From FCB group bacterium (lineage in GTDB: Bacteria; Fidelibacterota; Marinisomatia; Marinisomatales; J089), in the NCBI GenBank assembly GCA_013152835.1, contig JAADFQ010000074.1, forward strand, positions 1-34,763: a DNA stretch of 34,763 bases, in the 5' to 3' direction. Shown here one piece after another: positions 1 to 34,763 of the stretch; position 1 is the first letter of the stretch, and each line of letters begins with the position of its first letter. The position numbers and the translations under genes are program-made. Under the pieces are notes generated by a model. That model was not told the DNA's origin. It saw only the letters and a program-made list of their open reading frames with translations, and did not search any database.

Positions 1-126
1 CACGGGAAAATCCCGTGGTACCTAGCAAAGCACGCCCATAAGGGCGACATCCCGATCCCGGGATGATAGAAAAGGATTCATCCACCCCGATAGCTATCGG
101 GGTGGTTTTCTCCATATCGGGATAAA
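1..126 (+). repeat. Dispersed structured repeat, copy 1 (cassette leader)
   Basis: First of four copies of a repeat that recurs near 7936, 9413 and 12150. It holds three stem-loops: CACGGGA/TCCCGTG at its start, CATCCCG/CGGGATG in the middle, and a perfect 24-base palindrome CCACCCCGATAGCTATCGGG... followed by TTTTCTCC. Its tail ATCGGGATAAA runs directly into the ATG at 127. In copy 2 the middle stem is changed on both arms to CATCCCCC/GGGGGATG, so pairing is kept. A 20-codon open frame (63..125) ends one base before the next gene. The repeat may continue to the left of the window. Confidence 0.75.
63..125 (+). CDS. Putative 20-aa leader micro-ORF in repeat copy 1
   Basis: ATG at 63 opens 20 codons (peptide begins MIEKDSSTP) and stops at TAA 123-125, one base before the ATG of the next gene. 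Copy 2 keeps a frame of identical length (MIEKDSFTT...), with the Ile codon ATA versus ATC. Copy 3 uses ATT at that codon but is frameshifted further on. I infer a leader peptide that feeds ribosomes to the next start. It could equally be a chance open frame inside a structured repeat. No strong Shine-Dalgarno precedes it. Confidence 0.35.
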   Translation: MIEKDSSTPIAIGVVFSISG

Positions 127-999
127 ATGAAAAAGGCAATCTACTATAGCGTTTTTGTGTTCATAAATGTTAACATATCAATAGCTGCTGATTACTTCCC
201 ATTTAAACTCGGAAACTCGTGGCAGTACCATCAGTATCGGAGTTATTCCGACACAACTATTACTTCTGATACAACTATTCATGAATTTTCCATTGTCGCT
301 GAGTATACAGAATATGGTGAACTATATTTTGAAATCAATAATCTTCCTGGTCAAGATGGTATTGGTACTCTAATTCTGAGAAAGGATACCTTAACCGGTG
401 AGTTATTTACCGAAAATGAATGTTTGTGGTTAAATCCACAGATAGAAATTGGTGATACCGTTTTAAATTCTTCTTGTACTTTTATTTCTCATTTTTTAAC
501 CGGTATTGATTCTTTGAATCATTTTACTTTGTATAGAGAAACACACTTTTACCAGCAAAACTCATTGCAAGGGGTACATATTGATTATCAACTATTTGAA
601 GGAATCGGACCAATTCGCATAGAACTTCATAACACACTTACAACATATACCTTGATATCAGAATTAGTGGCAGCAGAGATTGATGGCATTACATATGGTG
701 AATTCGTTGATATCGATAATGAAATCACAATCCCTAGTACTTTTAAACTTTACCCGACCTATCCTAATCCCTTTAATCCCGTAACTACAATAAGATTCTA
801 TATTGCCAACACCGAAAAAGTATCTCTCAAAATATATGATGTCAGCGGTAGACACATTTTAACTATTTTTGAAGATATCGTTGATCCAAACAACTATGCA
901 ATTCAATGGGATGCTACCGGTTTATCAAGTGGTATATACTTCCTACAACTAATAGCAGGTTCAAAGGTTGATAATCAAAAATTAATATTGTTAAAATAA
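127..999 (+). CDS. T9SS-exported hypothetical protein
   Basis: The product is 290 aa. It has an N-terminal signal peptide (about residues 1-20, ending IAA) and a C-terminal Por/type IX sorting domain from about residue 205, carrying 'YPTYPNPFNPVTTIRF' and ending in the typical KLILLK. The mature N-terminus 'YFPFKLGNSWQY' resembles a module seen again in the lipoprotein at 2159. I do not recognise the central region. The protein is expected to cross the outer membrane through type IX secretion and be released or anchored at the cell surface. Its start is set by the preceding repeat, whose tail GGGATAAA offers a weak ribosome-binding site. It is followed by an attC-like site, so it reads as an integron cassette. 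Confidence 0.85.
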   Translation: MKKAIYYSVFVFINVNISIAADYFPFKLGNSWQYHQYRSYSDTTITSDTTIHEFSIVAEYTEYGELYFEINNLPGQDGIGTLILRKDTLTGELFTENECLWLNPQIEIGDTVLNSSCTFISHFLTGIDSLNHFTLYRETHFYQQNSLQGVHIDYQLFEGIGPIRIELHNTLTTYTLISELVAAEIDGITYGEFVDIDNEITIPSTFKLYPTYPNPFNPVTTIRFYIANTEKVSLKIYDVSGRHILTIFEDIVDPNNYAIQWDATGLSSGIYFLQLIAGSKVDNQKLILLK

Positions 1000-1024
1000 T
1001 ATTAGCCTAAAAATGCAAAATATA

Positions 1025-1225
1025 CCTAACAATACGCTGCACTGGTCCTCGATTAAATCTGGTGGGCTGGCCAGCCTACGCCAGGGCTTCGGCTGGTAGG
1101 CGGCATCCTACTACGCTGAAGTTTCGTAGGACAGGTGAAAATGAGGATTTACTAATAATGAAATTCAAACCAGGTAAAATGTTAATCGGTAATAACCCAC
1201 GCGCCGGTTACTTTTCCCGCTAAAG
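1025..1225 (+). other. attC-like site 1 (degenerate ends)
   Basis: The element starts with CCTAAC, followed by GCTGCACTGG (5' simple-site boxes). It ends with CGCCGGTTACTTTTCCCGCTAAAG, where the expected GTTRRRY core has become GCTAAAG. The interior (about 1070-1195) contains the hairpin CCTACTACGCTGAAG/TTCGTAGG and is nearly identical to the interiors at 5115-5250 and 6250-6390. At about 200 bp it is longer than classical attC sites. The outer boxes are eroded, so recombination activity is doubtful. Confidence 0.6.
1158..1223 (+). CDS. Putative 21-aa attC-embedded micro-ORF
   Basis: The frame ATG...TAA encodes MKFKPGKMLIGNNPRAGYFSR-type peptide (21 codons) and terminates in the attC 3' core, 10 nt before the ATG at 1234. 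The same peptide is encoded at 5206 and 6341, with most base differences at third codon positions. A preceding ATGAGGATTTACTAA mini-frame and GAGG lie just upstream. I infer a translational coupler for the next cassette; expression is unproven. Confidence 0.4.
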   Translation: MKFKPGKMLIGNNPRAGYFSR

Positions 1226-1233
1226 GGCAATAA

Positions 1234-1830
1234 ATGAAAAGTCAAATAAAAATCATTACTGTCCCCGTATATTACTTCTTGTTTATGTCCTGTATATCGG
1301 CACAAAAATATTATCTTGAAACATTGAACGGTGAGCAATTCGAAAACTTAACCTATAGCTCTAAAACCGACACAACTATAAAATTCAAACGTGTCAACGG
1401 CACAATGGGACAACAAGGAAAAATATCCTATACCACGGATTATCACACTATCCATATCAATGATCTGAAAGTTATCAGTAAACATAATAATACGTTTTCC
1501 AAGTTTGGTTTACAGCCTGCAAAATTTAGTATTATTAGGGGACTGGCAGGTGCCACCGCCGGAGGCTATTGCGGGACTTTAATTGGTACGGGTATAGGAT
1601 ACCTGGCATTGAGATTATTTACGGAGGATGAGAGCTTCTCTGAATTCAATATGTTCTATTGGTTGGGAGGTGCTACTGTAGGATTGGTAACCGGTTCCGT
1701 ATGGAATCTGATATACTTCTCAAAACATAAAATCGGTTTTGAAACCGAATCATATGATTTGACCAATAAATCATTTGACGAAAAGAAGTTAATCGTGTCG
1801 TTGCTGGTTGAACAGAATGAGACTCCATAA
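1234..1830 (+). CDS. Hypothetical exported protein with glycine-rich membrane segment
   Basis: The product is 198 aa and no family is recognised. It has a signal peptide ending near CISAQ (about residue 24), then a soluble beta-rich stretch. Two hydrophobic segments follow, separated by a polar loop: the first (about residues 105-127) is a glycine-zipper-like run 'GLAGATAGGYCGTLIGTG', and the second (about 142-162) contains GGATVGLVTG. The ATG follows TAAAGGGCAATAA, where AAAGGG can serve as ribosome-binding site and overlaps the attC end. The 3' end overlaps the next lipoprotein gene by 14 bases, so this looks like a two-gene cassette. A membrane-damaging or envelope role is possible but not demonstrated. 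Confidence 0.75.
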   Translation: MKSQIKIITVPVYYFLFMSCISAQKYYLETLNGEQFENLTYSSKTDTTIKFKRVNGTMGQQGKISYTTDYHTIHINDLKVISKHNNTFSKFGLQPAKFSIIRGLAGATAGGYCGTLIGTGIGYLALRLFTEDESFSEFNMFYWLGGATVGLVTGSVWNLIYFSKHKIGFETESYDLTNKSFDEKKLIVSLLVEQNETP

Positions 1831-2092
1831 GCTCTACATCATATCATTGATCATCATGATTTGTGGGTGTGAGGATAATGAAAAAGCGGAATATGAAAAT
1901 GATGATACAAGGTATCTTAACATCTTGATGACCCAGGAAGTAGATTCCACAACAATTGATACATTGTTCACCACAGTTTTAACAATAAAACGCATCACGC
2001 GCGAAAACTTTTCAAGGGCTTGCTACCAGAATCCTTTCGAAGATAACTGCTTTTACCCTCTTACAGTACATCAACAAATTCATCAACAATAG
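1817..2092 (+). CDS. Small hypothetical lipoprotein
   Basis: The product is 91 aa from ATG 1817. The track start at 1808 is a TTG, and starting at MRLHKLYI places the signal peptide correctly. The lipobox is IMICGC, with the modified cysteine near residue 18, so the product is probably membrane-tethered. The mature part is acidic and Thr-rich and contains two further cysteines (ACYQ and DNCF). No family is recognised. It overlaps the upstream gene by 14 bases and is probably translated with it by coupling. Confidence 0.65.
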   Translation: MRLHKLYIISLIIMICGCEDNEKAEYENDDTRYLNILMTQEVDSTTIDTLFTTVLTIKRITRENFSRACYQNPFEDNCFYPLTVHQQIHQQ

Positions 2093-2158
2093 GCCACTGA
2101 ACCATGTTAAAAATGCGCTCATTTAATTTGCACAACGGGTAAATATTTTAGAAACAAG

Positions 2159-2806
2159 ATGGAAACAAGAAAGATGAAGTTTATTATTTTAGTAATAACC
2201 GGATTAATTTTATTCTCCTGTCAAAAGGAACAGCCACTTGCCCCATACAATGAAAATTATGAATTCCCGATGACGATAGGTTCACAGTGGAAATACAATG
2301 TAACCGACACTACATACTACACTAATTTTGATGATAGTATCGTAGTAAATAATGGCATATTGGAAATAATAGTCATAAAAAGCACGTCCCTGGACAATGG
2401 TAAGAAAGCATTTCTTTGGCAATACAAATTTAAAAATAGCATTTTGGATACATTGTATATTTCATCTTCAAATGATACGGTATTTTTTTACAATGATAAA
2501 AATGTTCTTTCAACAAATAAAATTTTTATATTCCCTTTACAAGTAAACAACGAATGGCAATTTGACCCCTGCAATGAGTACAGAGTAGTTAGACAAGATA
2601 CTCTGAATTTATCTTTTGGTACGATTAAAGGTATTTATAATGTTGAGCATAAATTTATTTGTGAAGGTGAAGCAGGGTTAGTAGATAACTATTATATTAA
2701 ATCATCAATTGGTATAGTTAAGTATGAATTTCATTACATGAACATCCATTATGGAATGATGCAAAATAAAAATTGGATTTTAAAATCATACTCAATAGGT
2801 GAATAG
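2159..2806 (+). CDS. Hypothetical lipoprotein with FPM-GSQW-Y module
   Basis: The product is 215 aa, with a lipoprotein signal whose lipobox is LFSC. The first in-frame ATG is 2159; ATG 2174 (MKFIILV) is an equally plausible start. The mature N-terminus 'FPMTIGSQWKYNVTDT' parallels 'YFPFKLGNSWQYHQY' in the protein at 127, followed by similar Thr/Asp-rich beta strands. The two are therefore probably paralogous, one lipid-anchored and one exported by T9SS. No biochemical role can be assigned. It is followed by an attC of a different sequence family, so it forms a cassette by itself or with the upstream pair. A 12-codon frame at 2104-2142 precedes it by 16 nt. Confidence 0.75.
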   Translation: METRKMKFIILVITGLILFSCQKEQPLAPYNENYEFPMTIGSQWKYNVTDTTYYTNFDDSIVVNNGILEIIVIKSTSLDNGKKAFLWQYKFKNSILDTLYISSSNDTVFFYNDKNVLSTNKIFIFPLQVNNEWQFDPCNEYRVVRQDTLNLSFGTIKGIYNVEHKFICEGEAGLVDNYYIKSSIGIVKYEFHYMNIHYGMMQNKNWILKSYSIGE

Positions 2807-2811
2807 CCTTG

Positions 2812-2942
2812 GTATAACCCTTGCTGGAGGTGACGTGAATATCTTTGGTGTGAATTTAAGGTTTCGGGGTTCAGCGGATGCAAATCAACAGAGGGAACGT
2901 CGTGTTGTCATCATTTTCACGCACCTCAGCACATCGCTAGGC
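2812..2942 (+). other. attC-like site 2 (distinct sequence family)
   Basis: The outer 5' box is GTATAAC and the outer 3' box GCTAGGC. The inner boxes are TGCTGGAGGTGACGTG and CACGCACCTCAGCA. These pair as TGCTG-AGGTG with one unpaired G on the 5' arm, the bulge expected of attC sites. At 131 bp it is within the usual attC range. Its sequence is unlike the GCTGCACCGG family around it, as expected for cassettes of different origin. An open 20-codon frame ends inside its 3' core. Confidence 0.6.
2878..2940 (+). CDS. Putative 20-aa micro-ORF in attC-like site 2
   Basis: ATG 2878 opens 20 codons (peptide starts MQINRGNVVLSS) and stops at TAG 2938-2940 within the GCTAGGC core, 7 nt before the ATG at 2948. 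The sequence is unrelated to the MKFKPGK peptides, but the position relative to the attC end and the next start is the same. No good Shine-Dalgarno is seen. It could be fortuitous. Confidence 0.3.
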   Translation: MQINRGNVVLSSFSRTSAHR

Positions 2943-2947
2943 AATAC

Positions 2948-3655
2948 ATGAAATTAAATAGTATAATATTAGGTATTGTTTGTATTACAGTTATTAAAGC
3001 AAATGATAATGTGGATTATTTATTAGAACCAATTATTGAATTCTCCAAGATCATTGCCGAGGAACCAGAACCTATTTTGTACCAATACAAAGACGAAAAT
3101 CATCCATATTTTACTCAAAACAATATTGTAAATAAATACGGTTTGCGTGCAACAATGAGAATAGATGGAAAAATAAGGAATATTATTTCATTAAAGGTTA
3201 GTACTAGTTATTATTCTCCACTAGTTAATAATGATAGCTCTATCCAATTAAAAAACTATGCATTCAACCAAAATGATATCGGTCTTTCAACTGGATTTGA
3301 ATATCCATTAGGAAATGTGTTTTTATCTTTTATCAGTGTGAATGGTATTAAGAGTAAAATTGAATTAATTGAAACTAGGACATATTACCTAAGTCCACAT
3401 GGTTACAATGAAGAGATAACTAAAAAAGTCAGAACAAAAATTGACAAATATTTCTTTAATTTAGAAATGGGCTTCAAATATATTTTTCATAAGAAAGTTG
3501 AACTTCAGATTGGAGTTCAATACTATTTAAACCCATTTAATCACGATATTGTATATGCATTAAGTGATCCTGAAACAGAAAATCCATTTGTTGTTTATTC
3601 TCATGTTTCGCAAAACAAATTTATACAATTTATAGGTTGTAGTTTTGTTTTCTAA
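2948..3655 (+). CDS. Hypothetical outer-membrane beta-barrel protein
   Basis: The product is 235 aa, with a short signal peptide (about residues 1-18, ending IKA). The mature part is built of alternating polar/hydrophobic strands such as 'GLRATMRIDGKIRN' and 'NLEMGFKYIFHKKVELQIG'. It ends in Phe (GCSFVF), typical of the BAM-recognised last strand. The length fits an 8- to 10-strand barrel. No specific family is recognised. It is a single-gene cassette bracketed by attC-like sites at 2812 and 3662. Confidence 0.7.
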   Translation: MKLNSIILGIVCITVIKANDNVDYLLEPIIEFSKIIAEEPEPILYQYKDENHPYFTQNNIVNKYGLRATMRIDGKIRNIISLKVSTSYYSPLVNNDSSIQLKNYAFNQNDIGLSTGFEYPLGNVFLSFISVNGIKSKIELIETRTYYLSPHGYNEEITKKVRTKIDKYFFNLEMGFKYIFHKKVELQIGVQYYLNPFNHDIVYALSDPETENPFVVYSHVSQNKFIQFIGCSFVF

Positions 3656-3661
3656 ATATTG

Positions 3662-3822
3662 CCTAACATTGCGCTGCACCGGACACGAAACGCTGGCCAG
3701 CCTACGCCAAGGCTTTGGCTGTCAGGTGGCATCAAACTTGAGTTTGGAGGTAAAATGAAGTCAAAACCCGTCAAAATGTTAATTGGTAAAATCCCACACA
3801 CCGGTGAGCTCTCCTGTTAGGT
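3662..3822 (+). other. attC-like site 3 (best preserved)
   Basis: The outer boxes are CCTAAC (3662-3667) and GTTAGGT (3816-3822), which fit the RYYYAAC/GTTRRRY consensus closely. The inner boxes are GCTGCACCGG (3673-3682) and CCGGTGAGC (3801-3809), which pair with one extrahelical G. The spacers between inner and outer boxes are 5 and 6 nt. Total length is 161 bp. This geometry is the strongest single argument that the repeats are integron recombination sites rather than generic interspersed repeats. Confidence 0.8.
3755..3820 (+). CDS. Putative 21-aa attC-embedded micro-ORF with strong RBS
   Basis: A perfect GGAGG (3746-3750) sits 4 nt before ATG 3755. The frame encodes a 21-residue relative of the MKFKPGK peptide (MKSKPVKMLIGK...) and stops at TAG 3818-3820, formed by the attC core GTTAG. 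The start of the following lipoprotein gene is only 4 nt further on. This is the most convincing of the micro-ORFs because of its ribosome-binding site and tight spacing. Confidence 0.5.
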   Translation: MKSKPVKMLIGKIPHTGELSC

Positions 3823-3824
3823 CT

Positions 3825-5072
3825 ATGTTAATGGAAGGTTTATATTCACTGAATAAACCAATTTATGCATCCCTTGCGATAGTGTTCATCATAGGTTGTA
3901 TCGAGGAAGTCGATAACTCAATCATTGATGAAAATTTTGATGATACTACGGCAGTCGATGATACAACGTTACATAACCTTTCACCCTCTACCTTTGCTTG
4001 GTTAGATGTGAATGATATCTCAATTCAGGTCGATACCGCAGGCCAACTTCGAGAAGGTATTCTACGGGGAGCAAATGGTGCTACAATAGCCTATCATACT
4101 TATTTTTCCGGTTTATGGGTCGGTCACGACGATCCTTATAGCCCGTCAGCGAATATTACCTGGGTAGGGACGAGACAAAAGAGCAATTATACCAGTCATT
4201 GGCCGGATGGAAGATTTGGGGTGTATCGCATTGTTCCCGCTTATATTAATCCAGATTCTGTTTATTGGCCAATCGACAAGGGATTTCCTGTAACGCAAAA
4301 TGGAGGTCCTTTTTTAATTGGAGATTTAATGCTATGGTCGGCACTGAAAGCCGATACGCTGGTGGAAACCAGCATTCTGGCCTCTCCCATCCCAAATATG
4401 ACCTATACACAGACCGTATGGGCATATGAACGTGATGATCTTCGGAGCACTATATTTATAAGTTATACCCTTCGAAACACGGCAGATACCGATATTAACG
4501 GGATTCGCATTGGATTTTATTCTGATACAGATTTATCTTTTTCCGGTGGTTCGTCAGGCAGCAATTCTACTGGGTATGATTCATCGCAAGCACTTACCTA
4601 TACGTATATTCCGTCCGACACGGGCAGTACTTTTGTCTGTGGGTTTACATTTCTTGAAGTGAATGGAATTACGGACCCCGGACAATTGGTCACTAGCCAT
4701 CGTATCATGCGAAAGAACAACTACATCGATTCTGATTTTGGAGAGTATGGCTTTGATTCCCCTGAACAGATCCTCTTTGCCCTAAAAGGATTATCCAATA
4801 CGGGTCAGCCTATGATTGATCCCACAACCGGTGAGCCAACACTCTTTGCATTTTCCGGTGATCCGGTTGCCGGTACGGGATGGTTGGATGTACAGGTTGA
4901 CGTCCGAAGTTTACTCAACGGTCCAGAACTATCACTTGTCGCCCATGGCCAAGTCAGAGCAACACTTGTATTTACAATAACAATGGGGACCGATTTGAGA
5001 ATAGCTTTAATAAATTTAAAACGTACAATTAATGATATTCGTAATGAGCCCGATCTCTGGATTTTTTATTAA
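3825..5072 (+). CDS. Large hypothetical lipoprotein
   Basis: The product is 415 aa from ATG 3825 (ATG 3831 also possible). The track start at 3783 is a TTG inside the attC site and is rejected. The lipobox is FIIGC near residue 28, giving an outer-membrane or periplasmic lipoprotein. The body is beta-rich, with many Trp, Tyr and Asp-Thr motifs. The C-terminal part (DVRSLLNGPELSLVAHGQ then a hydrophobic strand) resembles a module I associate with large secreted proteins of T9SS-using FCB bacteria, but the usual sorting domain is absent here. The last 40 residues look eroded, so a truncated cargo protein is possible. The next attC-like site begins 12 nt after its stop. Confidence 0.7.
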   Translation: MLMEGLYSLNKPIYASLAIVFIIGCIEEVDNSIIDENFDDTTAVDDTTLHNLSPSTFAWLDVNDISIQVDTAGQLREGILRGANGATIAYHTYFSGLWVGHDDPYSPSANITWVGTRQKSNYTSHWPDGRFGVYRIVPAYINPDSVYWPIDKGFPVTQNGGPFLIGDLMLWSALKADTLVETSILASPIPNMTYTQTVWAYERDDLRSTIFISYTLRNTADTDINGIRIGFYSDTDLSFSGGSSGSNSTGYDSSQALTYTYIPSDTGSTFVCGFTFLEVNGITDPGQLVTSHRIMRKNNYIDSDFGEYGFDSPEQILFALKGLSNTGQPMIDPTTGEPTLFAFSGDPVAGTGWLDVQVDVRSLLNGPELSLVAHGQVRATLVFTITMGTDLRIALINLKRTINDIRNEPDLWIFY

Positions 5073-5084
5073 ATGCGTACTAGA

Positions 5085-5273
5085 CCTACCCCCCGTTCAG
5101 CCGGATGTGAAACGTTTACCACACTACGCCAAGGCTTCGCGTGGCAGGCGGCATCCTACTACGCTGAAGCTTCGTAGGACAGGTGAAAATGAGGATTTAC
5201 TAATAATGAAATTCAAACCAGGCAAAATGTTAATCGGCAGAAACCCGCGCGCCGGTAAACTGTGCCGTTAGGG
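5085..5273 (+). other. attC-like site 4
   Basis: The 5' half is degenerate (CCTACC, then CGTTCAGCCGG). The 3' half is well kept (CGCGCCGGTAAACTGTGCC then GTTAGGG). The interior is nearly identical to sites 1 and 5, including the CCTACTACGCTGAAGCTTCGTAGG hairpin. It is about 189 bp long. Confidence 0.65.
5206..5271 (+). CDS. Putative 21-aa attC-embedded micro-ORF
   Basis: It encodes MKFKPGKMLIGRNPRAG plus four residues and stops at TAG 5269-5271 inside GTTAG, 10 nt before ATG 5282. Compared with the copies at 1158 and 6341, the Gly6, Ile10, Gly11, Pro14 and Ala16 codons differ only synonymously. The TAGGGG at its stop can double as the ribosome-binding site of the next gene. Confidence 0.4.
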   Translation: MKFKPGKMLIGRNPRAGKLCR

Positions 5274-5281
5274 GTTAGTTA

Positions 5282-6202
5282 ATGAATCTGAAAGATATCA
5301 ATTACAATTGGAACTTATTTGGATTTTTACAGGGACCAGGTTACTTCTTTATTTGCGGAAGATATTGGTTAGGTATTTTGTTGTTAACTATTGTCCTATT
5401 ATTAACAGTTCTTTTTCAACAAATATGGTATGTGTTTGCTTTACTTGTGTCGCTAGGATGCGGATTTACCGTAGATCATTTTTGTGAGGAATCTCTTAAT
5501 AAAAAGAGAGCCAAATTAAGAGAAAAACTAATCAAAAAAGGATTTAAAGATTATGACCTGAGACGTGAAATAAGGCGAAGAGAAAGTGGCGGTTTTTCTA
5601 ATTTCTTAAAAATGTGTCTTGTATTGATACTATACTGGGGTTCATATTTTATTATTTTACTTATTATTACAGGTTTTAGACAAATTCCACGCGCAATAGA
5701 AAATAGAGTACCTACTATGGAGGAAATGGTTTCAAGGTTAGAGAAGGCTAACACAATTAAAGAAGAGGATTATATTTATAAATCTAAATATGGTTTTGAA
5801 ATCTATGTACCCAAAGACTTGAAATATCTTGAATTGAATAGAAACATTGCTTTATTTGCTGCAATAGAAAGGAATGAGCAATTCCTGTTTATTTCTGTGT
5901 CCGTTAACGATATTGTCCCACTGGATGAAATACGAAAAGCGATGAATATCGAAAAAAACAACTCATTGGCAAATTATGAAAAATTTGAAATATTAGAATT
6001 ATCTGAAAATGATTTAGAAAATGTCTATGTTACTTATAGGATGAAAGATAATAACTACTTTAGTTCAAGAGGATTTTATCTATTTATTAATAGTAAAGAA
6101 AATTCATATAAGTTTGAATTTTCGACAAATTATCCACCTATTGATCATTTCATTAATATGGAAGAGAAAATTCTAAACTCAATCAAAATAACAAACCCCT
6201 AA
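5282..6202 (+). CDS. Hypothetical membrane protein with C-terminal soluble domain
   Basis: The product is 306 aa and no family is recognised. Two hydrophobic segments lie near residues 28-65 and a third near 110-130. Between them is a strongly basic stretch 'LNKKRAKLREKLIKKGFK'. The C-terminal 150 residues form a soluble alpha/beta domain, 'YGFEIYVPKDLKYLE...', of the kind often attached to such anchors. Codon use is AT-rich like the neighbouring cassettes. Its TAA stop lies inside the CCTAAC box of the following attC, a common arrangement in integron cassettes. Confidence 0.75.
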   Translation: MNLKDINYNWNLFGFLQGPGYFFICGRYWLGILLLTIVLLLTVLFQQIWYVFALLVSLGCGFTVDHFCEESLNKKRAKLREKLIKKGFKDYDLRREIRRRESGGFSNFLKMCLVLILYWGSYFIILLIITGFRQIPRAIENRVPTMEEMVSRLEKANTIKEEDYIYKSKYGFEIYVPKDLKYLELNRNIALFAAIERNEQFLFISVSVNDIVPLDEIRKAMNIEKNNSLANYEKFEILELSENDLENVYVTYRMKDNNYFSSRGFYLFINSKENSYKFEFSTNYPPIDHFINMEEKILNSIKITNP

Positions 6203-6408
6203 CATGCACTATACCGGACACCGATTAAATCGGGGCAAGCTGTGAGGGGCTGGCCAGCCTACGCCAGGGCTTCGCGTGGCAGGCGGCATCCTACTACACT
6301 GAAGCTTCGTAGGACAGGTGAAAATGAGGATTTACTAATAATGAAATTCAAACCAGGAAAAATGTTAATTGGAAGAAACCCACGCGCTGGTGAGATTAGC
6401 CGTTGGGC
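6198..6408 (+). other. attC-like site 5
   Basis: The outer boxes are CCTAAC (6198-6203, containing the stop of the previous gene) and GTTGGGC (6402-6408, a perfect GTTRRRY). The inner boxes are CACTATACCGG and CGCTGGTGAG, partly degenerate. The interior repeats that of sites 1 and 4. It is about 211 bp long. Confidence 0.7.
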
Positions 6409-6436
6409 GGCGTCACCATTAATCTCAAGCCACTAG
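6341..6436 (+). CDS. Putative attC-embedded micro-ORF, read-through version (31 aa)
   Basis: It begins with the same MKFKPGKMLIGRNPRAG peptide as the copy at 5206. Because this attC core is GTTGGGC, the usual TAG is TGG. Translation runs on into the cassette to TAG 6434-6436, 12 nt before the ATG at 6449, so the stop stays close to the next start although the core differs. Confidence 0.4.
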   Translation: MKFKPGKMLIGRNPRAGEISRWAASPLISSH

Positions 6437-6448
6437 AGTAAGCACCTC

Positions 6449-6982
6449 ATGTTAATCGATCAGTTCTTGCCACACTACGATGTAAACGCACGGCACCAAA
6501 TCGACATTCGTGCACCTATCGGGAGAGCGTATTCGGTCACACGCTTTCTAGACATGCGCGATTCCCGGATAGTCCGTTGGCTTTACTCTTTGCGCGGCCT
6601 CCCAGAATACAACCTGACCCTTGATGGCATGTTGAAATGGGGGTTTGTTCTCCTCGCGGATAAACCCTCGCAAGAAATTGTCTTTGGGTTGATCGGTCGC
6701 TTCTGGACTCCTTCTGCCCAGATTCAGTCTATCAACGCCGATGCTTTTGTCAAGTTCGACCGGCCAGGCTTTGCCAAAGCGGCCGGGAACATGACATTCA
6801 TTCCTCAGGATGATGGAAGTGTTCGCGTCACGACGGAGACGCGGGTGCATTGCCTGGATAATACAAGCCGACGCCATTTTCGGCTGTATTGGCTGCTTAT
6901 TGGTCCATTCAGCAGCATAATCCGTAAGGAGTGGCTCCGGCTAATCAAACAGCGAGCAGAAGCGCAGCCTTCCCATGTGTGA
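6449..6982 (+). CDS. SRPBCC-like hypothetical protein
   Basis: The product is 177 aa and cytosolic, with no signal peptide. Features matching the START/SRPBCC-type family as I know it are: an opening beta strand plus 'RAPIGRAYSVTRFLDM', a central 'LLADKPSQEIVFGLIGRFW' strand pair, 'FDRPGFAKAAGNMTF', and the closing strand 'TTETRVHCLD' followed by a long C-terminal helix. These proteins form a hydrophobic cavity; the ligand is unknown. It is clearly more GC-rich than the cassettes beside it, consistent with capture from another genome. It lies between attC sites 5 and 6. Confidence 0.75.
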   Translation: MLIDQFLPHYDVNARHQIDIRAPIGRAYSVTRFLDMRDSRIVRWLYSLRGLPEYNLTLDGMLKWGFVLLADKPSQEIVFGLIGRFWTPSAQIQSINADAFVKFDRPGFAKAAGNMTFIPQDDGSVRVTTETRVHCLDNTSRRHFRLYWLLIGPFSSIIRKEWLRLIKQRAEAQPSHV

Positions 6983-7024
6983 GAGGACGTATGTGAAAAA
7001 AGCGCTTCAAAAGATGCATGCACT

Positions 7025-7151
7025 GCCCAACCAACGCTGCACCTTACCTGCGACTCCGCCGCGGTGGGTAACGCGGGCCTCGCAAGCCAAGTCTGGAGTG
7101 GGCAAATACTCTGAGCAAACATGCCGTAGGCAGGTGAGTTAACCGTTAGAG
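7025..7151 (+). other. attC-like site 6
   Basis: The outer boxes are GCCCAAC (7025-7031, perfect RYYYAAC) and GTTAGAG (7145-7151). The inner boxes are GCTGCACC (7036-7043) and AGGTGAGT near 7133, pairing with one bulged G. It is 127 bp long, within the usual range, and lacks the long conserved interior and micro-ORF of sites 1, 4 and 5. Confidence 0.7.
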
Positions 7152-7160
7152 GTCTATTCG

Positions 7161-7676
7161 ATGAAAAGAGCAAAAATGAATACTTTTAATGGAATTATTC
7201 TGCTATTCTCATTAACAATAATCTCAAGTTGTACTGATCAAAAAGATGATTCATTTACTATTGTATACTCAGGCGGGGGCTTTACTGGCGGAATCAATCC
7301 CACCTTTACCGAAACTATTATTAGTAATAGTGGTAAGGTGGTAATAAATACTACATCTTTATATACCGATGATGTAACACAGGTTAGATACACAAATGAA
7401 AGGGAGGTTAATAACCTGTACCAATATATAATGGATAATGGATTTATGGATCTAAATGATGTATATGACTGTGCTGACAATGATTCAATATGTGTGGATT
7501 TGAAAATTGATTATCCTCCGGCCAATCCATTAACAATCACACTAGATGAAAATGATATTACACATTCAGTAACAGTATCTGTTTATAACTGTACTGAATC
7601 GCCCATCATCGATTATCCGGCAATATTAGATTCAATAGTAAATAAAATAAGTGAGACTATTGCCAGTAGTGAGTGA
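7161..7676 (+). CDS. Hypothetical lipoprotein
   Basis: The product is 171 aa (or 166 from ATG 7176). The lipobox ISSC lies near residue 24, so it is likely a lipoprotein. The mature part opens with 'FTIVYSGGGFTGG' and continues as an alternating-strand domain with 'DLNDVYDCADNDSICVDLKIDY' (two close cysteines) and a final helix. The layout vaguely recalls small YSxGG-type lipoprotein domains common in Bacteroidota-related genomes, but I cannot name the family. It is AT-rich like the other cassettes, with attC-like sites on both sides. Confidence 0.7.
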   Translation: MKRAKMNTFNGIILLFSLTIISSCTDQKDDSFTIVYSGGGFTGGINPTFTETIISNSGKVVINTTSLYTDDVTQVRYTNEREVNNLYQYIMDNGFMDLNDVYDCADNDSICVDLKIDYPPANPLTITLDENDITHSVTVSVYNCTESPIIDYPAILDSIVNKISETIASSE

Positions 7677-7695
7677 ATTATCAAAGAGGTGACCC

Positions 7696-7855
7696 TCCTT
7701 ACATGCGCTGTACCGGACCCCGTAAATGCGGGGGACTGTCCGGCGCTATGAAGCGTTAATCTACGCCTGACAAGTGGTTTTGAAGTTTGGAACGGAAAAT
7801 TCAATGAAAACGGTAAGTCACACACGCCGGCTGGCACCCAAAGAAAACGTATAAC
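7696..7855 (+). other. attC-like site 7 (degenerate, abuts site 8)
   Basis: A degenerate TCCTTAC is followed by GCGCTGTACCGGAC on the left and CACACGCCGGCTGG...CGTATAAC on the right. The final TATAAC appears shared with the next site, so two attC-like elements stand head to tail without a gene between them. Confidence 0.5.
7804..7854 (+). CDS. Putative 16-aa micro-ORF in attC-like site 7
   Basis: ATG 7804 opens 16 codons ending at TAA 7852-7854 in the attC 3' end. No cassette gene follows at close range, because another attC-like site starts here. It is listed because its position matches the other micro-ORFs. On its own it is not convincing. Confidence 0.2.
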   Translation: MKTVSHTRRLAPKENV

Positions 7856-8137
7856 AATGCACCGGACCCCGGGTAAATTGGGGACGGTTGTGATGGACTG
7901 GTAACGTGAATTTAACGTTTTGGAGATGGAGCCCTACAGGAAAATTCCGCGATACCTGACAAAGTACGCCCATAAAGACGACATCCCCCCGATTAATCAG
8001 GGGGATGATCGAAAAGGATTCATTCACAACAATAACTATCGGGGTGGTTTTCTCCACATCGGGATAAATTGAGTGTAATTTTTCTAACAGAAGTTTTGAA
8101 GGTAAAATGCATCACGCCGGTAAGTTCTGTAGGTGTG
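7849..8137 (+). other. attC-like site 8, interrupted by repeat copy 2
   Basis: The left boxes are CGTATAAC and TGCACCGGAC. The right boxes are CACGCCGGTAAGTTCT followed by GTAGGT, one base short of GTTAGGT. The middle (about 7936-8073) is a complete copy of the structured repeat found at position 1. The about 290 bp length is explained if that repeat inserted into an ordinary attC. Confidence 0.55.
7936..8073 (+). repeat. Dispersed structured repeat, copy 2
   Basis: It aligns with copy 1 over its full length (CAGGAAAATTCC, TACGCCCATAAAG, ATCCCCCC...GGGGGATGAT, GAAAAGGATTCA, CTATCGGGGTGGTTTTCTCC, ATCGGGATAAA). The middle stem is changed on both arms compared with copy 1 and still pairs. The left arm of the third stem is lost. 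It keeps a 20-codon open frame (ATG 7994-ish to TAA) of the same length as copy 1. Confidence 0.75.
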
Positions 8138-8160
8138 TAAAAATGCGACCAAAATATTGA
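8107..8160 (+). CDS. Putative 17-aa micro-ORF at end of attC-like site 8
   Basis: AAGGTAAA precedes ATG 8107. The peptide MHHAGKFCRCVKMRPKY stops at TGA 8158-8160, 21 nt before the TTG start of the ATP-grasp gene. Its first codons correspond to the C-terminal part of the attC micro-ORF peptide (HTGELSC, RAGKLCR), so it is a shortened relative. Confidence 0.35.
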   Translation: MHHAGKFCRCVKMRPKY

Positions 8161-8181
8161 ATATCACCAAGGATACACGTA

Positions 8182-9183
8182 TTGAAAATCGAAATAGTAA
8201 CGACACAAAATGAGGACATGAAGGAAACCGGATTTGGAACTCTCAAGGCTTGCAATAGTGTATTTGATTCTATCGAAAGGATAGGGTATGATGTTAAATT
8301 AAACATATGCAAGTCTAAACGAGACCTGGAGGGTATTGTCAAGAGAAATCCGGATTTGGTTGTTTTAGCTGTAAAATATATTCCACTTCAAAATAGAAAT
8401 AGTATTTGGCTGAGTGAATATTTTTCCAAGCATGGAATTAATTTCACCGGCTCATCAAGAGATGTGTTGAGGTTTGATTCCAATAAAACTAGTGCGAAAT
8501 TATATTTAGCAAATAAAGGTATTAAAACTGCCAGATATTTTACGGCAATTCCCGATCAGTACCGATATGCAAGTGAACTTCCGATTAAATTCCCGTTATT
8601 TTTAAAACCGACAGATGCGGCAAACGGAAATGGAATTGATGATTTCTCTTTCGTGACAAATTTTTCGGGGTTTGAAAGTAAAGTATTGTCGTTATATAGC
8701 ACATTTAGTGCTCCTGCTTTGGTCGAAGAATATTTGGATGGGCGTGAGTTTACCGTCTCGGTAATAAATACACCAAACAACGAACTAATAATATCGCCTA
8801 TCGAAATTCTCCCGCCAGAATCAAAATATGGACTTAGAATTCTAGGGAAAAAGGTAAAAAATGATGATTCGGAAGAGCTGAAATTAGTTGAAGATGGTGG
8901 AATGAAACACGAAGTGATAAAACTTGCTATAAATTCGTTCCTGACTTTAGGTGTGAGGGACTTTGGTAGAATAGATATTAAGGCTAATAAAGCAGGCGAT
9001 TGTTTTTTTATTGAAGCCAATTTGGTTCCAGGTATGACATATGGCTCTAGCTATTTTCCTAAATCCTGTGAAATTGAGAATGCACTAACTTATGACGAAG
9101 TCATCCAGCTGATGTTGGAAAATGGGCTTTGTAGAGCTAAACCAAAAGCACCGCCTGACAATTGCATAAACGCAGATTGTTGA
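8182..9183 (+). CDS. D-alanine-D-alanine ligase-like ATP-grasp protein
   Basis: The product is 333 aa, close to the usual Ddl length. The ATP-grasp signatures are visible: 'PLFLKPTDAANGNG' (ATP-binding Lys and flexible loop), 'ALVEEYLDGREFTVSV', and near the C-terminus 'FGRIDIKAN' with 'FFIEANLVPGMTYGSSYFPKS', matching the Mg-binding E-x-N and LPGMT-type motif of D-Ala ligases. It should join two amino-acid-like substrates using ATP; the exact dipeptide is unknown. The start is TTG, chosen because AAGGA lies 9 nt upstream. As a cassette gene it may be an accessory ligase (peptidoglycan modification or dipeptide synthesis) rather than the housekeeping Ddl. Its last codons (GCCTGACAATTGC) may already belong to a degenerate attC. 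Confidence 0.8.
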   Translation: MKIEIVTTQNEDMKETGFGTLKACNSVFDSIERIGYDVKLNICKSKRDLEGIVKRNPDLVVLAVKYIPLQNRNSIWLSEYFSKHGINFTGSSRDVLRFDSNKTSAKLYLANKGIKTARYFTAIPDQYRYASELPIKFPLFLKPTDAANGNGIDDFSFVTNFSGFESKVLSLYSTFSAPALVEEYLDGREFTVSVINTPNNELIISPIEILPPESKYGLRILGKKVKNDDSEELKLVEDGGMKHEVIKLAINSFLTLGVRDFGRIDIKANKAGDCFFIEANLVPGMTYGSSYFPKSCEIENALTYDEVIQLMLENGLCRAKPKAPPDNCINADC

Positions 9184-9412
9184 AAAGTTGTGCCGTAAAA
9201 CCAAGTAATAAGGTTCGGAGTAAAAAACTCTTTTAAAGGTGTTGCATGGACTGTGCATCCTAATAATCCGAGCGGTGTTAAATCGAGCCCCACGCGTGCG
9301 TACCAAAACACACTTCGTCGTGCAGACCCGCCGGCTCCCCTGCCGGCCACTCACGGAGTGAGGCTGGCTGGCGAAGAATGAAGGTGTGTCCACCGAAGCT
9401 TTAGCGCAGGAT
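9184..9412 (+). other. Intergenic region without recognisable gene
   Basis: Only short frames are seen. The region is locally GC-rich around 9290-9370 (CCGGCTCCCCTGCCGG can fold). It ends in GAAGCTTTAGCG just before repeat copy 3, recalling the CGCTGAAGCTTCGTAGG hairpin of the attC interiors. I see nothing more that can be supported. It may be cassette debris. Confidence 0.4.
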
Positions 9413-9497
9413 AGCGACATCCCGATCCCAGGATGATTGAAAAGGATTCATCCACCCTCGATATTCATCGGGGTGGTTTTCTCCATATCGGGATAAA
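9413..9497 (+). repeat. Dispersed structured repeat, copy 3 (decayed)
   Basis: It matches copy 1 from GCGACATCCCGATCCC to ATCGGGATAAA. The third stem is kept with a one-base insertion (CCACCCTCGATATTCATCGGGGTGG), which shifts the 20-codon frame that is open in copies 1 and 2. It is not followed by a gene start but by a transposase remnant, consistent with loss of constraint on the frame. Confidence 0.7.
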
Positions 9498-9532
9498 CAT
9501 TCTGATCCGCTCAACGGAGGGCCGGTATTGAT

Positions 9533-9731
9533 TCAGTTGATACCATAATGATGTGTAAAAACCGTCGTAATTGTTCCGGAATGAAAACACTTTCCGGTCG
9601 GAATGCCATCGGCATTCATGATACACACTAGATGTTTATCCTTGGCCGGATCAATTCCGATGACTATTTTTCCACGAATAAATTCACGCTTATCCGCGCT
9701 TATCCGCTAATGACCGTAAACCTATCTTCAT
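9533..9731 (-). pseudogene. IS110-family transposase remnant (N-terminal fragment)
   Basis: On the minus strand, ATG at 9731 reads MKIGLRSLADK. Then a direct 10-base duplication (GCGGATAAGC twice) breaks the frame. After it the sequence continues REFIRGKIVIGIDPAKDKHLV, then CIMNADGIPTGKCF, to a TGA at 9535-9533. 'VIGIDPAKDKH' is the N-terminal DEDD-type signature of IS110/IS116/IS902 transposases. About 60 of the usual 320-400 residues remain and no inverted ends are seen, as expected for this family. This is a dead fragment next to repeat copy 3. Confidence 0.75.
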
Positions 9732-9884
9732 GTTTGTCCCGCTTGGCTGGTTCAGGATTTTTTACTACAAAACATTACCATTGTTTTGCCTGCCCGCCAA
9801 AGTCCGGACCTAGGCCGGTCTCTCGGCAACGAGGAACATAGATATCGTTAGATTTTAATAAAAAACCAAAGACAAGGAAATATC
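9732..9884 (+). other. Leader of the Kelch gene with a lone attC-type core
   Basis: No gene is seen. GTTAGAT at 9847-9853 fits the GTTRRRY core of an attC 3' end and stands about 30 nt before the next ATG, the position it has in other cassettes. The matching 5' half is not recognisable, perhaps destroyed by the IS110 event. AAGGAA 6 nt before ATG 9885 is the ribosome-binding site. Confidence 0.35.
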
Positions 9885-11156
9885 ATGAATAAAAAGAATG
9901 TCGTTGCCTTAGTATTAACTGTATTCTTTTTTGGTTTTATCAAAGGTCAATCCGTAGATACATTAGATTTGAATTGGGAGCCGTCTGTTCATTTTGGGAC
10001 ATATGGTCAACGAACGGTAGTGGTCAATGATACGTTATGGCATTTTGGTGGGCTTTTACGGTATGGAATACCGTTTGGGTATGACTATGAAGATTACTCA
10101 TTTATGGAATATAAGGCCCCTGATAACGGTTATTGGAGAGTTGATACTACAAAAATCATCTTTAGAAGATATTTTAATGCGGAAAGCTACAATGGGAAAA
10201 TTTATATTTTCGGTGGTATTGGCTCTGAACAATACACACAATATTTAGTCGAAGATGTTGAGATTTTTGATCCGTCTACCGGTACGATTACTTACGGCAC
10301 ACCGCTTCCATATCCAAGACGAGCGGGAGGATCTGCAGTGTATAATGGAAAAATATATCTGGTAGGAGGAGAATCAAGTACCGGGTATTCAGATCGATTA
10401 GATATTTATGACATAAATACCAACACCTGGACATCCGGTGCATCCTTGCCGATAGCTACTGAGACTGAAGCCGTTTATTATGATGGGAAAATTTATGTAA
10501 TAGGTGGATATGATGGTGGTGTTCATGATGAGGTATTTGAGTATGATATCAATGCGGATACATGGACTCAAATCGGTGTAGCTCCAAGTTCAGTAAGTGC
10601 TCATAAAATGGCTGCGTATAATGGTCTCATTTTTGTTATTGGTGATTACGGTGTACTTGACAGGCTTTGGGTTTATAATATTGCTGATGGTAGTTGGACC
10701 GAATATTCATCAAATATCATCGGGCGAAGACACACATCATTGGCCATATCCGGCGATAAGCTATACATTATTGCCGGTAACTCCAAACTCGATGGCGTTT
10801 ACCAATACTATCGGGTAGTCCAAAGTATTGATTTATCACCTTTTCTTAGCGTGTCCGGACAATCTGATTTTCTACCAAAAGCATTTGAGTTGGATCAAAA
10901 TTATCCCAATCCATTTAACCCTGTGACCAACATAGATTTTACTTTACATCAAGATGGGGATGTAAAATTAAAAGTATACGATCTCCTTGGGAAACAAGTT
11001 CAAGAATTATATAATGGATTTAAAAAATCCGGTTCACATACAATCCAATGGAATGGCAAAACTCAAAATGGAGAATTTGCGTCAAGTGGAGAGTATATTG
11101 TTGTTATTGAAATGAATGGCAATATTTTAACAAAGAAAATGATTCTCATTAAGTAG
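9885..11156 (+). CDS. T9SS-exported Kelch-repeat protein
   Basis: The product is 423 aa, with a signal peptide ending near IKGQ (residue 22). Five to six Kelch repeats follow between about residues 45 and 310, recognisable by 'GKIYIFGGIG', 'GKIYLVGGESS', 'YDINTNTWTSGASLP', 'GKIYVIGGYDGG' and 'YDINADTWTQIG'. They should form a single beta-propeller. The C-terminus (from about 335) is a Por/T9SS sorting domain with 'LDQNYPNPFNPVTNIDF' ending KKMILIK. It is an extracellular protein, probably a binding or adhesion module; no catalytic residues can be named. Its base composition matches the AT-rich cassettes, and the left half of an attC follows its stop. Confidence 0.85.
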   Translation: MNKKNVVALVLTVFFFGFIKGQSVDTLDLNWEPSVHFGTYGQRTVVVNDTLWHFGGLLRYGIPFGYDYEDYSFMEYKAPDNGYWRVDTTKIIFRRYFNAESYNGKIYIFGGIGSEQYTQYLVEDVEIFDPSTGTITYGTPLPYPRRAGGSAVYNGKIYLVGGESSTGYSDRLDIYDINTNTWTSGASLPIATETEAVYYDGKIYVIGGYDGGVHDEVFEYDINADTWTQIGVAPSSVSAHKMAAYNGLIFVIGDYGVLDRLWVYNIADGSWTEYSSNIIGRRHTSLAISGDKLYIIAGNSKLDGVYQYYRVVQSIDLSPFLSVSGQSDFLPKAFELDQNYPNPFNPVTNIDFTLHQDGDVKLKVYDLLGKQVQELYNGFKKSGSHTIQWNGKTQNGEFASSGEYIVVIEMNGNILTKKMILIK

Positions 11157-11172
11157 GCAAATAATTCAATAA

Positions 11173-11194
11173 AACCAACATTGCGCTACACCGG
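11173..11194 (+). other. Truncated attC-like site (5' half only)
   Basis: AACCAAC followed by GCGCTACACCGG reproduces the 5' boxes of the local attC family. The 3' boxes are missing: the ATG of the next gene follows at 11204, and CCGGAGG from the attC serves as its ribosome-binding site. It marks a deletion or illegitimate junction between an AT-rich cassette and a GC-richer gene. Confidence 0.5.
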
Positions 11195-11203
11195 AGGTTT
11201 GCA

Positions 11204-11923
11204 ATGACTTCAGATATAAGGAACTCAGGACTTATTGGAGGCTCGCCGCTCGTTCATGCGCGGGTCGCCGGGCTCGTCGGCGTGGTCATGCTCGCGAGCG
11301 GATCATTTGCGAACGTCGTTGCATCGCGTCTTGTTGTGCGCGGCGATATTATCACGACGTCGAACAACATCGCGGCATCTGAATTTCTGTATCGCCTCGA
11401 AATCGTCAGTGGTCTGGTCATGATGGTCGTCTGGTTATATTATGCGATGCTACTTTACCGGCTCCTGGGACCTGTCGACAGGAATCGTGCGAAAATCATG
11501 CTCGGGCTCGTCATGGCATCGGTCCCCATCTACATGCTCAATCAAGTCAATCAGTTTGCCGTCTTGCTGTCGGCATCGGACCAGCTGCACGAACAGGTCG
11601 GGTTGTTTCTAAACCTGAGTCGATTCGGAAGCCTCATCGCCGGAATATTTTTCGGTCTGTGGTTATTTCCTCTGGGGTTCCTGGTCTTCAAGTCCGGCTT
11701 CCTCCCCCGGTTTCTAGGCGCCTTGCTGATGTTCGGAGGTCTTGGATATCTGGTGCTCTTCGTACAGGCGTTTCTGTTTGCGCAGTCAGGGCAGACGCTA
11801 TGGAATAACCCCTTCCTCGTGGTTACCCATATATCGGAATTGGCGCTGCTGCTCTGGCTTCTAATTAAGGGCGTGAATGTCGATGAATGGAAAAAGCGAA
11901 CTCATGAGCTCACGACGCCGTGA
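11204..11923 (+). CDS. DUF4386-like integral membrane protein
   Basis: The product is 239 aa with about six hydrophobic segments and almost no soluble part. It matches the layout of the DUF4386 family: an opening helix 'ARVAGLVGVVMLASGSFANVV', a central pair around 'EIVSGLVMMVVWLYYAMLLYRLL', then 'GIFFGLWLFPLGFLVFKSGFLPRFLGALLMFGG'. Function is unknown for the family. It is markedly GC-richer than the Kelch gene upstream, so it came from a different source. GGAGG 7 nt upstream sets the start. A GTCCAAC/GCGCCACACC attC-like 5' half lies downstream at 12002. Confidence 0.75.
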   Translation: MTSDIRNSGLIGGSPLVHARVAGLVGVVMLASGSFANVVASRLVVRGDIITTSNNIAASEFLYRLEIVSGLVMMVVWLYYAMLLYRLLGPVDRNRAKIMLGLVMASVPIYMLNQVNQFAVLLSASDQLHEQVGLFLNLSRFGSLIAGIFFGLWLFPLGFLVFKSGFLPRFLGALLMFGGLGYLVLFVQAFLFAQSGQTLWNNPFLVVTHISELALLLWLLIKGVNVDEWKKRTHELTTP

Positions 11924-12001
11924 ATTCCGGATGGAAAACGAAGTCTTCAGGATTTATTGCAAAAGAGACTATTACACAAATAATGTTTTCCCATAAATGT
12001 C

Positions 12002-12060
12002 GTCCAACCATGCGCCACACCAACCGACTACGGCAAGGCTTCGTCGATCGGGAAGTTTCG
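12002..12060 (+). other. attC-like remnant after the DUF4386 gene
   Basis: GTCCAAC fits RYYYAAC and is followed by GCGCCACACC and ACTACGGCAAGGCTTCGTCG, similar to the attC interior CTACGCCAGGGCTTCG. No convincing 3' core follows before repeat copy 4. It is probably the eroded right border of the cassette array. The remaining bases between 11924 and 12150 hold no gene. Confidence 0.4.
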
Positions 12061-12149
12061 GGAGCAGACGGCACGAACATGAATTTGGAGCGAAAATTTA
12101 TTACCATCTGGATAGAATGGTAGTAAGCAAACCGTTCCGCTTCTTTTTC

Positions 12150-12224
12150 AGGGGGATTCCCGTGGTGCCACACTCATGAGGGCAGCACACCGATCCCGGT
12201 ATGATTCCTTATCAGGATAATATG
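12150..12224 (+). repeat. Dispersed structured repeat, copy 4 (internally deleted)
   Basis: GGGGATTCCCGTGGTGCC, CATGAGGGCAGCA, CCGATCCCGGTATGATT and TATCAGGATAATATG match the start, middle and tail of copy 1, with the third hairpin deleted. As in copy 1 the tail delivers AGGATAAT and then the start codon of the next gene, so the element again acts as leader of a coding sequence. Confidence 0.6.
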
Positions 12225-13154
12225 ACTCTACGAAAATCATTTCTATCGGAGAGAATCTGGCCGGTTGTACGGGTCCTGATTCTACAACTTGTTTTACTGG
12301 CAGGTATTCTGGGAAACATCGTCGGTTGGCTTGCGCTTGTATTCCTGGTCGATGTTCTGCACTGGCTGGACATCGATTTTCACGGAAAAACGCTAAGCAC
12401 AATCAGCCCGGAAGGGAAAATCGTCGGTATCATTATTTTGTTAAGCGTCAATCTCGTCCTCATTCTGTCGGCATGGCGCTGGCTGGAGCGAAAACGACTG
12501 CCGGATATGTGGTTAGTGTTTTCCCGAAAGCAAGGGAAATACCTGGCCGGCGGACTGGCGGTGGGTTTGGGTGAAATGCTGGTGGTGTTTGGCAGTATGG
12601 TTGCCGTCGGCGTGATCCAGCCGTCGTGGGGACTGGCGCGGGTGCCTGCCGGTACGGTTCTGATGGCCCTGGGATGGTTGTTCGCCTCCTCTGTTCTGGG
12701 ACCGATTGTGGAAGAAGTTTTGAATCGTGGCTATTGGTTTCAGAATATCAAACAGGGCTGGGGTGTCGCTCCGGCAATCATTGTCACCGCATTGCTGTTC
12801 GGCGGAATGCATCTGTTCAATCCGAATGCCGAATTATTGGGGGCGATTAACATTATGCTCTCGGCTGTTACCTATGCATTGAGCCTGGTATGGTTACGCT
12901 CGCTCTGGTTTCCCATCGGCTGGCACGCCGGTTGGAACTTCGCCCAGTTCTTTATCGCCGGTCTGCCGAACTCCGGTATTTCAGTCACCGGTATGGGCTT
13001 GGAAGGCACGACCCTGTTGGTGTCGAAATCGTCCGGCTCCCACTGGATAAGCGGCGGTGAATTCGGTATGGAGGCAAGCCTGGTCAGAACGGGTGTGCTG
13101 ATTGTGGCCATCATTGTATTGCTATGGTTGAAGAAAAACCGGCCCGTTCAATAA
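12222..13154 (+). CDS. CPBP-family intramembrane metalloprotease
   Basis: The product is 310 aa from ATG 12222. The track start 12201 lies inside the repeat and would add a short polar extension. There are about eight membrane segments. The CPBP (CAAX protease and bacteriocin-processing) motifs are in order: 'GPIVEEVLNRGYWF' (EExxxR), 'LLFGGMHLFNP' (metal-binding His) and 'PIGWHAGWNFAQF' (HxxxN-like). The family cleaves peptide bonds within or near the membrane; bacterial members process peptides or act in immunity to bacteriocins. The substrate is unknown. It stands alone before the SDR gene, 41 bases away, and shows the medium GC of the chromosomal genes that follow. Confidence 0.85.
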   Translation: MTLRKSFLSERIWPVVRVLILQLVLLAGILGNIVGWLALVFLVDVLHWLDIDFHGKTLSTISPEGKIVGIIILLSVNLVLILSAWRWLERKRLPDMWLVFSRKQGKYLAGGLAVGLGEMLVVFGSMVAVGVIQPSWGLARVPAGTVLMALGWLFASSVLGPIVEEVLNRGYWFQNIKQGWGVAPAIIVTALLFGGMHLFNPNAELLGAINIMLSAVTYALSLVWLRSLWFPIGWHAGWNFAQFFIAGLPNSGISVTGMGLEGTTLLVSKSSGSHWISGGEFGMEASLVRTGVLIVAIIVLLWLKKNRPVQ

Positions 13155-13195
13155 TATGAGAATGGCAGATCAGGGCACGATAACCCCGGTGTTTT

Positions 13196-13897
13196 ATGCA
13201 AAACATTGAAAATACGTTATCCGGATTTACTTTTGTTGTCACCGGCGCGAATCGCGGCATCGGTTTTGAATTGGTTCGCCAGCTTCAGAAACATCACGCA
13301 AATACTATTGCCACCGCCCGGAGTCCGCAAGAGGCCGTTGAACTACGGAAGCTCAAAGTTCGTCTTGAAGCGCTGGATATTACTAATCCGGCCAGTATTG
13401 ACCGGTTTACCGGTCGATTGAACAAAACTCCTGTCGATGTTCTGATTAACAATGCGGGAATCGGTATTGTCGATGACAAATTCGATTCCCTGAAAATGGG
13501 GGATATAAACCGGCATTTTCAGGTCAATTGTATCGGCACCCTTCAGGTCGTTCAAGCGTTGTTACCCTTCCTGCGGCGGGGGAAACGAAAGCTGGTGATT
13601 AATCTCAGCAGCAAATCAGGAAGTATATCTCAAAACGTGCAGGGCACTTGTTACGGTTACCGGGCCAGTAAAGCGGCGTTAAATATGCTCACAAAAAATT
13701 TATCGATTGAATTTGCTTCTCAGGGTTTCACCTTTATTCTGATGCATCCCGGTTCGGTCCGGACTGATATGACCGGACATCAGGCGCCGCTGAGTCCGCA
13801 GGAAAGCGTCCAGGGAATGTTACAGGTCATTCAGGGATTAGGACCGGAAGACAACGGTTCGTTTATCGATTATAAAGGTGAAATAGTTCCCTGGTAG
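13196..13897 (+). CDS. Short-chain dehydrogenase/reductase (SDR)
   Basis: The product is 233 aa, the classical SDR length. The cofactor motif is 'VVTGANRGIG' (residues about 14-23), the structural motif 'LINNAGIG' about residues 83-90, and the active site is Ser in 'INLSSKSGS' with YRASK (Tyr-x-x-x-Lys). It catalyses NAD(P)-dependent oxidation or reduction of a small carbonyl or alcohol; the substrate cannot be read from sequence. The C-terminus 'MHPGSVRTDMTG' is usual for the family. It lies on the same strand as, and close to, the CPBP and NmrA-like genes, but nothing shows a joint pathway. Confidence 0.9.
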   Translation: MQNIENTLSGFTFVVTGANRGIGFELVRQLQKHHANTIATARSPQEAVELRKLKVRLEALDITNPASIDRFTGRLNKTPVDVLINNAGIGIVDDKFDSLKMGDINRHFQVNCIGTLQVVQALLPFLRRGKRKLVINLSSKSGSISQNVQGTCYGYRASKAALNMLTKNLSIEFASQGFTFILMHPGSVRTDMTGHQAPLSPQESVQGMLQVIQGLGPEDNGSFIDYKGEIVPW

Positions 13898-13988
13898 GCA
13901 CGGAGGATATTCCGGTCTAGGATATTGATAATGTACACACTCCCGATCCGGAGCCTGGATTTACTCCAAATCAGAATGAGCGGAATAA

Positions 13989-14909
13989 ATGAACGTTGAT
14001 CAAAGACCCATCGTTGTTTTCGGCGGCACCGGACATTATGGATGCAGGATTGTCAGCAAACTGCTGGATAAACAGGAAAAAGTCAGGGTGCTAAGCCGCG
14101 ATTCCCGGAAGGCCAGACGTCTCCTGGGAGAAAATGTGGACATCCTTGAGGGCGATGTAACCCGCCGGGAACGGATTGTCCAATCGTTAGCCGGAGTCAA
14201 GGCAATCATCATCTGCCTGTCAGCCATGAATCGGAAATTGATAAGAAAAATGAAATCGATCGAACGTGACGCTGTTTTGATGATTCTGGATGAAGCGCAA
14301 AAGGCAAGGATTGACCGCCTGGTCTATGTTTCGGGGTATGATCTCCGGGAAGACCTGTTGCGGGAACTAAAGATGGTAAAATTCGGGGAAATTAAACTGG
14401 AAATTGAGAAGCGAATCAAAAGCTCCCGATTTGACTGGACCATCATAGGCGCTGCGCCTTCCTTCGAATTATTTTTCTCATTTATAAACAATGATACAAT
14501 GTCTGTCCCGGGCGGTGGAAAGAATCCGATTCCGACCGTTTCACCGGAAGACATTGGCGAAATAACGGCCCAGGCCGTCCTGAGAACCGATTTAAGCGGC
14601 AGGCGATTCAGAGTGACCGGACCGGAAGCCCTTTCGTTTCCGGAAGCGGTGGAACGGATTTCGACGATTATCAACAGGGAGATAAAATATAGAGTGATTC
14701 CTCTGATTATCGTGAAGATTGCGGCCGTATTGACCCTGCCGTTTCATCCGTTTATCCGATTTATTTACTGGAGTGTAAAGCTGTTAAATAATTTCCCCGC
14801 CGATCTGGCGACGAAGGTACCGGAAGATCATCAACACTTATTAGCGACTTTCGACTATACGCCGATAACCTTTGATATGGAAATACGGAATCGATTCCTG
14901 AAAGAATAA
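13989..14909 (+). CDS. NmrA-like NAD(P)-binding protein (atypical SDR)
   Basis: The product is 306 aa. The N-terminal Rossmann motif is 'VVFGGTGHYGCRIV' (GGTGxxG), followed by 'VLSRDS' and 'LEGDVTRRE', characteristic of atypical SDRs of the NmrA/NAD(P)H-dependent group. The usual catalytic YxxxK is not evident. Later motifs 'LVYVSGYD', 'WTIIGAAPSFELF' and 'FRVTGPEALSFPEAVERIS' also fit the family. Such proteins act as redox sensors or as reductases or isomerases of unknown substrate. It is the last plus-strand gene before a convergent junction with the cytochrome cluster. Confidence 0.85.
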   Translation: MNVDQRPIVVFGGTGHYGCRIVSKLLDKQEKVRVLSRDSRKARRLLGENVDILEGDVTRRERIVQSLAGVKAIIICLSAMNRKLIRKMKSIERDAVLMILDEAQKARIDRLVYVSGYDLREDLLRELKMVKFGEIKLEIEKRIKSSRFDWTIIGAAPSFELFFSFINNDTMSVPGGGKNPIPTVSPEDIGEITAQAVLRTDLSGRRFRVTGPEALSFPEAVERISTIINREIKYRVIPLIIVKIAAVLTLPFHPFIRFIYWSVKLLNNFPADLATKVPEDHQHLLATFDYTPITFDMEIRNRFLKE

Positions 14910-14972
14910 GACCGGTTACCGGGAAACGGAACCGGCGAGAAAACAATTAAACCTGAATATACTGATAATAGC

Positions 14973-15004
14973 GCCCGGTTTCCGGATAAATCCGAAAACC
15001 GGGC
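14973..15004. terminator. Hairpin between convergent genes
   Basis: GCCCGGTTTCCGGA and TCCGAAAACCGGGC pair over 14 bases with one mismatch around a 4-base loop. It lies between the NmrA-like gene and the 3' end of the nine-heme cytochrome gene. Neither flank has a strong T-run, so it may be a weak bidirectional terminator or a 3'-end stabiliser. Confidence 0.5.
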
Positions 15005-15011
15005 ATAATCA

Positions 15012-16268
15012 TCAGGATTTTTTCTGCATATTCTTTATTTTAAAGATCAACATAATCACCAGGAACGAAGCGGCCATAATCATAATGAATAAATTGACTC
15101 TTCGCTGGTTATATTCCGCCAAGGCTCCCTGGGCACCTTCCAAGGCATTGGCGGTAGCCTTGAATCCGGGTTCAGCGGTTTTTTGAACCGTAGCGAAATT
15201 AAAACTGTGGATGCTGGTTCGTGTCTGAATCAACGCGCGACGGGAGTCATCCAGATCAGCATACAAATCACTGACTTCCATTCCCAGTTGTTCCGCATGT
15301 TCTATCTTTTTCTGTGCCCGTTCATAGCGCACGGATAAACTGTCGATCACGCTATCCATTTGGGTGGCCAGAATCGCCGCTTTATCACCATGCTGTTCAT
15401 GGCAGGACTGGCAGACAAATTTCTGCGTTCCGACTTTCAGCAAATCATCCGTGGGATGTTGAATCCCATGATTGCCATGGCATTCAATACATTGTTTCGC
15501 GCCCATTTCCAGCATGTCATAGTTCAGGTGACTGGAAATGAAAAGTTTTCGGTTATTTACGTGGCAGGTCCCACAAATGTCGGCGATGGTTACCACATCC
15601 GGCGGCAACGCACCATGGTTTCCATGACAGTCATTACAGGCCGGAGCTCCGATATCATTTTCTTCCAATAGCGCCTTTCCGTGAACGGAAGTCTGATACT
15701 TTTCAAACTGATCCGTCGGGATATTGAATTCTGCCATGTAATCCGCATTTCCGTGGCAGGAATTACAGGTTTCCGGCACGTGCGTCGGATACACCGGTGA
15801 ACGGGGATCATCTTTGGGAAAGATACCGTGGACTCCGTGACAACTGGTACACACGGCCACTTTCGAATTGCCCTCTTTCAGCAATTTACCGTGTTGACTG
15901 GTCCAGTATTGTTGAATTTCATCAGTTCGTACCGAGGCCGTGTACTGGCGCATGAAATTGGGGTCCGTATGACATTTTCCGCAAACGTCCGGCTGATCTT
16001 CCCGGGGGACGGCGCCGATAAATGTATCATTATCCCACATAGCGGCATCGGGATCATCGAAAGCCGTGGGATCGCCGCCGTGACAATCGGCACAGCTCAG
16101 TCCTACCTGCAAATGGATATCCTCATCGATATGCGTCATAATCCGGGCATCTTCATCCCGGTCTTCATCCACCGCTAAATGGCATGCGTAACAGGCATCT
16201 TTCCGGAGAACATCACCGGATAACAAGGTTCCGAAAACCAGGACAGTAATTGTAAGTACATGTTTCAT
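15012..16268 (-). CDS. Nine-heme c-type cytochrome with C-terminal membrane anchor
   Basis: The product is 418 aa, started at ATG 16268 (MKHVLTITVLVFG), which gives a proper signal peptide. The track start 22 codons earlier lies inside cytochrome b. Nine CxxCH motifs are visible: CYACH, CADCH, CGKCH, CTSCH, CNSCH, CNDCH, CGTCH, CIECH and CQSCH. A helical, probably coiled-coil region follows ('VRYERAQKKIEHAEQLG'), then one membrane helix 'LFIMIMAASFLVIMLIFKI' with a basic tail. The ATG overlaps the cytochrome b stop as ATGA, so it is translationally coupled to the Rieske/cytochrome b pair. It probably takes the place of cytochrome c1 or f as electron acceptor of that complex and passes electrons to periplasmic cytochromes. 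Confidence 0.85.
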   Translation of the reverse strand: MKHVLTITVLVFGTLLSGDVLRKDACYACHLAVDEDRDEDARIMTHIDEDIHLQVGLSCADCHGGDPTAFDDPDAAMWDNDTFIGAVPREDQPDVCGKCHTDPNFMRQYTASVRTDEIQQYWTSQHGKLLKEGNSKVAVCTSCHGVHGIFPKDDPRSPVYPTHVPETCNSCHGNADYMAEFNIPTDQFEKYQTSVHGKALLEENDIGAPACNDCHGNHGALPPDVVTIADICGTCHVNNRKLFISSHLNYDMLEMGAKQCIECHGNHGIQHPTDDLLKVGTQKFVCQSCHEQHGDKAAILATQMDSVIDSLSVRYERAQKKIEHAEQLGMEVSDLYADLDDSRRALIQTRTSIHSFNFATVQKTAEPGFKATANALEGAQGALAEYNQRRVNLFIMIMAASFLVIMLIFKIKNMQKKS

Positions 16269-17332
16269 ACCAGGTACCCCCAGACAGTCATGACAATAAT
16301 AAAGGCAACCGCAAAAATACCTACCCGATTCCATTTTTTATCACTGAAATTCGGATCTCCGGCATGTTTATCCAGAAACGGTACCAGCATCCAGATGGCT
16401 CCGCCGATCATAAAGATCAGCACCCCGAACAGTTCCCCTTCCATGAACAGGAAATGGGCCGGGATTTGTTTCAGGGTCTGGAACATGAACATAAAGTACC
16501 ATTCGGGCCTGATTCCGGCGGGAGCCGGCGCCAGCGGATCGGCTTTATTTCCCAGTTCCCAGGGAAAAAACAGGGCTAACAGGGCAATAATGTTGAATAC
16601 GACCAACCAAACCGTCACATCGCGCAACACAAAATTGGGAAAGAAAGGAATGGAACCCCGGCGTTTTTCCGGTTTTTGTTCCAGTTCAGGAGGTACGCTC
16701 ATTCCCTGAAACTGGACCAGCATGAGATGCACTCCGAGAATCAGGATGGCCACCAGCGGTAAAACCGCCACATGAAAACCGTAAAACCGGGTCAGCGTCG
16801 CACCGCTGACTTCATCGCCTGCCCGGAGAAACTTCAGGATAAAATCACCGACGAAAGGTAAGGCACCGGCTATTTCGGTACCGACTCGCGTGGCAAAATA
16901 GGATAATTCATTCCACGGAAGTAAATAGCCCGAAAAGCCGAATCCCAGGGCCACAAATAAAAGGAGCATGCCGGAAAGCCAGGTCATTTCCCGCGGTTTA
17001 CGATAGGCTTTGGCAAAGAATACGGTAAACATATGCAGGAAAATGAACAGGATGAACAGATTGGCCGACCAACTATGCATTTCACGAACCAGCCAGCCAA
17101 AACTCACTTTACTGACAATAAATTTCACACTTTCGTAAGCAGTATTAATTCCCGGCTGATAATAGAAGGTTAACATAATTCCGGTAAATATCTGGATGAT
17201 GAAAAGGAATAAAGCGACACCCCCAAGATAGTACCAGACGGTACCATAGAAAACCGGCACCTCTTTCTTTTTGGCAAATTTCCGAGCCGCTTCCAGACTG
17301 ATGCGCTCGTCAATCCAGTCAATGATCTTCAT
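16265..17332 (-). CDS. Cytochrome b (b6/subunit IV fusion type) of a quinol:cytochrome c oxidoreductase
   Basis: The product is 355 aa with about eight membrane helices. The heme-b ligands are H86, H100, H187 and H202. The 13- and 14-residue spacings, and even the numbering, match plant-type cytochrome b6 rather than mitochondrial cytochrome b. The quinol-site motif PEWY is present ('IRPEWYFMFMF'), so the b6 part and subunit IV part are fused, as in many bacterial enzymes. The residue corresponding to b6 Cys35, which carries the extra heme c, is Tyr (VWYYLGG), so this heme is probably absent. It oxidises menaquinol together with the Rieske protein. The gene starts in a one-base overlap with the Rieske stop. 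Confidence 0.93.
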   Translation of the reverse strand: MKIIDWIDERISLEAARKFAKKKEVPVFYGTVWYYLGGVALFLFIIQIFTGIMLTFYYQPGINTAYESVKFIVSKVSFGWLVREMHSWSANLFILFIFLHMFTVFFAKAYRKPREMTWLSGMLLLFVALGFGFSGYLLPWNELSYFATRVGTEIAGALPFVGDFILKFLRAGDEVSGATLTRFYGFHVAVLPLVAILILGVHLMLVQFQGMSVPPELEQKPEKRRGSIPFFPNFVLRDVTVWLVVFNIIALLALFFPWELGNKADPLAPAPAGIRPEWYFMFMFQTLKQIPAHFLFMEGELFGVLIFMIGGAIWMLVPFLDKHAGDPNFSDKKWNRVGIFAVAFIIVMTVWGYLV

Positions 17333-17796
17333 CAGGCAACTTCTCCCTTCATGACAATCACTTTGTCATTTTGTACCTCGGCGACCATGCGGGTCAAAGG
17401 TCTGGGGGGTGGGCCGGATATATTATTGCCGTTAATGTCGTATTTCCCGTTATGACAGGCACACCAGATAATTCCCGCATCCGGCAAATACTGGACCGTG
17501 CAGTCCAGATGCGTGCAGGTAGCTGTCAGGGCAGTGAATTCACCGTTTTTCTTTCGAATAACAATCACTGGTTTCCGGCCGAAGCGAACAATTTTAGCGG
17601 AATTATTGGGAAATTCCGCGACCAATCCCGCCTCTACCTGATTGACTGAAATATTCGCCACTTTGGGCGGTACCATATATTTTATTAATGGATAAAACAA
17701 GGTTCCCAACCAGGCAATCACGCTTACACCGAGGAGATTGTCTATAAATGTTCTCCTGGATTTAGATTGAACAGGCTTTTCAGTATCTACCATCAT
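17332..17796 (-). CDS. Rieske iron-sulfur protein of a bc/b6f-type complex
   Basis: The product is 154 aa. The N-terminus holds a Tat-like 'SRRTFIDNLLG' and one membrane helix (about residues 21-42). The [2Fe-2S] boxes are CTHLDC (C94, H96, C99) and CACHNG (C112, C114, H115), giving the two-Cys/two-His ligation with a disulfide pair. The missing Pro-Cys-His-Gly consensus (here Ala-Cys-His-Asn-Gly) is a mild variation. The protein moves electrons from menaquinol to the cytochrome c partner. GAGGGGG lies upstream of ATG 17796. It is the first gene of the Rieske, cytochrome b, nine-heme cytochrome operon. Confidence 0.93.
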   Translation of the reverse strand: MMVDTEKPVQSKSRRTFIDNLLGVSVIAWLGTLFYPLIKYMVPPKVANISVNQVEAGLVAEFPNNSAKIVRFGRKPVIVIRKKNGEFTALTATCTHLDCTVQYLPDAGIIWCACHNGKYDINGNNISGPPPRPLTRMVAEVQNDKVIVMKGEVA

Positions 17797-18153
17797 CGAT
17801 ACCCCCTCAAAGGTTAATCTGGTTTGTTTTTATTATGGAAATGTTGCTTACCCCACAACCTCAAAACAAAAAAAATGCGGACAAATACCCCCGCATTTTT
17901 CGGACGCCAGCGGCGTCATGGCACCTATTGTTTTATACTCCCCCACAGATGACCGCAAAAATTAATAGTAACAGCTCACATCAAACAAGACTTTAAACTC
18001 TTGTTTTCGCGGTATTTTATCCCGCTATAGCGAACACAATCACGGCTGTTCAATTTTAGTAAGGTTCGATTCCGCCTGCAATCCGGACATGATCTAAGGG
18101 AACCGGACACACAGGTTTTTCTTCTTTAAACGCTATTAAGTGCAGGTATCCGG
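17797..18153 (-). other. Intergenic region upstream of the Rieske operon
   Basis: No gene is seen in these 357 bases. The region holds a minus-strand terminator (17868-17900), a second small stem GACGCC/GGCGTC (17903-17917), and presumably the promoter of the Rieske operon between the terminator and 17796, where CATAAT and TATTAT-like stretches occur. I cannot fix a -35/-10 pair with confidence. Confidence 0.5.
17868..17900 (-). terminator. Rho-independent terminator after the Rrf2 end of the cytochrome operon
   Basis: The stem AAAAATGCGG/CCGCATTTTT (10 bp, 10-base loop) is followed on the minus strand by a run of eight T. It separates the long cytochrome/ACIII-like operon from the Rieske operon. 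It lies about 250 bases beyond the Rrf2 stop and only about 70 bases before the Rieske start, so it could also act as an attenuator. Confidence 0.7.
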
Positions 18154-18618
18154 TTAAATTGAAGAATTTGAGGTGAGTTCTTTATCCCGCATCATATTGT
18201 GGTGCTTGATCTGTACTTTGGCGGCCAGATCGGATAAATCCTCGGAGTTTAACATGTATGATATTTCGGATCGAATCCGGGTCCATTTATTATGAAAAGG
18301 ACAGGGTTGGGTGCTGGAACAGGGATCCAATCCGATAACACAAATATCTTCATCCGGTTCGGGACCGTCAATCGCTTCTATAATATGCTGAACATGGATG
18401 TCGTGGGCATCCTTGGCCAGCATAATTCCGCCGTGACGACCGCGAACGGCTTTCAGTAAATTAAACTTGACCAGTGTCTGAACGATTTTTGCCAGAAACG
18501 GTTGGGGAATATTGTAGGCTTCCGCGATTTCACTGATCAGGACCGGTTCATCGGAATTGTTTACCGCCAGATAAATCATGGCCTGGATTGCATATTCCGC
18601 AGATTTTGAGTATAACAT
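18154..18618 (-). CDS. Rrf2-family transcriptional regulator with iron-sulfur-type cysteines
   Basis: The product is 154 aa, the usual Rrf2 length. The winged helix is clear: 'SAEYAIQAMIYLA' and the recognition region 'YNIPQPFLAKIVQTLVKFNLLKAVRGRHGGIMLA'. Three cysteines, C93, C100 and C106 (C-x6-C-x5-C), sit where IscR, NsrR and related members bind an iron-sulfur cluster (usually C-x5-C-x5-C). It therefore probably senses redox state, nitric oxide or iron-sulfur status and controls the adjacent cytochrome genes. GAGGAA lies 7 nt before the ATG. It is the last gene of the long minus-strand operon, 4 nt after the monoheme lipoprotein gene. Confidence 0.9.
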   Translation of the reverse strand: MLYSKSAEYAIQAMIYLAVNNSDEPVLISEIAEAYNIPQPFLAKIVQTLVKFNLLKAVRGRHGGIMLAKDAHDIHVQHIIEAIDGPEPDEDICVIGLDPCSSTQPCPFHNKWTRIRSEISYMLNSEDLSDLAAKVQIKHHNMMRDKELTSNSSI

Positions 18619-18622
18619 GGTT

Positions 18623-19003
18623 TTATTCCTCGGCTAAACTATCCACGACGATCCATTGATAGATGAGGTCATATTGTCGAACATCATTAAGGTAAATGTA
18701 CATGGATCTGATCGATACGTCCGCTGGTTTTAATTTTAATAAGGCAAACGAATTTGCGTCACCGGGAAGAAAATCATCGGAACTGTGAATTGAACTATAG
18801 CTTCGCAAATCCAAATCCTTTATCATCTCATCCACCCCATGACAGCGGATACATTGCCGATCGAAAATAGGCTTTATATGATCCACATAGGTTACCCGGT
18901 CGGGCAAGGATTCCGTCATTGACGAGTTGATATCAACGCAACCGTAAAGAACCAGACTAAAGAGTAACACGGTCCCGATGATTACTGATGACAATAACCG
19001 CAA
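18623..19003 (-). CDS. Monoheme c-type lipoprotein
   Basis: The product is 126 aa if started at TTG 19003, chosen because AAAGGAG lies 6 nt upstream and because it gives a clean lipoprotein signal ('MRLLSSVIIGTV', lipobox LYGC). The track start 23 codons earlier lies inside the 14-heme gene. There is one heme site, CIRCHG, in a context 'HIKPIFDRQCIRCHG' that resembles Planctomycete-type cytochrome c domains. The protein should be an outer-membrane or periplasmic lipoprotein passing single electrons. It overlaps the upstream 14-heme cytochrome gene by 22 bases, so the two are coupled. Confidence 0.75.
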   Translation of the reverse strand: MRLLSSVIIGTVLLFSLVLYGCVDINSSMTESLPDRVTYVDHIKPIFDRQCIRCHGVDEMIKDLDLRSYSSIHSSDDFLPGDANSFALLKLKPADVSIRSMYIYLNDVRQYDLIYQWIVVDSLAEE

Positions 19004-20148
19004 AAGCCCACTCCTTTGGTTGTTTCCGGTTGATGACAGACAAAGCACATAGAGATCGGTTCCGTACACCAATCGCCCTGGGTATCATGCATATAATTCG
19101 GTGCATGTGTTTTGGGATCCGTGTTTTGAACGCCATCGCGATCGGAATGACATTGCACACATAACGGATCGGCTCCCTCTACATCATGACAGGACGCACA
19201 GAGTTCAATGTCCCGACGGGCCATTTCCGCATGGCGGCCTCCGGTGATATTGTCGGCAAAATCAGTATTGTTGCCGTATTTCACTGCCCCCCAGTCGCTG
19301 CCTCCGTGAAAATCGGGTTTATTCAATAACAGGTCATCAGAATTCTGATGGCAGTCCGAACAAAATTCCTGGTATTCGTGACAAACCTGGCAATCCCGCG
19401 CTTTGGTGGTGGCATCCAAACCATGGGTAAATTCGTAATCCAGCGCATGATTCCGTTCCAGTAACAGCTTCCCTTTCATCAGGTCTTTCCGAAAAGACGG
19501 GGCCGGGTTCATCCGGGACAGATCATCCTGACCCAGCCGGGAACCGCTATGGCAATTGTCACAGGTCAGTTGCGTATGACAAAGTTGACAATCAGCCGAT
19601 TCGGAAAGCGCCGCTATATCATGATCCGTAATCCAGGCGGAGGTATGATTTTGGGGTCTCAGAAAAGCCACATTATCATGACAGGCATCGCAATTCTCCG
19701 GGCCCTGTTTTTCCCGATGACAGCTCAGACAATCGGCCATTTTGGGAATCGGCGGACGATTTTCAACATCGGCCATATCGCTGTGGCATTGTTCACAGGT
19801 CAGTTTCTGATCAATATAGTGCAATTTATGGGAAAACTTGAAGCTGCGCGTCACCGGTGCGAAAGTCCGGTACGGTTCATCACCCAAATGGCAGGTTTCG
19901 CATTCGCCATCTTCTTTCCAGGTTTTATGACATTTCATACAGCGCTTTTCCGTAGGCAGAATTCGATCGGCGGAACTTTCGCTGGTTTTCAATACTTTGG
20001 GATTATGGCATTTTGTGCACCGGACGCCAATTTCATTCACGTGCAGGTCATGATTAAAGGTCACCACCAGCGGGCGATCCGTATTCTGAGCCCACAGGGC
20101 CGTTAGTAACAGGCCAAATCCAATTACTCTATCGATCCGAATCCTCAT
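18982..20148 (-). CDS. Periplasmic 14-heme c-type cytochrome (c7/c3-like)
   Basis: The product is 388 aa, with a signal peptide ending near LWAQ (residue 21). Fourteen CxxCH sites are counted, including CTKCH, CMKCH, CETCH, CEQCH, CLSCH, CDACH, CQLCH, CDNCH, CQVCH, CSDCH, CASCH, CVQCH, CFVCH and CGYCH. His-rich 'FNHDLHV' and 'FSHKLHY' supply distal ligands, as in class III cytochromes. It has no membrane anchor, so it is periplasmic or plugs a barrel. The gene starts in an ATGA overlap with the outer-membrane barrel gene. The pairing suggests a porin-cytochrome conduit. It is unlike MtrA (10 hemes) in number and spacing. Confidence 0.9.
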   Translation of the reverse strand: MRIRIDRVIGFGLLLTALWAQNTDRPLVVTFNHDLHVNEIGVRCTKCHNPKVLKTSESSADRILPTEKRCMKCHKTWKEDGECETCHLGDEPYRTFAPVTRSFKFSHKLHYIDQKLTCEQCHSDMADVENRPPIPKMADCLSCHREKQGPENCDACHDNVAFLRPQNHTSAWITDHDIAALSESADCQLCHTQLTCDNCHSGSRLGQDDLSRMNPAPSFRKDLMKGKLLLERNHALDYEFTHGLDATTKARDCQVCHEYQEFCSDCHQNSDDLLLNKPDFHGGSDWGAVKYGNNTDFADNITGGRHAEMARRDIELCASCHDVEGADPLCVQCHSDRDGVQNTDPKTHAPNYMHDTQGDWCTEPISMCFVCHQPETTKGVGFCGYCHQ

Positions 20149-21371
20149 ATTCGCACTCTCAGACCCAGTTGAAAGCGGGTGTCGTTGGTATAGTAGGGAT
20201 TTCGTAACACATGAACTTCACTGCGCAATGTCAAGCGATCGGTCAGCAGGTATTCACCGGTTAGAGATACCGTGGATAAATCGTCCCAATTCCCTTCCAG
20301 CAAACGATAATTCCCGATCGTAGTTCGTGCCGCCAGGGATAATTTCTCCCAGGGTTTGCGGATACCCACTACCAGCCGATTCGAACTCCCACCATAGCCC
20401 TCCTGTCGAATAACATTCACTGCAAAATTAGTATGATTGACGCCAATCGATACTATATCGGCGGATTCACCGGAAAACCACACGTGCCGAAATGAAAACG
20501 AACCCTGAACCCGATCGGTCAATTGATTGCGGCCGCTTAACCGTACTTCACTGGAGGCGGATGAATTGAACACGGAAAAAATGGAATTTTCGGGGATCCG
20601 GGGAGTACGATACTGATATTCCAGCGCCAATGATTGCAGGGGCGTCTGCGATGATCCGCGATAATTACCATGGATCACAAAATCACTGATCGAAAAATCG
20701 TTGGTATAATTACGCATACGTACAAAGGTGGTCCACCTTGATTTCCTGAACGTTCCCTGGACACCCAGTAAACTGCGGAGATTCGGGGAAACTTCCTGGG
20801 GACTTCTTTCTGTTCCGTACGTACGGCTGTGGGCTTTCTGACTCAACCCGGCTTTCAGATCCAGTGCTGAAGTTGCCTTCCAACCCAGTTGCATTCCCCA
20901 GAAATGACTATTGATCGGATCGGATGTCCATCCCGAGGCCGGGACGTAGCCACCGGCAAAGCCAAGCAGGGACATTTTTTTCCGGTTGTAGGTAACCTTG
21001 AGTCCATCCATCCGGGCCACATCCGACACGGCATAAATAAACTGCCGGCCAAGATGAACCTGGAGTTTGCGTTGCATCCAGACCGTCGAATAGACCACAT
21101 TATACATATTGAATACCGGATCCACATCAAAAGCATTGACGGGATCCAGATAAAAAACGCCGGAAATAGTAAGGCGGCTGCCTTTGAGAAGGACATCATT
21201 TCCCCGGATCATAAATGATTCGTATACCCGGACATGGGTCAGCGTGCTGTCCCCCGGGTTCTGTCGGGCAAAGGAATAGGCGCTGGTATTCAGATAGGCA
21301 TTAAAACTGCGGGGACAGGCAACTCCGATCAGCAGGAGTATCCCGGCAATCCGCCAATAGGATCGCAGCAT
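20145..21371 (-). CDS. Outer-membrane beta-barrel protein next to the 14-heme cytochrome
   Basis: The product is 408 aa, started at ATG 21371 (MLRSYWRIAGILLLIG), which gives a proper signal peptide. The body consists of alternating amphipathic strands such as 'KLQVHLGRQFIYAVSDVARMDG', 'SLLGFAGGYVPASG', 'TTFVRMRNYTNDF' and 'RLTLRSEVHVLRNPYY'. The length suits about 16-18 strands, smaller than MtrB/PioB. I see no heme site in it. It begins just after the small membrane protein gene stop and overlaps the next gene by 4 bases. The likely role is to hold a cytochrome across the outer membrane or serve as a channel; this is inferred from context only. Confidence 0.7.
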   Translation of the reverse strand: MLRSYWRIAGILLLIGVACPRSFNAYLNTSAYSFARQNPGDSTLTHVRVYESFMIRGNDVLLKGSRLTISGVFYLDPVNAFDVDPVFNMYNVVYSTVWMQRKLQVHLGRQFIYAVSDVARMDGLKVTYNRKKMSLLGFAGGYVPASGWTSDPINSHFWGMQLGWKATSALDLKAGLSQKAHSRTYGTERSPQEVSPNLRSLLGVQGTFRKSRWTTFVRMRNYTNDFSISDFVIHGNYRGSSQTPLQSLALEYQYRTPRIPENSIFSVFNSSASSEVRLSGRNQLTDRVQGSFSFRHVWFSGESADIVSIGVNHTNFAVNVIRQEGYGGSSNRLVVGIRKPWEKLSLAARTTIGNYRLLEGNWDDLSTVSLTGEYLLTDRLTLRSEVHVLRNPYYTNDTRFQLGLRVRI

Positions 21372-21372
21372 A

Positions 21373-21624
21373 TCAGTCGTGGGGTCTCGCTTTTCGAATT
21401 CCAATAAATACGTAGGTCAGGATACCGGCCAGTAATGTAAAAATCGGCAGTACTACTAAGGATATAATCAGGGTGGCGTTTTGAGCATCGTGGAGATAGC
21501 GGGATAATGAAATCAGATTCAAGATCCAGGTAATCACACTTACGACCATAATCCAGATCAGAGAGATACTGAAGATTTGAAGAAAAAATATTAATCCGGA
21601 CGGGTTCGTCTTTGGTTCAGACAT
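21373..21624 (-). CDS. Small two-helix membrane protein of the ACIII/Qrc-like operon
   Basis: The product is 83 aa from ATG 21624, chosen because AAGGAG is 7 nt upstream; the longer track ORF is a shadow of the NrfD gene. It has two hydrophobic helices, about residues 10-35 and 47-75, linked by 'SRYLHDAQNA', with a basic tail. No family is recognised. Its position directly after the NrfD-like gene suggests a small accessory subunit of the quinone oxidoreductase, comparable in position to the small membrane subunits of alternative complex III. Confidence 0.7.
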   Translation of the reverse strand: MSEPKTNPSGLIFFLQIFSISLIWIMVVSVITWILNLISLSRYLHDAQNATLIISLVVLPIFTLLAGILTYVFIGIRKARPHD

Positions 21625-21626
21625 GA

Positions 21627-22967
21627 TCAGGCTCCTTCCCCGGCTACATCCGTATCCGGCAAATAGGATTCCAAACGTTCTTTTACGGCTTCCAGACCTT
21701 CTGCGCGCCCGTCCTTGATTTCCCAGATGGAAATCAACGGGAATACTTTGGAGAATAAAAGGAACATCATACAAAAGGCGGCAACACCACCGGCAAAAAG
21801 GGACCATTCGGTCAGCGACGGAATATAGGGTTCGCTCACGACCGGCAACCGGGGATTGGATAAAGATGGAACAATAATGATCAACCGTTCCAGCCACATC
21901 CCGATAATTACGGAAAAGGAAGCTACCAGAATGCCGGGTATTTTTTTCAGCTTCTTGAAAGCCAGAATGATCACCGGAATGACAAAATTAAGCAATACCA
22001 TCATCCAGAAGAAGGGTGCATACGCTCCGGAGAACTTGAACTGAATAACCCGCATTTCCATCGGTTCATTCCCGTAAATACCGGTCAGGAATTCACTGAA
22101 CGTGAAATACCCCCAGAGCAGGGCGAAAACCAATAGCAGAACGCTCAAATACTGGAAATGAATTTCCTTCAGATAATTTTCCAGATGATAGAATTTCCTG
22201 AAGAAAATCATCACCACCAGAAGCGTGGCGGTTCCGGAAAAAATAGCGCCGGTGACGAAATAGGGCCCGAAAATGGTGCTGTGCCAACCGGACTGGAGCG
22301 TCATGGAGAAAATGTACGAAATCACCGTATGTACACTGACCGCAACCGGAATGACGACCACCATTAAGATTGACATCGCTCGTTCCAGAACGTGCTTTTG
22401 CCGTTCGGTGCCCACATATCCCCAGCTCAGCCACGTGTATAACTTTTTAAATTTCGTCGTGTGATCCCGGAGTAGGGCAATATCGGGAATCAACGGCACA
22501 TACAAGTAGACCGTACTGGCGGTAAAGTACAGGGAAATGGCGGTAACATCCCACAGGAGCGGTGATTGGAGTCGGCCATAGAAGAAAACATTCAGTACCC
22601 GGTCAGGGCGACCCAAATCGATAATCGGATGCAAACCGCCGATTGCCAGAACGATGGCTGTAATGACTTCCGCCATCCGGGTAATCGGTCGGCGCCACTC
22701 TGCCTGAGATAAACGCAGGATGGCCGAAATCAAGGTCCCGGCATGACTGACACCGATAAAGAACACGAAATTGATGATATAAAAGCCCCATGTGACGGTC
22801 CGATTTAATCCGGTCACGCCCAATCCGTAAACCAGTTGCCGGATGTACATGACAATGGCCCATACAACAACGGCCCCTAAAAAACCAATTGCCCAGTAAA
22901 ACCGTCGATCACTTTCCAGAATCGGCCGATACAGTGTATAATCCGGATCTTTGCGCAACGCATCCAT
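21627..22967 (-). CDS. NrfD/ActC-like polytopic quinone-binding subunit
   Basis: The product is 446 aa with about ten membrane helices, the length of ActC/ActF and QrcD-type proteins rather than the short 8-helix NrfD. Recognisable regions are 'WGFYIINFVFFIGVSHAGTLISAILRL', the conserved 'HPIIDLGRPDRVLNVFFY', 'ERAMSILMVVVIPVAVSVHTVISYIFSM' and a final helix before a soluble tail. It binds quinone in the inner membrane and exchanges electrons with the ferredoxin subunit; some members are proposed to move protons. The start overlaps the ferredoxin stop by one base (TAATG). Confidence 0.9.
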   Translation of the reverse strand: MDALRKDPDYTLYRPILESDRRFYWAIGFLGAVVVWAIVMYIRQLVYGLGVTGLNRTVTWGFYIINFVFFIGVSHAGTLISAILRLSQAEWRRPITRMAEVITAIVLAIGGLHPIIDLGRPDRVLNVFFYGRLQSPLLWDVTAISLYFTASTVYLYVPLIPDIALLRDHTTKFKKLYTWLSWGYVGTERQKHVLERAMSILMVVVIPVAVSVHTVISYIFSMTLQSGWHSTIFGPYFVTGAIFSGTATLLVVMIFFRKFYHLENYLKEIHFQYLSVLLLVFALLWGYFTFSEFLTGIYGNEPMEMRVIQFKFSGAYAPFFWMMVLLNFVIPVIILAFKKLKKIPGILVASFSVIIGMWLERLIIIVPSLSNPRLPVVSEPYIPSLTEWSLFAGGVAAFCMMFLLFSKVFPLISIWEIKDGRAEGLEAVKERLESYLPDTDVAGEGA

Positions 22968-23653
22968 TATTTATCTTCCTTTTTAAGATAATAAACTTTC
23001 GGATCAGTTCCCAATTCCTCGTCCAGACGAAACGCCCGACTGGAATGGATCAGTGTGGCCACCCGGTGGTCCGGATTTTCCAGATCACCAAAGGTCATGG
23101 CGTCGGCCGGACAGGATTCCACACAGGCCGGTTGGAAATCTTCTTCCCTCAATTCCCGGTTTTCGAATCGGGCCAAATCCTTGGCCAGGGAAAGCCGATG
23201 ATGGCAGAAACTGCATTTTTCAACCACACCTTTCATTCGGCGGGTCACATCCGGATTGCGGATCCCTTCGTAAGATTCGGGAATATCCGGTTCAAAATAG
23301 TTGAATTTCTTCGCCGAATACGGACAGGCAGCCATACAAAACCGGCAGCCGATACACCGGTAATACACCTGCCCGACCAATCCTTCCTCATTTAAAAAGG
23401 TGGCATGCACCGGACATACTTTTGTACACGGCGGATTGTCGCACTGAAAACACGGTCGCGGAATATGGGTAACCCGGACATCCGGATATTCGCCTTCATA
23501 TTCGGTCACGATTTGCATCCAGTCCAGGGCGCGTCCCTTTTGCGCTTCTTCTTCGCCAACATTGGGTATGTTGTTTTCAATGCGACAGGCATTGACGCAG
23601 GCGCCGCATCCCGTGCATTTATTTAAATCAATTACCATTCCCCATTTAGTCAT
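22967..23653 (-). CDS. Four-cluster ferredoxin subunit (ActB2/QrcC/PsrB-like)
   Basis: The product is 228 aa. Four iron-sulfur cluster motifs are visible: CTGCGACVNAC near residue 15, CFQCDNPPCTKVCP near 68, CIGCRFCMAACP near 100, and CSFCHH plus a C-terminal CVESCP. This is the classic DmsB/PsrB arrangement. It carries electrons between the molybdopterin-family protein and the NrfD-like subunit. In alternative complex III this part is fused to the C-terminus of ActB; here it is separate, as in Qrc and in complex iron-sulfur molybdoenzymes. It starts 3 nt after the upstream stop and has no signal sequence, so it is probably exported with its Tat partner. Confidence 0.92.
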   Translation of the reverse strand: MTKWGMVIDLNKCTGCGACVNACRIENNIPNVGEEEAQKGRALDWMQIVTEYEGEYPDVRVTHIPRPCFQCDNPPCTKVCPVHATFLNEEGLVGQVYYRCIGCRFCMAACPYSAKKFNYFEPDIPESYEGIRNPDVTRRMKGVVEKCSFCHHRLSLAKDLARFENRELREEDFQPACVESCPADAMTFGDLENPDHRVATLIHSSRAFRLDEELGTDPKVYYLKKEDK

Positions 23654-23656
23654 GAT

Positions 23657-26074
23657 CTATCCTATCGTAATCCGTACTGGAGTTCCTGACAAAATAATAT
23701 TCCCCCGGTTTACTTCCGGTTGAGCGACAATCAACTCCCGCGGATCAGTCCCGACCCCTGAGGTAAATCGCCCGACCCCTTCACGTCCCAGTCCCAGGGG
23801 TATAAAGACCACATCGGGATGGATAATCGGACGCACCCGCGCCCGGACCTTGATAACACCGACCGGCGAATCCAATTGAATTTTTGTTCCGTCGCGTACA
23901 CCCATTTTCCGGGCTGTCTCTGGATGGATTTCAACCCAGTTTTCCCAGTGAATTTCCCGCAGATGACCGAAAGTTTCCACGAGGGTCGGAGAATAGACCG
24001 TCCGTCCATACGGATTGGTAATGGGATATCCGGTCATAAGCGTTAATGGATATCCTGCCGAATCAGAAGCCGTGTATTTTTCCATTTCAGTCGGATATCG
24101 GGAACCGGTCATCATTTTGATGCTTTGCACCTCATCCCGGGCGGACCCGTCATAGGATTTCAACAGAGGTGACATGAAATCAAAACGTTTTACCGAACCG
24201 TTCAATACCTGGCTAAACGGAGTACTGGTTCTACCGGCCGGATCCCACCAGCCGCCGACTTTGAGCAAGGCTTTCAGGAAAGTACGTTCCGCCGTGGTGA
24301 TGGACACCGGTTCATGGTCCATGTACATCCGGGCCCAGTCTTCCTTGGTTTGCTCAGCATACAATAGTCCCTTCTTGTCGGAATAAATCTTCTGCAATCG
24401 CTTTTTCACTACCGTTTTGGCATTTTTCCCCGGAAAGATTCGGGGTTCGATCCCCGGCAGGGAAGCTGCTACCGTTTTCAGGATATCATAACTGCTTTTC
24501 GTATCATACATGGGATCCAAGACGGGGCGCTGCAAGGTAGCGGAAGCAACCGGAACACCGGGAATATCTTCTACAAGGTCCCAATCCTCTAAAGGAGAAT
24601 GGGTCGGAAGCAGAACATCGGCATGGGCGCTGGTTTCATTGGGTAAATCACCGATAAACACGACGCGTGGTACATGTTTCAGCAGGGTTTTCCACTTGGT
24701 TCGGTTCTCTCCGTAATAGACCGGATTTGCACGATTAATGATAATGAGTTCAATGGAATAGGGCGCATATCCTTCCACCCGTTTGGCAAATATATCCAAA
24801 GATGGTTTTTCCAGGGGATGAGCTTCGTTGGTCTTAAAGAGATTTTGAACATCTTTCCCTTTGAATTCCTGTCGAAAGAGTTTTTCCCCTTGGCTGGAAA
24901 AATCAAAATACCATCCGCCGGGTTGCTGCACTGCTCCCAGCATGTAATTCAGACAGTGGGCGGCCCAGGAATGAAAATCACCGCGAGGCGACTGCTGGGC
25001 TTCGCTTCCGCTAAGGATAACCGGCTTGTCGCGTTCGATAATCAGATTTGCCAAATCTACGATATCTTCTTCCGGAATGCCGGTAATTTCCTCCACTCGT
25101 TTGGGATGAAATTCAGAGCGCACCAGTTTCTCAAAGCCCTCGTGGGTTCGGCCCTGGGCATCCTTCCAGTCACCGAATCCATGACTGTTCTTACGCAGGT
25201 GTCCCAGATCCACTTTTGGTGAATCCATCAGTAAATGAGCCAATCCCAGAGCCAGGGCACCCCAGGTATCGGGATTCAAGGGAATCCAGCGGTGAGAACT
25301 GGCGGCAGTGATATTGGCCCGGGGTCCCACGTAAACCAGTTTATTCCGGGTTACGTTGGACAAATCTTTAAACTGACTTATGACCTGGTTGAAGTGTACG
25401 GACGCCCCGTCCTCTTCCAGAAAATTGGCGCCTAAGCTGATAATACAATCGGCATTGATGATGTCGAAGGTCGGTTCCAAATCCACGCCCTGGGTAAGGC
25501 GAGCGGAATTGGACCCGTAACTGACATGGGATTCCTGATAATAATTCGGTGTTCCCAGCCAGTTAGCAAAATTCCGCCAGATTTCCTGCATTACCGGGGA
25601 ATCATCCCCGTTGATAATGGCAATTTTATAGGTTTGATTACGGGTGATCAGATCCTGGATATTCCGGCTCAGTGATCCCAACGCCTCATCCCAGGAAACC
25701 GGAAGCAATTCTTTTTGAATCGGTCCTTCCGGTCGGGCCATGGGAATGGTCAAACGATCCGGATGATACAGTATTTCCAGATTGGCATAGGTTGCCGGGC
25801 AGGTTCCGCCACGGTTAATCGGCGATAAGGTATTGCCTTTTAAACTAATCGGGACTTCATTTAACCGTTTTATCGACAAGCTGCAGCCGCCGGGACACAG
25901 ACGACAGGCGGTATTTTTCCAGGTAATTGTCCCTTCCCCCCGGCGTAATTGTTGAATGGTTTTTTCCGACAGCCCCAGAACCTGGGGGAATGCGGCGGAA
26001 GCCACGATGCCACCGGTAGCAACACCGGTGATTTTCAGGAAATCACGCCGACTTAGAAATTTTTTATCAAACAT
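23657..26074 (-). CDS. Tat-exported molybdopterin oxidoreductase-family protein (ActB1/QrcB-like)
   Basis: The product is 805 aa. The Tat signal is 'LSRRDFLKITGVATGG' at residues 7-22. A [4Fe-4S] motif C57-x2-C60-x3-C64-x27-C92 (CRLCPGGC...GGTCP) follows. Then come the molybdopterin domains ('PVILSGSEAQQSPRG', 'NETSAHADVLLPTHSPLEDWD') and a C-terminal dinucleotide-binding domain ('WVEIHPETARKMGVRDG'). Where many relatives carry the Mo ligand (a Cys or Sec before a Ser/Ala-rich helix) the sequence reads 'SHVSYGSNSARL', without Cys. This is compatible with a cofactor-free subunit as in ActB and QrcB. It overlaps the pentaheme gene by 8 bases. A true reductase (polysulfide, tetrathionate or arsenic type) is the alternative. 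Confidence 0.88.
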   Translation of the reverse strand: MFDKKFLSRRDFLKITGVATGGIVASAAFPQVLGLSEKTIQQLRRGEGTITWKNTACRLCPGGCSLSIKRLNEVPISLKGNTLSPINRGGTCPATYANLEILYHPDRLTIPMARPEGPIQKELLPVSWDEALGSLSRNIQDLITRNQTYKIAIINGDDSPVMQEIWRNFANWLGTPNYYQESHVSYGSNSARLTQGVDLEPTFDIINADCIISLGANFLEEDGASVHFNQVISQFKDLSNVTRNKLVYVGPRANITAASSHRWIPLNPDTWGALALGLAHLLMDSPKVDLGHLRKNSHGFGDWKDAQGRTHEGFEKLVRSEFHPKRVEEITGIPEEDIVDLANLIIERDKPVILSGSEAQQSPRGDFHSWAAHCLNYMLGAVQQPGGWYFDFSSQGEKLFRQEFKGKDVQNLFKTNEAHPLEKPSLDIFAKRVEGYAPYSIELIIINRANPVYYGENRTKWKTLLKHVPRVVFIGDLPNETSAHADVLLPTHSPLEDWDLVEDIPGVPVASATLQRPVLDPMYDTKSSYDILKTVAASLPGIEPRIFPGKNAKTVVKKRLQKIYSDKKGLLYAEQTKEDWARMYMDHEPVSITTAERTFLKALLKVGGWWDPAGRTSTPFSQVLNGSVKRFDFMSPLLKSYDGSARDEVQSIKMMTGSRYPTEMEKYTASDSAGYPLTLMTGYPITNPYGRTVYSPTLVETFGHLREIHWENWVEIHPETARKMGVRDGTKIQLDSPVGVIKVRARVRPIIHPDVVFIPLGLGREGVGRFTSGVGTDPRELIVAQPEVNRGNIILSGTPVRITIG

Positions 26075-26573
26075 GGCAGGTCAGACAATCGTTAGATATG
26101 GATTTTTGGTCATGGCAGTTCATACAGCGCTTCATTTGAATGGGAACCAATTGATGATCTGCCGGTTTGGTCAATTTTTCAACGTCTCCATGACAATCAG
26201 AACAGGGTATTTTTCCGGAGGTAACATGGCGGCGATGGGAAAAAAATACATGCTCCGGTAACGTATAAATCCGGTTCCATGGAATCTCTTCCTTATTGGT
26301 TACCGCCTCCACGACCTTGGCTTCTTCCTTGCTTTCACCCTGCATTTCCGAGTGGCAGGTCTGACACCGTTTTATGGAGGGCAAAGTAGCCTGAATCTTG
26401 GTCTCCGCTCCCACATGACAATCGGTGCAATAGAGACCCGCTTCCGATACATGAATCGAATGATTATAGGCAATTGGCTGGGTAATTTTTTCTGTGGAGT
26501 TACAACCGTAAAGCCCCAGTATAATCGCTGCAAAAAGCAGTTCTTTACGGCCGAAAAATCCTGTTTGTTTCAA
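26067..26573 (-). CDS. Pentaheme c-type lipoprotein (ActA/QrcA-like)
   Basis: The product is 168 aa from TTG 26573, preferred because GAGG lies about 10 nt upstream; TTG 26582 is also possible. The signal peptide ends in lipobox LYGC. Five CxxCH sites are seen: CTDCH, CQTCH, CSDCH, CMNCH and CLTCH. Class III-type distal His patterns are 'NHSIHVSEAG' and 'FSHRRHV'. Five hemes match ActA of alternative complex III (QrcA has six). It is the periplasmic electron port of the quinone oxidoreductase encoded by the next four genes and is cotranscribed with them. Confidence 0.87.
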   Translation of the reverse strand: MKQTGFFGRKELLFAAIILGLYGCNSTEKITQPIAYNHSIHVSEAGLYCTDCHVGAETKIQATLPSIKRCQTCHSEMQGESKEEAKVVEAVTNKEEIPWNRIYTLPEHVFFSHRRHVTSGKIPCSDCHGDVEKLTKPADHQLVPIQMKRCMNCHDQKSISNDCLTCHV

Positions 26574-26575
26574 TG

Positions 26576-27157
26576 TTACCAATCCTCATCTTCCTCTTCG
26601 TCGCCGGTATCACAGGTGTAATCGGGATTTTTATGATGTTCTATTTTAGGATAATAAACAGCGTAATCGAAAGGTTTGTATTTTGGACTTTCTTCGTTGT
26701 GACAGGTTAGGCAGTCTTTCGACGTCGGCAGGATTAATCCGTTTGCTTTAGCGGTTTCCACATCACACATAATATCCTGCTGCCGATATTTTTCCCCGGG
26801 ACCATGACAACTTTCGCATTGGATGCCTTTGGTCTTGTCAAATTTTTTCCCAAATTCCGCACCATCGACATTGTACCCGGTGACATGGCATTTTAAACAT
26901 TCCGGTGCTTCATTAGCCGGTGTTTTCAAACCACGTTCTTTCACTATTTTCGCCGCCTCTTCGCCCAGCAGCGTTTCATAAGCCTTGGCGTGGGCGGTTC
27001 CCGACCAAACGGCGTATTGATTACCCATTTCAGCGGTTTCATGGCAGACCTTGCAGCGGTCCACTCCTACGTAGGCATGTGTTGTCTCCCCCTCTCCCTC
27101 AGAACCATATAGGAAGGCAAATAAAATTGTTAGGATAGATACTATGGTTCTTGGCAT
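26576..27157 (-). CDS. Tetraheme cytochrome c554-like protein
   Basis: The product is 193 aa, with a signal peptide ending near LYGSEG. Four CxxCH sites are seen: CKVCH, CLKCH, CESCH and CLTCH. The arrangement 'YVGVDRCKVCH...WSGTAHAKAYETL...CLKCHVTGYN...GIQCESCHGPG' is the c554 family layout known from many electron-shuttling cytochromes. The C-terminus is very acidic (GDEEEDEDW), possibly a docking surface. AGGAG lies 7 nt before the ATG. It is the first gene of the ACIII/Qrc-like operon and is likely its soluble periplasmic electron partner. Confidence 0.9.
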   Translation of the reverse strand: MPRTIVSILTILFAFLYGSEGEGETTHAYVGVDRCKVCHETAEMGNQYAVWSGTAHAKAYETLLGEEAAKIVKERGLKTPANEAPECLKCHVTGYNVDGAEFGKKFDKTKGIQCESCHGPGEKYRQQDIMCDVETAKANGLILPTSKDCLTCHNEESPKYKPFDYAVYYPKIEHHKNPDYTCDTGDEEEDEDW

Positions 27158-27408
27158 AATTTACTCCTGCTTTTATTTATCTGGTCTTGTAAGAAGTATT
27201 TTCTCCGTCATTCTGACTCCGATTAGGGAAGCAATATCAGGGAAAGAATCTAAAGTATCGCCAATAATAAAGTTATGAAATTTTTTCCTGTTTGAACGGA
27301 ATCTGTCGTGCAGAACTTTGTTCAAAGCGGTAAATAGTCCCTTATTACAAGATCACTTAGTTACTATTTTGGAAAAGAGCAACGGGTTCGAAAACCCGAA
27401 AAGAAAAG
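27158..27408 (-). promoter_or_regulatory. Upstream region of the ACIII/Qrc-like operon
   Basis: This 250-base gap must contain the promoter of the long minus-strand operon. Inverted arms TTTGAAC (27291) and GTTCAAA (27320) lie 22 bases apart, and a small perfect stem CGGGTT-CGAA-AACCCG lies at 27383-27398. Either could be an operator; I cannot assign a sigma-factor box or a regulator. Confidence 0.35.
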
Positions 27409-27438
27409 ATCAGGGATGGGGTTGATCCCATCCCTGAT
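27409..27438 (-). terminator. Rho-independent terminator of the 42-aa lipoprotein gene
   Basis: The perfect 12-bp stem ATCAGGGATGGG/CCCATCCCTGAT with a 6-base loop is followed on the minus strand by CTTTTCTTTTC. It starts 13 bases after the stop of the small lipoprotein gene. Confidence 0.8.
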
Positions 27439-27451
27439 GAACCGTCAAGTA

Positions 27452-27580
27452 TTAAAACTTGATACGAAACGGAGCGACACCGCCGTGAGAGCCACCGGAA
27501 TTACTATCTTCATTACACCCCACAAAGAAAGGTGTCGATCCCAAAGCGAGGGTGGCCAATACCTGAAAGTATGTACTCAT
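27452..27580 (-). CDS. Very small (42 aa) putative lipoprotein between cytochrome genes
   Basis: The longer track ORF is restarted at ATG 27580, which has AAGG about 11 nt upstream. The peptide has a hydrophobic N-terminus and a lipobox-like FFVGC, followed by a 20-residue Ser/Gly/Asn/His-rich tail (NEDSNSGGSHGG) ending FRIKF. Terminators on both sides (27409-27438 and 27725-27757) make it a gene-sized transcription unit of its own. No family is recognised. It may be a small anchor or assembly partner of the surface cytochrome; this is speculation from position. Confidence 0.5.
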   Translation of the reverse strand: MSTYFQVLATLALGSTPFFVGCNEDSNSGGSHGGVAPFRIKF

Positions 27581-27724
27581 TATGAATTCTACCTTCTTTT
27601 TTGTTAAGCCCCCGCTTACGAAAACGGAATGAAAGTATTTCATCGCTCCCCAAATATTAGAAAATTTTAATAAAACAAAACAAGATGTTCTAATCCTTTT
27701 TATTTATCGTTTCATCATAGTATT

Positions 27725-27757
27725 AAAAAAGCCCCGGATTTCAGTAAAATCCGGGGC
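27725..27757 (-). terminator. Rho-independent terminator of the 16-heme cytochrome gene
   Basis: The 11-bp stem GCCCCGGATTT/AAATCCGGGGC with a 5-base loop is followed on the minus strand by six T. It lies 22 bases after the gene's stop codon. Confidence 0.85.
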
Positions 27758-27779
27758 TTTCAGCAACGATAGAATCGAT

Positions 27780-30536
27780 TTATTTCAGTAGGACCATTTT
27801 CACCTGATGAACTTCATTACCGGTGTTCATCCGGGCGAAATAGAGTCCCGCTGGGGCTGCTTGTCCGGAATCCATGCGGCCATTCCAGGTTATCTGGTGA
27901 TGTCCGGGAGTCATGGATTCAGCAATTAATGTCCGTACCTTGTTGCCCAGTAAGTCGAAGACTTCGAGGGTAACGTTGGTGGTCACGGGAACATCAAAAG
28001 TCAGCGTGGTTACCGGATTAAACGGATTCGGATAATTCTGCTTCAGAGCAAACGCTGTGGGCAGTTCCGTCTCATCACCGGTACTGACGGTACCGTGCAT
28101 GGTGGCCGCTTCTTCGGCAGCTTCCGCCAAGGTCATATCCGGGATGCTGTCGGCCGGATCATCATTATGGCAACTCATGCAGGAATAGGCCGGAGACAGG
28201 CTGGCCGGACGAGTATCGTCATCCCGCACAGCGCCGCCATCATCCGTAAACATGGATAATGTATCAGGTGCAATCCTGAAGATATGCGACCGTACATCGC
28301 CCTTGTACCCGCTCTGACCGCGAGTCGTGCCGGATTTTGCCGCGTAGGGCATATGGCATTCCACACATTCCTGGGTGCCCTGATGCGTCAAATTCGCTAC
28401 CTGCGCCGGGTGACACGTGGAGCATTCCATTTTGATCCCCTGACCATCCCAGAGAACCCGCTTATGCGGATCGTGACAAGTGGTGCAATTCAGACCGGCA
28501 TCATCGTGCGGACTGGCGGAGAATTCATCCCATTGTTCATGATGGCGAATGAATCCACCGGAGGCATTTATCGGATCAGTATAACTCCGGTTATGGCAGG
28601 TTCCGCAAAGGAAATTCACATCGTCACCACTTGCATCAGGAGTAATGACAACACCATCTTTTTCCAATCCACCCAGACTATTATCCAAATGGGCGAACTC
28701 ATAAACGCGGTCAATATAGGCCGGATTTCCGGTCTGTACATGATTGCTACCCGGTCCATGACAGGCTTCACAGCCAATGCCACCTTCGGTGAATGTGCCG
28801 AGCCCATCCACTCCCGTAAGCCAGGTTCCGGTGGTATCGCCGCCTGTTGTATGACACTTAAAACAACTGTAGTTGTAGATTTTCGTATCACCGGTATGGT
28901 AATCCGCCCAGCCATAGTCCACGCCATCGTAGAAGTTGAACTGATTATGGCCCGCGCCCGGATCAACGGCTGCCGTTCCGGTACCAACGATTTGTCCATC
29001 GGTTCCGACGAACCGAGCCTTCCAGCCGAATCCGCCGATCACACCGGCAATTTCGGACCAACTGTGATTCCCATTCCCAAGATCGGTCAGCCAATTATCT
29101 TCAAAATTGGTAACAAAATCGGGATATGTCGGAGCCGTGGCATTTTCAATAACATTGAATTTATAGGGATGTCCGGAATTATTCCATTCATCCACAATAT
29201 TATATCCAAGGTTGCTGTTAACTTCGTTATGACAGGCCGCACAGGTTTCCGAGCCGACAAAGGTGGGATCGTCGGCGGGAGTGGCAACATGCATATTCTG
29301 TGCCGTATTCACAACCTGTTCAAGCGTCATGTCCGGAATCCCGTCTGCGGGGTCATCGTTATGACAACCCAGGCAGGAATACGCCGGAGACAATGAGGCC
29401 TGGCGAGTTGCATCATCCCGGACGGCTGAACCATCATCCGTGAACATGGATTCCGCATTCGGTGTAATCTTCCATAAGTGAGAACGTACATCGCCCTTAT
29501 AGCCGCTTTCGCCGCGGGTCGTTCCGGACTTGGCCGCATAGGGCATATGACATTCAATACAGGTCTGCGTTCCTGCGTGGTTGATGGTCGTATTTTCTGT
29601 CGGATGGCAGGTGGAACATTCCATGGTAATACCGTCACCGTCCCATAAAACCCGTTTGTGGGGATTATGGCAGGAGGTGCATTTCAGTCCTGCGCCAAAG
29701 TGATCCGAAGCTACAAATTCATCCCACTGTTCGTGGTGTCGGATGAATCCCCCGCTCGCATTAATGGGATCCGTATAGCTCCTGTTGTGGCAGGTACCGC
29801 AGAGAAAGTTCACGTCATTTCCGCTGGGATCCGGTGTTATTACCGAACCGTCGATTTCCAATCCGCCGGATGCGTTATCCAGATGAGCAAATTCGTACAC
29901 CCGGTCAATATTGCTGGTGGACGGGCTGGAAACATGATCGCTTCCCGGGCCATGACAGGCTTCGCAACCAATGCCGCCTTCATTAAAGGTACCCAATCCA
30001 TCCACACCGGTAAGCCAGGTGCCGGTTGTATCGCCACCCGTCGTATGACACTTAAAACAACTGTAGTTGTAGATTTTTGTGTCACCGGTATGATAGTCAG
30101 CCCAGCCGTAATCCACACCGCCATAAAAATTGAACTGATTATGGCCCGCACCCGGATCAACGGCTGCCGTCCCGGTACCAACGATTTGACCGTCAGTTCC
30201 GACGAAACGGGCTTTCCAGCCGAATCCACCGATAACACCGGCAATTTCGGACCAGCTATGATTCCCATTCCCCAGTTCCGTCATCCAGTTATCTTCAAAG
30301 TTTACCACGAAATCCGGGTATGTCGGTGCCGTGGCATTTTCTATAACTGAAAACTTATAGGGATGTCCAGAGTTTGTCCAGGAATCATAGATGTTGTATC
30401 CCACTCCGGTAACATCAGCGGTACCATGACAGGCCTGACAGGCTGCGGAACCAACGTATGTCTGTCCCCATCCCATCCCGGTCAACAGTAAAACTGATAA
30501 CACCATTGCGGATGTTTTTCTTATCTTTTTATTCAT
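27780..30536 (-). CDS. 16-heme c-type cytochrome with T9SS sorting domain (tandem octaheme)
   Basis: The product is 918 aa. The signal peptide ends near GWGQ (residue 25). Two about 400-residue units follow, each with eight CxxCH sites in the same order. Unit 1 has CQACH, CFKCH, CEACH, CGTCH, CTSCH, CSTCH, CIECH and CLGCH; unit 2 has CAACH, CFKCH, CEACH, CGTCH, CTTCH, CSTCH, CVECH and CMSCH. The units share long identical stretches ('DYGWADYHTGDTKIYNYSCF'). The last 90 residues are a Por/type IX sorting domain with 'LKQNYPNPFNPVTTLTF', ending KMVLLK. Sixteen hemes plus type IX export predict a surface or extracellular electron-transfer protein. AGGAGGAAGGA precedes the ATG. It is monocistronic, with a terminator at 27725-27757, and divergent from a two-component system. 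Confidence 0.93.
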   Translation of the reverse strand: MNKKIRKTSAMVLSVLLLTGMGWGQTYVGSAACQACHGTADVTGVGYNIYDSWTNSGHPYKFSVIENATAPTYPDFVVNFEDNWMTELGNGNHSWSEIAGVIGGFGWKARFVGTDGQIVGTGTAAVDPGAGHNQFNFYGGVDYGWADYHTGDTKIYNYSCFKCHTTGGDTTGTWLTGVDGLGTFNEGGIGCEACHGPGSDHVSSPSTSNIDRVYEFAHLDNASGGLEIDGSVITPDPSGNDVNFLCGTCHNRSYTDPINASGGFIRHHEQWDEFVASDHFGAGLKCTSCHNPHKRVLWDGDGITMECSTCHPTENTTINHAGTQTCIECHMPYAAKSGTTRGESGYKGDVRSHLWKITPNAESMFTDDGSAVRDDATRQASLSPAYSCLGCHNDDPADGIPDMTLEQVVNTAQNMHVATPADDPTFVGSETCAACHNEVNSNLGYNIVDEWNNSGHPYKFNVIENATAPTYPDFVTNFEDNWLTDLGNGNHSWSEIAGVIGGFGWKARFVGTDGQIVGTGTAAVDPGAGHNQFNFYDGVDYGWADYHTGDTKIYNYSCFKCHTTGGDTTGTWLTGVDGLGTFTEGGIGCEACHGPGSNHVQTGNPAYIDRVYEFAHLDNSLGGLEKDGVVITPDASGDDVNFLCGTCHNRSYTDPINASGGFIRHHEQWDEFSASPHDDAGLNCTTCHDPHKRVLWDGQGIKMECSTCHPAQVANLTHQGTQECVECHMPYAAKSGTTRGQSGYKGDVRSHIFRIAPDTLSMFTDDGGAVRDDDTRPASLSPAYSCMSCHNDDPADSIPDMTLAEAAEEAATMHGTVSTGDETELPTAFALKQNYPNPFNPVTTLTFDVPVTTNVTLEVFDLLGNKVRTLIAESMTPGHHQITWNGRMDSGQAAPAGLYFARMNTGNEVHQVKMVLLK
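28085..30461 (-). repeat. Tandem internal duplication in the 16-heme cytochrome gene
   Basis: Two about 1.2 kb units, roughly 30461-29263 and 29262-28085, code for the two octaheme modules. DNA identity is high in parts (for example ATTATGGCCCGC and GGATCAACGGCTGCCGT occur in both), while the ends of the units differ more. This points to a fairly recent duplication or ongoing gene conversion. Confidence 0.85.
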
Positions 30537-30691
30537 TCCTTCCTCCTAGTAAAGTAATGAAATCATTAAAACGGACCTTTTTATCCGAATAATGTGTGGG
30601 ATATTATTAAGATTGTATTAAAATCTGCTTAGAAAATCATTAAAGTTTTCTAATTTTACAGTCAATAACCACCATGTACAGGAGGCCCATA
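30537..30691. promoter_or_regulatory. Divergent promoter region: 16-heme cytochrome / two-component system
   Basis: The 155-base AT-rich gap between divergent start codons must hold both promoters. Good ribosome-binding sites lie at both ends (AGGAGGAAGGA on the minus strand, AGGAGG on the plus strand). No unambiguous direct repeat for the OmpR-type regulator was recognised by eye. Confidence 0.5.
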
Positions 30692-31366
30692 ATGAGAATC
30701 CTCGTTGTGGAAGATGAACCGGCAATCGGGAGCTACATTCAGGATTGTTTTGTGGAACGAGGTTATAGTGTGGACTGGGTGACCACCTGCGAACAGGCCC
30801 TGGAAACGGCCGTTGTTGAGGACTATGACAGCATTATTCTGGACCGGAGATTACCGGATAAAGACGGCTTATTTGTTTGCAGTGAATTGCGCAGTCAGGG
30901 AATCACCGTACCGATCCTGGTACTGACGGCACTTTCCGGTATCGATCAGCGTGTGGAAGGGTTGAACGTTGGCGCCGACGATTATTTACTGAAGCCCTTT
31001 GCCATGGATGAACTGGTGGCACGCGTTCAAGCTCTGATTCGTCGTTCCTCCTATCGGAATCAACCGAATTTGACCATCCGGAATATTTCGTTGAATTCCC
31101 TCAACCGAAACGTGACGGTTAACGGGGAACAAATCCCACTTTCCAACCGGGAATTTTTACTATTGGAATATCTGATGCGACATGCGGATCAAGCGCTAAC
31201 CCGTTCGCAAATACTGGAACATGTCTGGGAAACACAACGGGATTCCGATACCAATATCGTCGACGTGTACATCAACTATTTGCGGAAAAAGATCGATGTT
31301 CCACAGAAAACTTCCAATATTGAAACCGTCCGCGGATTCGGGTATCGATTTCGGTATGAAGACTGA
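30692..31366 (+). CDS. OmpR/PhoB-type response regulator
   Basis: The product is 224 aa from ATG 30692 (MRILVVEDEP), chosen over the track start because AGGAGG lies 6 nt upstream. The receiver domain has acidic pocket E7/D8, phosphoacceptor D51 ('IILDRRLPDKDG'), T79 and K101 ('LLKPF'). The C-terminal winged helix has 'LSNREFLLLEYLMRHADQALTRSQILEHVW' and 'VDVYINYLRKKI', typical of OmpR/CusR-like regulators. It should be phosphorylated by the kinase encoded next, whose ATG lies inside its last codons. The divergent 16-heme cytochrome gene is the obvious candidate target. Confidence 0.94.
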   Translation: MRILVVEDEPAIGSYIQDCFVERGYSVDWVTTCEQALETAVVEDYDSIILDRRLPDKDGLFVCSELRSQGITVPILVLTALSGIDQRVEGLNVGADDYLLKPFAMDELVARVQALIRRSSYRNQPNLTIRNISLNSLNRNVTVNGEQIPLSNREFLLLEYLMRHADQALTRSQILEHVWETQRDSDTNIVDVYINYLRKKIDVPQKTSNIETVRGFGYRFRYED

Positions 31367-32753
31367 ACTCAGTCTGCAACGCCGGATCACGCTCTGGTCC
31401 ACGCTGGTTGTATCGCTGATTTTCATCGTGTTCATCGTTCTGGTGATTCTGGCCCTGGATAATCAGCTAAAATGGGACTTGGATCATCGAATTGACGAAG
31501 AAGCGAACGCCGTGGAACTTTCGATATTCCACACCGATTCAGGTATTTCCATTGATGAATCCATTGAATGGCGCGAACCTCATCATCAGGATATGGATGA
31601 TGAGTCCATGGTTCTTATGATCCTGAACGAAAACCTCCATTTAATTCGTCGCTCACCCAATTTCCCGTTTTCTCCCGAATTAATCCAATCCTTTGTCTTT
31701 GACCCGACCGACTCCAATTATTATACCCGATCGTTTATGGACCTGGAAATGCGCTTTTTGGTTAAACCAATTCCTTTTGCGAATCAGACTCTGGTATGGA
31801 TTATTGTTGGCAAATCATTCAACTCGATCCATCAAATTCTTAAAGAAGTATTCACCATTTTTCTTTTTTCCTTCCCGGTAGCCTTGATTATGGTGTATTG
31901 GGGTAGTTTATTTTTAGCACGAAAATCTTTGCGACCGGTTCGGGCCATATCTGAAAAAGCACGCCAATTCAAATCCTCGAATCTGTCCCAGCGACTCCCG
32001 GTTCCCCGTACCGATGATGACATTGCACACCTTGCGATTACCTTAAATGAATTGCTGGATCGATTGGAAACAACCGTGGTCAGCTTACGGAACATAGCTG
32101 CGAATGCTTCCCATGAGATAAAAACACCGGTCACTATTCTGTATACCTACCTGGACCGCTGGGCGCAGACCCATCCCGATATGGATACCCATGAAATTCT
32201 GTCCTTTCGGAGCGAATTAAACCGCATCACGAAAATCATTGATAATTTGTCACAAATCGCAAAAACCGATTCCGGAGCAGCCAAATTACAATTTGATACG
32301 GTGTGGATGAATGACCTGCTGTATGAAGAAATTGAACGCTTCCGACCCCAGGCGCTGATGAAGGATATTACCATTCAGGTCAAACCGCTTCCTTCCGTAG
32401 CCATTGAAGGGGACGAATCATGGCTCCACCTGGCCCTGGGAAATCTGATCGAAAACGCCCTGAAATATTCCCCGGAACATTCCTCCATTTCCTTGAAAAT
32501 GGAATCCACCGATGCTCACACACTTATGGTGACCATCTCCGATGAAGGCCACGGTGTCCCGGAGCAAGATTTAGAACTACTGACGGCCCGGTATTTCCGC
32601 AGTAAACAGTCCCGGCCCGGAACCGGTCTGGGACTTGCAATCGCCCATTGGGTCGTGCAACAACATCATGGAAAACTGCGGTTTGCCAATAATCCTACCG
32701 GAGGGCTCACGGTTCAGGTCTGCCTTCCGGAACAATATAATCCCGGTACATAA
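31356..32753 (+). CDS. Membrane sensor histidine kinase
   Basis: The product is 465 aa from ATG 31356 (MKTELSLQRR), which overlaps the regulator stop by 11 bases; the track start lies within the regulator gene. Helix 1 is 'WSTLVVSLIFIVFIVLVILAL', then comes a periplasmic sensor of about 130 residues without a recognised fold, then helix 2 'IFLFSFPVALIMVYWGSLFLA'. A HAMP-like linker ('RPVRAISEKARQFKSSNLSQRL') is followed by the HisKA box 'NASHEIKTPVTIL', the N-box 'NLIENALKYSPE' and G-boxes 'DEGHGVPE' and 'GTGLGLAIAHW'. The periplasmic loop contains His-His and acidic clusters ('EPHHQDMDDES') that could bind metal, but this is inference. It is paired with the upstream regulator. Confidence 0.93.
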   Translation: MKTELSLQRRITLWSTLVVSLIFIVFIVLVILALDNQLKWDLDHRIDEEANAVELSIFHTDSGISIDESIEWREPHHQDMDDESMVLMILNENLHLIRRSPNFPFSPELIQSFVFDPTDSNYYTRSFMDLEMRFLVKPIPFANQTLVWIIVGKSFNSIHQILKEVFTIFLFSFPVALIMVYWGSLFLARKSLRPVRAISEKARQFKSSNLSQRLPVPRTDDDIAHLAITLNELLDRLETTVVSLRNIAANASHEIKTPVTILYTYLDRWAQTHPDMDTHEILSFRSELNRITKIIDNLSQIAKTDSGAAKLQFDTVWMNDLLYEEIERFRPQALMKDITIQVKPLPSVAIEGDESWLHLALGNLIENALKYSPEHSSISLKMESTDAHTLMVTISDEGHGVPEQDLELLTARYFRSKQSRPGTGLGLAIAHWVVQQHHGKLRFANNPTGGLTVQVCLPEQYNPGT

Positions 32754-32924
32754 GTAGACTTTGGGGGATGGAATGATGAAAATTTTGATCCTCATCACTT
32801 ATTGTGGACTCGTTTGTCCTGTTTTATGTAAATTTTCCCCGTTCAGATGAGGTACCGATGATGTCCAGCGCGTTGGTTTTCCCGTTCTTCCCCAGCATCT
32901 GCTTGCTATGGAGCCGAATTTGAT

Positions 32925-33980
32925 ATGGATGACTTGATGACACCCCGCCCCAACGCTCACCTTCTCTTTTCCGCCGTTCCGGCCTTGGTGCGGTATCTCC
33001 AGACCCAAGCCACCGTGTACGCGCCCCATCGGTTCGGAGATACGTCCTACCGATTTGATCAGGTTCTGAGTCCTGACGCTGTGGTTCTGGACTATAACCG
33101 CACCCTCCAATCCATTAAGAAATATTTCCTGCCGCCCCGGGAAACGCTCCTTTCCTTCTCGCTGACTGAAGCCACCTTTGAGCCGGTTTCTGCCGAGTCG
33201 TCATTCCGGATCTTCCTGGGTGTTCACAGTTATGATCTACAGGCCTTGCTCCGCCTGGACTACAATTTCACTCACGGTCATCCCGAATCTAACTATTTGA
33301 AACGCAGGGAAAACTGCGCCTTTGTCGGTGTATCGTTTGAACCGGATGAAGTCCACTTCAGCCGATCCGTGGGAATTACCGTTGAGGAAATGGAAGGGTT
33401 TGACCTGTTCCTGGACCGACAGGATGACGGGTATGCGGTTTTTTTCCTTACCGACCGGGGAAAAGCCCTCCTGGAGGGGTTCACGGAGATTACCAAGGCC
33501 CGGAACCAGTCTCCGGTTCACCGGGAATTCCGGACGAAGATAAAATACAATTACAACCGGCTCTCGGAAGTCTTTGATCAGGCCTGGGATTCCCCGGTCT
33601 GGGAAGAAGTGGCGGAACGCTGTGTAGGCTGCGGCACCTGCAATCTGGTCTGTCCCACCTGCTATTGTTTCACGGTGGATGATGAGGTAAACCTAACCCT
33701 CACCGAAGGCATTCGAAAACGCACCTGGGACGGCTGCATGTTGAGTCAATTTGCTCAGGTAGCCGGTGGAGAAAATTTCCGCTATGAACGGAGCGCTCGT
33801 CAGCGGCACCGGGTGTATCGAAAATTTAAATATTTGAGCGATCCTACCGGGAGGCCCTGGTGTGTGGGCTGCGGTCGGTGTACCGCCTACTGTACGGCCC
33901 GCATCAGTATCGTGGACATTGTGAACCAACTTTGCGAGGATTACGAGCAGCGGATCCTCCATAAAAACGCCCTGGTGTGA
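32925..33980 (+). CDS. hydB: Group 3b [NiFe]-hydrogenase/sulfhydrogenase beta subunit (4Fe-4S dicluster)
   Basis: The product is 351 aa. Its C-terminal ferredoxin-like domain holds two clusters: 'CVGCGTCNLVCPTCYC' near residue 232 and 'CVGCGRCTAYCTARI' near 315. The N-terminal 220 residues match the HydB/AsrA layout ('LVRYLQTQATVYAPHRFGD', 'FLGVHSYDLQALLRLD', 'VSFEPDEVHFSRSVG'). In cytosolic group 3b enzymes this subunit passes electrons between the hydrogenase small subunit and the flavin subunit; an anaerobic sulfite reductase subunit is the main alternative. GGAG lies about 11 nt before ATG 32925. The flavin subunit gene follows after 11 bases. Confidence 0.85.
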   Translation: MDDLMTPRPNAHLLFSAVPALVRYLQTQATVYAPHRFGDTSYRFDQVLSPDAVVLDYNRTLQSIKKYFLPPRETLLSFSLTEATFEPVSAESSFRIFLGVHSYDLQALLRLDYNFTHGHPESNYLKRRENCAFVGVSFEPDEVHFSRSVGITVEEMEGFDLFLDRQDDGYAVFFLTDRGKALLEGFTEITKARNQSPVHREFRTKIKYNYNRLSEVFDQAWDSPVWEEVAERCVGCGTCNLVCPTCYCFTVDDEVNLTLTEGIRKRTWDGCMLSQFAQVAGGENFRYERSARQRHRVYRKFKYLSDPTGRPWCVGCGRCTAYCTARISIVDIVNQLCEDYEQRILHKNALV

Positions 33981-33991
33981 AGGAGACGCTC

Positions 33992-34763
33992 ATGACCACG
34001 CCCTTCCCCATTAGCCGCCCACCCCTCCGTGAAACTGAGGATTTGTATTATCCCCAAATGGCCACCATTCTTCAGATGAAAGTCCTGACAGAACTGGAAA
34101 CCTGGTACGAAATCGCCCTGCCCGAAAACCGAACCCTGAATCATCAACCGGGACAGTTTGTTCAGGTCTCACTGTTCGGATATGGGGAAGCACCCATTTC
34201 CATTACGTCCGCTCCCAATGACCGGGGAACCTTTGAATTATGCATCCGGAGAGTGGGACGGCTCACCAGCGCCCTCCATCGCCTCCAACCGGGAGATTCA
34301 GTGGGTATCCGGGGACCCTTCGGCCGGGGATTCGATTTAACCAAATTTCGGGGTCAGGATGTCCTGATCATCGGTGGCGGCATTGGTATTGTACCACTCC
34401 GCTCCCTGATCCAAACCCTGATCCGCGATCGCTCCGACTACGGGCGGTTATTCATATTGTACGGCGCCAAACATCCGGACGAATTGTTGTACCCGGAGGA
34501 TCGGAAACACTGGGCCAACGATCCGACGATTGAATTTGCCCTCACGGTGGATCGCCCCTCCGCCGACTGGACAGACCGGACAGGCGTCATTACCACCCTC
34601 ATTCCGCCGCTGGATCTGGACCTCAACCGTACTGTCGCCGCAGTGGTGGGTCCTCCGATCATGTATAAATTTGTACTCATGGCCCTGAAATCCAAGCGGT
34701 TACCGGAGAACCGGATTTACCTGTCCCTGGAGCGACGGATGAAATGCGGTGTAGGGAAATGTG
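33992..34763 (+). CDS. hydG: Group 3b hydrogenase/sulfhydrogenase gamma subunit, FAD/NAD(P)-binding (partial)
   Basis: The frame is open to the window end (257 codons), so the ORF track omitted it. ATG 33992 has AGGAG 7 nt upstream. The sequence starts MTTPFPISRPP and continues with the ferredoxin-reductase-type FAD domain ('GQFVQVSLFGYGEAPISI', an RxYS-like motif variant, and 'GIRGPFGRGFDL'). The NAD(P) domain follows ('VLIIGGGIGIVPLRSLI'). The last residues 'ERRMKCGVGKC' are the start of the [2Fe-2S] motif. This is the HydG/AsrB layout. The small and large hydrogenase subunits would be expected directly downstream, outside the window. Confidence 0.87.
   Translation, partial: MTTPFPISRPPLRETEDLYYPQMATILQMKVLTELETWYEIALPENRTLNHQPGQFVQVSLFGYGEAPISITSAPNDRGTFELCIRRVGRLTSALHRLQPGDSVGIRGPFGRGFDLTKFRGQDVLIIGGGIGIVPLRSLIQTLIRDRSDYGRLFILYGAKHPDELLYPEDRKHWANDPTIEFALTVDRPSADWTDRTGVITTLIPPLDLDLNRTVAAVVGPPIMYKFVLMALKSKRLPENRIYLSLERRMKCGVGKC

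Follow-up and report, generated by a model that had tools for sequence, protein, structure and literature searches.

The window analysed here, the whole stretch of 34,763 nucleotides, lies on contig 74 of a draft genome (2.61 Mb, 88% complete) that we searched by profile and whose host is taken to belong to the Fidelibacterota (Marinimicrobia). On its minus strand, an open reading frame for a protein of 918 amino acids starts with ATG and occupies exactly positions 27780-30536. The gene, its parts and the signals that flank it are as follows.

27780..30536, minus strand: 16-heme cytochrome gene (signal peptide, two octaheme modules and a predicted T9SS type A tail)
30542..30547, minus strand: Shine-Dalgarno site AGGAGG, from the sequence
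30462..30536, minus strand: Sec signal peptide, residues 1-25, MNKKIRKTSAMVLSVLLLTGMGWGQ, judged by eye, without a lipobox Cys
29265..30461, minus strand: octaheme module 1, with 8 CXXCH motifs within residues 33-388
28068..29264, minus strand: octaheme module 2, with 8 CXXCH motifs within residues 432-786
27783..28067, minus strand: predicted T9SS type A C-terminal domain with a FlgD-like Ig fold, from TIGR04183, FlgD_ig and fold matches
27730..27759, minus strand: intrinsic terminator hairpin followed by a T run on this strand, from the sequence

We find that the protein contains 16 CXXCH motifs, eight in each 399-residue module, that their order is identical in the two modules and that all eight motifs of a module are plain CXXCH. 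Sixteen heme motifs in this order, conserved in related modules, are far beyond chance; together with the Sec signal and a cytochrome c maturation system I (CcmB, CcmC, CcmF and CcmH) in the same genome, they identify a c-type multiheme cytochrome. The first-pass annotation had described a 16-heme protein of two octaheme modules and a type IX secretion system (T9SS) sorting domain, and the motif count and a match to TIGR04183 above its cut-off agree with this description. The gene is probably transcribed alone, since it has its own Shine-Dalgarno site and the terminator hairpin at 27730-27759, and because of this terminator it does not share a transcript with the neighbouring quinone-linked, Qrc-like operon. 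Membership of that operon is ruled out by the terminator and the approximately 620 bp between them.

Profile and fold matches assign the tail to the type A T9SS sorting domains. With TIGR04183 (cut-off 23), the C-terminal 95 residues alone reach 39.3 bits and the full-length protein 33.2 bits, while FlgD_ig is matched in the tail at 35.1 (cut-off 27) and Pfam Por_Secre_tail on the 918-residue protein at 24.6 in one search and 29.7 in another (cut-off 27). The tail is the sole confident part of an AlphaFold2 model and resembles FlgD, 8glk_D (a chain of the T9SS NucA substrate complex) and PorU (6za2). Among the aligned family tails, 24 of 24 match TIGR04183 at E ≤ 0.01. The low Por_Secre_tail score in one search (24.6 of 27), and the fact that FlgD Ig domains are the best fold matches of the tail, would also fit a FlgD-like Ig domain that plays no part in secretion, on a periplasmic electron store or carrier, as would the lack of a match for PorL and PorM with the GldL and GldM models in this 88%-complete genome, models that were silent in every control genome too. 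We consider such a periplasmic protein improbable: TIGR04183 is clearly over its cut-off, the Por-tail model has 67 matches in the genome, and SprA (794 bits for its joined parts, against a cut-off of 200), 12 PorV-family proteins above cut-off and PorU (485 bits, cut-off 420) are all encoded there. The T9SS and ccm genes that the first-pass annotation had proposed to look for are thus both present, as SprA, PorV and PorU and as CcmB/C/F/H. In 60 of the 67 Por-tail regions, examined by their longest frame, we find two multiheme cytochromes besides the 918-residue protein, with nine hemes each, on contigs 217 and 229 (L142 8560-11259 and L097), so that T9SS tags on cytochromes are no one-off in this genome. 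Both of these tagged nonaheme cytochromes give MtrC-domain matches.

A scan with one genome per species was used to find relatives. Close relatives occur in genomes named by their depositors as Neomarinimicrobiota/Marinimicrobia, as groups of Bacteroidota, as Chlorobiota and as Calditrichota, and all of them come from MAGs; a more remote relative is present in a MAG of Planctomycetota. Two of the depositors' "Chlorobiota" names conflict with other entries, as L016 belongs to the same order as L019 ("Bacteroidetes") and L025 is almost identical to L022 ("Bacteroidetes"); we therefore count only Fidelibacterota, Bacteroidota and Calditrichota as sure. The distribution is patchy, with the octaheme protein in 17 of 245 genomes of Fidelibacterota and in 5 of 393 genomes of the order to which L019's genome belongs. 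Most members are proteins of approximately 505 residues with one octaheme module, as in L016, and the same type of tail; two modules (16 hemes) are present in L009 and L010 and three (24 hemes) in L013. In L011, with two modules, and L026, with one, a further seven-heme region precedes the tail, and in L031 a separate seven-heme protein with its own tail lies beside the octaheme protein. L147, which covers the same place as L031, encodes a T9SS-tagged protein with 9 hemes, similar in length to the tagged nonaheme cytochromes of contigs 217 and 229, next to two tailed cytochromes. Members without a tail, L027 and L032 (Bacteroidales) and L073-L075 (a divergent branch in Fidelibacterota), are predicted lipoproteins in which acidic residues follow the Cys, a feature that fits surface lipoproteins carrying the export signals of Bacteroidota; the Planctomycetota copy, L037, is likewise tail-less and lipoprotein-like. 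Two further loci were noted: in L145 (175-10642, Neomarinimicrobiota) a cluster of 4-, 17-, 17- and 11-heme cytochromes lies beside a 15-heme T9SS-tagged protein, and in L141 (6049-8952) two c554-like tetraheme parts are joined, in one frame of 968 residues, to beta-propeller-like repeats and to a C-terminal part that adds two CXXCH motifs.

A SprA match is found in 25 of the 26 carrier genomes tested, that is in all 25 FCB carriers, in 24 of them over cut-off; L015's genome has a SprA fragment only, and the Planctomycetota genome is the sole one of the 26 in which SprA was not found. This co-occurrence of tail and SprA, which further argues against a periplasmic protein, is what T9SS routing predicts, and as judged from these matches it separates one genome, since the FCB carriers of lipoprotein forms also have SprA. 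The type A tail, the SprA, PorV and PorU genes and SprA in every FCB carrier tested thus support, at the level of sequence, the type IX routing of the 16-heme protein put forward in the first-pass annotation.

The same annotation had called the two modules near-identical and had read them as a recent increase in wire length, and neither statement holds for this protein. Protein identity between module 1 and module 2 is 79-81% and DNA identity 73-77%, and the synonymous sites are saturated (pS 0.72, dS about 2.5) with dN at 0.16 and dN/dS at 0.06, values that rule out a recent duplication. An assembly artefact is unlikely, as approximately one base in four differs between the modules and as L009 and L010 show the two-module form again, with a tail of the same kind. 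A recent event is found instead in L009 (10070-12430), where the two octaheme modules are 95% identical with dS 0.08, which points to a recent module doubling or to gene conversion. In a module tree, the two modules of the 918-residue protein group as sisters (100/98), and so do those of L009 and those of L011 (100/99 each); because the modules of one protein pair in this way, doubling, or homogenisation, took place separately in several lineages. The doubling in the 918-residue protein thus appears from the tree and the substitution counts to be lineage-specific and not recent, with gene conversion between the modules a possible alternative to an old, separate doubling.

Nine His residues outside the heme motifs are invariant or nearly so in each module through to the Planctomycetota member (H58, H201, H267, H268, H279, H293, H320, H353 and H416 in module 1, with H279 replaced in one row). 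Nine suffice in number for bis-His ligation of all eight hemes, which is therefore possible, and bis-His ligation throughout would favour electron transfer over catalysis by an enzyme with an open heme. A heme-free stretch of approximately 120 residues between hemes 1 and 2 is strongly conserved (GVIGG.GWK.RF and others) and, from its sequence, suggests a functional pocket more than a segment of a wire. AlphaFold2 prediction of the tandem modules (mean pLDDT 49.7, pTM 0.32) is too poor for heme spacing.

This pocket-like stretch, which precedes heme 2, bears on the main rival to a conducting protein, a surface octaheme enzyme related to MccA, OTR or HAO in which two catalytic units in tandem carry out small-molecule redox chemistry. 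The octaheme sulfite reductase MccA (PDB 4rkm) is the best PDB profile match of the module (E 2e-9) and is colinear with it at hemes 1, 3 and 5-7, in local matches only (40 bits), and the heme at about the position of heme 2 is the open one in cytochrome c554 and in MccA. Against an enzyme stand the exclusively plain CXXCH motifs, conserved His residues enough for an all-bis-His protein, and the tandem copies and seven-heme fusions of L011 and L026, which fit conduction more simply. In addition, none of the curated octaheme enzyme families of NCBIfam is over cut-off for the module of the 918-residue protein; within the family, TIGR04315 is reached by one of 32 modules (E 6e-4). We therefore judge the enzyme to be unlikely, if still the alternative to be taken most seriously. 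The module matches general Pfam heme domains, with no specific NCBIfam cytochrome family over cut-off, and on these profiles the 918-residue protein is placed in no functional family. Matches to Shewanella proteins were set aside as weak (22-27%) similarity to other multiheme cytochromes; two that were read are ten-heme proteins.

The genes on either side of the cytochrome gene are as follows.

31221..32753, plus strand: sensor histidine kinase, from the sequence by eye; translation probably starts downstream of the listed start codon
30674..31366, plus strand: OmpR-type response regulator, the divergent neighbour, from Pfam
26576..27157, minus strand: tetraheme cytochrome c554-like protein (PF13435, 74 bits)
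26067..26582, minus strand: pentaheme QrcA-like cytochrome (NF041781, 89.7 bits, below the cut-off of 180)
23657..26074, minus strand: QrcB-like molybdopterin-fold subunit (258.8 bits, below the equivalog cut-off of 440)
22967..23653, minus strand: QrcC-like Fe-S subunit (NF041782, 299.5 bits, below the cut-off of 400)
21627..22967, minus strand: NrfD-type quinone-handling membrane subunit (PF03916)
20145..21404, minus strand: candidate outer-membrane beta-barrel (P0002, 419 residues), adjoining the 14-heme cytochrome (amphipathic-beta z 4.4)
18982..20148, minus strand: 14-heme cytochrome, presumably located in the periplasm or inside the barrel (14 CXXCH motifs; synteny with the barrel)

A response regulator also lies divergently beside the cytochrome gene in L009, L015 and L035, and downstream of it in L010, and in all four loci a homolog of the sensor histidine kinase adjoins it; because this flanking two-component system recurs, regulated expression of the cytochrome gene is suggested. 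The barrel candidate at 20145..21404 has no Pfam or PDB match, its amphipathic-beta signal (z 4.4) was obtained on 8 homologs, and a single-sequence structure model of it reaches a pLDDT of 30. The barrel and 14-heme genes are adjacent in 8 of 9 relative loci, the ninth being cut off by the contig or a short locus; across these loci the NrfD protein is 78-83% identical where in reach and the barrel only 34-45%. Together with L154-L162, the region 18623-22967 (minus strand) defines a conserved Fidelibacterota block of NrfD, beta-barrel-like protein, 14-heme cytochrome and monoheme protein. This block occurs in genomes that have the octaheme protein as well as in genomes that lack it, and it may be a porin-cytochrome conduit, possibly of a new kind, between the quinone pool and the outer membrane. 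At octaheme loci in other phyla the barrel/14-heme block is not nearby and the quinone-linked operon is not kept next door. Elsewhere in the window, at 15012-17796 (minus strand), a Rieske protein, a cytochrome b and a nine-heme cytochrome are encoded consecutively and make up a bc-type complex, which may pass electrons to a multiheme acceptor.

We consider it probable, with some reserve, that the 918-residue protein would be exported by Sec, receive its 16 c-type hemes in the periplasm from Ccm system I, and then be carried across the outer membrane by the T9SS in a heme-loaded and folded state via its C-terminal domain, to be anchored on or near the cell surface. There the octaheme modules, probably with two His per heme, would connect the cell electrically with something outside it, whether a mineral, a partner cell or a soluble electron acceptor or donor; added modules would give a longer or higher-capacity chain, and the neighbouring quinone-linked and barrel/14-heme genes may provide the inner part of the electron path. 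Electron transfer, the role suggested in the first-pass annotation, is supported as the likeliest one. The pocket-like stretch between hemes 1 and 2, the transcript separate from that of the quinone-linked operon and the absence of this operon beside the gene in other phyla count against an electron-transfer wire. High heme content and a surface tag are all that favour a surface store of heme or iron, or an adhesin with structural hemes; to our knowledge neither a surface heme store nor a structural-heme adhesin of this kind has been described, and the strict conservation of the possible ligands and of motif order, with many redox genes nearby, makes either very hard to credit. Going beyond the single protein, we tentatively propose that FCB bacteria have a modular surface wire that can be extended covalently, in which octaheme units would be added repeatedly by tandem duplication (8, 16 or 24 hemes) and shown on the surface via the T9SS or as lipoproteins, independently of type II secretion; this is a possibility that we hold with less confidence than the export and electron-transfer steps above.

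Most work on electron exchange with the outside concerns bacteria whose surface cytochromes are lipoproteins or leave the cell by type II secretion. If the proposed pathway is correct, a type IX route would give a large part of marine and sediment microbes a plausible means of external electron exchange, and it would be established that the T9SS can translocate a heme-loaded protein. Proteins with one, two and three modules before the same tail occur naturally, and with this series one can test directly how chain length affects electron transfer. The sequences provide good support for T9SS-tagged multiheme cytochromes as a real example of a surface-cytochrome kind, in a modular family across FCB phyla, and suggest a little-described way of placing electron carriers on the cell surface.

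Compared with known systems, the family module shares its eight hemes with MccA and, unlike it, has only CXXCH motifs, conserves nine residues that may serve as ligands, and occurs in tandem and with a T9SS tail. MtrC and OmcA of Shewanella are likewise multiheme surface cytochromes; they are lipoproteins exported by type II secretion. The Pfam domain MtrC/MtrF II-IV matches 25 of 32 family modules, and chain 6qvm aligns with the module over hemes 2-6. MtrC and OmcA differ from the 918-residue protein in heme number and order, and no cut-off of the OmcA/MtrC family is reached: TIGR03507 is absent among the matches of the full protein and its modules, and the signal peptide lacks a lipobox Cys. 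With the OmcS, OmcE and OmcZ wires of Geobacter the presumed common role is extracellular conduction via stacked bis-His hemes; none so named occurs among the PDB matches of the module profile up to E 5, and, unlike in those wires, chain length here would depend on how many modules are joined covalently. Reviews of the T9SS from 2017 (PMC5445135) and of its effectors from 2023 (PMC10202324) do not mention cytochromes, and in the open-access literature, a scope outside which most subscription papers and all bioRxiv preprints fall, we found no paper linking multiheme or c-type cytochromes with type IX secretion, which is weak evidence of novelty. With T9SS type A cargo such as the gingipains and NucA, the protein has in common a signal peptide and a YPNP...G.Y...K(M/L)VLxK tail with a FlgD-like Ig fold; it differs from them in that the passenger is a multiheme cytochrome.
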